The translations under genes were made by a program, and so were the position numbers. A DNA stretch of 57,195 nt. It comes from a virus. This document shows, one piece after another, positions 1 through 57,195 of the stretch (position 1 is its first letter; each line of letters opens with the position of its first letter). Where the stretch lies: the IMG/VR virus record IMGVR_UViG_3300017527_000961, positions 1 to 57,195 of that record. One strand, 5' to 3'. The notes beneath the pieces are model-generated. The model was given only the letters and a program-made list of their open reading frames with translations, was not told the DNA's origin and ran no database searches.

Positions 1-1164
1 CAAATACAAACGTGTCAGACTTGATAAATTTCCCAGTGCTGCCGGAATTGATCCGCTTAAAGCCGAGCTATTAAAAATAAATTGTGTAATTGTTGTCCAA
101 TCATCACAGTGTACCAAGTGTTCCCGTGTTTTATCTGTCCTAAAGTTTTGTGTCCCAGGGTCAGCCCCAGAGTCAATGTGCCCGTCCGCCCATTCCCACA
201 AAATTTCAGGCGATCCTGTGGCAACGAAACTCACATCTACCTCCGCCTCATCTGACTGAAACAGAATCGAATCGGCATATAATGTCGGATTTTTAGAGAT
301 CACAAGCTTTTCTAAACTCTGGCCTGTAGTAAGATTCACCGTAATGATGTTATTTGCCCAGGTGATGATCGAACTATCCTCAACGGCTTTGCCTTGTTCT
401 CCTGAAATCCCAGTTCCTTCGACGGTAGCGAGATAACCATTTTCAAGTAACACTCCAAGGTTGACCCCGCGATACTTCAACACAGCATTCGAGAGACAAT
501 CCAAACTTTTCACGGCTGCTGTTTCGGTCGGTTGGACAGAGCCAGATTCCACATACCATTTCCCAACATACTCACCTGCCGTATATGTCCGAAAATCAGC
601 AGGAATATTCTGCAATTGCTCATTGAAAATTAAATCAGAGGACCGTCTATTAAGAACAATAGGCGTATGAATTGCGGTGCGTTTTCGGAATTCCTGCCAG
701 GCTTCCTCACGCTCAGAATCAGATAAAAGAGCATCATAGCCTTTTACACAGGCTACCCAACATGCTGCTGTAGGGTCAATTTCACAATCTGTTGAAAAGC
801 TTATCCCTGCACTAAATTCGGCAATAATACATTGCCATTGTGAAAACACCACTGCATCCGTATCCTCGTTATTCACATAACATTCTGTGAGCCCTGACCC
901 ACTGACATCCCCTGCGCTAAGGGATAAAATAGCCACCCCATCGTCTAAAAGCAATGGTGTATTTGTTGTGGAGACAATATAAAGCACAATAGTTTTTAGC
1001 CCAGACAAGACTCCAAAAGCATTAAGTTCAGCCCCGATAGGAAAGTACGCCGCCATCCCTTTAACGGTTTGTCTCCCTAAAACATCCGTGTTAGTCGGCA
1101 ATGTCCCACTCACCTGATCACGAAACGATCCTAACTGTGGGTCAAAATTAAAGACTAGGCTCAT
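1..1164 (-). CDS. Virion surface protein, LamG-like N-terminus then leucine-rich repeat (3' end outside window)
   Basis: An uninterrupted minus-strand frame of 388 codons runs from ATG at 1162-1164 off the left edge, so the C-terminus is missing. The N-terminus (MSLVFNFDPQLGSFRDQVSG) resembles the opening of concanavalin/LamG-like domains in phage tail proteins. The last visible residues (LSGSIPAALGNLSSLTRLYL) are a clear leucine-rich-repeat unit, so more repeats probably follow outside the window. Likely role is a distal tail or receptor-contact protein, inferred from the domain pair and the morphogenesis genes beside it. It diverges from the plus-strand operon that starts at 1354. The gene is open and intact as far as seen; the function is inferred. 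Confidence 0.7.
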   Translation of the reverse strand, partial: MSLVFNFDPQLGSFRDQVSGTLPTNTDVLGRQTVKGMAAYFPIGAELNAFGVLSGLKTIVLYIVSTTNTPLLLDDGVAILSLSAGDVSGSGLTECYVNNEDTDAVVFSQWQCIIAEFSAGISFSTDCEIDPTAACWVACVKGYDALLSDSEREEAWQEFRKRTAIHTPIVLNRRSSDLIFNEQLQNIPADFRTYTAGEYVGKWYVESGSVQPTETAAVKSLDCLSNAVLKYRGVNLGVLLENGYLATVEGTGISGEQGKAVEDSSIITWANNIITVNLTTGQSLEKLVISKNPTLYADSILFQSDEAEVDVSFVATGSPEILWEWADGHIDSGADPGTQNFRTDKTREHLVHCDDWTTITQFIFNSSALSGSIPAALGNLSSLTRLYL

Positions 1165-1268
1165 AAGAGTCCTCGGCTTGGAATTCCCGTAGTAGTGATA
1201 AATAAAAAACTGCCATACAAATATGATATATAGACACACAGATATGTCAAGTTTGCTTACTACTAGAG

Positions 1269-1297
1269 TTGACATGCATGATTTCATATAGTATAGT
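1269..1297 (+). promoter_or_regulatory. Sigma70-type promoter for the left morphogenesis operon
   Basis: TTGACA at 1269-1274 and TATAGT at 1292-1297 are separated by 17 bp. The -35 box is a perfect consensus match. It lies 57 bp upstream of the ATG at 1354, with no gene between. Confidence 0.75.
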
Positions 1298-1353
1298 CAT
1301 GTTGCAGAACATACAGGCTTACAGCAGCAAATTTAACAAATAGGAGACATAAC

Positions 1354-1806
1354 ATGAAAGCATACATCTATATCCTGCCACATATGCAGTTTTATGCAGG
1401 CACTTACAGTTTTGACGATAATGGAAAACACATATCCCTTAATCTGGTATCGCATGTCGGCCAAAATGATGCCCCAGATACGCCAATTTCGTATATTAAA
1501 CCGTGTCCCAAACGAATATCAGATCGTACAAAACGGCAGTTTACACTCCGCACTCCAAACTTGAAATCGTTGAGTGCTGATGAGGCCATTAGGCTGCTTT
1601 TGTCACGCGGCAGAACGCTTGAAGAAGTCGAAGCGCACGAGGAAAAATATGGCTATGAGGTTATGCGTAAAAAAGACATTGGCGCCTATAAAGAAAAACA
1701 TGCGCCGCGTATATTGGACGTTAAAGAAGCAGAGCCAGAATATACACCAAAGTCGGCATCCACACAACGACGCAAAAAGCCTATTGCACGCAAAAACAGT
1801 AAATAA
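1354..1806 (+). CDS. Hypothetical protein, lysine-rich C-terminus
   Basis: First gene after the promoter at 1269. The start is supported by AGGAG at 1342-1346, seven bases before ATG. The 150-residue product has an SxDEAIRLLLSRGRTLEEVEAH segment that looks helical, and a basic tail (QRRKKPIARKNSK) suggesting nucleic-acid or head association. No family is recognised. It is followed 14 bp later by the portal-like gene, so a head-assembly role is possible from position only. Confidence 0.65.
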   Translation: MKAYIYILPHMQFYAGTYSFDDNGKHISLNLVSHVGQNDAPDTPISYIKPCPKRISDRTKRQFTLRTPNLKSLSADEAIRLLLSRGRTLEEVEAHEEKYGYEVMRKKDIGAYKEKHAPRILDVKEAEPEYTPKSASTQRRKKPIARKNSK

Positions 1807-1820
1807 AGATTAGGAGCTAT

Positions 1821-3272
1821 ATGGACACGAAACGCCACACATATAATCAGGCACGCACCTTGTCTTTTGCGCCATCTGGTATTCCAGATCATCGAGTCTC
1901 TGATATTCCTGAGTTTACTGAAACTCATGTTTCTTGGCCTACAATAAAAAGGCTTCTTCCGATAATTCGAGCGCTTAGTGAACTGCATAGTGACTTTGCA
2001 ACTGTAAAGTCAAACATCATACGGTTGTGTAATACAGGGCATACATTTTCACTTGTATGCCCAACAAAAGATGACCTAAGAATGGCAGAAGAATCTCTCA
2101 ACGAATTCACTGTTGATGTGCGAGCTCGAACTGGCGGTATAAACGGCGTCATTAATCAGCTTCTTTCGCAACTTGCTACAGACGGCGCAGTGTCGGCTGA
2201 GGCTGAGGCAGAATTTGAGACACTTCCTGGATTTGATGGGCCATTTCCAACACGCATTGCCGGAATTCATCAGGTCGATGTAAGAAGCCTTGAATTGCAA
2301 TACTCTAAAAAATACTTTGGGTATCTTCCGTTCCAGAAGCAAAAAGGTGTCCGTGATCCTGTCATGTTGCCTGATAAAATGTATCATCTACAGGTTTTTA
2401 AGCCGTTGCCTGATCCGAATCCTCCGTATCCTGTGCCGCCAATGATCGCAGGACTATCAGAGGCACGACGCCAAAAGAACATGCTTCATAGTATTGATAG
2501 AGCTATGGAAAAAATTGGATTACTTGGCATTATGGATGCCACTATTGAGACTCCAGAACAAGGTGAGAATGAAGAGGACACAGATTACACTACCAGACTT
2601 AGAAGCATTCTTTCAAGTGTCGTAACCATGCTCGGAAAAAGTCTTTCTCAGGGCATTTACGCGCATTATGGGCAACTTGATTTTAAATTTACAAATTTTG
2701 GAGCTGAGTTCTCTAAAACACTCCCGTTGCTCGAACACGAACGCCAACGTATGGCGCAGTCTTTACAAAACGACTGGGCCTCAACCAGAGAGCAAAGCAC
2801 ATTCCTATCAATTGTCTATGAAAAGATTCTCAATGAGATGGTACATTATCAGCACCTCGTAACCGGACCTATCGAACAATGGACACGGCTGCACCTTGCA
2901 CTGCAGGGTCTTGTTAGAGGGTTTACTGTGCTGACAACATCTTTGTCGCTCGATCAAGACTCAGTGCGCTATTGGGAGAATGAGCTTGTAAAAGGAGAAG
3001 TCGCCAAAAATCTTGTTGAATTAGGAGTGGATCCGTCTGAAGCTTTGCGTTACATTAATGTAAATGTTGGCATGGGTGCTGACAATCAGCACGAACCAGA
3101 CAATGGCGGAACACAGGAAAAAGTAAAAGACGCAGTTATGTCGTCATTGCGTCCATATAGCACGATTTACAACAGACTGCACCAGGGCATTTTTAGGTTT
3201 TCTCTACACAACAAGCACGGACGACACTACACTCTCGAAAAAATTCACAATTTCGCCATATCTGATGTATGA
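1821..3272 (+). CDS. Probable phage portal protein
   Basis: A 483-residue protein starting after AGGAG (GGAGCTATATG). The order of segments fits portal proteins: an N-terminal helical part with a short conserved-looking block (residues about 60-110), then NQLLSQLATDGAVSAEAE, which is like the 'tail-end region, non-cognate side' pattern seen in portals, a beta-rich wing with PFPTRIAGIHQVDV, and a long helical C-terminal half. Portals form the dodecameric ring at the head vertex through which DNA enters. The terminase is far away at 49961, so synteny is unusual. Its stop overlaps the next start (ATGA). The assignment is by pattern, not by a diagnostic motif; another structural protein of similar size is the main alternative. 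Confidence 0.5.
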   Translation: MDTKRHTYNQARTLSFAPSGIPDHRVSDIPEFTETHVSWPTIKRLLPIIRALSELHSDFATVKSNIIRLCNTGHTFSLVCPTKDDLRMAEESLNEFTVDVRARTGGINGVINQLLSQLATDGAVSAEAEAEFETLPGFDGPFPTRIAGIHQVDVRSLELQYSKKYFGYLPFQKQKGVRDPVMLPDKMYHLQVFKPLPDPNPPYPVPPMIAGLSEARRQKNMLHSIDRAMEKIGLLGIMDATIETPEQGENEEDTDYTTRLRSILSSVVTMLGKSLSQGIYAHYGQLDFKFTNFGAEFSKTLPLLEHERQRMAQSLQNDWASTREQSTFLSIVYEKILNEMVHYQHLVTGPIEQWTRLHLALQGLVRGFTVLTTSLSLDQDSVRYWENELVKGEVAKNLVELGVDPSEALRYINVNVGMGADNQHEPDNGGTQEKVKDAVMSSLRPYSTIYNRLHQGIFRFSLHNKHGRHYTLEKIHNFAISDV

Positions 3273-3945
3273 GACGAGATGCGTTTAACCATGAGATCGT
3301 AATGCTCCCAACGGAGCCGGTTTGGGACATTACGGTTATTGCAAAACAGATATTTGACATTACACAAATCACGCTATGCCCATATCATCAGCCATCGGAT
3401 GACAGCAAAACGCATTTTGCACATTTTTTTATAGATGACAAACATTTTTCCGGGATGTGGGCTGATCCGATTAACGCACTGACAAGGATCAGACGATTTA
3501 AAGGGGCGCTGAGTCCGGATTTTTCAACGCCGTGGGATTGGCCGTTAGTGGATCAGTTGTTTAATGTCCGCAGAAACAGGTTTTTCGGAGCATTTTGGCA
3601 ATTCCATGAAATTCCCGTAATTCCGACAGTGTCCTGGGCAATGAACGTAGTTATGATTTTTGCTTTCTTGGAATTGAGGTAGGATCAACTGTTGCAATTT
3701 CGTCACTTGGTGTGGGCAAAAATGCGTGTTTCATGCAGTTGTTTTTGCAAGGGTTTTATGAAATGCTTCATAGGATCCGCCCTGACGCTGTCTTGTATTA
3801 TGGTCCTCAAGTCAAAGGACTGGAAAAGACAACATGCCCGATAGTCTTTTCCAAGACCTTTAATCAAAAATGGCAATCCGCGCACATAGAAAACGAGGTG
3901 CAGCAACCAGAAGAGAATCGCTTTCTTCAGGCATCCGTGGCATAA
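3269..3945 (+). pseudogene. DUF4417-family protein interrupted by a one-base frameshift
   Basis: The first 137 codons (3269-3682) end in VIPTVSWAMNVVMIFAFLELR. The -1 frame from about 3640 continues the family pattern instead (NERSYDFCFLGIEVGSTVAI, then LFLQGFYEMLHRIRPDAVL and YYGP) to a stop at 3943-3945. DUF4417 proteins normally read PTVSW-x-E-x-x-x-x-FCFxGIP-x-GSTVA, so the two pieces together make one roughly 225-residue protein with one base missing near TGGGCAA (3635-3641). No classical slippery heptamer is there, so mutation or a sequencing error is more likely than programmed frameshifting. Function of the family is unknown. It overlaps the previous gene by ATGA and the next start by 76 bp. 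Confidence 0.7.
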
Positions 3946-4436
3946 CAACGGCTGCTGTGGAGACAGGAGTCGCCATTGCTGTCTCTGCCTTCCCACACGT
4001 CATGAAACAGGGGAGTCTGTACTATGCTACGAACAGAACTGGCGCAATTATACTCAATGCAAACACGCCGATCGGAGAGCAATCAATCTGTGAACTCAGT
4101 CAAGCTCCGTGTGTTATAGGGGGACTGGATCGTCATTATCATCTACTCACAACACACCAAGCACTTTCAAAGGTTGCACGTGTTGTGTCGCTGTACGAGC
4201 AACCAATTGAATTTCAGCATGTAACCTATACCGGCATTGCCAGATTTTCTATTCCATACACACGCGAAATAAAAAAATTCACAGACAACGGCAACATAAA
4301 AACCATGTCATTACTAAATCGTTGTCAATATCCAAAAGATCATGCTGCACGATTTCAGCAAAGTTCAGGACTTGTTGCTGAACAGCTACATGGTAAGAGT
4401 CACTTCATGCCGTGGGGCGTTATGCACACACTTTAA
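3870..4436 (+). CDS. Hypothetical morphogenesis-operon protein
   Basis: 188 codons from ATG at 3870, which lacks a good ribosome binding site and lies inside the end of the frameshifted DUF4417 gene. An alternative start is the ATG at 4002 (MKQGSLYYATNRTG). The product has a basic N-terminus (MAIRAHRKRGAATRR) and no recognised domain. It is followed one base later by the next gene, so the two are probably translationally coupled. A head-completion or minor virion role is suggested only by position between portal-like and tape-measure genes. Confidence 0.5.
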   Translation: MAIRAHRKRGAATRRESLSSGIRGITTAAVETGVAIAVSAFPHVMKQGSLYYATNRTGAIILNANTPIGEQSICELSQAPCVIGGLDRHYHLLTTHQALSKVARVVSLYEQPIEFQHVTYTGIARFSIPYTREIKKFTDNGNIKTMSLLNRCQYPKDHAARFQQSSGLVAEQLHGKSHFMPWGVMHTL

Positions 4437-4437
4437 T

Positions 4438-5037
4438 ATGGGCATTGTCTCAGAATATACAAAACAGCGCGTAGCTGAACTTTCCAGAAAGAAGAGCAGA
4501 GGTTTCAAAGATGTTCAGTCGCTTATTGCCGCACGAAAACAACAGCAAGCAGAGCGACTAGGAAAACTTGGTGCGCGGTTTCTCGATAGCATTATGCCGC
4601 GCACGACGCTTGAAGGATGGGGATATTCTGTTGACAAAAAAACATTCAGAGTGATATGGCAGCATACACGCTGGAATGAGCCAGTCACACAGGATCAAAA
4701 ACAGAAGAAAAATGCACTGACCGGGGATCTGGTGCGTGTTCAAGACGTGATCCATTTTCTTGATGTCGGTACTGACGGTCATGAGCCTCTTAAGTCTGAC
4801 TTTATGGAGTTTGTAGGGAAATATGAAAAAGAAGGCACTGGGAATACAATCACGAAGAAAGGGAAACTCGTGTGGAGAACACGGTTCGTGCGCGGTATTA
4901 CCGCACATAACTTTTTCAAACGACTCAGTGCTTACTTGCGTCATCGTGGCGATTACAAGGTTGATTTTCAATCGCCGGTTAATGCTGAGTTAGAAAGTTT
5001 GATTTCTGGCAGAAGAAGACGGGGGTATACAAAATAA
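4438..5037 (+). CDS. Hypothetical protein upstream of tape measure
   Basis: The open frame reaches back to 4342, but the ATG at 4438 (MGIVSEYTKQRVAEL) sits one base after the previous stop and is the likelier start. The product has about 199 residues, with a charged helical N-terminus, a central part with many aromatic residues and a very basic C-terminus (SGRRRRGYTK). No family is recognised. Its TAA overlaps the ATG of the tape measure gene by one base, so it is likely made with the tail proteins. Confidence 0.6.
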   Translation: MGIVSEYTKQRVAELSRKKSRGFKDVQSLIAARKQQQAERLGKLGARFLDSIMPRTTLEGWGYSVDKKTFRVIWQHTRWNEPVTQDQKQKKNALTGDLVRVQDVIHFLDVGTDGHEPLKSDFMEFVGKYEKEGTGNTITKKGKLVWRTRFVRGITAHNFFKRLSAYLRHRGDYKVDFQSPVNAELESLISGRRRRGYTK

Positions 5038-8000
5038 TGGCAGCATCAGGAAGCGCAGACGTTCTCAAATTAACAGCCGTCGATGAAAAACAACTTGTCC
5101 GGGCATTTAATCAAATCACCGAGACAATGATGAAAATGCTCAAGCTACAAGAGAAGCTTGGGAGTGATTTTACTGGAATTAGCGGCGAAGCCAAAAAACT
5201 GACGGCTGCAATAGCTGGCCTAAATACCACACTTGGGCCATCGAGCGGAACTGCAAAGATTGTCAACAATCTCAAAGCCAGCATTTCACAAGTCGGAAGC
5301 CATTTTAAACAAGAGATTAACGCAGCGGTCCTGGAAGTCAATACAAACCTCCAAAAAACACAAAAACTCGTTGATAGCATTACGGCAAAAACAGGAGGCA
5401 CACTTCCCACACCTTCACGCACCGGCAAGACAGCCGGGTTTACTGCTCCAGAGCGGCCAATAAAAATTGACGAAAGCACTTATGACCCTAGTGGAAGTCT
5501 GTTTGGGTCGCCAATCAGTAAATCAAGCAAAACCCCAAGCGGCGCATTAGCAGGCTCAATAGATAGTACAGCCGGTGTATCAAGAACCCAAACCGCTGCC
5601 GCAACAACATATACAAAAGTCAAAAAAGAAATTGTTGCTGCAACTGCCGCCAGCGGTGAACTCGCCAGAACTACCAGGGAGGTCTATAAAGAGGGTGTCG
5701 GCATTGTCAAAGTAACCGTCCAGGAAGTTGAAAACCTCAAGGCGATTAACAAGCAAGCGACTCGATGGCAGCGTACTAAAAGTTGGTTACACAACAAAAT
5801 TAAAGCCATGTCTCATAGCACAACCCGGCTTGTTGGAGTGTGGAATACCTGGAACAAGGGTTTAATTTTTGCTGCACGTGTATTTCGACCGATCACCGAG
5901 TACATGGGGAAAATCCTTAATGTTGGTGGCGATTTCCAACAGGCCACGATGGAAATTAAGGAAATGCTTTTGGTGACGGCGACCGCTTCACAAGAAGCAC
6001 AAACCTCAATTTCTTCTGTTATCGGAGAGGTAAAACGACAAGGCTCTATTACTGAGCACACATATCGGCAGATGGCAGAAGGCACACAGTCATACATCCA
6101 AATGGGATTTGATGCAGCAAAAATCACACAATCCCTCGGACAGATGGCTGACTTTGCAACATCCAGGCACTTAGAACTTAAAAAGGCCATCGACATTTCA
6201 GCCAATACAATGCGGCAGTTTGGCCTCGACACAAAAAACGCTGAACAATATTCACGCAACCTCATAAAGGTCCATGACGTTTTAAACCAAGCCCACCTGA
6301 CAAGCGCCGCTTCCGTAACGGACATGGCGCAAGCTCTCAAATTCGTTGGGCCGGTTGCCAAAGAAGCCGGTTTTGATCTTGCGGATGTTGCTGCACACCT
6401 CGGAATTCTCGCAAACCAAAATATTCGCGCCGGACAAGCCGGTCGAATGTTGCGTTCTATTTACGCCCGGTTAAGTGCCGGTATCGGAAGTGTCAAAACC
6501 GGAATCCAGGAACTCAACCGTTACACAGGAACACATATTTCACTGACACGCAAGGAAACTGATGCATATGGGCGGACCATGACCTATCAGCGATCCGCAA
6601 AAGAATTGCTGGCTGATATTTCCGACGCATATAATCGTCTGTCAGCATCAGAGAAAAATAGGATTTCCAATAGTCTCGCCGGACTTCGCGCCATGACATC
6701 CATGAATGTCTTGATGACAGCGGGCGCAAAAAGAGCCGATGAAATGGCAGACAGTTACAGAAATGTTGAAGGAGTTACGGCGTCATTGACAGAACGGATT
6801 AGATCCACCTACAAAAACACCGTACAAATTGTTGCATCCGCCGCAGAAGCTATCCAAATCGCATTGTTTGACTTTATGGTTGAACCGATGACGCAGATCC
6901 GCAAAGAAACACATGGCGTGCTTATTGCCATTGGAGAGGGTCTGACAACAATGCGTGAGCAAATTGAGAAAAACGGCTTTAACCGCGAAACACTCCGCAC
7001 TGGATTCCGTGATATTGTGCAGGCCGTTGGTCCTGAACTTTCAGAACTTATCGGAACAATTAAGGCCGCAGTATCGGATGCTGCAACATTTATCGGAGAG
7101 GCGATCACGGCAATCTTTGTAGAGCGTTTTACAGACACAGGCAATATGTACCTTCCTGGTATGCTGGCTGATTTACTTGGCATTGACGATCTAGGGGAAA
7201 CGCTTCATTCAAAGTTAGTAAAAATTGCTGTTCCACTAGGGTATGAGTTTGGAAAAACGTTTATGCATGGCGTAGTAAACGTACTGTCAATTGGACTGCC
7301 GGCCGCACTTGGCGAGCTTGCAAAAGTACAGGGGCAAGAGCGTTCAGCAATATCGAGAGACGTTTATCAGGAGCGAATCCAACCAACGATCACAACTCCA
7401 TTCAGGGCATTTTTTGACGATTCTTTTAGAAAAACCAGGGCTGATCAACTTACAAATGCACGTGAAGAGTTTATGAGACGTTCTCCAGAAGCACTGCGGG
7501 CACAAATTGCAGGAACAGGACCATTTACAGAAGAACTGCCTAAGTGGTCACGGAAAATTGCAGAAGATGTGCTTGCCAGCCTTGAAGGTGCTAAAAGCGG
7601 AAAGCCACTCATTGCAGAGATTAAACCAGAGGACATTGCATCACTCGCTGACGCTATGGTTGCACAGTCAGCGTTAACCGTTAGACAGCTTGGAACACTT
7701 CAGGGCGTTGATGAGACATTGTTACGTGAAGCTATAAATATAGTACGTGAACGACAAGGCGTCTCTACTGCAGCACCGGGGGCAGGGCCTAGTACAGGCG
7801 CAATTCTCATGGGTGGGCTTACCGCTGCTTATAAATCAGCAAAAGCCCATCTTGAAGGAGCCGCCCAGGAAGTTGGAAAGGGATTTGTTGAATCTGCACA
7901 ACGAGAAGGCTCACTAAAAGCCCTTGGGAATATTATTGCTGAGCCAATCAGGGCCATTGAAGAAGCTCATATTGCTGCTGTAAAAGCTCAACAAGATCGT

Positions 8001-9065
8001 ATTAAAGCGCAGCGCGTTCTTGAGATTGAAGGCGCCGTTGAAACCAATGAGCGTGCGCTGGAATGGCTCAAAACCGTGCAAGGAGTCGATAAGGCGACAA
8101 AAGAGGTTAGAGATACTACATTTGAAATTGCCAACATGGAACTCAAATCAGCCTTGCAAATTGCACAAGTCGGCACTGAAATGAAGAAGTGGTTGCTTGA
8201 GCCGGTCAACGAGTATCTTCAAAAAATCGCTCAAATACGTGATACGACATCAAGTGCAATTCTTTCAATCCGGCAGGGTCAAATCAAAACAGAACAGGAG
8301 TTCCTGGGTCTCTCCGATGAAGAGGTTAATAAACGACAGAAAGATGTCTTGAGTGATCGCATGCGTGAACTAGGGCGAGTGCTCGACCTCACACAGACCT
8401 CTTCGGAACGCGCATCAGTCCTTGAAAAACAAGCCGCTGTAATCAAAGATATGGCCTCATTAACCACATCAAAAGCAGAACAGGAAGCACTAATTCAGGG
8501 GCAATACATCCCCGCCATTGATCGTGCGGCAAGTGAGCGGCAGCGCAGTGGCGTAATTGAGGAAAAACGGGTAAAACTCCAGCGCGACCTCGATGAATCG
8601 ACCTACTGGAATTTAAAATCACAATTATCTGCTGCTGAAACAGGGCAAGAACGACAGCCAATCTTACAAGAAATGTTGGCTATTGCAAAACGAGGCGGTG
8701 ACGAGCGTGTTCTTGAATCACTTAAGTTGGAATCACAGCTTGGTGAAGCGACCCGCGAAGCCACCCGCGAACAAATTGCCGTCCAGCAAAAGCAATTAAG
8801 CATCCTGGAACTCATTGAGAAAAACACCAGACTGAACGCAGAAAAAGCCGGACTTGAGGGCAGCAGATCCACAGAAGAACTTGCTATGATTGGTGTCACA
8901 GATACAGGCGGACCTGTCAACAATCTCTCCCGATTAGGGCCAGTTGAACGCACCATCAGAGAAGACGGGATTCCGCTTTTTACTAACATTGTCGGACGGG
9001 CAAGCGAGTTTACCATTGGCTATGGAGAAAATGGCGTTCCGCTGCTCAGTAACGTACAGGAGTGA
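5037..9065 (+). CDS. Phage tail tape measure protein, TP901 type
   Basis: 1342 residues, the longest gene in the window. Residues about 300-500 carry the TP901 tape-measure core: VGGDFQQATMEIKEMLLVTA, a helical stretch with QMADFATSRHLELKKAIDIS, then MRQFG, ALKFVGPVAKEAGF, and HLGILANQNIRAGQAGRMLR. Before it lies a helical Ser/Thr-rich region, and after it long helical coiled-coil-prone segments with many Glu, Lys, Ala and Gln. Tape measures set tail length and are later released into the tube; using the usual 0.15 nm per residue this predicts a tail of about 200 nm. The start overlaps the previous stop. A long non-contractile tail is the simplest reading, since no sheath gene was found. Confidence 0.93.
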   Translation: MAASGSADVLKLTAVDEKQLVRAFNQITETMMKMLKLQEKLGSDFTGISGEAKKLTAAIAGLNTTLGPSSGTAKIVNNLKASISQVGSHFKQEINAAVLEVNTNLQKTQKLVDSITAKTGGTLPTPSRTGKTAGFTAPERPIKIDESTYDPSGSLFGSPISKSSKTPSGALAGSIDSTAGVSRTQTAAATTYTKVKKEIVAATAASGELARTTREVYKEGVGIVKVTVQEVENLKAINKQATRWQRTKSWLHNKIKAMSHSTTRLVGVWNTWNKGLIFAARVFRPITEYMGKILNVGGDFQQATMEIKEMLLVTATASQEAQTSISSVIGEVKRQGSITEHTYRQMAEGTQSYIQMGFDAAKITQSLGQMADFATSRHLELKKAIDISANTMRQFGLDTKNAEQYSRNLIKVHDVLNQAHLTSAASVTDMAQALKFVGPVAKEAGFDLADVAAHLGILANQNIRAGQAGRMLRSIYARLSAGIGSVKTGIQELNRYTGTHISLTRKETDAYGRTMTYQRSAKELLADISDAYNRLSASEKNRISNSLAGLRAMTSMNVLMTAGAKRADEMADSYRNVEGVTASLTERIRSTYKNTVQIVASAAEAIQIALFDFMVEPMTQIRKETHGVLIAIGEGLTTMREQIEKNGFNRETLRTGFRDIVQAVGPELSELIGTIKAAVSDAATFIGEAITAIFVERFTDTGNMYLPGMLADLLGIDDLGETLHSKLVKIAVPLGYEFGKTFMHGVVNVLSIGLPAALGELAKVQGQERSAISRDVYQERIQPTITTPFRAFFDDSFRKTRADQLTNAREEFMRRSPEALRAQIAGTGPFTEELPKWSRKIAEDVLASLEGAKSGKPLIAEIKPEDIASLADAMVAQSALTVRQLGTLQGVDETLLREAINIVRERQGVSTAAPGAGPSTGAILMGGLTAAYKSAKAHLEGAAQEVGKGFVESAQREGSLKALGNIIAEPIRAIEEAHIAAVKAQQDRIKAQRVLEIEGAVETNERALEWLKTVQGVDKATKEVRDTTFEIANMELKSALQIAQVGTEMKKWLLEPVNEYLQKIAQIRDTTSSAILSIRQGQIKTEQEFLGLSDEEVNKRQKDVLSDRMRELGRVLDLTQTSSERASVLEKQAAVIKDMASLTTSKAEQEALIQGQYIPAIDRAASERQRSGVIEEKRVKLQRDLDESTYWNLKSQLSAAETGQERQPILQEMLAIAKRGGDERVLESLKLESQLGEATREATREQIAVQQKQLSILELIEKNTRLNAEKAGLEGSRSTEELAMIGVTDTGGPVNNLSRLGPVERTIREDGIPLFTNIVGRASEFTIGYGENGVPLLSNVQE

Positions 9066-9069
9066 GATA

Positions 9070-9651
9070 ATGGAGATTGTGTACCCCAAAGTTATAGAAG
9101 ACTCGGATGTACATCTTATTCATGCTGTCATTAACAGGCACGTCCCTATCGGAAAAAAACGGCTGCTTTGGGAGATCAAGTACCCACTTGGAAAAATTGA
9201 TCTATCGCACGACACGCACTCAAATTTCGAGATTACTTTATCCACAGTCGCCTATGTCCCGCCAGGACATACCGAGGAATACGGCGAAAAGATCGTCTCA
9301 CAGTTTGTATTCCAATCCTTTCACGCGCTCTTACTTGGCAAAAAGAACATCGGAGGAATCTTATCACGACCATTACTTCAAATAGAATACAATAGACAGG
9401 TATTACTCTCAACACGACCATCAGGCAAAAAGTTTGACGAAGCGTTCAAACAGATTACGGCCAGCATCTTACAAGAATACCGTGATGGTGGATCGCAACT
9501 CAAAAAAGCCCATGTGCATGTTAGTGTCAGCAGTCAAGAATTGGCTCAGCGAAACCTCTGGGAAGCCGCAAAACGAAGACCATCAGAACCACACGGTCCA
9601 GCCATTTCAGAAGCACAACAGCAACGATTTTTGCGGGAGGCACGTGCATAA
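9070..9651 (+). CDS. Hypothetical distal-tail-region protein
   Basis: The start is ATG 9070 (MEIVYPKVIEDSDVHLIHAV), preceded by AGGAGTGAG; the open frame extends back to 8944 inside the tape measure gene, where no start is convincing. The 193-residue product is beta-rich at the front (DTHSNFEITLSTVAYVPPGH) and helical and basic at the back. It lies directly downstream of the tape measure, where distal tail proteins are usual. No family is recognised. Confidence 0.6.
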   Translation: MEIVYPKVIEDSDVHLIHAVINRHVPIGKKRLLWEIKYPLGKIDLSHDTHSNFEITLSTVAYVPPGHTEEYGEKIVSQFVFQSFHALLLGKKNIGGILSRPLLQIEYNRQVLLSTRPSGKKFDEAFKQITASILQEYRDGGSQLKKAHVHVSVSSQELAQRNLWEAAKRRPSEPHGPAISEAQQQRFLREARA

Positions 9652-11268
9652 ATGAAAGATCTCGCTCATCTCTCACACATCCGCAAGCATCTTGGAGCGC
9701 ATGCCGCGATCACTGATAGAAACGAAGTGGTTGAAGTGAACACCGACACGATTAAAACAGGAATTAATGATGGTAAAGGCCATGTGTACGCCCCAGAAAT
9801 TAAGACCGGAACCAGACTATTGCCAATTATGCCACAAAAAAACATTCAGCTACAGGCAGCACAACATAAAGTGGTAACTCCAGCGATACCGTCACAAGGC
9901 GAGCCTTATCTATTTCCACAAACATTTGACTTGTATGGATTCTACCAACACATTGACCACCCGAACCCGCAAATTGTCGGGGCACAAGAATTCTCTCAAT
10001 CAACGACTATGAATAGTTACAATCATTGGGGAATGACCTATAATAGAGAGATGCAATATCTAGATCCAACCGGAAATTCAAATGTGTGGGGCATTACAAA
10101 TTCAGACTATCAACAATGGATTTTAGATGAATGGCCTTCAGCCGTACTGACCATCATTGCCACAATGGTCAACGTTTCCTATAGTGTGCAAACAGACTGG
10201 CAAAGCTATGTCAACACAAAGCTTGCCGCATATCCAGCCTATATCTCGGATGTCTATGACGCAGGTTTTAGATATGTTAATTTAGGAGGGCCATCAACAA
10301 TCAGGCTTGAGTTCCTAAATATGGTCCCAGAGGGGATGATTAGATCCTATATGACTGGTTGGTCACTTTTGGATCTTTTATCTGCTGGTGATGCGGCAGA
10401 CCTGCTTGACAAGATCGAAGAATATTGGGAGTCTATAAATCCACCCTCAACATATCCACTTTCACACGGAGAATATAAATACTATGAGGATGTTCCGGAC
10501 ATGTCGGGTTGGAAATACTCAATGTCGCGGCTGTATAGACTCAATAGTGATGTTGTTTCGCCCATATATACAAACCTTCCTGATGTAAAAGTGGTCTATC
10601 TTGAACAAGAACAGGACTATACAGAAGCAGAAGAATGGCAAAATAGTGTGTGTGTAGTAGATGGCTCACGCCTGCATTACAATATTTCACCAAAAGGTGG
10701 CGAGGTTTTAGTACAGATACATCTTGGCTATGCTGACGATACATATGTTATTGACAATTGTGAAGCAGAGTCAAACGTAGGTACTATTCCAAACGAGTCA
10801 GATGCCACATTTGGTAAAAAGGAAACCTTTTCGATCACAGTCAACCCATTCGGCATAAAAATCACCATTGCAGATGATAATTATGGCACGTATAATAACT
10901 ATGTTATCTTCGATGGACTTTTAATCAAACAATTCGATATGATCTCCTCATACATGACAGAAGGCGAATCTGCTGATTGGGAGGATAGTCCATCAGTCAG
11001 GTTCGATTACCCAAATTTTCCAAGTGGATGGCCTTCAGAAGAGGCGCAAGAAGAGTATGTCGAAGCCTTAAAGTTGCTCACGTTTCAACACACATTCTCA
11101 AAAAGAGAACATATCAGACGATGGATGACAGTATCAGAGGACGTATCAAAACACATTTTACACAACAACTATGCCTTATGTCATAAGGCCATTCGTATTA
11201 ATTTTTCGGTTGCCACTAGCATGCCGGACGCATTCGATCCATTTGATTTTCAAAACCTGATTCCATGA
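9652..11268 (+). CDS. Hypothetical large tail protein
   Basis: 538 residues from an ATG directly after the previous stop; GGAGG lies 15 bases upstream. The middle is rich in Tyr, Trp, Asn and Asp (for example MNSYNHWGMTYNREMQYLD), which is usual for beta-sheet virion proteins. No transmembrane segment or enzymatic motif is visible. It is probably a baseplate, hub or fibre-attachment component from its size and its place after the tape measure. The stop overlaps the following ATG. Confidence 0.55.
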   Translation: MKDLAHLSHIRKHLGAHAAITDRNEVVEVNTDTIKTGINDGKGHVYAPEIKTGTRLLPIMPQKNIQLQAAQHKVVTPAIPSQGEPYLFPQTFDLYGFYQHIDHPNPQIVGAQEFSQSTTMNSYNHWGMTYNREMQYLDPTGNSNVWGITNSDYQQWILDEWPSAVLTIIATMVNVSYSVQTDWQSYVNTKLAAYPAYISDVYDAGFRYVNLGGPSTIRLEFLNMVPEGMIRSYMTGWSLLDLLSAGDAADLLDKIEEYWESINPPSTYPLSHGEYKYYEDVPDMSGWKYSMSRLYRLNSDVVSPIYTNLPDVKVVYLEQEQDYTEAEEWQNSVCVVDGSRLHYNISPKGGEVLVQIHLGYADDTYVIDNCEAESNVGTIPNESDATFGKKETFSITVNPFGIKITIADDNYGTYNNYVIFDGLLIKQFDMISSYMTEGESADWEDSPSVRFDYPNFPSGWPSEEAQEEYVEALKLLTFQHTFSKREHIRRWMTVSEDVSKHILHNNYALCHKAIRINFSVATSMPDAFDPFDFQNLIP

Positions 11269-11615
11269 AAACACGTATATTGTTGATTTGTTTGGTTCTT
11301 TTTATTGCAGGATGTGCAGTTGTCCCGTCCGCTAAATCGCCGTCTACAATTTCGCTCTATCTCCAGACGACAATTGCTTTCTTGAAAAACAACAAGGAAG
11401 AAAATATTGCCGGAATGCAGGCGCTCGAAGATCGGTATGGGGTACCAGTAGTTGAACCTGCAACCACATGGTTTCATGCGACAGAAGAGTTTGCGAAAGC
11501 TATGATCGATCTAAAAAATGCCATGCAACATTCACGCGCTATAATTAGCGACGATCTTTTTTACCAACAATTACTCGAGCTCGAACACATTTTCTATGGC
11601 GAAACCTTGCCCTAA
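11265..11615 (+). CDS. Small phage-encoded lipoprotein
   Basis: 116 residues beginning MKTRILLICLVLFIAGCAVV. The short basic start, hydrophobic core and LFIAGC lipobox are a type II signal peptide, so the mature protein should start at Cys17 and be anchored in a membrane. The rest is helical and soluble. Candidates are a lysis outer-membrane spanin subunit or a superinfection-exclusion lipoprotein. No inner-membrane spanin partner or endolysin is seen beside it, so neither can be preferred. It overlaps the previous gene by ATGA. Confidence 0.7.
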   Translation: MKTRILLICLVLFIAGCAVVPSAKSPSTISLYLQTTIAFLKNNKEENIAGMQALEDRYGVPVVEPATTWFHATEEFAKAMIDLKNAMQHSRAIISDDLFYQQLLELEHIFYGETLP

Positions 11616-11820
11616 ACGCTGAAAAACCTATAAATGGACGCTGGAACTGCGCCCACATATCCTGGTCACAAACGACGTTAAGACGCAGATTACCGTTATT
11701 GCAAAAGGAACACGTTACGCCCGCATTGCTGCATCAAAGCTGCATGGAGATGAAGGCGCAACTGTGTGGCTGAATCCACGTCACACTACCGTTACGAAGG
11801 GCGCGGAGGTCTTGCAGTAG
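11596..11820 (+). pseudogene. Small reading frame split by an in-frame TGA
   Basis: From ATG at 11596 the frame gives MAKPCPKR, then TGA at 11620-11622, then an open stretch of 65 codons (KTYKWTLELRPHILVTNDVK onward) to TAG at 11818-11820. The downstream piece has protein-like composition but no ATG or GTG near its start. It overlaps the lipoprotein gene by 20 bp and runs 29 bp into the convergent dCTP deaminase gene. TGA is used as a true stop elsewhere in this window, so a nonsense mutation or a non-standard start is more likely than recoding. Confidence 0.35.
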
Positions 11821-12307
11821 TAACTTCAATTTGACCGCAATACCGGCCGGTTTGTTCATAATTCTTCTCAGGATTGTCTGACAATGTTTCGAGGGTAAGC
11901 TGAAACAAACGTTCTTGCGGGAACACACGAAGACATCCGGGCCATAGTGAAGTCAACTCAAATGTCCATGAACCCGAAAACCCAGGATCCCTATATCCGG
12001 TATGTAGATGCTCAAGTCCGCCTCTGCCAGATGTGGATTTGAGAAACAATTTTGCAGCGCAATCTTTTGGAATGACCGTGATTTCTAATGAACGACACAA
12101 GACAAACGCATGTGGACTGATAACAAGCCCACTTAGTGGAATATAACGCTCATCACTCCATGAATACGTCTGTCCTGTTTTCACAGGGACTCGATATGTT
12201 GGACCAAGACGTAAATCAATACTGGCCGGATTCACTAAATGCTCATCATATGGCGTAACGCCACCATTTTCAGCCCAGATTTTAAGGTGCTTATCACAAA
12301 GAATCAT
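11792..12307 (-). CDS. dcd: dCTP deaminase family protein
   Basis: 171 residues of the dCTP deaminase/dUTPase-like fold. NPASIDLRLG near residue 27 is the family N-terminal signature. FLKSTSGRGGLEHLHTGYRD followed by PGFSGSWTFEL is the active-site block; the Ser and Arg four apart in KSTSGR, and the Glu in TFEL, match Ser111, Arg115 and Glu138 of the E. coli enzyme. The enzyme makes dUTP from dCTP, feeding thymidylate synthesis, or in some phages alters the pool for modified bases. It is the last gene of the leftward operon. Confidence 0.87.
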   Translation of the reverse strand: MILCDKHLKIWAENGGVTPYDEHLVNPASIDLRLGPTYRVPVKTGQTYSWSDERYIPLSGLVISPHAFVLCRSLEITVIPKDCAAKLFLKSTSGRGGLEHLHTGYRDPGFSGSWTFELTSLWPGCLRVFPQERLFQLTLETLSDNPEKNYEQTGRYCGQIEVTTARPPRPS

Positions 12308-12331
12308 GACATTTCTAAGCGCCTTGCATAA

Positions 12332-12829
12332 TTACAGAGCATATTCACGGATGATTTTCAAATAATCACTTGGATCTCCGCCAATAACTTTTATAGGTTC
12401 GGTTCCACATAACCATATCGGAATATCTTTTAACCCCTTTTTATTCAATCGTCTCACAATGCAAGAGATACACAGAATCCCACCACCATCATGACATTCT
12501 GCCGGTTTTATAAGGTCCCAAATATTATCTGGAAGAGTTGTCTCTATCCAAGATATACCGCCATATTCAAGACCACAATCATAACATATTGTCTTTATGT
12601 TTTTTCTAGTACGTTGTTTTTGTTGCCTTACCCGTTCACTATGCAGGGCTGAAAGCACAAATTCAGCTCGATCTTTTGCGCTTATCGGCTCTTCTGGGTA
12701 TGTTGAGATGACACACATCTCTGTGCCAGACGTGCGATCTATGATTTGAAATGTATCAGCATTAATTGATTCCAGTCCAAAAGTAGGAATAGGCTCAAAG
12801 TTCTTATCAAAACATTGTGCTATGCTCAT
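12332..12829 (-). CDS. Phage zinc-ribbon protein
   Basis: 165 residues with two cysteine pairs: CYDCG at about residue 82 and CHDGGGILCISC at about 112-123. The block from IWDLIKPAEC to CISCIVRRL resembles a widespread uncharacterised phage and plasmid protein family in which 'DxxWxxAGxxPxGGxLCIGCLExRLGR' follows a CxxCG knuckle. Zinc binding is inferred from the spacing. The start has AGGAG eight to nine bases upstream. Directly upstream lies the candidate structured RNA, which could be its leader. The function of the family is unknown. Confidence 0.7.
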   Translation of the reverse strand: MSIAQCFDKNFEPIPTFGLESINADTFQIIDRTSGTEMCVISTYPEEPISAKDRAEFVLSALHSERVRQQKQRTRKNIKTICYDCGLEYGGISWIETTLPDNIWDLIKPAECHDGGGILCISCIVRRLNKKGLKDIPIWLCGTEPIKVIGGDPSDYLKIIREYAL

Positions 12830-12903
12830 ATAGTCGCTCCTGTGTGGGTTATAACATGTATTAAATCACATAATGGTCATAATACTTGTCCATATACAAG
12901 CAA

Positions 12904-13112
12904 GGAACACTGTCTAATCTAGTGTGCTGCTACGCCAAAGGTACTAATTGGTGACAACGGATATTTTTTTACTCGGTTCGACACACACCTTAAAGGTACT
13001 TCAGTCTCTCTTGTCACTCGATGAAGGTTTTTTGTGCCGTCCCACCCGATCCCACTCTTTCAAGGATGGCTGCTTCTAGGCCAACCTACTGAGATGTCTT
13101 TGACAGTGCTCC
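12904..13112 (-). ncRNA. Candidate structured RNA containing a 23S rRNA GTPase-centre-like hairpin
   Basis: The minus-strand sequence starts immediately after the TGA of the upstream gene (13113-13115). GGAGCACTGTC (13112-13102) pairs over 11 bases with GACAGTGTTCC (12914-12904), closing a roughly 209-nt domain. A second helix joins GTGACAA (13017-13011) with TTGTCAC (12957-12951). Between them, 13087-13056 matches about 30 of 32 bases of the 23S rRNA segment around E. coli 1057-1090, including the loop CTAGAAGCA flanked by GGTTGGC and GCCATCC, that is helix 43 with the A1067 equivalent. The H44 loop (GCGUAAUAGC) is absent. It may be a processed 3' UTR RNA or the leader of the zinc protein gene. 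Pairing is seen directly; the 23S comparison is from memory. Confidence 0.6.
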
Positions 13113-13838
13113 TCACGCATGTAACATGCCGCTAAAAAGTTGTTCTTGAATAGCTTGACCTGATGGGCCAAGTGCTCTGGTCCATTCTTTTTGCGGATCT
13201 TTACCTTTTCTAACACACATGTCAATATAATATCCAGGAGGATGTAAAAGCCTGCTGTTTGCCTCGTTTTCAGCCCATTGACGAACTATATCAACAGATG
13301 GACGCGCAGAAGACGTTTCAAGCGCATATGTCCATTTTTTCCATAAGTAGTCATCCTGAGCGACACGCGACAACAAACGATCCCCTTCATTCAATGCCGC
13401 CTTTCCGCGCACGTCATCCCAGAGATTGGTTTTCTTTTTCTTCGAGTAATTAAGCAGATCAACGACGCTTTTATGCGGCAGCATCGGCGTATCATATGGA
13501 AAGTTTTCAAGCAACCTAAGCCCCTGGTACTCAAATGTTGTCGTATCTGACTGTGTCCCAAAAAACAGATCCTCCATTGTCAGACGCGGCTTTCCGAATG
13601 CACCGGTCTGAATTCCGGCCGCGACCGCAACCTGCTGCTTCAGAATGGATTCCCACTCACGATATTGGGCAAACAAATATCCTTCGATATATTCTTTATA
13701 GGTCAGCTTCTCAAAAATCTGTCGCGATGTGTACCCCAATGTAAACCAATATGTGCGGATCCTTGCATCATTTAAGACGGCGCTGTCTCGTCTCTTGATG
13801 CCTCGATTTGTCTGTGCTCCATGATGTACCGAAGCCAT
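13113..13838 (-). CDS. Hypothetical protein, possible tail assembly chaperone T-part
   Basis: The likely free start is ATG 13838 (MASVHHGAQTNRGIKRRD), although the frame is open back to at least 13937, giving 274 codons. No well-placed ribosome binding site precedes the ATG, and the frame lies -1 relative to the upstream 347-residue gene, which it overlaps. That layout is that of lambda G/T tail chaperones, in which T is made only as a frameshift fusion. The sequence is helical and charged, with no recognised domain. It ends directly at the candidate RNA. The chaperone idea is inference from architecture. Confidence 0.5.
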   Translation of the reverse strand: MASVHHGAQTNRGIKRRDSAVLNDARIRTYWFTLGYTSRQIFEKLTYKEYIEGYLFAQYREWESILKQQVAVAAGIQTGAFGKPRLTMEDLFFGTQSDTTTFEYQGLRLLENFPYDTPMLPHKSVVDLLNYSKKKKTNLWDDVRGKAALNEGDRLLSRVAQDDYLWKKWTYALETSSARPSVDIVRQWAENEANSRLLHPPGYYIDMCVRKGKDPQKEWTRALGPSGQAIQEQLFSGMLHA

Positions 13839-14815
13839 CTCCGATTCTTCGGAACCCTGCCCTCCACGACGCCCATAATTTCCCTCATGTTTCGGGCGAA
13901 AGGGTTTGTGACATCCTCCAGCGGCTTGAAGGCCCACACGTAAACAGCAGTCAACAGCACTTTTATTTGCGTCATCGGCAAAATTTCACGCATCTCTGTC
14001 CAGGGGCGCTCAAAAATAATCTGCGAAATCGGATCAAGGGTTGTGTCATCAGCATAAACAATCGATAATGGCACAGGAACGGTACGCTTGCAACGTCCAC
14101 ACGTGACCACTTCAGATGTTGTTAGCTCAATCGGATTATTCTTCGGCCACTTATCCAACGTCTTTTTAGCGTCTCCTAAACGCCGGGTAAATTCAGGAAT
14201 TTGAAGCTCATGACTTCCTATCACACGCTGCTGATTCGTGTATGCGTCCTTAAAGTCAACCAGACCGACAACCTCTTCCTGTAGCTTCTTATCAAGTGCT
14301 ACATATGCCAAGCCAGATAATCCTGCATATTTCTGAAGTTCAGCAAGCCGATCATTAATCATCTGATCGACATCATCAGAAGGCTGCAGACCTGAAATCT
14401 TCAACAGATTTGTAAGATTAAACTTCCCTTCCTCTACCCCACGCTGCATCTCTTCAATGCCAAGTGATAACGGCGGAATATTCCCGTCACCGTACAGCAT
14501 ACGTTCCAGCCTCTCCTTTTCAGCCACACATGAACATTGGCGCTTTGGGCTGATCAATTCAAGCACTTTCTCAAGATGTGTTTGCAGCGCAACCGACTCT
14601 CTAATTTTCGGAGATGTGATGTAGTTTTTTGTCAATTGAAGACCGGAATCATGCTCAACAATTTCGCCAGAATCCGGATCCGCTACCCGTTCAACTACTG
14701 ACTGAAAAAGAAGAATCGGACGTGCATCATGCCGGATCATCTCGTCAGCAAGTACATCACTGCCATCTGTCAGTGTTGCAAGCTGTTCTTCTGTTAAAAG
14801 CATATCATACCTCAT
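13772..14815 (-). CDS. Hypothetical protein with CxxC zinc knuckle, possible tail chaperone G-part
   Basis: 347 residues. The start ATG lies inside the last codons of the recombinase gene (11-nt overlap), so translation is coupled to it. Two cysteine pairs occur: CSCVAEKE near residue 97 and CGRCKRTV near residue 239, the latter zinc-ribbon-like. The rest is mostly helical. The last 45 codons overlap the next gene in the -1 frame with a slippery-like heptamer at 13901-13907. No family is recognised, and it is longer than usual tail chaperones, so a plain virion protein is also possible. Confidence 0.55.
   Translation of the reverse strand: MRYDMLLTEEQLATLTDGSDVLADEMIRHDARPILLFQSVVERVADPDSGEIVEHDSGLQLTKNYITSPKIRESVALQTHLEKVLELISPKRQCSCVAEKERLERMLYGDGNIPPLSLGIEEMQRGVEEGKFNLTNLLKISGLQPSDDVDQMINDRLAELQKYAGLSGLAYVALDKKLQEEVVGLVDFKDAYTNQQRVIGSHELQIPEFTRRLGDAKKTLDKWPKNNPIELTTSEVVTCGRCKRTVPVPLSIVYADDTTLDPISQIIFERPWTEMREILPMTQIKVLLTAVYVWAFKPLEDVTNPFARNMREIMGVVEGRVPKNRRWLRYIMEHRQIEASRDETAPS
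13901..13907 (-). other. Candidate -1 slippery heptamer A AAC CCT
   Basis: On the minus strand the heptamer AAACCCT sits in the 0 frame of the 347-residue gene as A-AAC-CCT, an X-XXY-YYZ pattern. A -1 slip would move ribosomes into the frame of the downstream gene, which is open from before this point. CCC/CCT is not the most slippery A-site codon, so efficiency may be low. Confidence 0.35.
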
Positions 14816-15371
14816 GTAGTGTTTTATGAACGCTTGTCACTATATGTTGTAGTATCGGCGTATGTCTTTGTGCCAACTTACAGCATAATAACAAATCATC
14901 CAAAAACTCACGTGTTGATAATAACGAACCACTACGAATGACTGAAATACGTCCACCACATTCTTTGACTATCCACTCGATAAGCTGAAATGCAACAAGC
15001 GATAGCCGATCCCTGTGCATTACAACCACCTCGTCAACAGACCCGCATAACGCCGCCATTAAAATCGTCTGTAAGCCCTCTCTGTTAAACAACAACCCGT
15101 TCCCAATATCTGTGATAAGTGTATGCTCAGGATAATGAGCAGACATGTACTCTGTTTGAAGCAGCAGAAGTTCATTGTAGGTTTCAGAACTTATCCGACA
15201 ATAGCAAAACGATTCTTTTTGCGTGGCATGACACACCGAGTGCACATCATATAGCCGGTGATTTCCAGGCGTCCGGACATAATTAATCGTCCCGTTATTG
15301 GCCCAATTCCGCAACGTGTTTCTGTGAACACCAAGAATCGCAGCAGCAATTCGCGATGGAACAAATTTCAT
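14805..15371 (-). CDS. IS607-family serine recombinase (TnpA-like)
   Basis: 188 residues. The N-terminus (PSRIAAAILGVHRNTLRNWA ... GNHRLYDV) is the MerR-like helix-turn-helix of IS607 transposases. FCYCRISSETYNEL contains the catalytic-serine region (YCRxSS), and FNREGLQTILMAALCGSVDE, VVMHRDRLS and LIEWIVKECGGRISVI match the resolvase core. Length is close to usual TnpA (about 190-210). Normal IS607 partners (TnpB) are absent; instead its end overlaps the next gene by 11 nt inside a virion-type operon. It may be a lone remnant or a domesticated regulator or recombinase. AGGTG-type Shine-Dalgarno is not obvious. Confidence 0.85.
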   Translation of the reverse strand: MKFVPSRIAAAILGVHRNTLRNWANNGTINYVRTPGNHRLYDVHSVCHATQKESFCYCRISSETYNELLLLQTEYMSAHYPEHTLITDIGNGLLFNREGLQTILMAALCGSVDEVVVMHRDRLSLVAFQLIEWIVKECGGRISVIRSGSLLSTREFLDDLLLCCKLAQRHTPILQHIVTSVHKTLHEV

Positions 15372-15414
15372 GTGTGGGATTTTGGAAGATATTGGTAGGA
15401 TTTGTCAAGTTTTT

Positions 15415-15732
15415 TTAGGTGTGACATTCAAAATAGCCGGATTCATACTCCGGGATGCGGCGGCTACCGGTCAATACAATATTCTGATGTTCAAAGGTCT
15501 TGTTGACAAAATCCGCATAAGACGGATCTCCATCCAGACAAAAATCTCCCTCACCTCTGGCTGGAAATTCATCAAGAATAATTCCTCTAACCTCAGAATC
15601 ATTCGCCAGATCAAGACTGACCACTTTTCTTTGAATAAAGCCTAATGATTGGATACGCTCGTACCCATTGTTTAACGGTGTACGAGCGTGTATCTGCACA
15701 GCCCCGAACACGCGGACTATTTTTGTAAGCAT
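15415..15732 (-). CDS. Hypothetical protein
   Basis: 105 residues, starting four bases after the previous stop (GACTAGAGCTATG). Beta-rich with a central DLANDSEVRGIILDEFPARG stretch. No family is recognised. It belongs to the leftward operon with the three upstream genes; a tail-completion-type role is possible by position only. It ends 43 bp before the recombinase gene. Confidence 0.55.
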   Translation of the reverse strand: MLTKIVRVFGAVQIHARTPLNNGYERIQSLGFIQRKVVSLDLANDSEVRGIILDEFPARGEGDFCLDGDPSYADFVNKTFEHQNIVLTGSRRIPEYESGYFECHT

Positions 15733-15736
15733 AGCT

Positions 15737-16432
15737 CTAGTCGTCTAAGAAGTTGACAATGGTCGTCGTATCTGTCGGTACAGCATCTTGAGACATGGCA
15801 TAACTGCGTGCCCTGGTATGAAACGTTTCGGTATATGCCTCAAGCTCTGCATCAAGTGTGATCATATGGTCCTGAGCATCTGAATCGCTGGTGTCCTGGT
15901 ACTCTTCCATAGCAAGCGTGTACGTGTGAAACTCTGTAAGTTGTCGTACTTCAGATACATCACGCAAGACTGTCAATGTGCCAGTCTCAATATCAAAGGT
16001 TCCATACCGTGTTGAAAACGTCAACACGCCGACAATACGACCAATGTCAGTATCTTCAAAGTCAGTCGGCAACGCGCCCATTCCATTGATTGACAGCGTG
16101 CGTGACAATCCCACAATCATCATGTAATCAGTCTTTACAAGACGATCTTCGGCAGGTGTCGTATTCGGGCTACGCGCAACCTTATGCTGACCGGCGATTT
16201 CCTCGGACTCATTCAGAGTGATGCCAGTTACCGCCTCAGATACCCCGCCAGCATTACACTCGATCCCATATGCATTATAGATGTCGCGCTCCAACGTGGA
16301 TGTTTGGGCACCATCAAGATATAAGATGTAAGTTCCATCACACATCTTGATCCGCCTTTCTTCAAATGACCACGCCAACGTAATACTTTTTAATGGGCCT
16401 GGAATCCCAAATGGAACGTTAGTTAATGGCAT
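15737..16432 (-). CDS. Hypothetical virion protein, tail-tube-like by composition
   Basis: 231 residues, rich in Thr, Asp, Glu and beta-prone segments (IVGVLTFSTRYGTFDIETGT). Such acidic, beta-rich proteins of 200-250 residues between head-completion and chaperone-like genes are often tail tube subunits; that is inference, since no signature is recognised. The start ATG 16432 follows GGGGGATATT. It is followed four bases later by the next gene. Confidence 0.5.
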   Translation of the reverse strand: MPLTNVPFGIPGPLKSITLAWSFEERRIKMCDGTYILYLDGAQTSTLERDIYNAYGIECNAGGVSEAVTGITLNESEEIAGQHKVARSPNTTPAEDRLVKTDYMMIVGLSRTLSINGMGALPTDFEDTDIGRIVGVLTFSTRYGTFDIETGTLTVLRDVSEVRQLTEFHTYTLAMEEYQDTSDSDAQDHMITLDAELEAYTETFHTRARSYAMSQDAVPTDTTTIVNFLDD

Positions 16433-16441
16433 AATATCCCC

Positions 16442-17029
16442 CTATTCCTGGACCACATTAAGGACAGCCGCAATCTTTTGCAAGGATCCTTTGATTACAA
16501 ATAAAAGCACATCTAGGTCTCCTATCACTGGTGCATCAGGCATCGACGCAATCTCATCAAAACCTTTGGAAATATAGCCCATAATGACATCAACGTCGAA
16601 CGCACCTTGGTCTTTTGCGGACTCAAGGGCCACCGTCAAAACGATTGACACCAGCGAGTCTATATCATCAAGAACTTTCCACGCTAAGACTTCTCTGATG
16701 CGATCCATGATCGCCTTAACATACTGCTGGATAGATCCGTCAGAAATGACAGACAAGTCATCATCATCTGCACCCGCTTTATCCGGGACAGTTTTATCTT
16801 CAAGGACTGTATCGTCTGTCTCATCTGGTGGCGACACATCATCCTCTTTATTAAGGCCAAACAACGAAGTCAACACCTCTTCGACCTGTTGACATACATC
16901 ATCATCAACAGGAATTTGACGAATGCGCTCCATGCATGATGCCAAAATCAGCTTTTCTTTTTCTTTCACTGTGCCACTGCCAACCCATAACGGAAGCGTT
17001 CTAGCAAGTGACTTTGTTTGTGATTTCAT
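16442..17029 (-). CDS. Hypothetical acidic helical protein
   Basis: 195 residues with a strongly acidic central linker (DDVSPPDETDDTVLEDKTVP) between a basic N-terminus and a helical C-terminal half. Its ATG overlaps the stop of the gene upstream (17026-17029). AAGGAGAAAGC gives a good ribosome binding site. No family is recognised. The acidic linker and the operon position would suit a head-tail or tail morphogenesis factor, but nothing decides this. Confidence 0.55.
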   Translation of the reverse strand: MKSQTKSLARTLPLWVGSGTVKEKEKLILASCMERIRQIPVDDDVCQQVEEVLTSLFGLNKEDDVSPPDETDDTVLEDKTVPDKAGADDDDLSVISDGSIQQYVKAIMDRIREVLAWKVLDDIDSLVSIVLTVALESAKDQGAFDVDVIMGYISKGFDEIASMPDAPVIGDLDVLLFVIKGSLQKIAAVLNVVQE

Positions 17030-17898
17030 AGCTTTCTCCTTTTAATCTGATTGAGTGACGTTTTGACAAAATTATATACATCCCCATAATAAAAGTCAAC
17101 TATCCAAACGACACCATGATCATGGACAATCCCAGGAAGATGTTTTGTTAGTTCTGAAAAATCATCCAACCCTATTCCAAAAAGAGAAAACGGCGTAAAT
17201 GGAATCTCTTGCTCGTATAATACCTCCAGCGTAATCCCACGGACATGAAATACCGTTGCCAGAATAGAAAGATAAAGACGAATAACACGTGAAGATGGAA
17301 TGAACGGCGTAGCGGTATAGGTGAGATAGCGGTGCTTTGTCGGCTCGTGAAGCTTACTCATGTAGGCTGAAATATCTGATCTTTGCGGAAATGAGGCGAT
17401 AAACTTGGTTGAACGCATGGCAAGCGTTTCTCGAAACCTTACCCGATCCTCGAGCTCTTCTTGGGACTCAAGCTCATACGCGAGGTCAAAAAACGTTCGC
17501 CGCGTAGCGCGGTTGTAAAACCTCCGTAAATACTTTTCACTAATACGGTGTTGCCGTGAAAAAATTTCATCAAACGTCCAGGCAATATGCCACTCTTCGA
17601 CGTATTCCCCTTGTATTGCGTCCAATCCACGCAGCAATTGCAAGGCTTCACGTGTTTGATGAGCATACATTTTTGAAGTCCGCGCTGACCGGATGATCAT
17701 GCGTTCACGAACACGCATGCCCCACGGCAACTCATCCATTATCAGGCGCATGTTGCGATTAAAAAAGAAGTTCGCAATATACAACTCATCATACCTGAAA
17801 CGCTCATTCAAAAAAAGGGGGTGAACTTGACTTTTACATACGACTTGCTGCATACTATTATGGAAAATGCATCGCCAATGTTTCGATAATAGGGGCAT
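17026..17898 (-). CDS. Hypothetical protein, first gene of the leftward operon
   Basis: The open frame has 290 codons from ATG 17898. That start has no ribosome binding site; internal ATGs at 17853 (MQQVVCKSQ) and further down (MRLIMDELPWGMRVRER) are alternatives. The product is rich in Arg, Phe and Tyr, helical at the front, and has no recognised domain. It diverges from the protease-scaffold gene at 17922, only 23 bp away, so their control regions overlap the 5' part of this frame, which supports a start further inside. Confidence 0.5.
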   Translation of the reverse strand: MPLLSKHWRCIFHNSMQQVVCKSQVHPLFLNERFRYDELYIANFFFNRNMRLIMDELPWGMRVRERMIIRSARTSKMYAHQTREALQLLRGLDAIQGEYVEEWHIAWTFDEIFSRQHRISEKYLRRFYNRATRRTFFDLAYELESQEELEDRVRFRETLAMRSTKFIASFPQRSDISAYMSKLHEPTKHRYLTYTATPFIPSSRVIRLYLSILATVFHVRGITLEVLYEQEIPFTPFSLFGIGLDDFSELTKHLPGIVHDHGVVWIVDFYYGDVYNFVKTSLNQIKRRKL

Positions 17899-17921
17899 AT
17901 ACGGTTTTGTAAAGGAGAATT

Positions 17922-19301
17922 ATGATCTTTTTTAAAAACAACGGGGAACTTCAGGGAATCTCTTTCCTTGATAACTTTGATTTTTTGCGAACACAACAGA
18001 CGCCTCCAACCAAAAAATCCCCGCCAACATTGACACAAGACAAGGAATATATCTATCCGGATTTCAGAGCACTCAGCAAGGGACTTGCTCGAAAACGCAC
18101 TGCGAACGGAATGATTGTGCTCGATTTCTCAGAAGGCGACATTTTAGAAACCGCCGCCCCACTGTACCCTGGAGTTGGAATCTATCCAAACCACATGCAC
18201 GACATTGAACGCTGGAAAGGGATCATCCTTTCGGCTGTGTGGTCAAATGAATCGACAGAAGATTTTCCGATTCCAGGCATAAATGTCAAAACAAAAATCT
18301 GGAAAGGTGTGGATCCACTCGGGCACGTGATTTGTCCGGATGACTATAAAACCACAAAAGGTATTATCGATGGCGTCATTACACGTGTCTCAACCGGCGT
18401 AGTACACGCATTTAAACAATCACATCCACTCCAGCCACATGAATTTTTCAGAGCTATGGGTACGGTCATTGACGGACAAGAGGTCCGTATGATCATTCAA
18501 CGAATCTTGTCTATCGTCGAATTATCTCTGGTGCTTTTTGGGGCAGACGAGTATGCAAAACGACTTTCTTCAGAATTGCTTTCACACTCCATCAAACAAA
18601 AAGATATTTTGGCAAGTGTTTATGACAACCATATTGAAACCTATACACAACCACATCGGCGTTTTTGGAAACACTCACAGCACAGTTTTCTAAAAACACT
18701 TGCGGCTCCCAATAGCCCCAACATTGAAGACACGACAAAAAAAGACATGGGCAGTCTCGACACTGCCTTAGATTTTATGTGCCAAGAAAACCAAAAGCTT
18801 CACCAGGAAATCTCTGATTTACAGGAAAATGCTGATGAGTGCTTGGCACAAGCACTCACCAATAAAGACACAAGAATTAGCACACTCGAACAACGTGTAT
18901 CACAACTGTCAACAAAAAACCAGTCATTATCAGACACCGTTGAGTCACAACAAGAAACGATGGCACAATTGGAAACACTGGCTGATTCAGGACGGGCATA
19001 CCACAGGAAAATCCGTGAAAACGCCATTCATGCTTTTCGTCTCATGTGTGATTCACAAATTCACCAGATACCACATGACCAGCAGACTCAAACGATTCAA
19101 CTCATCAAGACAGCGCCCATTGATATGGTCGAAAAAATGGGCATCACATTCACATCGAAGGCATTGACGGTAATTCCGAGAAATCGGGTGTCAAAGGCCA
19201 TTGATCCATCACAACAACCTTCATTTTTTGAGATGTCCTCTGAGTACCGCAGAAACTTCGCCAGTCGGCTACCCAAAGGACAGTCTCATATGCTATTATG
19301 A
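17922..19301 (+). CDS. Prohead protease fused to scaffold domain
   Basis: 459 residues. The first half fits the herpes-type/U35-like capsid maturation protease plan: a HMH segment (GIYPNHMHDIERW, about residue 90), a TRVSTGVV segment carrying the likely serine (about 155), and SIVELSLVLFGADEYAK (about 200), which is like the 'EVSLVxxPA' end of prohead proteases. Residues about 285-355 are a coiled coil (DLQENADECL ... LEQRVSQLSTKNQSLSDTVE), fitting an internal scaffold. It comes before decoration and major capsid genes, as expected. GGAG lies upstream of ATG 17922. Catalytic residues are inferred. Confidence 0.75.
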   Translation: MIFFKNNGELQGISFLDNFDFLRTQQTPPTKKSPPTLTQDKEYIYPDFRALSKGLARKRTANGMIVLDFSEGDILETAAPLYPGVGIYPNHMHDIERWKGIILSAVWSNESTEDFPIPGINVKTKIWKGVDPLGHVICPDDYKTTKGIIDGVITRVSTGVVHAFKQSHPLQPHEFFRAMGTVIDGQEVRMIIQRILSIVELSLVLFGADEYAKRLSSELLSHSIKQKDILASVYDNHIETYTQPHRRFWKHSQHSFLKTLAAPNSPNIEDTTKKDMGSLDTALDFMCQENQKLHQEISDLQENADECLAQALTNKDTRISTLEQRVSQLSTKNQSLSDTVESQQETMAQLETLADSGRAYHRKIRENAIHAFRLMCDSQIHQIPHDQQTQTIQLIKTAPIDMVEKMGITFTSKALTVIPRNRVSKAIDPSQQPSFFEMSSEYRRNFASRLPKGQSHMLL

Positions 19302-19699
19302 GTACAATTGCCACTAAAAAACGATTCAACGGTCCAATTCGGCATAAAATGGCCGTTGCCAGTGGATATACTCCAACGGTCGGGGATCGCGTTGAGCTCA
19401 CCTCTAACGATAATGAAGTTCAGGAAATTCCGGCTGCAACAAACTCAACCGGAAAATTCGTGGGAACGATCTTTCAACGCACCGCAGATGGAAGCGCAAG
19501 CTACTGTGTGGTTGAACTGATCTTTAATACCCTCATGAGCATTGCGTCTGCTGCCGCGATTTCAGCGCCAGCACGAGGATGTTTGAATGGTCAAAAGGTA
19601 AAAACGTATGTGTCCGGCTCGGACGATGCCCTTGATCACAATTGTACAATCTTTGAAGCAGCCACAGGAGCAGATGAGGATGTGATCGTCGGATTCTAG
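19298..19699 (+). CDS. Probable head decoration protein
   Basis: 133 residues overlapping the scaffold gene by ATGA and followed by the major capsid gene. The composition (small, Ala/Gly/Thr/Val-rich, GDRVELTSNDNEVQEIPAAT, GTIFQRTADGSASYCVVELI) resembles DUF2190-like or lambda D-like decoration proteins that bind the capsid surface after expansion. The position between protease-scaffold and capsid genes is the typical one. No motif proves it. Confidence 0.6.
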   Translation: MSTIATKKRFNGPIRHKMAVASGYTPTVGDRVELTSNDNEVQEIPAATNSTGKFVGTIFQRTADGSASYCVVELIFNTLMSIASAAAISAPARGCLNGQKVKTYVSGSDDALDHNCTIFEAATGADEDVIVGF

Positions 19700-19748
19700 T
19701 GCTGAATCTTACGATTGACAAACCTACGCGACTGAAAAGGAGAATATC

Positions 19749-21011
19749 ATGAAAGACATGTATCAATTGTATCGAGACGGGCTGATCGAGCCGCGTCATA
19801 ATGTCGGACTGAAAGACCATGCTCCAGCGATCTATAAGGAACTCTACGAACTGCGCTCTACCGGCGTGGAAATTAGTCTGCCTGAGTTTCTGATCCTTTG
19901 GGGCAAACAAAAAGTGAAATCAGGACATCCTGTATCAGAGACTCTGAACGCCCAGGCTTTCCTGAGTTCCGAGTTTGACGATGAGAAAGTCACCATCGGA
20001 GAACTCACCAGTATTACTGATCAAAACTTGAAAGAAATCGAGATGGCCTTCCTGCATGATCTCGGCATTGGCGATCTCAAACGAGTCCGCATTGAAACCC
20101 TGATGGGTACCGAAGACATGGCCGGACTGCTCAACGAGCGCGTCCGTGAAGCCCTGATCGCCGGAATCTTCAGCGCACCGATTCATCAGGATCTTATCGC
20201 CACCGAAGGCAACGCACCAGCACGGGATGTCTCTATGCCAACTGTCGATTTAGACACCGGCAACCGTGCACAACGCACCGCCGAAGGGGAAACAATCCCG
20301 TTGGGAACCGCAACATTTACGGAACGTACTGTACGCGCCAAGAAATTCGGGCGTGCTATTGAAATTCCGTATGATATGATCTGGTTCGCAACCGTTGACA
20401 TCCTGTCGCTCTTTATGGAGCGCATCGGATACAGCGTCGGGATGGAAGTTGACTCAGAATTCTGTGACGTGCTGATCAATGGTGATGATGCCGATACCAG
20501 TGTTATGGGCGCCGGGGTATTGGGGGTTGCAAATACCACCAGTAAACTCCAGTACACAGACCTCGTTCACTACTGGACCTGGATGGCCCAACGCGGCATC
20601 ATTCTGAACACCCTGATCGGAAATACCTCACGCATCGAGCACATCATGGGTCTGCCAGAATTCAAAGATCGTCAGAATGTCGGTGATCCACTGGTGAAAC
20701 TCAAAAAGAATAATCTGAATCTGCCCAGCGATGCCAACTTGTTCGTCAAGTCAACGCTGACAGATACCCAGATTATCGCACTTGATTCTGCCAGAGCAGC
20801 GGTCAAATTCAATGTAAGGCCGGTTTTGACAGAGTCACAAAAAAACATCGTTGGAGAAACTGAGGTGGCAAAAGTCTCATTCTACGCCATGATCGGAAAC
20901 CTCTGGCGAGATGCTCGAATCGTGATCGATGAAGATCATAGCCGCTTATCGGAAAGTACGTATATGTTCACAAACTATACGTATTTGCAGCCGCTTGATC
21001 TGCCAGCATAG
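19749..21011 (+). CDS. Major capsid protein, HK97-fold
   Basis: 420 residues with a strong AAAAGGAGAATATC ribosome binding site. The order is right for an HK97-fold capsid protein: an N-terminal helical delta-like region (about 1-110), then LNERVREALIAGIFSAPIHQ, a beta-rich E-loop with the TAEGETIPLGTATFTERTVR block, and spine-helix and A-domain segments ending in DARIVIDEDHSRLSESTYMF. Higher and more regular codon choice than the neighbours fits a highly expressed gene. It forms the icosahedral shell with the decoration and scaffold proteins encoded just upstream. Confidence 0.83.
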   Translation: MKDMYQLYRDGLIEPRHNVGLKDHAPAIYKELYELRSTGVEISLPEFLILWGKQKVKSGHPVSETLNAQAFLSSEFDDEKVTIGELTSITDQNLKEIEMAFLHDLGIGDLKRVRIETLMGTEDMAGLLNERVREALIAGIFSAPIHQDLIATEGNAPARDVSMPTVDLDTGNRAQRTAEGETIPLGTATFTERTVRAKKFGRAIEIPYDMIWFATVDILSLFMERIGYSVGMEVDSEFCDVLINGDDADTSVMGAGVLGVANTTSKLQYTDLVHYWTWMAQRGIILNTLIGNTSRIEHIMGLPEFKDRQNVGDPLVKLKKNNLNLPSDANLFVKSTLTDTQIIALDSARAAVKFNVRPVLTESQKNIVGETEVAKVSFYAMIGNLWRDARIVIDEDHSRLSESTYMFTNYTYLQPLDLPA

Positions 21012-21017
21012 TAATAC

Positions 21018-21656
21018 ATGGAAGACTTTGGAGTCGTCCAACGTGTAACCGCAGGGGTGCTCTTTTCTAAGAGCACCCTTGCCTCCGATCAAACCGTCCA
21101 GTTCGCAGCCAGCACGGTCACGAAAATGTCCAGCGGACTGTATTTTATCGATCACGCCACCTTGTTGCATTGGGAACACTTTTTTCCAGGACTGGCCGCA
21201 CGCTGGTACGATATGATCACACATCAACTGCGTATCACCGGAGAACTCTTGCGCATGCACACCAGAGCCACAGGTCCAGTCACGTTTCACATTCACGGCG
21301 TCGGGTATCCGAAAACCTTGTCACAGTATTACGCCAAAGCTCAAAAAACCTGGACACCACTCAATGTGCCGCTTGACGATATGCAATTACTGGCAATGGA
21401 GTTTTACGCCGCCAGAGAATATAGCGAACAACTCGGACGTGCAAAACTTCAATTTGCACACTACAGTAAACACCACGATCTTGTCTATGCGAACCCCATT
21501 GTCAAAGGGTCGATCAGTCTGGCCCTGATGATGCACGAACGTCAACGTACAACACCATGCTATCTGATCGAAAGCACTATGCTCTCAGTCTCAACACCAT
21601 CCGAGAAACACCGGAAAGCGCCGAGCACTGACTGCCCATATGTGCTGACTAACTAA
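21018..21656 (+). CDS. Hypothetical head-region protein
   Basis: 212 residues beginning six bases after the capsid stop. The segment FIDHATLLHWEHFFPGLAAR and the His- and Arg-rich middle show no known motif. The start ATG lacks a separate ribosome binding site and could be coupled to capsid translation. The stop TAA overlaps the next ATG by one base. Position suggests a head-completion or head-tail joining protein. Confidence 0.6.
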   Translation: MEDFGVVQRVTAGVLFSKSTLASDQTVQFAASTVTKMSSGLYFIDHATLLHWEHFFPGLAARWYDMITHQLRITGELLRMHTRATGPVTFHIHGVGYPKTLSQYYAKAQKTWTPLNVPLDDMQLLAMEFYAAREYSEQLGRAKLQFAHYSKHHDLVYANPIVKGSISLALMMHERQRTTPCYLIESTMLSVSTPSEKHRKAPSTDCPYVLTN

Positions 21657-22177
21657 TGGCAACTGTCGGACCCTGGGATACAGACGATCTGAAAGTCCTG
21701 TACCATCTGAGTGAGGCACAATTTCACCCACCAATGTCGGCGGTAAATTTTGAAAACCTGATGGTGTACCTGCTGAATGACATCGTCGTGGATATTAAAT
21801 ATTACGTCACGGAAGATGTCTATGACACCTATGCTACAGATGATGACTTTAAAACCAAACTACAACGCTGCATGGCCCTGTGCCTGATTAACGACATGTA
21901 CCACCAACACGGCATGACCCTGTCAACAGGCGGGCAAATCTCATCAGAATCAATTCCGGATTTCGCCAGCGTCTCGTACCGCTACCCCACCATCGACACC
22001 AAACAAACCATGCTGAATAAAACCCGCCTGACTATCATTCTGGATTTGCTCGGACGCTATGTCCCAAGCGATGCACCAGTACAACCACCAAGCAGCAGCG
22101 CCCCTGTACATGGTGATTTTCTGTATTTTAACGAGGTTGAAGATCAACTCGATGTCGAACACGCCTATGAAGACTAA
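21656..22177 (+). CDS. Probable head-tail connector-type protein
   Basis: 173 residues, overlapping the previous stop (TAATG). The acidic, helical layout with a conserved-looking MVYLLNDIVVDIKYYVTEDV segment, followed by helices and a short tail, resembles gp6-like connector proteins, which sit just after the capsid gene. This is position-led inference. The C-terminal 26 bases overlap the methyltransferase gene. Confidence 0.5.
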   Translation: MATVGPWDTDDLKVLYHLSEAQFHPPMSAVNFENLMVYLLNDIVVDIKYYVTEDVYDTYATDDDFKTKLQRCMALCLINDMYHQHGMTLSTGGQISSESIPDFASVSYRYPTIDTKQTMLNKTRLTIILDLLGRYVPSDAPVQPPSSSAPVHGDFLYFNEVEDQLDVEHAYED

Positions 22178-23582
22178 ATCAACTACCGTCACCCCAAAAC
22201 CAGATGTCAGAAACGCGAATACCGGCACAAAGGCCGGGCGTGAAATGCTCAAACACTCCGTAGAAAGCCTGGGATACGGGCGATCTATCCTCGTTGATAA
22301 TGACAATAATATTATCGCCGGAAATAAAACCTTTAAAGAAGCCAACGAACAAGGCATCGAAACCGTGCGCGTGATCGAAACGGACGGCTCAGAACTGATC
22401 GCCGTCAAACGCACCGACCTGAATCTCTACGAAGATCCAAAAGCCAGAGAACTGGCCTTCGCAGATAACCGCACCGCCGAAACAAACCTGACATGGGATC
22501 CTACCATTATCACTGAAGACTTTCACGATCAACGCCTCGATATTGGCTGGATGTTCGAGCAAGAAATTAAACAATTCAAAAAAATGCAGGAACTCACAGA
22601 TCGTCCGATCACGATGGATGAGCAACGAGAAACCCAAGTATTCACGATTGATTTTCCGGAATTCTCACACGGCGACATCATTACGTGTCTGTCACAAAAA
22701 GTCACGAAGCCCCATGTCCTCATCTATGGAGATGCAAGAGAGAAAGCAACCTATGATGCTCTGTTCGATGTGGCCGGCCATATCGACTGCACCATCACCA
22801 GCCCACCATATTCAAATCAACGCGAATATGACGGACTTACAGCCGATGATCTCACCCCGGAAAGCCTCGCACAGTTCCTCACACAGTTCCTCACACATAC
22901 CGCCAAACATATCCCATACGCTGTCGTCAACCTCGGATTACAAATGAGACACGGTGAGGTGTTTGACTATTGGGAAGTCTATAAACAAGCCGCCAAACAA
23001 TCAGGCTATAAACTCCTGGCATGGAACGTCTGGGATCGGTTGAAACCCGGCTCTATTAATGCACAAACAGCCCCAATGTTTCCCCTCGAACATGAGTGGA
23101 TCTTTGTCTTCGGACATACACGTAAAGAAATCAACCGGACAGTGCCATGCTCACACTACGAACAAAGCATTGAACGCGCCGCAGGAAAGACAGGCTTTAC
23201 TCCACAGCGCGATCCGGACGGCACACTGGCCCTGACAACATATCCGGTCCATGAATTTAGAAAACTCCCGTCAGTCTTACGGCAACTTCCAGTCCCAGGC
23301 ACGAGAAAATATAGCCACTCAGCCCCGTTTCCGGTAGAACTTCCGTATGACTATATTCTGGCGCTCACAGACCCACAAGAAACCGTCCTTGACCCGTTCG
23401 TCGGATCAGGATCCACATTCGCCGCCGCAGAAATGGCATCACGAAGATGCTGCGGGATCGATATTTCACAAGAATGTATAAAAACAACCCTGCAACAATG
23501 GCTCGATACCGCGCATACAGACGCACTGTCAATTTCAGTAAACGGCACGCCTATTCACTTCATGCAAGAAGACACCTCATGA
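22152..23582 (+). CDS. ParB-like domain fused to DNA methyltransferase (beta class)
   Basis: The frame is open from 22059, but ATG 22152 (MSNTPMKTKSTTVTPK) is the first that avoids a long overlap. Residues about 25-130 are a ParB/Srx-like module (LVDNDNNIIAGNKTFKEANE). The catalytic motif is TSPPYSNQREYDG near residue 220, and the SAM-binding motif is DPFVGSGSTFAAAEMA near residue 425; motif IV before motif I is the beta-class order. SPPY is commonest in N4-cytosine enzymes but also occurs in N6-adenine ones. No restriction nuclease is adjacent, so it is likely a phage self-protection or regulatory methylase. Confidence 0.85.
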   Translation: MSNTPMKTKSTTVTPKPDVRNANTGTKAGREMLKHSVESLGYGRSILVDNDNNIIAGNKTFKEANEQGIETVRVIETDGSELIAVKRTDLNLYEDPKARELAFADNRTAETNLTWDPTIITEDFHDQRLDIGWMFEQEIKQFKKMQELTDRPITMDEQRETQVFTIDFPEFSHGDIITCLSQKVTKPHVLIYGDAREKATYDALFDVAGHIDCTITSPPYSNQREYDGLTADDLTPESLAQFLTQFLTHTAKHIPYAVVNLGLQMRHGEVFDYWEVYKQAAKQSGYKLLAWNVWDRLKPGSINAQTAPMFPLEHEWIFVFGHTRKEINRTVPCSHYEQSIERAAGKTGFTPQRDPDGTLALTTYPVHEFRKLPSVLRQLPVPGTRKYSHSAPFPVELPYDYILALTDPQETVLDPFVGSGSTFAAAEMASRRCCGIDISQECIKTTLQQWLDTAHTDALSISVNGTPIHFMQEDTS

Positions 23583-23704
23583 AACACACTATCATTAGAA
23601 AGGGCAAAGTTGTAAAAACGAGAACCAGACCCCAGGGGAAACCCTATATCCAGCGCGTCAGACCGAAAACAATCACCAAAAAGAAAAAACGCATCACCTC
23701 TTAG
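23579..23704 (+). CDS. Very small basic protein
   Basis: 41 residues from ATG 23579, which overlaps the methylase stop as ATGA. The upstream extension of the frame to 23447 would lie within the methylase gene and is less likely. Fourteen of 41 residues are Lys or Arg (RVRPKTITKKKKRITS at the end), suggesting RNA or DNA binding. No family is recognised. Confidence 0.5.
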   Translation: MKHTIIRKGKVVKTRTRPQGKPYIQRVRPKTITKKKKRITS

Positions 23705-23790
23705 CTGCTCTGAGAAAAGGGATCCCACCCCCTCTCTGCAAAAACTCTATTTAGTTTTATATTTTTATTGATTTCTGTTAAACTTTTTTC

Positions 23791-23818
23791 TTGACAAAGC
23801 TGAAATCTATAGTATAAT
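23791..23818 (+). promoter_or_regulatory. Sigma70-type promoter
   Basis: TTGACA (23791-23796), 16-bp spacer, TATAAT (23813-23818), both perfect. The preceding AACTTTTTTC and following AAAGC are shared with the minus-strand promoter at 47440-47468. It drives the zinc-ribbon gene at 23859. Confidence 0.8.
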
Positions 23819-23858
23819 CACACCTGTATTCAATGACGATCCAAGATTAGGAGAAATT

Positions 23859-24086
23859 ATGCTCACTAGGATAGATGGAATTATACGCTGTGGTGTCTGT
23901 GGGGCTGTTTATGGACTCGCTGGTGAATTATGCCGTATGAATAATTGCCCTGAATGTGATTCGCACTCCTGGACGATTCAAATATTTGAACAAGGTAAGA
24001 TTGCCATTAAACAGGAAACCGATGAACTGTGGCGTGAAATTGCCCGTGGTTCAGAATGTATTTTTCATGGCAACATGGCACGATAG
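23859..24086 (+). CDS. Small zinc-ribbon protein
   Basis: 75 residues with CGVCG (about residue 11) and CPECDS (about 31) forming a probable zinc ribbon, followed by an amphipathic C-terminal part. It has its own consensus promoter at 23791 and AGGAGAAATT before ATG. A lone promoter plus small zinc protein suggests a host-takeover or regulatory factor, but no target can be named. Confidence 0.7.
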   Translation: MLTRIDGIIRCGVCGAVYGLAGELCRMNNCPECDSHSWTIQIFEQGKIAIKQETDELWREIARGSECIFHGNMAR

Positions 24087-24113
24087 GTGTGTCACACAAC
24101 CAAAAAGGGGGAA

Positions 24114-24267
24114 ATGAACATACAATCCGGCCTTCCCAAAAGATGACGACTGGCAAGAATTCCTGCATTGGCGACCAGATAAATACCCCAAAAATGATGT
24201 GTACTGCCGATTAGCCAGCCAACCACCAAGATTGATGTTCGATCTTACAACAAAAAAAGGCCGGTGA
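24114..24267 (+). pseudogene. Short gene remnant with an apparent frameshift
   Basis: From ATG 24114 the frame gives MNIQSGLPKR and stops. The frame one base away reads, without interruption, NPAFPKDDDWQEFLHWRPDK through YPKNDVYCRLASQPPRL to TGA at 24265-24267, a protein-like sequence with no start of its own. Removing one A near 24120 would join them as MNYNPAF. The 3' end overlaps the minus-strand terminator. It is a weak call. Confidence 0.3.
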
Positions 24268-24283
24268 TAGAAACCACCGGCCC
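24252..24283 (-). terminator. Rho-independent terminator of the exported-protein gene
   Basis: On the minus strand GGCCGGTG pairs with CACCGGCC over eight bases, with an 8-nt loop, followed by TTTTTTT. It lies 16 bp after the stop at 24299. Confidence 0.85.
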
Positions 24284-24298
24284 ACCCAAAACCACATC

Positions 24299-25267
24299 TC
24301 AATCCGAGAAGTCTAACGCTAAATCCGCCTTCGCATACCCTACAACATCCGCCGCCAAGACCCCATAGGCAAACGCCGAATCCTGTAACGTAAATGTCAA
24401 GTCCGCCACATCATCCGCATTCTCATGATCATCCGCAGACCCCGTAATCGTCACACTCAAAACCGTCGAACTCGTGCGCGAAGCCACCACCACCAATGAG
24501 ACCGGTAAATTCGCCACCACTAAATACCCACTCGATACAAAATCTACCGCGTTCGCCCACGCAAACGTCGCCCCACTTAACGTGATCGTCACCGGCGTCG
24601 TGTTGTTGATCGTGCCGTCATTCGCCACCGCCTCAGTAAATGTCTCCGCCGAATACGTGACCGCTACCGTGTCCGCCATCGTCTCAAATACCAAGGCCAC
24701 TACCACCGCCGTAATAATGCCCTCATCTAACGTCCCCGCATTCGGCGTAATCGTAATCGTCGTCACATCTGAAGTGATCGCCGTCGCACCATTCGCATCA
24801 AAAAATGCCGCCGCCTTCGTGTTCTGCGCAAATGCCAACCCAGACCCAATCGAAGCCGTAGACCCCGTCGCAAACGCCGCAGCCCACGATACACCAGTCG
24901 TCGCCTCTATCAACCGATCCACCCGCAACTGCGCACTCAAAATGACCGCCCCAGCAGGAACATTGACCGGAATCGTAAACGCCCCGTCTCCCTCTGCCTC
25001 CGCATTCGCCGTGTACGTCGCAAACCGAAACCCACTGTTCGCTAATGTACTCAAAATTAACTCATCAAATACCATCGTCGTGGTCGTGGCCTTGTTCCCT
25101 ATCGTGTACGCCGTCTGCTCCGCTAACCCCTCCACCAACGCCGGAATGTACAACCCACCAGCACCATACGACGCAGGCTCACGCGTGTACGGATAATCAG
25201 CCCATACACCCAACCCTAAAAGACTCACCACCACCATCACAACTATCCAACTTGTGAATTTTTTCAT
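24299..25267 (-). CDS. Exported beta-rich protein (moron-like unit)
   Basis: The start is ATG 25267, with GGAGGAGC upstream; the open frame reaches 25345 but without support. Residues 1-23 (KKFTSWIVVMVVVSLLGLGVWA) form a Sec signal peptide with likely cleavage after VWA. The mature part is rich in Ala, Thr, Val and Ser and beta-strands (TTITITPNAGTLDEG, VTITLSGATFAWANAV), like extracellular or Ig-like surface proteins. It has its own promoter (25324-25352) and terminator (24252-24283), an independent transcription unit as in prophage lysogenic-conversion genes. The C-rich plus strand here differs from the flanks. Target and function are unknown. Confidence 0.75.
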   Translation of the reverse strand: MKKFTSWIVVMVVVSLLGLGVWADYPYTREPASYGAGGLYIPALVEGLAEQTAYTIGNKATTTTMVFDELILSTLANSGFRFATYTANAEAEGDGAFTIPVNVPAGAVILSAQLRVDRLIEATTGVSWAAAFATGSTASIGSGLAFAQNTKAAAFFDANGATAITSDVTTITITPNAGTLDEGIITAVVVALVFETMADTVAVTYSAETFTEAVANDGTINNTTPVTITLSGATFAWANAVDFVSSGYLVVANLPVSLVVVASRTSSTVLSVTITGSADDHENADDVADLTFTLQDSAFAYGVLAADVVGYAKADLALDFSD

Positions 25268-25323
25268 AATCTGCTCCTCCAATATCATATTATTGTTTCC
25301 CCCACTTCCCAATTTCTCTACAT

Positions 25324-25352
25324 ACTCTACCAGATCCCCACCCACCTGTCAA
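25324..25352 (-). promoter_or_regulatory. Sigma70-type promoter for the exported protein
   Basis: On the minus strand TTGACA (25352-25347), 17-bp spacer, TAGAGT (25329-25324). It lies 57 bp before ATG 25267. Confidence 0.7.
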
Positions 25353-25409
25353 GTGAATACTCTACCAGCTTCTAAAGCTTTGCCCAAAAGATAAAAGTAT
25401 TAAACCAAT

Positions 25410-25459
25410 AAAAAATGCCGCGCACCCCCAAGGCTTCACCCCCAAAGATAACACGGCAT
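25410..25459 (-). terminator. Terminator of the Arg/Tyr-rich zinc protein gene
   Basis: On the minus strand ATGCCGTG (25459-25452) pairs with CGCGGCAT (25422-25415), followed by TTTTTT. The loop is long (29 nt) and G-rich. It lies 80 bp after the stop at 25540. Confidence 0.55.
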
Positions 25460-25539
25460 CCCCCTAACCAAACATCCATCAAATCAGAATGATCCCCATT
25501 CCTAGACACCACTACCCTACCATAATATATACCCCCTTG

Positions 25540-26070
25540 TCAAGTTTTCCCCCGCACCTCCTCCCGCTTGCGCCTGTAATACTCCCGACGATACTCCCGT
25601 ATGCGCTCCTTGTTCCGCTGAAAATACGCCGCCTGATACACCCGCTCACGCTCCATACGACCCATACGCTCCACCTCAGTCAACTCCCGATACCCACGTA
25701 CCCGCAACCCACGTACCCGCGCCCGATACTCACGGACCTTCTCCCGAAAATACTCCCGATGACCACGCCGATACCTGCGCGCATACCGCTGTATGTGCCT
25801 CTTCTTGCGACGATAATACGCCTTGGCCCACATCCGCACTTCCTCCCTGTGATCATAATACCACTTGCGCGACGCCGCCACCATCTCCTCACGATGCTCC
25901 TCATAATACCGCCTGCGCCGCTCCACCGCCTCCGGCCGCCTGCTCAACTCCTTTACACACACTATGCACTGCGACCCACGACCATCCGGACGTGAACGGT
26001 TCCTGTAAAACCCAGACCATGAATACCACCGCCCACACTTCGTACACCGCTTGCCCTTACGCTCCCTCAT
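25540..26070 (-). CDS. Zinc-finger protein with Arg/Tyr-rich repeats, HNH-associated type
   Basis: 176 residues. CTKCGRWYSWSGFYRNRSRP continuing to CIVC is a four-cysteine finger. It is followed by repeated units of about 15-18 residues of the type RRYYEEHREEMVAASR, WYYDHREEVRMWAKAYY and ARRYRRGHREYFRE. This finger-plus-repeat plan is common at the front of phage HNH proteins, but no HNH motif follows, so only the DNA-binding part is present. pI is very high. It starts inside the end of the upstream gene (ATGA-type overlap at 26067-26070). It has a clear terminator downstream. Confidence 0.65.
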   Translation of the reverse strand: MRERKGKRCTKCGRWYSWSGFYRNRSRPDGRGSQCIVCVKELSRRPEAVERRRRYYEEHREEMVAASRKWYYDHREEVRMWAKAYYRRKKRHIQRYARRYRRGHREYFREKVREYRARVRGLRVRGYRELTEVERMGRMERERVYQAAYFQRNKERIREYRREYYRRKREEVRGKT

Positions 26071-26612
26071 CCCTCTACACCACCCCTCAGCTTCCGCGCT
26101 AACCGACGCCGCTGACGATACCCCTTGCCACGATTCCGATCCCCAGGCAATACCACCGGCTCACTTACCGCACGCTCTATACTCCACCCTGACTTTACCC
26201 TGACCAATATCCGCATGTATAACGTCTCTACCTCCCGCTCACTACCTCCCTCTCCCACGATCTCTCGACATACCGCCTTCAATGACCGATCCCCATACCG
26301 ATGCTTCACCACCCCACCACGTACATTATGCGCCCCACCACGACCACGTACCACACCCGGAGCAAACTTCCGTAAATATCGACCCACTAACGTGTATAAC
26401 GCCTCACTGTGACCCGCCCCCACAAACCGCGCCGCCACATACCGATACCCACGTACACACTCCCCTACCTCCCGCCGAAATGACGCCTCATACTCCCCCA
26501 CCAACGCCTCCACTACTGTCCCATATCCCAACTCCTGCGCCGCATCCAACCACTCATCATATCGACGAATTTCCCCACACTCCAACTCCTGCACTTCCGT
26601 GTACTCTCGCAT
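26067..26612 (-). CDS. Putative DNA-binding protein with homing-endonuclease-type HTH
   Basis: The start ATG 26612 (MREYTEVQELECGEIRRYDE) has GGAGGT seven bases upstream; the frame is open to 26708. Near the C-terminus, SLKAVCREIVGEGGSEREVE, TLYMRILVRVKSGWSIERAV resembles the 'xLYxRIxxGWSIERALxxP' helix-turn-helix found beside AP2/HNH homing endonucleases. The final residues are basic (RQRRRLARKLRGG). It forms a two-gene operon with the zinc-finger protein. Together they could be a split DNA-binding pair left from a selfish element; that is inference. Confidence 0.5.
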   Translation of the reverse strand: MREYTEVQELECGEIRRYDEWLDAAQELGYGTVVEALVGEYEASFRREVGECVRGYRYVAARFVGAGHSEALYTLVGRYLRKFAPGVVRGRGGAHNVRGGVVKHRYGDRSLKAVCREIVGEGGSEREVETLYMRILVRVKSGWSIERAVSEPVVLPGDRNRGKGYRQRRRLARKLRGGVEG

Positions 26613-26665
26613 CTTAAATACCTCCATGTAAATATAGTAGATTACACCTGAACTGAAATAGACCT

Positions 26666-26838
26666 TTTCCTCATGAAACACAAAACCTCGGCGAGACTTC
26701 TTCCTCATGAAACCTAAAACCCAGTACCAAAGTAAACTTCTTTCCTGTGAAACCTAAACCCTTAAACCTCTTTCCCATGAAATACAAAATCCTGAACTGA
26801 AATAGACTTCTTTCCTATGAAACCTAAAACCCTGCCGA
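26666..26838. repeat. Five degenerate direct repeats, TTCTTTCCTATGAAACCTAA
   Basis: Copies of about 24 bp with consensus TTCTTTCCTATGAAACC then TAAAACC occur near 26666, 26700, 26740, 26770 and 26815, separated by 8-18 bp. A second string, CTGAACTGAAATAGAC, precedes the first and last copies. They lie upstream of the leftward gene at 26612, so they may bind a regulator. The spacers are too short and the repeats too degenerate for CRISPR. Confidence 0.6.
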
Positions 26839-26871
26839 GATTGTGGGGGGGAAGAGAACATAGCAGGGCTC

Positions 26872-26911
26872 AAAAAAATCCCTTCCCCCCGCATATTTCG
26901 TGCAGGGGGAA
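26872..26911 (-). terminator. Rho-independent terminator
   Basis: On the minus strand TTCCCCCTGCA pairs with TGCGGGGGGAA over 11 bases (one G-U) around a CGAAATA loop, then GGGA and TTTTTTT. It lies just after the stop at 26930. Confidence 0.85.
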
Positions 26912-26929
26912 AGATGACACCTGGATCTG

Positions 26930-27430
26930 TCAGAAGGTTAACCGCTCATGATTCTTCTGAGGTTTCGGTTTATCCGGAGTATAGTTCAGGATGCTGTCAA
27001 GCAACCTGACAGCATCATTGATCTGTTTTTTCTTGCTGTCCGGCATGACAAAACGCTCTTCCTGGGGAACGACTGCAAAAGTATCTTGACCAGAATCCTT
27101 GTCACGGTACACCACATAGGTCCGTTGAGTATTTTCTGCGAAGCGCACCCATGCAGCAAGATCGTAAAACCGATCACGCAAGGAATCCTTTGCTTTTTGC
27201 TGATCGTCCGGGAGCAGTTCAGAATACTCGAACAGATTGGACTTGATCAAGGTGAACACGCGATATACTGCTTGCTCCACGAGTACAAGGGTTTCATTCC
27301 AGAACTCGTCAACTTCTTCACGGTTTTTGAAATCCTTGAAAGATTTTGCGTACCCCTTGATCATCTCAATCGACATGGTCCCATTACTTCCCGACATTTT
27401 TGCATCGATTTGTTTTGCTACCTTTTCCAT
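26930..27430 (-). CDS. Hypothetical protein
   Basis: 166 residues starting after GAGGAAAACATC. Helical, charged, with DEFWNETLVLVEQAVYRVFT and a KPKPQKNH tail. No family is recognised. It ends at a strong terminator. A possible but poorly spaced promoter (TTGACA at 27699-27694, TATAAT at 27673-27668, 20-bp spacer) lies in the AT-rich 298-bp gap upstream, where I see no other gene on either strand. Confidence 0.6.
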   Translation of the reverse strand: MEKVAKQIDAKMSGSNGTMSIEMIKGYAKSFKDFKNREEVDEFWNETLVLVEQAVYRVFTLIKSNLFEYSELLPDDQQKAKDSLRDRFYDLAAWVRFAENTQRTYVVYRDKDSGQDTFAVVPQEERFVMPDSKKKQINDAVRLLDSILNYTPDKPKPQKNHERLTF

Positions 27431-27728
27431 GATGTTTTCCTCGCTTTTTTTGAAACGTTGTTAGTGATTTAATTTGTCTACAATTTGGGAGTTTATAAGG
27501 TTTCTCAAATCTCACAGATTTTAAAAGCTATGTTCTGTTTGTTCGTACCAGAATTTTTAATTTTCTGTACGTTGAACATATACGCTTACATGTTCCGCTT
27601 GACCGTTAGTCCCTTTCATTTCCCGGTCTATCTTTCTGACTATCAAAAGAACTTACTGACTATACTTATTATATTGATTCACCTTGTTACTTTTGTCAAG
27701 TTTTATTTTTGACAAAAGTCATTTTTTT

Positions 27729-27956
27729 TCAACCTGACAATATGACTTGCTCCCACGACAGCGTATTACACGTTTTTCGTATCGCTGCATTGAGTCCACA
27801 TGCAACATGTTTCAGCATGTACTTTGTCTTGACAATATTATTCTTGTCGTCAACCAACACGAACAGATGTTTTGTTATATCTCTGTTCATGACGTCAATC
27901 TCACAATCCCAGAGATTATTGATTCTCACTTTTTTTTGATGGGTAGTTAATATCAT
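27729..27956 (-). CDS. Small hypothetical protein
   Basis: 75 residues with AAGGAG eight bases before the ATG, 12 bp downstream of the next gene's stop, so it is the second gene of a two-gene leftward operon. Basic and Asn-rich (NNLWDCEIDVMNRDITKHLF). No family is recognised. Confidence 0.55.
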   Translation of the reverse strand: MILTTHQKKVRINNLWDCEIDVMNRDITKHLFVLVDDKNNIVKTKYMLKHVACGLNAAIRKTCNTLSWEQVILSG

Positions 27957-27968
27957 GTGTGTTTCTCC

Positions 27969-28337
27969 TTATGCTCTTGCGCTTCTTCTGCTTTTCATCT
28001 GTCCTGCTTGACTCAGGAGAGCAGAAAAAGAATCGCTCTCTGTAATTTCCTGTGCATCCTGTTGACGTTTTTCGCTGTCAATGCACCCGTCAACGTTGAG
28101 TTTCCATGTTCCGGTTTCTGCATCATACAGACTCAACTCTACTTCTGGGGTAGCTTTCTTTTCAATCTTGCGTACTTGGTTACATTTGCTCTTCCTATCC
28201 CCTCTGTTACGTCGTAAACGCATCATAGCAGCTTTTTCTGTAAGACTCTGCATATTGACGACTGCTTCCAATTCTGCGACGTCCTGAGCGTTTTTTTCTT
28301 CGTCTATTTCGATTCCTGCTATGATGCGCTTTTCCAT
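27969..28337 (-). CDS. Small hypothetical charged protein
   Basis: 122 residues with GGGAG upstream of ATG 28337. The sequence is alternating acidic and basic (KRIIAGIEIDEEKNAQDVAE, then LRRNRGDRKSKCNQVRKIEK), suggesting a nucleic-acid-linked role. It is the first gene leftward from the repeat-rich control region 28338-29262, so it may be an early regulator. No domain is recognised. Confidence 0.55.
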   Translation of the reverse strand: MEKRIIAGIEIDEEKNAQDVAELEAVVNMQSLTEKAAMMRLRRNRGDRKSKCNQVRKIEKKATPEVELSLYDAETGTWKLNVDGCIDSEKRQQDAQEITESDSFSALLSQAGQMKSRRSARA

Positions 28338-29262
28338 GTTTTTTTCTCCCGTTTAGTTAATGTTGGTTTATCTTGTTGCTTACACCATATATAATGCAGT
28401 ACCCATACCAACATTGACGTTTTTTGGGATATTTTTTTATTTTTCCCCCGAAAAACCTGGAAATGACTGCTACCAGGAGAATTATTTTTTCAAAAAAAGA
28501 TTTTAAGAGGAGTTTTGAAGGGTGTCAACAATGGTTACACCACCCGAAAAGCGACACTTTTTGTCAAGCACCCTTGCGAAAAACGTCAATATTTCGCAAT
28601 TTCAGCAAGATTTGAAAGATTTATAGACCTGAAATTGACTGCTACCAGGGGGAACCTGGGAAGGGTGACAAAATTTAGTTCCCCCAGGTGACACTTTTTG
28701 ACAAACGGACAAAAAGTGTCACTTTCCCCGAAAATATGTCATGACAACATGACACAGAATCCAGGTCAAAATCTGGGATTAACTGCTAATAAGGGGAACC
28801 TGGGACATTACAAGCAGTCACCATCTGTACTTGTGGGGATATGGTGACAGATGTTTACCGTGTCACTTCCTTTATCCAGTCAGATAGTGTCCACACGTTT
28901 ATTGATGTGTCGTTACCATGTGACACGTCAAATAATGTCCACACGTTCATTAGTTAGTATGCTTCATGTGACACGTCAAACAATGGGCACACGTTCATTA
29001 GGCAGCACATGCACTTGACAGCACAAATCGAAAACACACATTTGTTATCCGACAGATCAGATCATGCGCCAAACGAACGTTTGTGGCGTTTTGAAGTGGC
29101 AAGTACCCCTCTCTCTCCTTGTCCTTACTTCCCCCCTTTGTCTAATGAAAAGCACTTTTTTAACCTCTTTTTTCTGGACATTACTGGAAATATACACTAT
29201 ATAATATAATATATCTCACATTTGTGGATCTTGAGAAAAAAGTACCTTTTTACATTTTTTTC
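28338..29262. promoter_or_regulatory. Repeat-rich divergent control region, possible origin
   Basis: No credible gene lies in these 925 bp. They separate leftward genes (27729-28337) from the rightward early operon. Three families of repeats occur: CTGCTACCAGG(G)GGAACCTGGG-type at about 28466, 28638 and 28782; TGACACTTTTTG(A/T)CAA in both orientations at about 28550, 28688 and 28716; and a 47-bp tandem unit at 28887-29001. The stretch 29160-29260 is very AT-rich. The layout fits a phage regulatory switch or an iteron origin. Confidence 0.55.
28887..29001. repeat. 47-bp tandem repeats with CACACGTTCATT and GTGACACGTCAAA
   Basis: GTCCACACGTTTATT, GTCCACACGTTCATT and GGGCACACGTTCATT begin at about 28888, 28936 and 28984; ATGTGACACGTCAAA sits between them twice (about 28918 and 28966). 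Period is 47-48 bp, about four and a half helical turns. Confidence 0.7.
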
Positions 29263-29291
29263 TTGACATCCATGAATTTTTTTGCTAGAAT
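29263..29291 (+). promoter_or_regulatory. Early sigma70-type promoter
   Basis: TTGACA (29263-29268), 17-bp spacer, TAGAAT (29286-29291), preceded by GTACCTTTTTACATTTTTTTC. The upstream poly-T, and TTTTTGCTAGAAT at the -10, recur at the minus-strand promoter 47440-47468. It begins the rightward early operon. Confidence 0.85.
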
Positions 29292-29358
29292 CTTTTTGGA
29301 TTTAGAAAACCATTTCCACAACACTAACCGCTTTTCCTACTATAAGGAGGTTTACACC

Positions 29359-29748
29359 ATGTCACAACATAACACAGTTCTCGCCACACAACACGTCATT
29401 TCTGGCAACCACTACGAATATACTCCCGTTCATGCGGTTAGTGTGTATGACATTTCAGTCAAACACCTTCACGCCAAAACGTTAAATATGGATGAAATCA
29501 ATAGCAGACTCAACTACCTGCCGGAAAAAGAAGTCATCCTGAAAGACAGAGGTGTTTATTACACCGTCTCGTCAATTCAGATCAACACACAAGCATATAA
29601 TGATGGCGTTATCTGTGTCCGTGTAAAGATTTTTACCCGTCCATACACAACGAAAAAGTTATGCTTGTCAATGGTTAGTAGTCACGAAGCCACGTTGTAC
29701 GGACTCACAGATGGGGCACGTACAATTCTCAGTACACTCGCAGAATAA
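29359..29748 (+). CDS. Hypothetical early protein
   Basis: The start must be ATG 29359 (MSQHNTVLATQHVISGNHYE): it has AAGGAGG nine bases upstream, and the frame's earlier start at 29224 lies upstream of the promoter. 129 residues, beta-rich, with no recognised family. First gene of the early operon, so probably expressed early and strongly. Confidence 0.65.
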   Translation: MSQHNTVLATQHVISGNHYEYTPVHAVSVYDISVKHLHAKTLNMDEINSRLNYLPEKEVILKDRGVYYTVSSIQINTQAYNDGVICVRVKIFTRPYTTKKLCLSMVSSHEATLYGLTDGARTILSTLAE

Positions 29749-29781
29749 TCACAATCATTAACCAAAAAAAGGAGGCACATC

Positions 29782-30222
29782 ATGAAAGACAAACAAGAAG
29801 TCACAATCAAAGGACTAAAAACGTTTATGGGGATGGATCAATGCTCAGTATATCTGCGCGGAAAACGTGCGTTTTGCTACTCAGAAGATAGAAATAGTGG
29901 CGAAGGTAGTGTTGACATAATAAATCGTCACGCACACAAAGAAATTGAGGAATGGTGCAGTAATCAGCCACCTCGTGAGTCAGAATGGTCTAGCAATGGT
30001 ATTGAGTATTGTATTGTTTTTCTTATCAGCGAACTGGTTGATGATCTTAAAGTTGAAAGAAAGTTCAAACGTCTCTGCCGCACAAAAACATTGATCCGTC
30101 TGCCGGGTGATAAAAAAGAAACATACCGCCCGATCAATCGCAGGTTCACAAGTGAAGTTCATGCCGCAATTTTAGAAAAGTATCCTGGCGTAGAAATCAT
30201 TAACCTGCAATTCGCAAAATAA
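29782..30222 (+). CDS. Hypothetical early protein
   Basis: 146 residues behind AAAAAAAGGAGGCACATC, one of three nearly identical ribosome binding regions in this operon. It is basic in the middle (DDLKVERKFKRLCRTKTLIR) and has no recognised domain. It is followed by a stable hairpin at 30231-30267. Confidence 0.6.
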   Translation: MKDKQEVTIKGLKTFMGMDQCSVYLRGKRAFCYSEDRNSGEGSVDIINRHAHKEIEEWCSNQPPRESEWSSNGIEYCIVFLISELVDDLKVERKFKRLCRTKTLIRLPGDKKETYRPINRRFTSEVHAAILEKYPGVEIINLQFAK

Positions 30223-30230
30223 TTCCACAT

Positions 30231-30267
30231 GGCGCTGAAATGTTCACGCGGACATTTCAGCGTCGCC
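30231..30267 (+). promoter_or_regulatory. Intergenic hairpin with TTCACGCGG loop
   Basis: GCTGAAATGT (30234-30243) pairs with ACATTTCAGC (30252-30261), with outer GGCG/CGTCGCC pairing. No T-run follows, so it is not a standard terminator. The loop string TTCACGCGG is shared with the hairpin at 32318-32358. Confidence 0.6.
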
Positions 30268-30289
30268 ACATCCAAAAAAAGGAGAAATT

Positions 30290-32143
30290 ATGAGAAGTAA
30301 ACGGCGCAAACAACGAGATCCAAATATGCCGCATGGCGTGTTTGAAGCCAGATTTACAGGCAAAACCCCCTGCTGGATCTGTGGAAACATTATCTCAAAG
30401 AACCAGTGGGCAAAATTCGACTTCACCACTGGCGAGAAACGTGTCATTCATTATGACTGCGTTCCACAAGAAACAACGGCAGTCGGAAAACTTCCGGACT
30501 GGACACCGACCGACGAACAACACACAATCACTGATACGGCAGTTGAGTACATCAAAAAGTATGAAGATCAACATGTCGATGACGATCTATTTGGCACAAC
30601 TTCTGACCAGATGAGTCCGTTAAGTCTGGTGATCAAAGCATTGGCAGGAACCGGGAAAACATCAGTGCTAGAACTCACCATGAATACACTCACACTGGCA
30701 AAGATATTCCCAAATGACAAGCCATTCGCACAATACCTTGTATTTAATGCGGATAATGCGAATGAAGCGACAACACGGATTTCTCCACTCATTGCCACGT
30801 CATCAACAATCCATCGTTTTGGATTCCAACTCGTAAAACAACATTTCGGGCGTGACACCAGAAAAACAGCCGTTCCGAAAAAAATCCAGTACATGTATAA
30901 TGAGATTTTTACTGATATTCGAGCGCTTGAGTATGGCTCGAAGGAGTATAAAAAAGAGTCATTTAGAATGGCAATGATGTGGAAGCTTATCGACAAAATG
31001 AAAAACCTGTGCATCCGTCCAGGGGATGAGTTCTTTGCAAAAGCCAGTCAAGTTGCCGCATTCTTTGACGTTTCACTTCCACACGATGACACAACCTTTC
31101 TGGATGATTGTAACCGCTTATTTTTGGAATCTGTTAACGACACCAGCCAGTGTGATTACAGCGACATGCTGTATTTCCTTTGGTACTACGACATAGAGAT
31201 TACACTGCCATCCTGGATTCGTCTTGTCTGTATCGACGAATATCAGGACCAGAACCCTCTGAGAGTGTGGATCACAAAACAACTGGCAGACTTAATGGTC
31301 CATATGATTATCGTTGGTGACACATTTCAAGCCATTATGGGGTTTACTGGAGCGCTCACAGACGCAATGGATGAAGGTGCCAAAGCAATTGACCGTGGAA
31401 AGTTAATTTCTTTGCCACTCACAGTAAACCTGAGAACAAAAAACCTGCACGTTATCGAATATGTCAGAGACCGCTACATTCCACAATTAAAAGCACATCC
31501 TGACGCATTTCATGGTCTGCCAGTTCAGCAACATGGACCTGAAGAGTTCAATGCAATTATCAGATCGCTGCAGCCAGGTGACGCTGTGCTCAGTCGAACG
31601 AACGCACCAACCGTCAAAATCTACTTTGAGCTACTCAGGCTTGGAAAAGGTGCCATTATCAAAGGGCGTGAAGTTGCGGAAAATATCACTGGTCTGTTCA
31701 AGAATCTCGCCGCAACATATGACTGTCAAACAGCATGGGAATTCATTTCCGCCTCACACACGTGGGAAGAAAAATATTGCTCTGGCTCGTCAACAAACCG
31801 GATCTTCGTTCAGGATCAAGCAGAAACAATCCGCGCAATCTGTGAAGGCGTCCAGCCAGGAATGACACTCAACGAAATCCTCGACACGGTCAATGGAATG
31901 TTTAGCGACCTTGTGAACGGGACGCGGCACGCAATTATTACCTTGTCCTCAGCACACAAGGCAAAAGGTCTGGAGTGGAATCGCGTATTTACACTAACCA
32001 ATGTTGACCAGCGTGAAATGTTCCCACATCCAATGGTCACAACACCTGAACTTGTTACACAGGAATGGAATTTGTTGTATGCAGTGGCGTGTTTACGAGC
32101 GATCAATGAACTTCATTTCATTCAAATGGATGGTGCATTATGA
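30290..32143 (+). CDS. UvrD/Rep-like superfamily 1 DNA helicase
   Basis: 617 residues. Residues about 25-60 hold a four-ligand zinc-like module (CWICG ... HYDC). Helicase motifs follow in order: Walker A ALAGTGKTS (about 117), motif II CIDEYQDQNP (about 318), motif III VGDTFQAIMGFTGA (about 345), motif V TLSSAHKAKGLEWNRVF (about 550) and motif VI EWNLLYAVACLRAINEL (about 590), where the usual TR of 'VALTRA' is LR. It unwinds DNA using ATP in phage replication, recombination or repair. It lies in the early operon with RadC-like and ComM-like proteins. The start has AAAAAAAGGAG. A zinc module at the N-terminus is unusual. Confidence 0.9.
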   Translation: MRSKRRKQRDPNMPHGVFEARFTGKTPCWICGNIISKNQWAKFDFTTGEKRVIHYDCVPQETTAVGKLPDWTPTDEQHTITDTAVEYIKKYEDQHVDDDLFGTTSDQMSPLSLVIKALAGTGKTSVLELTMNTLTLAKIFPNDKPFAQYLVFNADNANEATTRISPLIATSSTIHRFGFQLVKQHFGRDTRKTAVPKKIQYMYNEIFTDIRALEYGSKEYKKESFRMAMMWKLIDKMKNLCIRPGDEFFAKASQVAAFFDVSLPHDDTTFLDDCNRLFLESVNDTSQCDYSDMLYFLWYYDIEITLPSWIRLVCIDEYQDQNPLRVWITKQLADLMVHMIIVGDTFQAIMGFTGALTDAMDEGAKAIDRGKLISLPLTVNLRTKNLHVIEYVRDRYIPQLKAHPDAFHGLPVQQHGPEEFNAIIRSLQPGDAVLSRTNAPTVKIYFELLRLGKGAIIKGREVAENITGLFKNLAATYDCQTAWEFISASHTWEEKYCSGSSTNRIFVQDQAETIRAICEGVQPGMTLNEILDTVNGMFSDLVNGTRHAIITLSSAHKAKGLEWNRVFTLTNVDQREMFPHPMVTTPELVTQEWNLLYAVACLRAINELHFIQMDGAL

Positions 32144-32310
32144 AATCACATACACGAAACTATGTAAATATTCTCTTTAAACGTGCATATATCCATATCG
32201 GACTGTCTATCGTGCCGCTTTGGATTTCGTTTACATCATACAATGTAAACGGATGGGATATGACAATATATGTGGCGTTTATCAGCGTCAACTTCGGAAT
32301 CGACAAATAA
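32140..32310 (+). CDS. Small hydrophobic protein
   Basis: 56 residues, overlapping the helicase stop as ATGA. The middle (AYIHIGLSIVPLWISF) is a possible single membrane segment, followed by a second moderately hydrophobic stretch (MTIYVAFISVNFGI). Function is unknown; a host-membrane effector is possible. Confidence 0.45.
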   Translation: MKSHTRNYVNILFKRAYIHIGLSIVPLWISFTSYNVNGWDMTIYVAFISVNFGIDK

Positions 32311-32317
32311 CCCCTAC

Positions 32318-32358
32318 GTGGCATGGATTTTTTCACGCGGTGAAATCTTCCATGCCAC
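32318..32358 (+). promoter_or_regulatory. Intergenic hairpin with TTCACGCGG loop
   Basis: GTGGCATGGA (32318-32327) pairs with TCCATGCCAC (32349-32358), and inside it TTTCAC (32331-32336) pairs with GTGAAA (32340-32345) around GCG. It lacks a T-run on the plus strand. It shares the loop string with 30231-30267. Confidence 0.6.
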
Positions 32359-32373
32359 CAACTATATAACATT

Positions 32374-32532
32374 ATGACGACATACAAAATTGTCAGGCAC
32401 TTCAAGAAATACGGGGAAAAAGCAAAAGTTATGAAACGTGGACTGACACTGGCAGAAGCTCAGACACATTGTAACGATCCAAAAACATCCAACAAACACG
32501 ACAACTGGTTTGACGGATACACAGAGGAATAA
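32374..32532 (+). CDS. Small conserved phage protein (GLTLxEAQxHCxDPxTS family)
   Basis: 52 residues beginning MTTYKIVRHFKKYGEKAKVM. The block RGLTLAEAQTHCNDPKTSN followed by WFDGYTEE at the C-terminus is the hallmark of a very common small protein in actinobacterial, firmicute and other phages, usually of 60-70 residues. Its function is unknown. It supports the phage assignment of this operon. Confidence 0.75.
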   Translation: MTTYKIVRHFKKYGEKAKVMKRGLTLAEAQTHCNDPKTSNKHDNWFDGYTEE

Positions 32533-32537
32533 ACAGT

Positions 32538-32720
32538 ATGACACTTACATCAGGAGAACAAGTCACGATTTACCAGGATCCGATCACATGTACAAAACCG
32601 GAAGGAACGGCATTTTTGATCGAACGACTCAAGCAGGATACTGACACAGAATATTGGCGCGTCCGATTTGTTCCAGATAATTTCAAAACAAGTCGCTGGA
32701 TTAACAAAAAACATCACTAA
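32538..32720 (+). CDS. Small conserved-looking phage protein
   Basis: 60 residues (MTLTSGEQVTIYQDPITCTK ... RWINKK). The 'VTIYxDPxTCxKPEGxAxLI' opening looks like a recurrent phage and plasmid protein whose role is not known. It lies six bases after the previous stop. No strong ribosome binding site is seen other than weak AACAGT, so coupling is likely. Confidence 0.6.
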   Translation: MTLTSGEQVTIYQDPITCTKPEGTAFLIERLKQDTDTEYWRVRFVPDNFKTSRWINKKHH

Positions 32721-32753
32721 CCAATGGCAGACATCCAAAAAAAGGAGCACACT

Positions 32754-33461
32754 ATGAACTATCAGGAACGACAAGAACTGGCGATGGTCGTCAAGGAACA
32801 AAAAATACAAGACCCGACAACCGTTGATTTTCTCGGCATGGTCCTCGGTTCTCAAAAGAAAGCACATACAATCATCAGAAAGTATAACAACAGTTTGCGT
32901 GACATCTATGCTGGCGCAGCACTCGGACAGCTTCACGGAATGTCAGGAATCACGTTTGAGGATGAAGCAAAAATCATGTCAGCCATCAACATGGGAAGAT
33001 CCTACTTCTCAGAACACAAAGATCGTGTCATCATCAGAAATGAATTTGACGCCATGCAGTATTTCTCATTTTTGCGGCAAGAAGAACGTGAGGTGATTGT
33101 GTTCGCAGCACTCGATATTAAAAGCACCATTATCGCACACAAGGTGTTGTTTACTGGCGGTCTTGGTGCCTGTCTCTGTGATGCAAGAGTTATATTGCGA
33201 TACCTGATTGAAAAACAGGGGTCCGCAACGATCATGGCACACAACCACCCATCAGGAGATCCGGAACCCAGTCAAGAGGATCTTCAGCTAACAAAACGAC
33301 TCGCCTGTGCAACAAAACTGGTAGGAATTGATTTTCTCGATCACATCATCGTAGGAAGTAACGGATCATTTTCATGCAAACAAACAACATACGCCAGATC
33401 ATATATCGAAGAAGGCATCAAGCAAGCAACCACGTTTATCAATGGAGGGCCATTATCATGA
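32754..33461 (+). CDS. radC: RadC-like JAB-domain protein
   Basis: 235 residues; the start is ATG 32754, after AAAAAAAGGAGCACAC, while the frame opens at 32724. The C-terminal half contains the JAB/MPN metal motif: a catalytic Glu in EREVIVFAALD, and HNHPSGDPEPSQEDLQLT, matching the RadC 'HNHPSGdPxPSxxD' signature, then LLDH-like FLDHIIVG. The N-terminal half is not recognised. RadC-type proteins occur in mobile elements and phages, often with antirestriction genes, and their biochemical activity is unsettled. The gene is followed with ATGA overlap by a ComM-like gene, so the two are probably made together. Confidence 0.87.
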   Translation: MNYQERQELAMVVKEQKIQDPTTVDFLGMVLGSQKKAHTIIRKYNNSLRDIYAGAALGQLHGMSGITFEDEAKIMSAINMGRSYFSEHKDRVIIRNEFDAMQYFSFLRQEEREVIVFAALDIKSTIIAHKVLFTGGLGACLCDARVILRYLIEKQGSATIMAHNHPSGDPEPSQEDLQLTKRLACATKLVGIDFLDHIIVGSNGSFSCKQTTYARSYIEEGIKQATTFINGGPLS

Positions 33462-34288
33462 CAACACAACAAATACTTGACCTATTACTCAGAGATCAAA
33501 GCATCTCAAAACCAGTCTATCAATCATTGAGCAAAATTGTCCGACAAGACGACATCAGACATATAGAGGGGTCTTGCGGCAAACACAAAAGTCTGACTCC
33601 GTTCAGTGTCCGCTTCGCAAGCGGAAAGATTCTCTGCCGTGCAAACGGGATTCACGAATATGCAAAAGAACTTGAGACAACACCAATTACGCCGCTAATC
33701 AAAACACCAATTACGCCACTGCAACGTCGATTCATGTCATATAACAACAACGCACACATCGACCGAGCACTCAGCATTGCAAAAAACGGTGAGTACTCCA
33801 TCCTATTTGTTGCACATCCGGACACTACAGAAGAAGAACGAGGAATTATTGTCACATTCGCCAAAGAACTCCTCGGACCAGATGCACGAGTCTGGCTTAC
33901 CACCGAGAAAGATATACAACCCTGGATGTGCAGAAATGCAGACATCACTACCGAAATCCTGCCGTTCTCAGAATACTTCCCTGAACGACAAGCTGCCTGG
34001 AAAGACTTTACAGACGCGATCAGTCTGGACTACCGCTCACCTGATCTGTTCACTGTCCTAGATATTGACAGTTGTCACCGGCTCCTCATGCTGGCAAAAC
34101 AACATCTGAACATTGATGGAATCGTAACAATCATCTGTAACGATACACTCCAGGCCACTCAAGAATTCAGTACCATTATTAATATAGCACGTACAATTGC
34201 TCAGATGGATGATATGACCACCATAAAACCGGAACATGTCGCTGAAGCAATCCAGTACAAATCAATCAGAGGACATCTGCCAAATTGA
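33458..34288 (+). CDS. ComM/Mg-chelatase-like AAA+ protein with degenerate P-loop
   Basis: 276 residues from ATG 33458, overlapping the RadC-like stop. The C-terminus FSTIINIARTIAQMDDMTTI, then KPEHVAEAIQYKSI, is the Mg-chelatase C-terminal lid found in ComM/YifB. The region HIDRALSIAKNGEYSILFVAHPDTTEEER aligns by position to 'xxRALEIAAAGGHxLLxxGPPGTGKS', but the Walker A glycines and lysine are gone. LPFSEY resembles the ComM 'LPEF' region. It may be a non-hydrolysing adaptor. There is a short internal repeat, TPITPLIKTPITPL. ComM normally aids branch migration in uptake or recombination. Confidence 0.65.
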   Translation: MTTQQILDLLLRDQSISKPVYQSLSKIVRQDDIRHIEGSCGKHKSLTPFSVRFASGKILCRANGIHEYAKELETTPITPLIKTPITPLQRRFMSYNNNAHIDRALSIAKNGEYSILFVAHPDTTEEERGIIVTFAKELLGPDARVWLTTEKDIQPWMCRNADITTEILPFSEYFPERQAAWKDFTDAISLDYRSPDLFTVLDIDSCHRLLMLAKQHLNIDGIVTIICNDTLQATQEFSTIINIARTIAQMDDMTTIKPEHVAEAIQYKSIRGHLPN

Positions 34289-34360
34289 GGCGGCAACATA
34301 TCAAAATCAACTAAATGGGGGGATCCCTTCTGAATCCCTCACACACATACAGGTGAACAC

Positions 34361-34684
34361 ATGCGACACACAATCAGAACAGAAACTCGAAAGGACCGCT
34401 CTTACATTATTATTGCACTCACTGCAAACACCCCATGCACAAAACCAGAAATATATGCAGCCGCCATTCACGCAATTAATCACTTTAGCAGTTTGGCTCG
34501 TGCCGGTGTCTACAGTAGACGTGAGTGGCAAAAACGGTGTAGTGAGTTCAATGCAAGCACAGAAAAGGTCATGGCAGATTTTGCTTTTAGGTTAGGAATA
34601 TCAATCACGGCAATTCGTAAAGCCTATCAAGAACAACATCCGGACCAATACATCGCCGCAACATTTACACTTCCGAGTTTGTGA
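34361..34684 (+). CDS. Small hypothetical protein
   Basis: 107 residues from an ATG preceded by ACAGGTGAACAC. Helical, with basic N-terminus and a FRLGISITAIRKAYQEQHPD segment that could be a helix-turn-helix-like helix pair. No family is recognised. It is in the early operon. Confidence 0.55.
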   Translation: MRHTIRTETRKDRSYIIIALTANTPCTKPEIYAAAIHAINHFSSLARAGVYSRREWQKRCSEFNASTEKVMADFAFRLGISITAIRKAYQEQHPDQYIAATFTLPSL

Positions 34685-34708
34685 GAATTATTCTTTCTGA
34701 ATAGCTCC

Positions 34709-34722
34709 CACAAATACAAGTG
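34709..34722 (+). repeat. Recurrent intergenic motif CACAAATACAAGTG
   Basis: The same string lies at 34709-34722 and 36867-36880, 8 to 10 bases before start codons, and nearly identical ACATAAATACAAGTG lies at 37731-37745 with no start behind it. Looser copies, ACAAATACAGGTA (36839-36851) and ACACATACAGGTG (34343-34355), also occur. AAGTG(A)GG may serve as the ribosome binding site, but the conserved part extends further upstream than that needs. Confidence 0.6.
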
Positions 34723-34732
34723 GACATATACC

Positions 34733-35014
34733 ATGAAACAATTCACAAAACAAGAATACGACAACATTATTCTTTTTATAAGACGACTCCTTGTCGCCGC
34801 AAAAAAGAAAACAGGATACGCTGTCAATATCATGGAAACATCTCATAATAGACCAACACTGCCACCAAGAACCGTACATGGAGTACGCTGCCTTGTCGAT
34901 GACCCAAACATACAACGTGTGAATGCCTGGATTCACGACATGAAAACTGCCGCTCTCCGTGATGGACTAACAACACACGAAATCACACACATTGAAAGGG
35001 AGGAAACACTATGA
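34733..35014 (+). CDS. Small hypothetical protein
   Basis: 93 residues, starting after the CACAAATACAAGTG motif. MKQFTKQEYDNIILFIRRLL opens with the same MKQFT as the next gene. Helical and charged, with no family recognised. Its stop overlaps the next start. Confidence 0.55.
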   Translation: MKQFTKQEYDNIILFIRRLLVAAKKKTGYAVNIMETSHNRPTLPPRTVHGVRCLVDDPNIQRVNAWIHDMKTAALRDGLTTHEITHIEREETL

Positions 35015-35355
35015 AACAATTCACCAGACCACAACTATTAGACAGGTTCACATACGGTAACGATATTCAGATCACGACACCAGAAGAAATAAAACAGCAT
35101 CTCGAAGTGGGCGATTATATCTATAGTCCACGCGACGGTATTCGCGGCTGTGTCTCCGGCACGATCACAAAGCTGAATAGAAAAACGTTCACCTATGACG
35201 TTCAATACACAAGGGGCATGGTTTTGCATCTTATACAGCACTACGATGAAATCTTTGGAGGTCTCGTGCTGTTTCGACGCGAAAATACACTCCAAGTATT
35301 TATCACACCAGGAATGGAGGTACGACAATGTACGTTGAGATTAGACACCAAATAG
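35011..35355 (+). CDS. Small hypothetical protein
   Basis: 114 residues, overlapping the previous stop as ATGA, with GGGAGG upstream. VGDYIYSPRDGIRGCVSGTI looks like a small beta-barrel or SH3-like segment. No family is recognised. Its end overlaps the next gene by 28 bp. Confidence 0.55.
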   Translation: MKQFTRPQLLDRFTYGNDIQITTPEEIKQHLEVGDYIYSPRDGIRGCVSGTITKLNRKTFTYDVQYTRGMVLHLIQHYDEIFGGLVLFRRENTLQVFITPGMEVRQCTLRLDTK

Positions 35356-35669
35356 AAGATCAGCTCAGCTCAATACGAGCCACACATACACAATACCCTG
35401 TAATTATCAGGGTCAATGGCGAAGAACGCCTCATCTTTGCCAGCTTTAAACGGATTCACAAGACAGGATGTGATACAATCCACATTGAAAAGCTGTCAAA
35501 ACAACCAGTAAGCGGTAAAAATAGACTTATACTGAAATACTTTCAGCTTACAAGACAAAATACGCTTCTCAGCGATGGGTACGAACTCATCAGCAAACAA
35601 GACGCTTTGGGATGGATTGAACGCCATAAAACCCTGTCAGGGACTCTTGCTGAACAGAAAAAGGAGTGA
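35328..35669 (+). CDS. Small hypothetical protein
   Basis: 113 residues from ATG 35328 with GGAGG upstream (within the previous gene). Beta-strand front half (YPVIIRVNGEERLIFASFKR) and helical tail. Not recognised. Confidence 0.55.
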   Translation: MYVEIRHQIEDQLSSIRATHTQYPVIIRVNGEERLIFASFKRIHKTGCDTIHIEKLSKQPVSGKNRLILKYFQLTRQNTLLSDGYELISKQDALGWIERHKTLSGTLAEQKKE

Positions 35670-35674
35670 GTGAA

Positions 35675-35881
35675 ATGAAGGCTATTTTCAATGATACTTA
35701 TACGGGGAGACGCTGGTCATACGGATTGAAATACAGACCGCTTGCCAAAGCACAGGTGCCCGATGGATGGATTATTCAAAGCAATAGAGAACACCCTAAA
35801 TTCAAGTTCGGGGTAGTTGATTATCCTTTTGAACTTACTGAAGAACAAGTTCAAAATTTTCAGCTTGCCCTTGTATCTTAA
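35675..35881 (+). CDS. Small conserved-looking phage protein
   Basis: 68 residues from ATG 35675, with AAGGAG nine bases upstream; a GTG at 35666 is an alternative. YRPLAKAQVPDGWIIQSNRE and FGVVDYPFELTEEQVQNFQL are reminiscent of a recurrent small phage protein ('YxPxxxAxVPxGWxxxxxxxxFxFGxVDYPxxLTxEEV'), function unknown. Confidence 0.6.
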   Translation: MKAIFNDTYTGRRWSYGLKYRPLAKAQVPDGWIIQSNREHPKFKFGVVDYPFELTEEQVQNFQLALVS

Positions 35882-35970
35882 ACATAATGCCCATTTGTGG
35901 AAACAATGAATAATGCATTAAACCAAAATTAACAGAATTGTACGCCAGAACAACGAAAGGAAACATTACT

Positions 35971-36327
35971 ATGATGACCAACACACAAATCCGCAAAGAA
36001 GTAGAACGACAACTTCCAGAAGATCCGCCCAATGATGATACGATTGAATATGCCGTCACAATCACGCATAAAGGCACAAAGAATCTGCTGATCGTGCGAC
36101 GTAAAAAAATGCAGAACCCAATGAAGAATAAACCGTACCTTGTGGACCACCTCACAACCGGTGGACTCCTGGGAAAAGAACACACAATCATACGCCACCT
36201 CTTTATCACAAGTCGCAATACAATCAGGTCTATGGCAGTTACCGTCCTGACAAAACATAAAGAGAAAAAATGGCGTCAACACCACAAAACCCTGACAGAG
36301 CAACAACAAGGAGGTGAGCCATTATGA
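35971..36327 (+). CDS. Small hypothetical basic protein
   Basis: 118 residues; ATG 35971 follows AAAGGAAACATTACT, and the frame opens at 35938 without support. Basic (VRRKKMQNPMKNK) and ends in EQQQGGEPL, overlapping the next ATG. Not recognised. Confidence 0.55.
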   Translation: MMTNTQIRKEVERQLPEDPPNDDTIEYAVTITHKGTKNLLIVRRKKMQNPMKNKPYLVDHLTTGGLLGKEHTIIRHLFITSRNTIRSMAVTVLTKHKEKKWRQHHKTLTEQQQGGEPL

Positions 36328-36527
36328 GAAATTTCTATATCGTAGACCATCACAGCGAAGAATGCCACTGTGCCTGGTGCGGACAAGTAATCTACGTCGG
36401 AGAAAGAGTCTTCCTAACCTGCGACGATGAACCGACATGCGGAACCTACTGCGCCACACACTATGAACGCGATATGCCAGGTCCAGTAAGCAAAAGAGAA
36501 CTCGCGCAATATGGCCCTCTATACTAA
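36324..36527 (+). CDS. Small zinc-ribbon protein
   Basis: 67 residues. CHCAWCGQVI (about residue 14) and CGTYCATHYE (about 39) supply Cys and His ligands for a treble-clef or LIM-like zinc module. It overlaps the previous gene as ATGA and is followed 83 bp later by another small gene. No known family beyond the zinc motif. Confidence 0.6.
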   Translation: MRNFYIVDHHSEECHCAWCGQVIYVGERVFLTCDDEPTCGTYCATHYERDMPGPVSKRELAQYGPLY

Positions 36528-36610
36528 CTCTCAACGGACAAATTGCCTTGCAAACTATTGTAATTACACCGTTTACAGAATCTCTCATAGGACATTTAAG
36601 GAAAATAACA

Positions 36611-36808
36611 ATGAAAAAAACACACACAGATGAACAAAAAGCTGTCCTGTACGAACTGCGCCACACTCACGATTGCCCGTGGATAGCATCTGCCGCTGAA
36701 AGAGAATGGAAACGTGGGGAACCCTACTATATTGACAGCCGTGTATACGCGCCAAGAATACGTCGGCGTTTCAACAAGTGCAATAAGGTGGCAGAGAAAA
36801 GAGACTAG
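36611..36808 (+). CDS. Very small basic protein with Cys and His
   Basis: 65 residues from ATG 36611 (AAGGAAAATAACA upstream); the open frame begins at 36548. RHTHDCPWIASAAEREWKRG resembles 'CxxCgxxIxxGExY' type small phage zinc proteins but keeps only some ligands. Not assigned. Confidence 0.5.
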   Translation: MKKTHTDEQKAVLYELRHTHDCPWIASAAEREWKRGEPYYIDSRVYAPRIRRRFNKCNKVAEKRD

Positions 36809-36888
36809 ACAACCCAATTATACTGACTGAATCAGCGGGACAAATACAGGTAGACTGAATATGCCCCACAAATACAAGTGAGGTAACT

Positions 36889-37266
36889 ATGAATAACAAG
36901 GAACAACGTAGAATAGACTGGGAAAAACTCATGAAAGACTACGAAAAACACGGGTTTATCATCCATGCATACGCCGGAGTAGCTACCGTATGCAGCCATA
37001 AAAAACAAGTAGAACTCAATATCTTCGATAAGTGCCAATATATAGCCGGATTCTGCGACCACCCCTCACATGACAACCCACATCCAGCTACCCCAAAAAA
37101 CGACGAAGAAGCCTGGAATTCGCTGCTCATTAGAGCAAAAGCCAGCCCATTTTTCGTCCCCCTCGGTAACGACGAACACGCCTACATCATGATCTTCGAC
37201 CAAAAAGAACGCGAACCCCTTCTAAAACCAGGAGAAAACCATGAATATCCCCGGAATAAATGTTGA
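36889..37266 (+). CDS. Small hypothetical protein
   Basis: 125 residues after CACAAATACAAGTGAGGTAACT. The first half is helical and charged; YAGVATVCSHKKQVELNIFD and FCDHPSHDNPHPA contain Cys and His residues but no regular zinc spacing. No family is recognised. It overlaps the next gene by 26 bp. Confidence 0.55.
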   Translation: MNNKEQRRIDWEKLMKDYEKHGFIIHAYAGVATVCSHKKQVELNIFDKCQYIAGFCDHPSHDNPHPATPKNDEEAWNSLLIRAKASPFFVPLGNDEHAYIMIFDQKEREPLLKPGENHEYPRNKC

Positions 37267-37483
37267 CACCCTTAGAAAAGCAGGGTATACCATAGAATAC
37301 GACGCATACCACTATACTGTACGTCTAAATGGAAGGTTCATTTCTAGCGCCGGAACAAAACGAGAGAAGTCACTACGCGGGCGCGCAGCTACCAGTAACC
37401 GGGAATATTTTTACGAAATGGGACTGCGTGAAGCTGATCGACACTATCGAAACGCCCAGAAAAACCCGCGTAACCGCGTCTAA
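37241..37483 (+). CDS. Small hypothetical basic protein
   Basis: 80 residues with CAGGAG upstream of ATG 37241. TIEYDAYHYTVRLNGRFISS is strand-like and the rest helical and basic. Not recognised. Confidence 0.55.
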   Translation: MNIPGINVDTLRKAGYTIEYDAYHYTVRLNGRFISSAGTKREKSLRGRAATSNREYFYEMGLREADRHYRNAQKNPRNRV

Positions 37484-37507
37484 ACCAGAAAACTGGAGGA
37501 TAATACG

Positions 37508-37720
37508 ATGGAAATTATTCTTGTCGTGACGTACCCAGACTATAACCATGCGAACATTCAGAAACGTCCTGGCATGTCGGCAGGTGAAGCACTCGCCGAA
37601 ACAACCGCGATTCACCTGAATATCACGCATGGCCTAAAGTGCCATGTCACAACCAATACCACAAATAGGGTGAATATGGCATCGCCACAGGAAATCGTCA
37701 GAAAGATTGCGAGATCCTGA
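37508..37720 (+). CDS. Small hypothetical protein, last of the early operon
   Basis: 70 residues with CTGGAGG before ATG 37508. MSAGEALAETTAIHLNITHG looks helical. It is followed by a third copy of the ATAAATACAAGTG motif and then noncoding DNA. Not recognised. Confidence 0.55.
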   Translation: MEIILVVTYPDYNHANIQKRPGMSAGEALAETTAIHLNITHGLKCHVTTNTTNRVNMASPQEIVRKIARS

Positions 37721-37755
37721 CTGATCAGGTGACATAAATACAAGTGGACACCTTT

Positions 37756-37968
37756 TCAATACCGCTCGTTCTGTCTCTGTTTGCCCCACCTTGCCCGGTA
37801 TATATCCCGCACCACCTTCCGAAACTCCTCTTTCTCGCGACTGGTCTTACATACACGCGCCGCCGCAAGTGTCCTCTTCTTGCCAACACAGCAGCCATTC
37901 GAGGCCATTACATGATATGGCCTTCGTGCGTAAATGTTGCTGTCCATAGTAATAAAAAATGTTCGCAT
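37756..37968 (-). CDS. Possible small basic protein
   Basis: 70 residues from ATG 37968 (MRTFFITMDSNIYARRPYHV); the frame opens at 37998. Arg/Lys-rich helix at the end (REKEEFRKVVRDIYRARWGK). The ribosome binding site is poor, and it converges on the early operon, so it is only a possible gene. Confidence 0.35.
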   Translation of the reverse strand: MRTFFITMDSNIYARRPYHVMASNGCCVGKKRTLAAARVCKTSREKEEFRKVVRDIYRARWGKQRQNERY

Positions 37969-38098
37969 TCCTAAACCCTGCCAAATTAACCAGCACATGT
38001 CAACGAAAAAGATGCATGCACCATCAAAAACAAGGCACTTTTTCCCATAAACGAAATATCAAAAAATAGGAAAGTATATTTCTCCTCTTAAAAACACC

Positions 38099-38137
38099 AT
38101 GCTACAATGTGACAGTCATCATACCACATTGTAGCAT
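38099..38137. repeat. Perfect 13-bp inverted repeat
   Basis: ATGCTACAATGTG (38099-38111) and CACATTGTAGCAT (38125-38137) are exact inverted copies, with a 13-nt centre. No T-run follows on either strand; it could be an operator or a bidirectional RNA hairpin ending the convergent transcripts. Confidence 0.75.
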
Positions 38138-38564
38138 CATATCTGCCAACTGCGAATTTTTGCCGCACTACCCCAATAATATCAAAAGTTACTCAAAAGT
38201 TGCCCAACAATTTCTCACCGATTTCGTAAAAATTATCGAACCGCAGAAAAAACGCAGAAAAAGCACAAAGAAAAGAAAGTAATAAATCCTTCACCCCCCT
38301 TTTATCGCCCTGATAGAAGGCGAACCCAGGATCACGAATGTCCTAACAAATCCCAGGAAAAAGCTAGCATACTCCCAATTTTGCTCCAAAACCTACCTGT
38401 AATTTGTTTCAATTATGGTCAAATTATGGTCAAGTATTGAGCAGGTGTTGGATAGTTTATGGGTAAGTGTTGAGTAAGTGTTGAGTGGGCATAAGTCAGT
38501 TTAAGTTATTTTAAGTTATTTTAAGTTAGTATGGGTGTGTTTATGGGGGATTTACGGAGGGGGT

Positions 38565-38723
38565 GTTGCAGAATGCAACACTGTTGCAGAATGCAACAGT
38601 GTTTCATATTGAAACAGTAATATGGGGTATAGTGGCTAGTGGGGTTGAGTATATACTGGCTGGATTGGGGTTGGGTGTTTCAATATGAAATGGTATGGTG
38701 TGGGGGGTGTTGCATTTTGCAAC
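38565..38723. promoter_or_regulatory. Array of five 15-bp palindromes, GTTKCA-N3-TGMAAC
   Basis: GTTGCAGAATGCAAC at 38565-38579 and 38583-38597, GTTTCATATTGAAAC at 38601-38615, GTTTCAATATGAAAT at 38677-38691 and GTTGCATTTTGCAAC at 38709-38723. The first three are only three bases apart (18-bp period), and the paired changes G/C to T/A within both arms keep symmetry. This is the pattern of a dimeric regulator's operators. Confidence 0.75.
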
Positions 38724-39129
38724 GGTGGGGATAGGGTGGGCGGGAATATGTTAGCCAGGCATAGGGGGGGGTCGTAAATTAGACAGTAGATATGTCGGAA
38801 ATCGGACACTGCCACAACGTGGTACGGTTATTGTTCACATTATGGGGAGTGTGGGTGGTGGTATGGGATTGTGGGTGTTCAAATAGCTTCCAAATTTGCC
38901 CCAGGATGCGACAAAATCTCAGAGTAGTAGCTTCGTATTCGTTTATATTAATTCGACAAGTGCAGAGCAACCTCGGAAGGCTCAGGGGGTAATCCCCATC
39001 CAGGCCAGGACGTTATATCTCATGGCGGGCGCCAAATTATGTTTTGTGGGTGTCTCCATTGCATAAAATCAGCGTGTATTCCCCGTCATTATGGAGGATC
39101 CACGGATTTCACGGTCTGTATTGCAGAAA

Positions 39130-39158
39130 AGCTTACTGGTGGAACGTGATTTTGTCAA
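39130..39158 (-). promoter_or_regulatory. Promoter-like site reading left into the noncoding region
   Basis: On the minus strand TTGACA (39158-39153), 17-bp spacer, TAAGCT (39135-39130). GAAAAAAGTGC precedes it. It would transcribe toward the palindrome array, where no gene is seen, so it may make a noncoding transcript. Confidence 0.4.
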
Positions 39159-41263
39159 GCACTTTTTTCGATATTTTCACCATGTTGCGTAAAGTTTGCC
39201 AGAATATCCCGACATGCGTCTGTTTCGGGGAGAAGTTCCGGGTGTTGAAACACGGTTTCCAGGCTGGTGATAGCGGGAAATTCCGGATTGTTGACAGCGT
39301 GTTCCAAAAACTTTCGTTGCGTTTCGCTGATTTCCAGTTTCAGCCAATAGGCGACCCGTTCCTCTGTGGGGAGTTCGATCACCGTTAAGCCTGTGGGTTG
39401 GTGTTCGTGAAACAGCACATCGACAGCGCGGCATTTTCTCCGGTAGCGGTCTAGAAGTCCGGGGACATTCGCCGGATTCCATCCTTGGCCTGACCGTCCT
39501 GGTTGATCGGCCCATTCCGACAGCGTGTGTTGCCACAGTTCAAGATTCCTGACAGTGGCCATAATCAGACGTTGCTGCTGTACCGACAGGGAGACGGCGA
39601 AGCATAACCGAAACATATCGAGTGCGTCGTTTGTCTCTGGAAACTGTGGGTACGCCGTGGTATGGGCATCTGCCAAAAACTGTTGAATCACCGCATACCC
39701 GTTGGTTGGTTGAAACGTCAATTCTCCTGTGTCCGTAAAATGCGAATATTGTTGAGCGATCCAGGCGCTAAACACCGTGATAGTTGCGGGTTGCAGGACG
39801 GGTTGGGGGGGGTTATACTCCGCAAAAGTGGCGAAAAACGCAGCATGGGTTGTGGGGTCTATAGGCCCGTAAATCGGGCCGAACAGCAGATTTACCGACG
39901 CAAGTCCGAAGAGCGCCGAGGGGTTGCTGTGTTCCTGCTCTTGAAAAAAAGAAAAGAAAAGCGGAGCGGAAAAGTTTGATAGGGCCTCGCGATCCTCTTT
40001 CAAGATCCCAGATCCGACTCTTTCTTTTACCGAGATCCGAGATCCGGAATGCGCGCGCGAGGAGGGGTTGTCTTCGCCCTGCTGGCGGGCGTTTCCAGCG
40101 ACGGATTTACAAAAGTTTGTGTCCGCGGAATGTCCGCGGAATGTCCGCCCCCACATTGTAGCACCGTTTTCCGATCTCTCGGCGGACATTTCACCTTGTA
40201 AGTCATTATTGCCATTACCACTTTCGGGATCTCTTGAACGGACACCAGAAAATTGCCCAAAACCTACCCGGTCGATGTCCTGCGCGGACATTTCACCTTG
40301 TAACTCATTATCTTTGTTACTACTTCCAGGATCTCTCAGGCGAACATTGTCCGAAATGTCCGCCTTTGGGTCATCGATCTCTCGGTCGGACATTTCACCT
40401 TGTAACTCATTATCTTTGTTACTACTTCCAGGATCTTCTGGACGGACATTGTCGTTTTTCTGCGCGGACATTTCACCTTGTAACTCATTATCTTTGTTAC
40501 TACTTCCAGGATCTTCTGGACGGACACCGTACCCTGGCGCAGCAACATTCCAAAACTTCTGCGCGGACATTTCACCTTGTAACTCATTATCTTTGTTACT
40601 ACTTCCAGGATCTTCTGGACGGACATTGCCCTGTTTTCCATCCTCTGATTTTGTCCTGACTTTTGCTTCTCTCAGAGGGATTCCAACCTCTTTCTCGCCC
40701 ACCCCTTCTGACGCTCCTTGGCTAACGTTTGTAACGCCGCGCTCATCATTCAAAAGCGCGGACACAAACCGTTCTAACAGTTTGTTTTCACGAGACTTAT
40801 CCGCATGTCTCGGCAGTGTCTCAATGTGAATACCCAAAAGTATGTCAATTCGACTTGTGTCAATCCTTAGCAACTCTGAAAACGACGTAGTCCCGGTCAT
40901 TTCCAGGATTTTTCGACAGACTTGTGTGTACCGCTGAATTTCCGGATATTGATCGGTTTTCACCTGCATTGTTAAGTCAGGATTCATGATCAGACAGCGC
41001 CGCACGGCGTGGGGTTCTGAGGTCACAATCACGATCTGTTTCTCTTGAAGCATGATCATCCAGCGCCGCACTGATCGTGTGCTGACTTGTGCCGGTCTGT
41101 GTCCGCGTTTTAACAGTGTAACGAACTCTTTATTGGCATCGTAACAGGCCCCATAATGGAGTGTTTGATACAGGATTCGTAGACAGATCCGCTTCATCGA
41201 CACGGTTAATTGTTTATCCTGCTGAATAGTTGCTGGCAGGTCTGAAATTTTGAGTGATGGCAT
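39155..41263 (-). CDS. Putative replication initiator-like protein with internal repeats
   Basis: 702 residues. Residues about 20-100 form a winged-helix-like domain (MKRICLRILYQTLHYG ... VSTRSVRRWMIMLQEKQIVI), similar in plan to HTH_36 domains of phage replication initiators. Residues about 215-350 hold five repeats of DPGSSNKDNELQGEMSAQ, followed by a charged linker and a helical C-terminal domain of about 270 residues. DNA repeats in the middle of an initiator gene are the layout of lambda O, where the iterons are the origin. It reads toward the noncoding region and lies next to an HTH gene. The initiator role is inferred from the fold pattern and the repeats. Confidence 0.55.
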   Translation of the reverse strand: MPSLKISDLPATIQQDKQLTVSMKRICLRILYQTLHYGACYDANKEFVTLLKRGHRPAQVSTRSVRRWMIMLQEKQIVIVTSEPHAVRRCLIMNPDLTMQVKTDQYPEIQRYTQVCRKILEMTGTTSFSELLRIDTSRIDILLGIHIETLPRHADKSRENKLLERFVSALLNDERGVTNVSQGASEGVGEKEVGIPLREAKVRTKSEDGKQGNVRPEDPGSSNKDNELQGEMSAQKFWNVAAPGYGVRPEDPGSSNKDNELQGEMSAQKNDNVRPEDPGSSNKDNELQGEMSDREIDDPKADISDNVRLRDPGSSNKDNELQGEMSAQDIDRVGFGQFSGVRSRDPESGNGNNDLQGEMSAERSENGATMWGRTFRGHSADTNFCKSVAGNARQQGEDNPSSRAHSGSRISVKERVGSGILKEDREALSNFSAPLFFSFFQEQEHSNPSALFGLASVNLLFGPIYGPIDPTTHAAFFATFAEYNPPQPVLQPATITVFSAWIAQQYSHFTDTGELTFQPTNGYAVIQQFLADAHTTAYPQFPETNDALDMFRLCFAVSLSVQQQRLIMATVRNLELWQHTLSEWADQPGRSGQGWNPANVPGLLDRYRRKCRAVDVLFHEHQPTGLTVIELPTEERVAYWLKLEISETQRKFLEHAVNNPEFPAITSLETVFQHPELLPETDACRDILANFTQHGENIEKSA
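40181..40611. repeat. Five 52-bp direct repeats within the coding sequence
   Basis: Plus-strand copies of GCGGACATTTCACCTTGTAA then CTCATTATCTTTGTTACTAC and TTCCAGGATCT start near 40181 (diverged), 40284, 40386, 40463 and 40560, about 77-103 bp apart. The last four are almost identical even at synonymous positions. Each contains GTAAC...GTTAC in inverted orientation. The spacers differ in length and sequence. Confidence 0.85.
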
Positions 41264-41404
41264 GATTTTTTGCGGTATGTTCGTGAGCTTGTGAAAAAAG
41301 TTCTTGACAAAACCTCACGAATCACAGAGACTTCCCATACCGTCCGTTCTGGCACTCTGTGTGCCTCTTCTGAGTAACTTGTCCGGGATACATGCATAAC
41401 CAAT

Positions 41405-41435
41405 ACACCGAGGGTTTCACGAAACCCTCGGTGTG
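41405..41435 (-). terminator. Strong hairpin after the HTH gene
   Basis: ACACCGAGGGTTTC and GAAACCCTCGGTGT are exact inverted repeats with a two-base centre. It lies 37 bp past the stop at 41472. There is no T-run on the minus strand, so it may terminate weakly or act as an operator for the gene at 41263. Confidence 0.55.
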
Positions 41436-41471
41436 TCTGCGTACATACCCTACCGGTGGCGCAATTTTCCG

Positions 41472-42149
41472 TCAAGTGAATTTTATAAAATCATCGTCTG
41501 TGACCGGTTCGACCGCTTGTGCCGGTGTGGTTGAATACAACTCGATTCGTTTTTGATTTACAGCCACCGGATGGCCGTTGACCTCCACATTAATGCGCGT
41601 ATGGTGTTTGGTCACGCTCCAGCGCAGAAACGTACCCATCAGACAATAGCGCGGGTGCGCGACCTTTACCAGTGTGCCAGGGTCCAATTTTGGGATCGGC
41701 ACGGTAATATGATACGGAAGTGGAGGTAATGCCGGAGGGGCGTGTGTAATCAGCAGGGTTTTCCCGCGTTTCACATGCTGCCGCACAGTGCCAGACGTGA
41801 TTCCGATCACATCTGCCAAGCGGTTGCACGAATACCCGCCACGATGTTCCAACGCACACCACATATCCATATCATCCGGCGTGCGTACGAACACATACTG
41901 CGCGTGCATGGCCTCGCGGATAAACGGAAATCGATGCCATTCTCCGGGATACGATGCGGGTAAGTCTTCATCGCGAAGATGGTGCGCGAGCGTGTTCTTG
42001 TGAATCTGACAGATGTTCGCGACATGTCTGAGCGAATAACCTTCCGTGAGCAACGCGCAGCAGGCGTGAATGACCGCGTCGATTCCTTTTGTGTGAATCC
42101 CGGCTTTCCAGAGTGCCGCGCTGATTTTAGGACATTGTTTGTAATTCAT
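41472..42149 (-). CDS. DNA-binding protein with two helix-turn-helix segments
   Basis: 225 residues. SLRHVANICQIHKNTLAHHL (about residue 38) and CNRLADVIGITSGTVRQHVK (about 107) are two helix-turn-helix-like segments. The C-terminal third is strand-rich. The protein begins inside the end of the C5 methylase gene (23-bp overlap), so both are co-translated. It could be a regulator that acts on the palindromes or on the neighbouring initiator promoter; this is inference. Confidence 0.65.
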   Translation of the reverse strand: MNYKQCPKISAALWKAGIHTKGIDAVIHACCALLTEGYSLRHVANICQIHKNTLAHHLRDEDLPASYPGEWHRFPFIREAMHAQYVFVRTPDDMDMWCALEHRGGYSCNRLADVIGITSGTVRQHVKRGKTLLITHAPPALPPLPYHITVPIPKLDPGTLVKVAHPRYCLMGTFLRWSVTKHHTRINVEVNGHPVAVNQKRIELYSTTPAQAVEPVTDDDFIKFT

Positions 42150-43116
42150 AATCTTTTAGCGCATAGATACGGCGCCCGATCCATTCGACAACGGGGATGG
42201 ACACGGCATTTCCCATCATGCGGTAACGTTGTGTATCGGAACACATCGCCGCCCAATGATCCGGGAATCCTTGCAAGCGTTCGTGTTCGAGTGGCATGAG
42301 TTTTCGGATACCACGTTGCGGCACCACATATAATGCCTCGCTGCCACGTCCACTATCACCCCCGGACGCACGAATCGTATGGATGACATCGGACTTCTTG
42401 TATTTTCCGAATCCGTATGACACAAAGGTTTCATCCGGTCTATTGCGTCCATGCGAATGGGTCAGGGTTGCTGGGGTGTAGTCTGCTCGTTCGCAATGAT
42501 CATCAAGTGACGCTTCAACGCCAAGGGGATTTTCACTCCTCTGCGCTGTGCGCGTCTCAGAATACCGCGACAGGCAGTCGGGCTCAAAAAGTATTTGCGC
42601 GGCGCATCCGTCTCCAAGATGTCCGACAATATAGAGGCGCTTGCGTTGTTGGGCGAGTCCGAAGTTCTGAGAGTCAAAGCACCTCCATGCCACGCGATAC
42701 CCGCATTCAACCAGCCCTGAAATGATGGCGGCAAAGTCAGCCCCTCCATTGGAATACAGTAAATTTTGTACGTTTTCAATAAGTACCCATGCTGAACGCA
42801 ATTCTTCAAAAATTCGGAGCATCGGGAACCAAAGCTGTGAGGATTTTCCAGCCAATCCCTCGCGGCTTCCTCCACATGAAATGTCTGTGCATGGAAATCC
42901 CCCGCAAATAAGGCTAACTGGTGAGAGGTTGTGGTTTCCGCAGTCGATAACATCGTGATATTTTGGCACATCGGGCCAATGCGTTGAGAGCACATCGAGA
43001 CAAAACCGATCTTTCTCAATCTGCCATTTACACGTCATCCCGGCACGCTCCAGCCCAAGATCGAAACCACCGGCTCCGGCGAACACAGAGCCGAATGTAA
43101 ACTCAGCATCTTTCAT
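42127..43116 (-). CDS. DNA cytosine-5 methyltransferase
   Basis: 329 residues from ATG 43116 (MKDAEFTFGSVFAGAGGFDL), preceded by GAGGTGC; the open frame extends to 43194. All key motifs are present: FAGAGGFDLGLE (I), GGFPCTDIS with the catalytic Cys (IV), ENVQNLL (VI), QRKRLYIVG (VIII), a target recognition region, then RLQGFPDHW (IX) and YRMMGNAVSIPVV (X). The product methylates C5 of cytosine in a short site that cannot be read from sequence. No restriction enzyme lies nearby, so it is probably an orphan protective methylase. Confidence 0.93.
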   Translation of the reverse strand: MKDAEFTFGSVFAGAGGFDLGLERAGMTCKWQIEKDRFCLDVLSTHWPDVPKYHDVIDCGNHNLSPVSLICGGFPCTDISCGGSREGLAGKSSQLWFPMLRIFEELRSAWVLIENVQNLLYSNGGADFAAIISGLVECGYRVAWRCFDSQNFGLAQQRKRLYIVGHLGDGCAAQILFEPDCLSRYSETRTAQRSENPLGVEASLDDHCERADYTPATLTHSHGRNRPDETFVSYGFGKYKKSDVIHTIRASGGDSGRGSEALYVVPQRGIRKLMPLEHERLQGFPDHWAAMCSDTQRYRMMGNAVSIPVVEWIGRRIYALKDYELQTMS

Positions 43117-43216
43117 AATAAAAAGCACCTCTGCACACATGTGTCTGCCCGGCAAAAACGACGCATGTGCGCCAAAAAAGAGGCAACGTGTCATGCACGC
43201 AGAAGTGTCTCATATT

Positions 43217-43417
43217 TCAGCCGTTTTTCCTGTTCTTCAGTGACGTAATCTGTGCTGCAGGCACCTTGGCAGCAAGATAAAACGCACGACTATAGATAAT
43301 CTCTTCCGGCTTTGTGACCGCTGAATGTTTCCGGCACGTTTTACAAAACAGCGTCTCCTGTCGAACGATCACGTCCTGACTGCTACAATGTGGGCATGTA
43401 TGTACTTTCAAAGTCAC
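43217..43417 (-). CDS. Small zinc-ribbon protein
   Basis: 66 residues. CPHCSSQDVIVR and CKTCRKH form a four-cysteine ribbon like those at the start of IS1 InsA-type proteins. Its ATG overlaps the HD-GYP stop (ATGA). The C-terminal half is basic. The role is unknown. Confidence 0.6.
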   Translation of the reverse strand: MTLKVHTCPHCSSQDVIVRQETLFCKTCRKHSAVTKPEEIIYSRAFYLAAKVPAAQITSLKNRKNG

Positions 43418-44379
43418 ACCTCTATTGTCAGAAACATGGCAACCACCTGCGGATCAAATAGGATTTCGCATTGTTCTTGCAGATGGTCCCTGACACGTTC
43501 TTCTGACCATGCTTTGCGATACGGACGATCTGAACGCAAGGCGTCCCACACGTCCACGATGGCAAAGATACGGGCTGATTGCGGGATGTTTTCGGCGTGT
43601 AATCCACGCGGGTATCCCGAACCGTCCCAATGCTCGTGATGGCAATAGGGGATGTCCAGTGCCGGTCGGAGATAAGCAATCGATGACAGTAACTCATAGG
43701 CATATACCGGGTGTTTCCGCATAATCGTCCATTCTTCATCGGTTAATGGTCCGGGTTTATGCAAAATGCTATCGGGAATGCCCATCTTTCCAATATCATG
43801 CAAGAGTGCGCCACGATACACATGCGGAAATTCAATTTCCGGAATTCCCATCATACGTGCCAGGGTGAGCGTCATCTGTGTGACCCGCTGACTATGGCCT
43901 TGCGTCTCATTATCGCGTAATTCCAGGGCTAATGACCAGCCTTTTAAGGTATCGTCATAGGCTTTTTCCAGATCGGCACGTTCATTGAGCAACTGACGGT
44001 AGCGGTTGAGTCGCACGATGGTGCGGATACGCATACGTAATTCCACACGGTCAAACGGTTTCGACACAAACTCATCTGCTCCGGCCTCGATACCTTGTAA
44101 GCGAGCATCCCGATTATCCAAAGCTGTCACCATAATTACCGGGACTTCTGCCGAAAAAGGGGAGGCTCGTAACTGTCGGCAGACCTCATATCCGTTCATA
44201 TCCGGCATCATAATGTCTAGTAATACCACATCTATTTGTATCTCTGCTGCTTTTTTCAACGCTTCCTGACCACTCTTCGCAAACACTAAACGGTAGCCTT
44301 CATGAGCTAACAATGCGCCCATCGCGCTGCGGGTGTTGGTGTCATCATCGACTATTAAGATGGTACTTATTTGCTCCAT
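43414..44379 (-). CDS. Response regulator with HD-GYP cyclic-di-GMP phosphodiesterase domain
   Basis: 321 residues. Residues about 7-120 are a receiver domain: ILIVDDDTNTRSA with the acidic pocket, VVLLDIMMPD with the phosphoacceptor Asp, and KPF. Residues about 150-320 are an HD-GYP domain: HDIGKMGIPDSILHKPGPLT, KHP, HHEHWDGSGYP and VDVWDALRSDRPYRKAW. Such proteins hydrolyse cyclic-di-GMP upon phosphorylation. No histidine kinase is adjacent. A whole such regulator inside phage genes is unusual; it could let the phage change host motility or biofilm state, or be recently acquired host DNA. Confidence 0.92.
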   Translation of the reverse strand: MEQISTILIVDDDTNTRSAMGALLAHEGYRLVFAKSGQEALKKAAEIQIDVVLLDIMMPDMNGYEVCRQLRASPFSAEVPVIMVTALDNRDARLQGIEAGADEFVSKPFDRVELRMRIRTIVRLNRYRQLLNERADLEKAYDDTLKGWSLALELRDNETQGHSQRVTQMTLTLARMMGIPEIEFPHVYRGALLHDIGKMGIPDSILHKPGPLTDEEWTIMRKHPVYAYELLSSIAYLRPALDIPYCHHEHWDGSGYPRGLHAENIPQSARIFAIVDVWDALRSDRPYRKAWSEERVRDHLQEQCEILFDPQVVAMFLTIEV

Positions 44380-44735
44380 ATTGCTTTACTTTTATGTCGT
44401 GGTGTATCCTCAAAGCAGGTGGTATGTCGCAGTGTTTGTGGTGTGGTGTATGTGTACCACTCTCCGGTATAGCGTTTTTGCGGATTCGGATACGTATATT
44501 GTCTTTTTTGCCGCATGCACCCGGTAGTAAAGATATTCTCAAGATCCAGAATATCCAGGCGACCCCATCCGTTCGCAGTAATTACCAGAAAGAGCCGCAT
44601 TCGCTGACAGCATGGAAAGAGTCTGATTTTTTTCATTCCGAGCATTGCCCAGTGATCGGCAATTGTGTGTATAGCGCTGGTAATGTCGTCTTTATGAGAT
44701 GTCCCAAGATATACGTTAAAATGGCGTGTTTCCAT
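44367..44735 (-). CDS. Hypothetical protein
   Basis: 122 residues, ATG 44735 with AGGTG upstream, five bases after the ASCH gene's stop; it overlaps the HD-GYP start by 13 bp. Cys- and Arg-rich middle (FPCCQRMRLFLVITANGWGR) and a Tyr/Thr-rich end. Not recognised. Confidence 0.55.
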   Translation of the reverse strand: METRHFNVYLGTSHKDDITSAIHTIADHWAMLGMKKIRLFPCCQRMRLFLVITANGWGRLDILDLENIFTTGCMRQKRQYTYPNPQKRYTGEWYTYTTPQTLRHTTCFEDTPRHKSKAIWSK

Positions 44736-44739
44736 AAAT

Positions 44740-45213
44740 TCACCTATATGTGTTGATAATATCCATCACGCGCCGTGGCAGCGTGACATCAAAGAGTCCG
44801 TATCGTCCGCTGCATCGTGTGAATGGCAGCGGGACCGGATTTCTAAGTTGCCATTGCAGGAGATTCGGGAGCGCCCAGACGTTTTTCGGATCGTGTCCGA
44901 CATCGCGCAATGTCACAATCCCGATGATGCCGCCGTACAGAAAAATATCCTGCACGCTTGCGCGTCCGTGAGCGACCACCCATCGTTCAAGCTCCTGCAC
45001 GCTGATCTGTTTGGTTGACAGGTATTGTTCGAGCCGCGCAAGATCTATTGTACATCGATCTGTTGAAAAATCGACATTCGGCACCTTTCCGGCATGAATC
45101 AACAGCGGGCCTCGATAGTCCGTGTTCCAAGGCCGGTTTTCGACGGTTTTACATCGATCTAGCGGGTAAAACAGCAGCCAGGCATACGGTTGATTAACAC
45201 TGAGTACCTTCAT
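44740..45213 (-). CDS. ASCH-domain protein
   Basis: 157 residues from ATG 45213 (MKVLSVNQPYAWLLFY), with GGAG upstream and ATGA overlap with the previous gene. KTVENRPWNTDYRGPLLIHA is the ASCH signature (beta-barrel related to PUA), including the 'ENRxW...YRGPLLIHA' loop. ASCH proteins bind RNA or modified nucleosides; some cleave or deacetylate them. Phages often encode this family, with unknown role. Confidence 0.85.
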   Translation of the reverse strand: MKVLSVNQPYAWLLFYPLDRCKTVENRPWNTDYRGPLLIHAGKVPNVDFSTDRCTIDLARLEQYLSTKQISVQELERWVVAHGRASVQDIFLYGGIIGIVTLRDVGHDPKNVWALPNLLQWQLRNPVPLPFTRCSGRYGLFDVTLPRRVMDIINTYR

Positions 45214-45806
45214 GCTAAATTCTCCCATGATCTGTGCAGTGTCCAGAAGAGTGTCTGTTCATTTAGACTGGCATAGGCCACTGACAAAATGTTTGTGTGA
45301 AGTGTCTGTAACGTGCTGATACACGTGCATTCTTTATCAGCACCATAGATATTCCGTGTTTCATGTGCATCATCCGGTGGTACGCAGAGGGCGAAAAACA
45401 TGTCGAATGTCACAGGGTTTGCGGTACGTTTCATTTCATCAATTGCGTCCTGATCCACGATAGTTTTCAGAAGGTCTTGTTCTATACCGAGATACAGCCC
45501 GATGTTATAGAGTCCCAACATGCTATATCGACTTGCCATATTCGGCACGCCAAAATAGTTTGGATGATTGAATTTATCCGTGACAATTACGCCTAAGTTC
45601 TGTGCGAGTACCTGTTTAAGCTTGTCATCGCCAACTTCTGTCAACGGATATGGTGCGCGGAGTCCGTACCGTGATGCAGTTCCATAAACTGTACCACTAT
45701 ATTGTGCGGCGATCACATTTGCCGCTGCACTGGCAAATTTATATGGTCCGTCGATCACGACGCTTGGATCGTCATTTCGGCAGATGAAAAATCCGTGTGT
45801 TATCAT
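45210..45806 (-). CDS. Hypothetical protein
   Basis: 198 residues with GAGGAG before ATG 45806. Beta-alpha composition, with a Cys-rich patch (GADKECTCISTLQTLHTNIL). No family recognised. It lies in a run of leftward genes between 47370 and 43217. Confidence 0.55.
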   Translation of the reverse strand: MITHGFFICRNDDPSVVIDGPYKFASAAANVIAAQYSGTVYGTASRYGLRAPYPLTEVGDDKLKQVLAQNLGVIVTDKFNHPNYFGVPNMASRYSMLGLYNIGLYLGIEQDLLKTIVDQDAIDEMKRTANPVTFDMFFALCVPPDDAHETRNIYGADKECTCISTLQTLHTNILSVAYASLNEQTLFWTLHRSWENLA

Positions 45807-45818
45807 AGTATTCTCCTC

Positions 45819-46427
45819 TTAAAAATAGTTCACGTGGTGCAGGTTGTCCACATAGATCCCACCGTTCATTTTGCACAGAACATGTGCGAACTGTGCAACT
45901 TGTGATCGTTCGACTTCGCACTGGAAGCACAGCCCTGTCGTGCCGATCATTCTATCGCTTTTGACCGCCGTGTCAGAATCGGCCATCAGCAGGATAGCTG
46001 TTATAGACTGGGCCGAAGTGTGATCTGGCAGGCAAAGGACCACAGGAATTGTCAGTTCATCCTGAGAAAGCAGATACCGCATAATCTCCTGTTCATCCGT
46101 TATAAGATGTGGTTTTCTGGACGTCTGTGTGGTTGGCGATGTAAAGACGATGCTCGTCATAACATCAACGATTCCGAGGATGCGCTGTATGACGATGGTA
46201 TAGGGATATATTCCATGTGATCTGCACACGGGGCACACCCCGATTTTGAACAGTCGGCTGATCTTCCACTTGTTCGCCTCAGCCAGATCGTAACAGGCCC
46301 CGCGTGTTTTCCCGCTAAACTCCCGAAAAAACTTGCTGTCTCCTACGGCATATACGCCTTCAAGTGCTGTTGTCGTATGCTGGACTCTCGTATTGGCGCA
46401 AAACAGCTCAAGTAAATAGGTATCCAT
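45819..46427 (-). CDS. Hypothetical protein with CPVC
   Basis: 202 residues after AAAGGAGTTT. CPVCRSHG near residue 64 and CFQCEVER near residue 167 could bind metal. Not recognised. It follows nine bases after the small basic gene at 46436. Confidence 0.55.
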   Translation of the reverse strand: MDTYLLELFCANTRVQHTTTALEGVYAVGDSKFFREFSGKTRGACYDLAEANKWKISRLFKIGVCPVCRSHGIYPYTIVIQRILGIVDVMTSIVFTSPTTQTSRKPHLITDEQEIMRYLLSQDELTIPVVLCLPDHTSAQSITAILLMADSDTAVKSDRMIGTTGLCFQCEVERSQVAQFAHVLCKMNGGIYVDNLHHVNYF

Positions 46428-46435
46428 AAACTCCT

Positions 46436-46588
46436 TTACGTCGTCTGTTGTTCGACAGTTTTGAGCAATTTCTCTGTCGTCTGTGATGCCCCCTTGCGAC
46501 GTCCCTTTTTCTTCTTATCGGCGCCGAATTCATTGAGGATGGTTTTTTGTTTGCGTGTCGTCTTTCTTCTACTGAATTGTTTTTTCAT
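46436..46588 (-). CDS. Very small highly basic protein
   Basis: 50 residues (MKKQFSRRKTTRKQKTILNE, then FGADKKKKGRRKGASQTTEK) with AAAAGGAAACATT upstream. More than a third of the residues are Lys or Arg, as in nucleic-acid-binding peptides. No family is recognised. Between 46589 and 46809 only poor short frames occur. Confidence 0.6.
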   Translation of the reverse strand: MKKQFSRRKTTRKQKTILNEFGADKKKKGRRKGASQTTEKLLKTVEQQTT

Positions 46589-46809
46589 AATGTTTCCTTT
46601 TGGGTGTGTTCCGGCGCAACCTATCGAGTAAGCACGCCATCAATATAATTGTCGATGAGCTTTCTGTTGTTTCGCACAAACGCCATTTCACTTGTATGTT
46701 TCGATGCACAGAACATGTTGTACAGGTACTCATCGTTTAGTACTCACATCCTGCGTTCTTCATCGTTCCTTATTCCTTTTGACATTGTTGTTTTTCTCTT
46801 TCCTGAGAG

Positions 46810-47370
46810 TTACACTGGCCACACCGCGCATCTTGGATCGCTGTGTTCTCCACGAATGCGTCCGTAGTCATGTAAGTATTCTTGGATCCACTCTTCGGCA
46901 TCATGGGCACATGAAAAGACGATTGGTTCAATATCTCTTTGTGCGTATTCAAGTTTCAAATATGGGGCCTCTTCTTTCAGTGGATCTTCAAGCGTGTGTT
47001 GAATCACAACGACACATTGATCATCCATTTCGTCCTGATCCACCGCAAAGTCGTCAATTGTAGACAGTTCCCAATAGCAGCGTTCAAGGCAAGGCTCAGC
47101 CTCTCTGTATGACCAGTTTGAAGTGATATAATAAAGTAGCCCATCGTTTTGTAGCCGAAGCTCAGAGGATTCCAGCAGAAAAAACGTCTGGTCCCCGGTT
47201 CCGTCACGTTCTACTGCCACAACATCGTTTGCGCTGATTGTTCTTCCTCCAACAGAAGTATTTACAAGCGGTCTACAGAGAGAAACCGTCTTTGCATCCT
47301 CGGAGAGTCTACGCTGCTTTTTTTCTCGAATTTGCTGTAATGGTTGCGGAGTTCTCATAAGCTCGATCAT
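46810..47370 (-). CDS. Hypothetical acidic protein
   Basis: 186 residues, with AAAGGAGGATGCAAAT before ATG and the promoter 47440-47468 upstream, so it opens the leftward operon. The second half is acidic (DQDEMDDQCVVVIQHTLEDP). Not recognised. Confidence 0.6.
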   Translation of the reverse strand: MIELMRTPQPLQQIREKKQRRLSEDAKTVSLCRPLVNTSVGGRTISANDVVAVERDGTGDQTFFLLESSELRLQNDGLLYYITSNWSYREAEPCLERCYWELSTIDDFAVDQDEMDDQCVVVIQHTLEDPLKEEAPYLKLEYAQRDIEPIVFSCAHDAEEWIQEYLHDYGRIRGEHSDPRCAVWPV

Positions 47371-47439
47371 ATTTGCATCCTCCTTTTTTGGGTTTGCTAG
47401 AAAACAAATTTACCCTTATTATTCTTTGCTAACAAGGAG

Positions 47440-47468
47440 AGTCTAGCAAAGAAAAAAGGCTTTGTCAA
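47440..47468 (-). promoter_or_regulatory. Early-type sigma70 promoter
   Basis: On the minus strand TTGACA (47468-47463), 17-bp spacer ending TTTGC, TAGACT (47445-47440). GTACTTTTTTC precedes it. It closely resembles the promoter at 29263 and shares ACTTTTTTCTTGACAAAGC with 23791. Confidence 0.85.
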
Positions 47469-47553
47469 GAAAAAAGTACATTTTTTCTTAAAAAGATAAA
47501 AATATAGATATAGCGGTAGATAGGGAGAATAAAAGACGAAAATGGACGAGGAT

Positions 47554-47576
47554 GGCGCACGACACTGTCGTGCGCC
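47554..47576. terminator. Near-perfect palindrome, possible terminator
   Basis: GGCGCACGACA and TGTCGTGCGCC flank a single C. It lies 15 bp after the stop of the 485-residue gene; no strong T-run follows on the minus strand. Confidence 0.5.
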
Positions 47577-47590
47577 ACAGACAGAAAAGA

Positions 47591-49048
47591 CTACAGCACC
47601 GATGTAATGAGTGCGAACATCTTTTTATGGGATCCTTCTGGCAGTTTCTTGCTCAGTGCGTCTAAATGTACGTCGATGCTTTTATGAAGATCCTTTCTTG
47701 AAACGATCCCTGTTGTCTCAAGTAAGGTGGCGTATGCATCGAGCAGCATTTGATCGAGCGAAAACATCATCTCTTCGGCTTCACCTTGCTGGAGATGTTC
47801 TTTCCATTGCTCTCCAAGTGCGTTCCACACCATTTCCAGGGCAACGTCCTTGAGATACATCAGGTGCATTTCACTGATGTATTTCTGTGGTCGGCTCAGA
47901 AATGTCAGTGACATTGAGGTTTGTGGCTCTTGTACCTCATCATCCTTCAAAAACGTGCCGGTTGTTGTGTCGTAAGTTAAGCCTGCTTGTTGTGCAATCA
48001 GCACACTGAGGTTGACCGCATCCTGAACGCACTGCTCTAACAACAGGGCCACCTGTTTCTGTGTGTATTCGGCAAGTGCTGACAGAGATCCTGCGAACAG
48101 ATCGGCATCAATCGCGTTGAATGACGACACTTTTGTGCAGACCGCGCTGTCCAACTGTTTGACTTTCATGATCGGCACTTTTGACAGGACTGCTTTGATC
48201 GTCTGAACGACAGTGCCCTCTGAGATTCTGGCGTCCGGATGTATCGTATTGTATGCCGCAAGCCCTTCGATCACCTCAACACGCATGGCCTCTGAGAGAA
48301 ACGTTTTATCAAAAAAGATCCAAGCGTCATGTGACAACGTGACTTCTTCGGTATCGGTATTCTTCTCCTGTGTGTCGGTGAGAACAGTTGGAACGATCCA
48401 TTCATCCACGTCACCGCCTGTTTTCCTGATTTTTCCGTCCTGTACTTCAAATCCAGCACTTACATACGCTGCGATTGTTTTTTCAAACAGCGGTTCTAAT
48501 GCGTGCAGAAGTACGTCTTCAGCAATCCCCTCATGGTTTTCCGACAGATTGATAATCTCACTTGTTGAGATGTGCGTCAAAAGTGCCTTCGGGGTAAAAC
48601 AGATCGCATCGAGTTCTTTGACCGTAAACGTGTCAAGATTCTCAATAGCGGTTTTTAATGCTGTGACATACTCGTCTGATGCATGTATTTTTTCTTTCAG
48701 CGTATCAACTACCGCATTTAACGCCTCTGTGTCCATCAAAGCAGGGAACTCAATTGGCGGTAAGATGGATGCTGCCGGTGTTTTTTTTGCAGCGAGGTAT
48801 GCCACGACCGCCGCCTTGATCTTTGAAACCGGATCCATTTTGTCATTATCTGTCTCTTCAACAGATGCCTCGAAACCGAGAGCATCGAAAGATGCCAATG
48901 CTTCAACAAAAGCGCATTTAATCTCCTCAAGGTTCTCTGTGATTCCACGAGATGATAAGTCAGCAAGAAAGGCAGTCACAATTTGTGGCTCATGGCGTTT
49001 CTTTTGACCTAATGATTGAAAAATCAATCGATGGATATTTTCTTTCAT
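47591..49048 (-). CDS. Hypothetical large helical protein
   Basis: 485 residues with GGGGGATACACC upstream and a good promoter at 49099. Almost wholly helical and acidic, with no Cys-motif or nucleotide-binding motif. No family is recognised. It is transcribed away from the terminase and could be a scaffold-like or internal virion protein, but this is weak. Confidence 0.6.
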   Translation of the reverse strand: MKENIHRLIFQSLGQKKRHEPQIVTAFLADLSSRGITENLEEIKCAFVEALASFDALGFEASVEETDNDKMDPVSKIKAAVVAYLAAKKTPAASILPPIEFPALMDTEALNAVVDTLKEKIHASDEYVTALKTAIENLDTFTVKELDAICFTPKALLTHISTSEIINLSENHEGIAEDVLLHALEPLFEKTIAAYVSAGFEVQDGKIRKTGGDVDEWIVPTVLTDTQEKNTDTEEVTLSHDAWIFFDKTFLSEAMRVEVIEGLAAYNTIHPDARISEGTVVQTIKAVLSKVPIMKVKQLDSAVCTKVSSFNAIDADLFAGSLSALAEYTQKQVALLLEQCVQDAVNLSVLIAQQAGLTYDTTTGTFLKDDEVQEPQTSMSLTFLSRPQKYISEMHLMYLKDVALEMVWNALGEQWKEHLQQGEAEEMMFSLDQMLLDAYATLLETTGIVSRKDLHKSIDVHLDALSKKLPEGSHKKMFALITSVL

Positions 49049-49098
49049 GGTGTATCCCCCTGTATAGAAATATGTGTATATTGTGCTATTCTGACAAA

Positions 49099-49127
49099 AG
49101 TATAGGCAGACATGGAAAAAAAGTCAA
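49099..49127 (-). promoter_or_regulatory. Sigma70-type promoter
   Basis: On the minus strand TTGACT (49127-49122), 17-bp spacer, TATACT (49104-49099). It overlaps the stop of the upstream gene and serves the gene at 49048. Confidence 0.65.
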
Positions 49128-49912
49128 ATTTCTGTGTCTTGCTTTCCACTTCTTGCGGCTACAGATACGTTGACACACATAGAGACATCTTTTAACAATT
49201 CCGGGCACTCGCGATTCAACACAATCGTCAAAATAAGTTCACGTATGAACGTTGGGATCCAATGGAGGCGCACTTCAGGCTGCTGCTGTGATTCCCAATG
49301 CCTAAAGTGGACCAAAAGAGTCTCAATAAAAACTTCGCAGAGTTCTTCATCATCGAGTATTGTCAGCTCGTATGGGTCTTGTACTTCTACCGGGTTTTCT
49401 TCTCGTGTGAGTTCGCGGAGCATTTTTACCGAGGCGATATAATCTTGCGGTCGTAATTCCATGTGCTGTGAGGCCATAATCATTCGGGCCTGGAGCACTT
49501 GCATAAGATCATCTACGGTAGCTTTTTCTGAGAGATCCCTGGCAGACGCCATAAATTCCTCAACCGACACGCTTGTTGGTTTTTGCGAATTTTTTGTACG
49601 TTCTTCGTGTAATTCATGCTGAATGCGCTCAATGCGATCTCGTAACAGTTCGTTTTGTTTGAACTCATCTCTTCTCAAAACTGCATCTTCCTTAGCTTCC
49701 TGTTTTTTCATGACAAGATCATGCGCTTTTTCTTTAAGTGCCAACTCGCGTTCTTTGCGTTCCTCGGCTTGTAACATAAACTTGGCGTGTTGTTTCGTTC
49801 TGAACTGGACTTGATTCAGATTCAGCTTATGTTCCGGATCGTGTTCATCTCTCCACAGGACTTCCTGGGTGTTAAGATCCTCGTCTTTTGGTATTCTAAC
49901 AAATTGCGCCAT
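49124..49912 (-). CDS. Hypothetical coiled-coil protein divergent to terminase
   Basis: 262 residues from ATG 49912 (MAQFVRIPKDEDLNTQEVLW; GAGGAGTGCC upstream); the frame opens at 49969, which would overlap the terminase start. Residues about 45-110 form a long charged coiled coil (RKERELALKEKAHDLVMKKQ). Its place beside TerL suggests a small terminase subunit, but it is on the other strand and lacks a recognised HTH, so this is only possible. Confidence 0.55.
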   Translation of the reverse strand: MAQFVRIPKDEDLNTQEVLWRDEHDPEHKLNLNQVQFRTKQHAKFMLQAEERKERELALKEKAHDLVMKKQEAKEDAVLRRDEFKQNELLRDRIERIQHELHEERTKNSQKPTSVSVEEFMASARDLSEKATVDDLMQVLQARMIMASQHMELRPQDYIASVKMLRELTREENPVEVQDPYELTILDDEELCEVFIETLLVHFRHWESQQQPEVRLHWIPTFIRELILTIVLNRECPELLKDVSMCVNVSVAARSGKQDTEI

Positions 49913-49960
49913 GGCACTCCTCTTCTTGACTTTTCTTCCAATATCGGTATAACTACACGT

Positions 49961-51727
49961 ATGGTTCAAGAATCCATAAAGAGTAAAAATTTGTCAAGTC
50001 GCAATAATCTCATCTTAGCAACACAATACGGTCTGGATGCGATTGATCGGTTTTCGCCGCACAGTCGTCTTGCAATTGGGCATCATTCTACCCACCGCAA
50101 AAATAAACGTACCGGCAACTATCGCCGCCTGTCGTTATCAAACAATCCTTTTTTGTATGCTATTTACGATACGACCGCACCACGTGTCGTAATTATGAAG
50201 GCCGTTCAAGTGCTTCAAACAGAGACATTCTTGATCAAGAAAGTGCTTGTGCCGTGCTCTGAGGGTCGAAATGTGCTATATATGCTACCATCGTTGAGCA
50301 TCGCACGTCTTTTTGTTCGAGAACGTGTTGATAAGCTGCTTGGTCGCACTCCTTTTTACCGGCATCTTGTGACAAGCTCAGAGACACAAATCTCGAACAC
50401 CATCATGAAAACGTTTGGTAGCGGAACTGCTATGTTTGTTGGTGCCAGTCAAGAAACATACGTCGAAGGGTTTCCTATGGACGTGCTAATCTATGATGAG
50501 TATGACACGTTAATTCGGCAAAATGGTGAAGACATTGTCGCCCAGGCTGAGGACCGTGAAAAGGGGGCTGATGCTCCCGATGTCACGAAACTTGGGAACC
50601 CCTATGCGGCTGATGTGATGATCGATGGGGAGTATCATCTTGGAGATCAGCGGGTATGGATGGTGAAGTGTCATCGCTGCAATCACTGGCAACAACTTAA
50701 TTGGTTTACGGGATTTGTGAGAAAGGTTGATCGGATAACATACGAAAGCGTTGTTGATCATGCAACCATTCCGGAACATGAGGACATCCCCTATGTATGT
50801 GAGCAGTGCTCAGGCACAATGGATCGTTTGACTCCTATGGCTGAGTGGGTTGCTAAGGAGCCGGGACGTGACGTAGAAAGTTACCAAATCTCACGTATGA
50901 TGGTAAGTCTTCCTGGCCGTACCATCATACGTGAAATGGAGCGTGAGTTTTTTGGACAGGCTGTAAAGAATCCAAAGAAAATGCAGGCGTTTTATCGGTC
51001 GAATCTTGGAATTGGATACGAAGCAGGCGACACAGATTCCATTACGACGGATCTTGTGTACTCATGCATTGATTCTTATGCTGCCACAACATCGTCACGA
51101 GCCGTGTGTCTGGTTGGTGGCGATATTAAAACACAGTGGTGGCATTTTATGGTTGGACGCCTTGAAAATGATTATTCCATTACTGTGCTGTATCTTGGCA
51201 AAGAAGTTGATACGGTGAAGTTTAAAAAAACTGCATTTGGGGCGTTCGCAGTCAGGCTTGCTCTACTTGATGCTCAAGGCATGGGTGGCCGCATTATTAG
51301 AGAACAGCTTTCCAATGATGAGCGGCTATATCCTTTGTTGTGGTCTGCGTTTTATAAAAGAGCAGAGCGCGTGTTTCGTTCAAAAAGAGTTCTTCACTGC
51401 ACGCGAGATTTGTTGTTGGATGATATTTTTAATGCGCTGCGTAACGGAGACGTCCGGTTTCCGGAATCGGCGCGACACAACAAAGAATTTATTGCTCACA
51501 TGACATCCAACGTTAAGATCCCGGTTGTACAGACCATTGATGGAAGTGTGGAAACAACCTCATATACATGGAAGAAACGATCCGGCAGAAATGACGATTA
51601 TCTTCACGCGCTTGGCTATCTGCTGCGTGCTCGTGATTTATTGATTGAGATACACGGTATGTTGCCTCCGTCACATGAACATGTTGATGGGGATATTATC
51701 ACTGATGTGTCATTGGCACAGACTTGA
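49961..51727 (+). CDS. Terminase large subunit, GpA type
   Basis: 588 residues from ATG 49961; the frame opens at 49787 but that would lie in the divergent gene. QVLQTE (about residue 77) is where GpA proteins have 'QxGKTE', so Walker A is changed. VLIYDEYD (about 163) is Walker B. CHRCNHW and CEQCSG form the zinc-like insert. The C-terminal nuclease part has GGDIKTQWW and KKRSGRNDDYLHALGYLLRA. The enzyme packages DNA through the portal and cuts concatemers. Confidence 0.85.
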   Translation: MVQESIKSKNLSSRNNLILATQYGLDAIDRFSPHSRLAIGHHSTHRKNKRTGNYRRLSLSNNPFLYAIYDTTAPRVVIMKAVQVLQTETFLIKKVLVPCSEGRNVLYMLPSLSIARLFVRERVDKLLGRTPFYRHLVTSSETQISNTIMKTFGSGTAMFVGASQETYVEGFPMDVLIYDEYDTLIRQNGEDIVAQAEDREKGADAPDVTKLGNPYAADVMIDGEYHLGDQRVWMVKCHRCNHWQQLNWFTGFVRKVDRITYESVVDHATIPEHEDIPYVCEQCSGTMDRLTPMAEWVAKEPGRDVESYQISRMMVSLPGRTIIREMEREFFGQAVKNPKKMQAFYRSNLGIGYEAGDTDSITTDLVYSCIDSYAATTSSRAVCLVGGDIKTQWWHFMVGRLENDYSITVLYLGKEVDTVKFKKTAFGAFAVRLALLDAQGMGGRIIREQLSNDERLYPLLWSAFYKRAERVFRSKRVLHCTRDLLLDDIFNALRNGDVRFPESARHNKEFIAHMTSNVKIPVVQTIDGSVETTSYTWKKRSGRNDDYLHALGYLLRARDLLIEIHGMLPPSHEHVDGDIITDVSLAQT

Positions 51728-51768
51728 TTTTTTAATACAAACTTGGTACAAAAGATAGAGGTGAAGCT

Positions 51769-52191
51769 ATGGATGCGGATGATCTTGTAAAAATCTCAGA
51801 ACTTAACGACCTGCAAATTGGATTCCGTAGGGTCTATTTGTTGTCATTTGAAGATATTGCGGTTGAGGCACACTATGTTGTGCTGCCAGATGTGACCGGC
51901 GCGCTTGTTGTTGAACCGTTTCTAGTAGCTGGATGTACGCTAGACGCATTGGTAACAATTCTTCCTGACAGCGCACTTACTGACTATGGTGATTGGATTA
52001 CCGGAAGCGATCTGATTTTTGGTGATGATGCGCTGGATGATGATGATGAACTACAGTCTATTACAGCGCCATACCACAACATAACAATCTGTGAGGATGT
52101 TGCCGGATTGCGCATTGCTTTAAAAATTACCGCGACGGACGCCACAAACAGTGGTGTGATCGGAATTAAAATCGACGAGGTAACGCCATGA
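51769..52191 (+). CDS. Hypothetical acidic beta-rich protein
   Basis: 140 residues after GATAGAGGTGAAGCT. Acidic loop DDALDDDDELQS. Likely virion-associated from its place after the terminase. It ends with ATGA overlap. Not recognised. Confidence 0.55.
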   Translation: MDADDLVKISELNDLQIGFRRVYLLSFEDIAVEAHYVVLPDVTGALVVEPFLVAGCTLDALVTILPDSALTDYGDWITGSDLIFGDDALDDDDELQSITAPYHNITICEDVAGLRIALKITATDATNSGVIGIKIDEVTP

Positions 52192-52682
52192 TAAATGTAA
52201 CACCAAGACGAAGTACTGGGAGTTCATCACTCTCGGCAGAAGATACAGGTCTTGAGACAAACCAGCTAAATGAAGCCTTTCTATTATCAGCCAGCCCGGT
52301 CCCGTTGATCGCTGCGGCCCAGGATATTACAGCATCCTGGGTACAATTAGGGTCAGACATCCTCACGATTGATAGGATGTCGTTTAAGGGTTGGATTGTG
52401 GTTGATATTAACGACGCTGAAAATGTCAGGATCCGTGTATCGGCATTAAGTGAGGTTGGTGGGCTTGAGGGGTATTTTGATCCGAATAAGATTAGGCTTC
52501 GTCTTTCGACACTCGATGCGACAGCCGAGTCCTATTTTGAACTTGATGTTGATGCGGACGACACCTATATTCTTGAGGTTGATCTTGACGGATCTACTCC
52601 GGCAATCGCTTTATACGTACAGGCTGGAACTGCTGGCGCGACTGCCGGTCAGATTGATGAATTTGAGTACGTTTTAAGATAA
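52188..52682 (+). CDS. Hypothetical beta-rich protein
   Basis: 164 residues overlapping the previous stop. Strand-rich (IDRMSFKGWIVVDINDAENV; YILEVDLDGSTPAIALYVQA) like small fibre or cement domains. Not recognised. Confidence 0.55.
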   Translation: MINVTPRRSTGSSSLSAEDTGLETNQLNEAFLLSASPVPLIAAAQDITASWVQLGSDILTIDRMSFKGWIVVDINDAENVRIRVSALSEVGGLEGYFDPNKIRLRLSTLDATAESYFELDVDADDTYILEVDLDGSTPAIALYVQAGTAGATAGQIDEFEYVLR

Positions 52683-52696
52683 GAGAGGAAAACAAC

Positions 52697-53119
52697 ATGG
52701 GACTTTTTACAAAGCCAATAATTTCGACACCGATTGTCGTCACAAAAGCTAACTTAATGGACAATTTTGCAAAGCTGATCGAGCAGTGGGGAAATATCCT
52801 CATTGTGTTCATAATGTATGGATATAAGCCAGTATACTCGCGTCTTGTTAAACGTGTCGCACTTGCACTCGAAGCCAAAGGACTCAGTCTTGTTCTTGAG
52901 ACGCCAACTATTCCGCAATCAACATGGAGAACCACGCTTTACCAATACCTGATGAACGATATTCCAATGACAGCGGCACAGCGAGCCATGTATGCTGACA
53001 TGGAAGCAGCCGATTTATTACCGATAGCGGCTGAAATCATCAAAGCGAATCCGACGTATAGAGCAGACAGGACGTTTAATGAATTCAAAGCTGAAGTTGT
53101 CGCTGCAAGTGAGGGATAA
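52697..53119 (+). CDS. Hypothetical protein
   Basis: 140 residues with GAGAGGAAAACAAC upstream. Helical, with a moderately hydrophobic stretch WGNILIVFIMYGYKP that is not clearly a membrane segment. Three bases before the repeat-containing protein. Not recognised. Confidence 0.55.
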   Translation: MGLFTKPIISTPIVVTKANLMDNFAKLIEQWGNILIVFIMYGYKPVYSRLVKRVALALEAKGLSLVLETPTIPQSTWRTTLYQYLMNDIPMTAAQRAMYADMEAADLLPIAAEIIKANPTYRADRTFNEFKAEVVAASEG

Positions 53120-53121
53120 CA

Positions 53122-54885
53122 ATGAAACGTGCGATCATTACGATTGTTATAGGCATCGCCCTGATTGTCGGTATAGCTGCTGATCATGTCTACCTTTCGC
53201 GGCAAATAGAAGACATCCGGACTGCACCCGTTATTATAGATATTGAAGGTGATGTAACGGCGCGTCGTTCTGTTTTAGCCGATACATCTGGAAACATCAT
53301 CAGGGAATTTGATACACAGAACTTTGATGTAGCCGGTGGCACAGCGGAAGTGTCCGTAGACACGCTTGAGGAAACGCTTACAGTCGAGTATTCAAATCCA
53401 GCAAGAAATATCCAGTTTAGGAACTATTCAGGCGTGGTTCAGTACAAAAATGCCGGAGAAACATGGCTGAATATTGGGGGGGCGTCCGGGTCATCCGGGG
53501 GTGAGTCAAGCGGAATTGGATCATCCGGAGTGTATGTGTACTATACCTGGACTATTTCAGGGCCGCTGGCGGCGACCGGAGAATTTGACTTACCTCGATT
53601 TCCTGGCGTTAAGTCTCAGCTTGTTGCGCTCAGTGCGTATCTTGATGATACCGGCGATTCCGGGAATGATCTGGTCATTGACATTCTTAATGACGGATCC
53701 AGCATGATCGGAACGGCGACGAAACCGTCTGTGAGTGCTGGCAGTTCAACAGAATCATCACTTGTACTGTCGTTTGATGATCCGTTAATCACAGCGAGTG
53801 ACTTGCTAACGGCTGAGATAGAAACCTATCCGACAGGCTCAGAAAATCTTGTTGTTGAGGCATTGATCAGGGTTTATCAAACTCAAGCGTTGACAGCCTA
53901 CACATGGACGGTATCCGGGAACTTGACAACCGGAACGGTTCTTGACTTATTTCGTTTTCCAGGACTTACCTCTACCATTCAATATGCAACTGCCGTCCTG
54001 GAGGATACCGGAACGGGCGGATCGAATCTTGTGGTTGACATCAATAATGAAAGCGGCACGAGTTTTGTAGGTGCTGGTGGGACAAAGCTTTCGATCACTG
54101 CAAATTCAGGATCCAGACAAAGCGACAGCACGTCTGATTTTGACACCACCGCAATTTCGTCAACAAATCTTGTGTCGATGGAAATTGAGTCTGTCCCTAC
54201 GGGTGCTGAGGACTTAAGTGTCACCTTATTAGTCGAACATGAGGAGCAGCGCACGTATTCAAAAGCAGTCTGGAAGGTTTCCGGAAGCGTAACGACCGGA
54301 ACGCTCGACCTGCCTCGTAAAACGTATATTCCTGGAAACATTGTCAACGTATCTGCCGTCCTGGAGGATACCGGAACGGGCGGATCAAATCTCGTGGTTG
54401 ATCTTTTACGTGACGGAACAAGCTTATACGCGGCTGGCGGAACAAAACCCACAATTACGGCGAACAGTGGGACAAACCAGACGGACACGAGCACGGATCT
54501 TGTTGATACGATTGTGCTTGAGCCCAGTGTTCTGCAGATGGAGGTTGAGTCCGCCCCGACTGCATCAGCCGATCTTGTCGTTGAGATCCTGTTTGAAACG
54601 ACGCCCGTCTGGGATCTCTCGGTGTCCAATGGCACAACAACATCATCAAACACAGTTGCGATTGTCTTTGATGATGATGAGGTGTCGATTACAGAAAGTG
54701 ACGGAACTGCCACGCTGGATATTTTTGTCGTAGAATTGTCTAAATATACAGCAGATCCGTGTGGCACATTGACAGAGGGTACGATTTTTTATAATGACAC
54801 AGACGATCACCTATGTTTGTGTGACGGCGCTGGTGTTGACAGCACCGTTGATGGCACTGATGATTGTTTTGGTGGTGGACCATAA
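53122..54885 (+). CDS. Membrane-anchored or exported protein with three beta repeats
   Basis: 587 residues. Residues 4-20 (AIITIVIGIALIVGIAA) are a signal anchor. Three domains of about 110-115 residues follow (about 148-255, 262-372, 376-486), each opening YTWT(I/V)SG-like and holding (D/E)DTG(D/T)GGSNLVVD and PTGxEDLxV. Two carry an identical 31-bp DNA stretch (53994 and 54356), a sign of recent duplication. It ends with a Cys-bearing DPCGTLTEGTIFYNDTDDHL domain. A surface or fibre protein is likely; a membrane anchor is unusual for a virion part. Confidence 0.65.
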   Translation: MKRAIITIVIGIALIVGIAADHVYLSRQIEDIRTAPVIIDIEGDVTARRSVLADTSGNIIREFDTQNFDVAGGTAEVSVDTLEETLTVEYSNPARNIQFRNYSGVVQYKNAGETWLNIGGASGSSGGESSGIGSSGVYVYYTWTISGPLAATGEFDLPRFPGVKSQLVALSAYLDDTGDSGNDLVIDILNDGSSMIGTATKPSVSAGSSTESSLVLSFDDPLITASDLLTAEIETYPTGSENLVVEALIRVYQTQALTAYTWTVSGNLTTGTVLDLFRFPGLTSTIQYATAVLEDTGTGGSNLVVDINNESGTSFVGAGGTKLSITANSGSRQSDSTSDFDTTAISSTNLVSMEIESVPTGAEDLSVTLLVEHEEQRTYSKAVWKVSGSVTTGTLDLPRKTYIPGNIVNVSAVLEDTGTGGSNLVVDLLRDGTSLYAAGGTKPTITANSGTNQTDTSTDLVDTIVLEPSVLQMEVESAPTASADLVVEILFETTPVWDLSVSNGTTTSSNTVAIVFDDDEVSITESDGTATLDIFVVELSKYTADPCGTLTEGTIFYNDTDDHLCLCDGAGVDSTVDGTDDCFGGGP

Positions 54886-54896
54886 GAGAGGGGATT

Positions 54897-55574
54897 ATGA
54901 AAAAATTAGGGCATATAGCAATATGTTTGGTGTGTATAATTATTCTATCCGGATGTTATGAAGGGTGGCCGCTTCTTCGTTCACTTCCTGAAGGGGATCA
55001 GCCAAGATCGCGAGTTACCAATGTTCTTGTCTCTGATGGCAGCACATCGGCTGTCATGCGGGATCTTCTCATTCCCGGAACTGTCTCTGATGCAGCCGGT
55101 GTTCAGACAATTCAACTAGACGAGCTTGAGTCATCTGACGATCAAAACCTGATTTCGGTCGTTGGTGGTGTGTGGACGTTTACAAACGATGGCGGATCTA
55201 CTTCGTATGAAGTTGGAAGTGGTGCTGCCAATGAATATGTTGAAACGAATAGCACAAAGTCGGTTACGGTCGATGAGATCAAGGCCGGGATTATTATTGA
55301 AGTGTATGGATCAACGACGATTACATTGCCTGCACTTTCCGGGTTTTCAGCAGGTGAAACCGGAAGAATCACAGTTTGGGCTCGTAATAGTGCTGAAGTC
55401 ACAATAGAGGCCAGTGGAAGCGACAATATCACATTGGGGAGTGACACGGACACTGATGATATTGAGAGTAGTGGCACAGACTATCAATATTGTGAGTTGG
55501 TTCCAGCCGGTTCAACGACAGGCTGGATGGTGATTAACAATAGTGGCTTTGCAAAAGCAGAACCTCCGGTGTAA
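54897..55574 (+). CDS. Lipoprotein with beta-rich domain
   Basis: 225 residues from ATG 54897 (AGAGGGGATT upstream); the frame opens at 54864. MKKLGHIAICLVCIIILSGC is a type II signal peptide with ILSGC lipobox. The mature protein is rich in Ser, Thr, Asp and strands (ITLPALSGFSAGETGRITVW), like phage fibre shaft or carbohydrate-binding pieces. It shares the lipid- or membrane-anchor theme with the gene just upstream, and both may act at the host surface. Confidence 0.7.
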   Translation: MKKLGHIAICLVCIIILSGCYEGWPLLRSLPEGDQPRSRVTNVLVSDGSTSAVMRDLLIPGTVSDAAGVQTIQLDELESSDDQNLISVVGGVWTFTNDGGSTSYEVGSGAANEYVETNSTKSVTVDEIKAGIIIEVYGSTTITLPALSGFSAGETGRITVWARNSAEVTIEASGSDNITLGSDTDTDDIESSGTDYQYCELVPAGSTTGWMVINNSGFAKAEPPV

Positions 55575-55575
55575 A

Positions 55576-55998
55576 TCATGAAAAAAGAATGGTGATCTCG
55601 TAATGTTCGAGATCATTTAAGATTTCAGTCCCTTTAAGCACCTCATGCCCATATTCCAGGGCGGTTTTCTTGGTCGAAAATGCCCTGGATGCATCAATCT
55701 TCCCAATTCCATCGTGCCACTCGTCCACACAATAGTATTTTGTCTTAAAGATTTTTGGCGCGTTACAGTTGGTATAAATCTGAGCGTAGCGTTCGCCGGC
55801 GAGACGCACGAGGAAGCACAAACGATGTGAAATAGGCAGGGCCGCAATAGCAACAAAACGACCTTCAAAATAGCCCTCTTCTCGTTCTGCATCACCGATG
55901 TAATCAGAGGGGATGACCCGATCATACGCAACGGCAAGACAGCTTCGCAGCATTGCTATTGGTGGGGTATCATTGATTGAAATACGTGTTTTGTGCAT
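55576..55998 (-). CDS. Hypothetical protein
   Basis: 140 residues, convergent with the lipoprotein gene (1 bp apart). ATG 55998 has no clear ribosome binding site. YAQIYTNCNAPKIFKTKYYC is strand-like. Not recognised; it could be either the last phage gene or the first outside it. Confidence 0.5.
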   Translation of the reverse strand: MHKTRISINDTPPIAMLRSCLAVAYDRVIPSDYIGDAEREEGYFEGRFVAIAALPISHRLCFLVRLAGERYAQIYTNCNAPKIFKTKYYCVDEWHDGIGKIDASRAFSTKKTALEYGHEVLKGTEILNDLEHYEITILFS

Positions 55999-56107
55999 TG
56001 TTTTGTGCTATGCGCAGAATCTCCCGTTTGACTTGCCCATAAAAACGTCGAGGCTTTTTTCGTCTATACGTCAAGTGCTCTATGTTTTGACATATCAATA
56101 TCCTTTC

Positions 56108-56491
56108 TTAATGCTTTGGCGATCTTAACGGCAGCACTTTCGGATCAGCTTCCCCTAAATCCAAACCTGCCACTTTCGTATTCCGTAGCACAGGCAGGCA
56201 ATCATTCAACAAAACTTTCCAGAAACCATCACCCCCAGACCAACGCTCTTGTCCAAATATATCAACGGGGCTGAGCCTGCTGATAAATTCAATAAATTGA
56301 TATTCAGGATTCCCACTTTCAGCAATGTGCTTCCATGCTAATTCAAGCAATGCTATTGCCACATCCCTTGGCTGACAACACTCTAATGGAACCGCTGAAC
56401 GTTTTGCAAAAACCTTCTTGAGATCCTCAATCAGGTCAGTTTTCTGATAGTGGCCTTTTGCATACAAGTAAAAATGTGTATTCCAATTCAT
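56108..56491 (-). CDS. Hypothetical protein, cassette-like
   Basis: 127 residues. Start preceded by CTTGAGAGGTGAAATAGC, similar to the leader of the gene at 57103. Helical, with a conserved-looking CQPRDVAIALLELAWKHIAE stretch. It looks like one of the many unknown small proteins of integron gene cassettes. The 109 bp left of it hold no gene. Confidence 0.5.
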   Translation of the reverse strand: MNWNTHFYLYAKGHYQKTDLIEDLKKVFAKRSAVPLECCQPRDVAIALLELAWKHIAESGNPEYQFIEFISRLSPVDIFGQERWSGGDGFWKVLLNDCLPVLRNTKVAGLDLGEADPKVLPLRSPKH

Positions 56492-56534
56492 GCTATTTCA
56501 CCTCTCAAGCGATGCGCGTCACAGCAGTCATTTG

Positions 56535-56753
56535 CTAACTTTTGCTAGTCTGGCGCTGTAGACGCAACGCCTGCTGACCTGAAACTTCCTTAAAAAACCC
56601 ACCATGATAGTGATTTTTTCGCCGTTGTTCGCCCCAATATTTACAAAGCGCCTTCGTCTCTGAATAGTCAAAACCTTCTTTCATCCCACCAATGCAGGCA
56701 AAAGCAAAAAACTGACTTTTCTTCAACATTTCATCATCAGAAAAATATTTCAT
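56535..56753 (-). CDS. Small hypothetical protein, cassette-like
   Basis: 72 residues. Aromatic- and charge-rich (MKYFSDDEMLKKSQFFAFAC). Preceded by GTTGAGCCGCCTTTT, where GTTGAGC fits the GTTRRRY core expected at attC sites. Not recognised. Confidence 0.45.
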   Translation of the reverse strand: MKYFSDDEMLKKSQFFAFACIGGMKEGFDYSETKALCKYWGEQRRKNHYHGGFFKEVSGQQALRLQRQTSKS

Positions 56754-56812
56754 ATTTTAAAAGGCGGCTCAACAGAGGATCTAATTTTTAAATGCTTCCG
56801 CAAGTTCACCGC

Positions 56813-57103
56813 TCAGCCCTGTGTCGTTTCCAATGTTTTGTTAGCAGTACGGCCAACAACCTCTCTTAATTTTTCTATCACTAATGCCACTGCATAATTA
56901 TTCACCCATTTCATGTTCCCTTGAGTGATGAAATGTAATACGGTGATTTTGTTTCTATTCAAATCATACAGCATACCTTCTGCTGGTTGCCTGATAAACT
57001 CATCAAGGTTCACTTTTACAAGTTCATCAGGTGTAGCGAAAAAACAAATATTTCCTTTTTGTGCCTCCTGTTTCAATAATGCACACATCTCTTTCCCGTC
57101 CAT
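56813..57103 (-). CDS. Small hypothetical protein, cassette-like
   Basis: 96 residues from ATG 57103 (MDGKEMCALLKQEAQKGNIC) with GAGAGGGATAATAATT upstream; the longer frame starts at a TTG. Mixed alpha-beta, no known domain. It lies next to the right window edge, in a run of three unrelated small leftward genes. Confidence 0.5.
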   Translation of the reverse strand: MDGKEMCALLKQEAQKGNICFFATPDELVKVNLDEFIRQPAEGMLYDLNRNKITVLHFITQGNMKWVNNYAVALVIEKLREVVGRTANKTLETTQG

Positions 57104-57195
57104 AATTATTATCCCTCTCAAGCACTACTAACGTTCCGCTTCAGCAGTTTGAACCCACGCGCCACCGAAGCTTGTAATTTAGCAGCCAGATTTGA

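Follow-up and report, generated by a model that had tools for sequence, protein, structure and literature searches.

The DNA analysed here, referred to as the window, is the whole stretch of 57,195 nt that makes up positions 1 to 57,195 of the IMG/VR virus record IMGVR_UViG_3300017527_000961. It encodes phage portal, tape-measure, head, helicase and terminase proteins and is included in its entirety, at 100% identity, in a 90-kb contig. On the minus strand, one base past the stop codon of an 825-nt open reading frame (13113-13937), begins a segment that resembles ribosomal RNA, and about 75 nt separate its 3' end from the next open reading frame on the same strand (12829-12332). A scan for promoters and terminators near this segment yielded nothing above chance. 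Elsewhere in the window, a single protein (22059-23582, plus strand) has matches in ParB-like partition families as well as in DNA methyltransferase families, and comparison with the identical contig revealed tandem-like internal repeats of about 80% identity (40182-40638, minus strand) within a 702-residue open reading frame (39155-41263).

The first-pass annotation, made from the letters alone, had proposed that the segment copies helix 43 (H43) of the GTPase-associated centre (GAC) of 23S rRNA, and the position and the rRNA-like character of the RNA are confirmed by the comparison with Rfam that it suggested: LSU_rRNA_bacteria (RF02541) matches 13111-12905 with 27.5 bits (E = 8.4e-7, 321 nt searched with permissive settings), which falls below the curated cut-off of 50 bits for this model. 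A scan of the window RNA at the gathering threshold reported no match. The similarity to rRNA is thus real, but its extent had been drawn too small, as the alignment spans model positions 1075-1162, that is, the complete H42-H43-H44 unit, with 126 nt replacing 8. Neither is H44 lost, as had been assumed: its loop GCGUAGCAGC and the closing ACAC sit past an insert of 114 nt, so that H44 is split. The locus therefore contains H42-H44 only, with the insert in H44, and not a full LSU rRNA gene with an uninterrupted H44. The parts of the RNA are listed in Table 1 in E. coli numbering, anchored on the alignment to the LSU model. The proposed 11-bp helix between the two ends is present, while a 7-bp helix proposed within the insert finds no comparative support, the sole relative of the window's insert being the one in the 100% identical contig. 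The folding energy of the window RNA alone is not significant (z = -1.0), and the case for it consequently rests on its homologues.

Table 1. Parts of the window RNA, listed from its outer helix inwards and then in 5' to 3' order.
Feature	Positions	Strand	Remarks
Whole RNA	12904-13112	minus	About 209 nt, bounded by the end helix; LSU model match 13111-12905; register set by comparison with 112 relatives
Outer P1/H42 helix, 5' strand	13102-13112	minus	Pairs with 12904-12914; 11 bp, one G-U
Outer P1/H42 helix, 3' strand	12904-12914	minus	Pairs with 13102-13112
AAAGACA, 5' side of the H42 internal loop	13095-13101	minus	Opposite UUA at 12915-12917; LSU model aligns the same loop
Inner H42 helix, 5' strand	13089-13094	minus	1054-1055 and onwards; partner strand 12918-12922, with a single bulged C
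H43 hairpin with A1067 loop	13063-13087	minus	E. coli 1057-1081; LSU alignment
Junction 1082-1090	13054-13062	minus	Tertiary pair U1082/A1086, A1088, GAGU
Inserted domain, 114 nt	12940-13053	minus	In the 5' strand of H44; own closing helix (GG...CC in the window), covarying in the family
UUUG linker from insert to H44 loop	12936-12939	minus	Near-invariant across the family
H44 apical stem-loop GCGUAGCAGC	12926-12935	minus	E. coli 1091-1100
ACAC	12922-12925	minus	E. coli 1101-1104; includes the family-specific A1101

Well over 100 viral contigs contain relatives of the RNA, and so do named phages. Searching IMG/VR for exact copies of TTGGCNTAGAAGCAGCCATC returned 86 stretches. Within this first scan set a normal rRNA H44 follows directly after H43 in only 1 of 87 loci; most of the others continue with GAGT, a variable stretch and then TTTGGCGTANNAGCACAC. 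A second scan for this 3' motif alone found at least 119 stretches, and among the matches listed the H43 motif lies upstream (at most 4 mismatches of 18) in 84 of 97 new viral loci, as compared to 0-1 for shuffled upstream sequence. A scan of 84,980 genomes of bacteria and archaea found the 3' motif in 35 stretches, 14 of them with H43, and two of those checked (L187 and L214) have phage-type genes nearby. A diverged copy on a Chitinophagales MAG contig (L202:6299, plus strand), located beside genes for caspase-domain and leucine-rich-repeat proteins, may be cellular rather than of phage origin. Named phages that carry the RNA include those of Cronobacter (GAP32), Pectobacterium (CBB), Serratia (BF), Erwinia (SNUABM phages and Kaldavass), Xanthomonas (XacN1, XaC1, XbC2) and Pseudomonas (pf16, Astolliot, Milchi, UNO-G1W1), as well as Aeromonas phage 4_4572 and Paenibacillus phage Pd_22F. 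In nearly all of them the RNA is without annotation; in Milchi, Kaldavass and UNO-G1W1 small hypothetical coding sequences, which are probably spurious, are annotated over or into it. One contig (L176) contains two distinct GAC RNAs in tandem (reverse-strand positions 292 and 542) with different inserts. Rfam 15 has no family that covers the RNA in the loci scanned (the window and other member loci), and searches of open-access literature turned up no description of it; to our knowledge, no free-standing copy of the GTPase centre has been described from phages. The GAC RNA is a previously unlisted, widespread phage RNA family. A family covariance model (R1) splits members with long inserts into two halves and is therefore poor for scoring the whole RNA, the halves of the window RNA reaching 30.5 and 15.6 bits.

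How well is the ribosomal fold preserved? Covariation was analysed in 112 non-redundant members, using an ungapped alignment, all 4186 column pairs and a null of sequences re-evolved on the tree, which is a home-made version of the R-scape idea and not R-scape itself. The 12 highest-ranking pairs are all predicted pairs, and none was equalled in 83,720 simulated pairs. Seven of them belong to P1 (1048-1054 with 1105-1111), the sequence of which differs from member to member and yet covaries, and three to the helix that closes the insert. The H43 pair 1058/1080, canonical in 112 of 112 members, and the GAC tertiary pair 1082/1086 (UA 57, CG 33 and AU 15 of the 112) covary as well. Columns 1056/1082 and 1056/1086, which would form the base triple of the rRNA, rank shortly after the top 12 and are not significant (E about 1). 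In an independent count with 44 diverse members, 92% of the cells were paired, versus 65.6% after shuffling and 35-55% after sliding, and the covariation score was 0.655 versus 0.155 and at most 0.175, respectively. The covariation of P1, H43, the insert helix and the tertiary pair 1082/1086 across homologues strongly supports the proposal that a phage RNA imitates the GAC.

The conservation pattern points in the same direction. G1059, U1060, C1079, A1085, G1087, A1088 and U1090 are invariant in 112 of 112 members. In members found by the 5' motif, for which the other half was not selected on, positions 1091-1094 and 1098-1101, including A1101, are conserved in 46 of 46 and A1095 in 45 of 46. 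The fold-critical U1060, A1085, A1088 and G1091-U1094 are invariant also in the subsets not selected on the respective half, whereas only 47 of the 61 members picked regardless of that base have an A at 1067, the fold-critical bases being kept in 61 of 61. With H43 and H44 in register, the tertiary pair 1082/1086 and invariant U1060 and A1088, it is close to certain that this is a real family with the GAC fold. Beyond these elements the window RNA retains the asymmetric 7-by-3 internal loop of H42, a region that in rRNA is the L10 stalk-base site. This loop was seen in only two of the members examined, the window and L120, most members having a plain helix; descent from an rRNA fragment would be expected to leave such a trace. 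In seven members H43 itself contains an additional hairpin, which follows A1077.

As compared to the GAC of bacterial 23S rRNA (H42-H44, E. coli 1051-1108, RF02541), the phage RNA has the same register, H43, tertiary pair, A1088 and H44 loop GCGUAAUAGC and, in the window and L120, the same H42 internal loop. It differs in being free-standing, in the 51-365 nt inserted in H44, in its variable P1 and UUUG linker, in a score below the Rfam cut-off and in having A1101, which replaces the rRNA consensus U in nearly all members. That nearly all members share A1101 together with the UUUG linker and the insert helix points to a single family rather than to repeated capture of host rRNA. Could the loci nevertheless be stray or decaying pieces of host 23S rRNA, or contamination? 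Some matches in phage collections, and the one locus of the 87 mentioned above, are indeed plain host rRNA, but the derived features common to the members, the strong covariation and the conservation of the same intergenic gap in related jumbo phages leave this explanation practically no probability, and host rRNA contamination is ruled out by covariation and synteny. Several short unannotated 'phage' records (OR84xxxx and similar; Staphylococcus, Listeria, Escherichia, Salmonella) that match host 23S rRNA look like host contamination.

A striking feature of the family is its proximity to tRNA genes. In 75 of 156 members a tRNA gene lies within 200 nt, on the same strand in 75 of 75, and in 56 of 156 within 15 nt, again always on the same strand, the control value for random placements in the same loci being 2.5%; in 11 members the RNA lies between two tRNA genes. 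This same-strand adjacency suggests that the RNA is co-transcribed with tRNAs and that its ends are set by tRNA processing. Neither the window's phage nor the identical 90-kb contig has a tRNA gene. No neighbouring, partner or downstream gene recurs widely in the 156 loci, the largest clusters of neighbours comprising 6 of 156, and no phage-encoded L11 domain was found in the 50 records searched whole. These observations bear on the idea that the RNA is a cis-acting leader through which L11 or another ligand controls the phage gene behind it. Ribosomal protein leaders (L20, S15, S4) are likewise RNA copies of ribosomal protein binding sites, so that rRNA mimicry in leaders has precedent (PMC7247131), and the window RNA is followed after only 75 nt by a gene of the same strand; however, such leaders are cis elements before cellular ribosomal protein genes, while the phage GAC RNA is free-standing and has no such gene behind it. 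As many members are followed within 15 nt by a tRNA gene, and as a recurring downstream gene and an L11 gene are both missing from the loci and records just described, a cis leader is very improbable. The more specific suggestion of a leader for the zinc protein gene is not supported by the genomic context, the homologues sharing no downstream gene and about half of them being close to tRNA genes.

Action in trans is, by contrast to a cis leader, highly probable: the lack of a constant neighbour gene, and of an L11 domain in the 50 records, argues for a host factor as the target. An RNA that stands alone, keeps its GAC core intact and occurs in a translation-related setting would most likely act on host translation. 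The known ligand of the GAC core is L11. Binding of L11 by the GAC RNA is rather probable and is favoured over mimicry purely of a tRNA-elbow or thiopeptide site by a conservation pattern in which the fold comes first and A1067 second. We therefore consider as leading candidate the decoy for L11 that was among the functions first suggested, and assign a probability of roughly 0.5 to the full proposal, according to which a free-standing GAC-mimic RNA captures or competes for host uL11 in trans and carries a variable second domain. Briefly, the ends of the RNA would fold as a copy of the L11-binding GTPase-associated centre with P1/H42, H43, the H44 loop and the same tertiary pair, and a separate variable domain would be placed within the 5' strand of H44. 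The RNA would be made from phage transcripts and, in the many relatives inside tRNA arrays, probably excised by tRNA processing. Acting in trans on the host translation apparatus, it would most likely capture or compete for uL11, possibly also for tRNA elbows or factors, and the window member perhaps in addition the L10-L12 stalk. The variable domain could provide a second, phage-specific activity. As a result, translation or the L11-dependent stringent response might be altered during infection; RelA activation requires L11 (PMC4974054). An effect through withdrawal of L11 or through the stringent response is less probable than L11 binding itself and has below even odds. It should also be noted that host L11 is abundant and ribosome-bound, which means that a decoy would have to be strongly expressed or draw on a special pool, and that the L10 site in only two members examined, the variability of A1067 and a phage without tRNA genes in the window count against the proposal.

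Alternatively, tRNA elbows or translation factors might dock on the RNA: the tips of H43 and H44 would stack on the elbows, so that phage tRNAs or uncharged tRNAs of the host are bound, be it together with L11 or not. In the ribosome-RelA complex A1067 stacks on the tRNA elbow (PMC5829649), and both the strong tRNA-gene neighbourhood and the near-invariance of A1095 would fit, but A1067 is less conserved than the fold-critical bases, and tRNA genes are missing from the vicinity of many members, among them that of the window; this explanation is unlikely. A counter-defence bait that soaks up a host toxin, nuclease, modifying enzyme or thiopeptide aimed at the ribosome would explain why the inserts differ greatly among phages, as in arms races; yet we know of no host defence directed at this part of the rRNA, and the hosts of the named phages are mostly Gram-negative. 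The H43 loop is the thiostrepton site (PMC5829649), but its key determinant, A1067, varies, and altogether a bait appears improbable.

The inserts themselves are heterogeneous, with a median length of 131 nt. Three designs were spotted by eye and counted with loose patterns that overlap slightly: a 3' hairpin CACCCC-NNAAN-GGTAAGG (31 of 131), GCGAAATGC...GTGATGTGC (16 of 131) and CAGGGGAAGGACAAG / GACCCTTAGAG (16 of 131). More than half of the inserts (72), including that of the window, fit none of the three. Inside the inserts of the scanned loci no Rfam family was detected, the only matches being tRNAs, tmRNA and Y-RNA-like matches nearby; a weak match to DUF805b in L120 (21.3 bits, cut-off 35.6) is absent from the other scanned members. 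It could be imagined that the insert is the working part of a structural RNA assembly like GOLLD or ROOL and that the GAC part is only a tether to ribosomes or L11. GOLLD and ROOL are large structured phage RNAs of unknown function, often encoded beside tRNA genes, and ribosomes are reported to bind GOLLD in pull-downs (PMC12286853). The tRNA-rich setting, which applies to the family and not to the window itself, and the large variable inserts are reminiscent of these RNAs. However, the phage GAC RNA is shorter and has a GAC core, the inserts go down to 51 nt and have no common fold, and the Rfam models of GOLLD and ROOL match neither the window nor the scanned member loci, and no shared sequence or fold was found; nor are GOLLD and ROOL described as copies of rRNA domains (PMC12286853). 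Such an assembly is about as improbable as a bait, and an L11 decoy with a variable second domain is preferred.

If this proposal is true, a viral RNA that copies the factor-binding centre of the ribosome would be a new viral route to act on host translation. Already known are the rRNA-mimicking ribosomal protein leaders (PMC7247131) and the presence of GOLLD and ROOL beside tRNA genes (PMC12286853). The findings suggest that phages use a fake piece of the ribosome to steer the protein-making machinery of the host. In its boldest form, to which we give slightly less than even odds, the GAC RNA would be the first free-standing decoy of a ribosomal functional centre known from a virus; it would capture L11 of the host, and the stalk base too in some members, so as to reprogramme translation or block the stringent response, and would be equipped with a swappable second domain. 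The family would also account for some of the stretches without annotation in phage tRNA arrays. Since it occurs in cultured phages (pf16, BF, GAP32, 4_4572), binding of L11, effects on the stringent response and deletion phenotypes are testable now. Work on RNA folding and on how L11 recognises its site would also profit from the natural variants of the GAC core, of which there are more than 100.

Several neighbourhoods contain further elements. On a 193-kb phage contig a tmRNA (L142:1829-2161, minus strand; Rfam 102.5 bits) lies among tRNA genes and the GAC RNA, and on a 376-kb phage contig two sub-threshold matches to the Y-RNA-like YrlA are located directly upstream of the GAC RNA (L144:1253-1479, minus strand). 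About 1.2 kb downstream of the GAC RNA in L214, a phrog_850 'RNA-binding protein' (DUF2828/DUF7788) is encoded (2070-3593, plus strand), and similar proteins are found near three other members.
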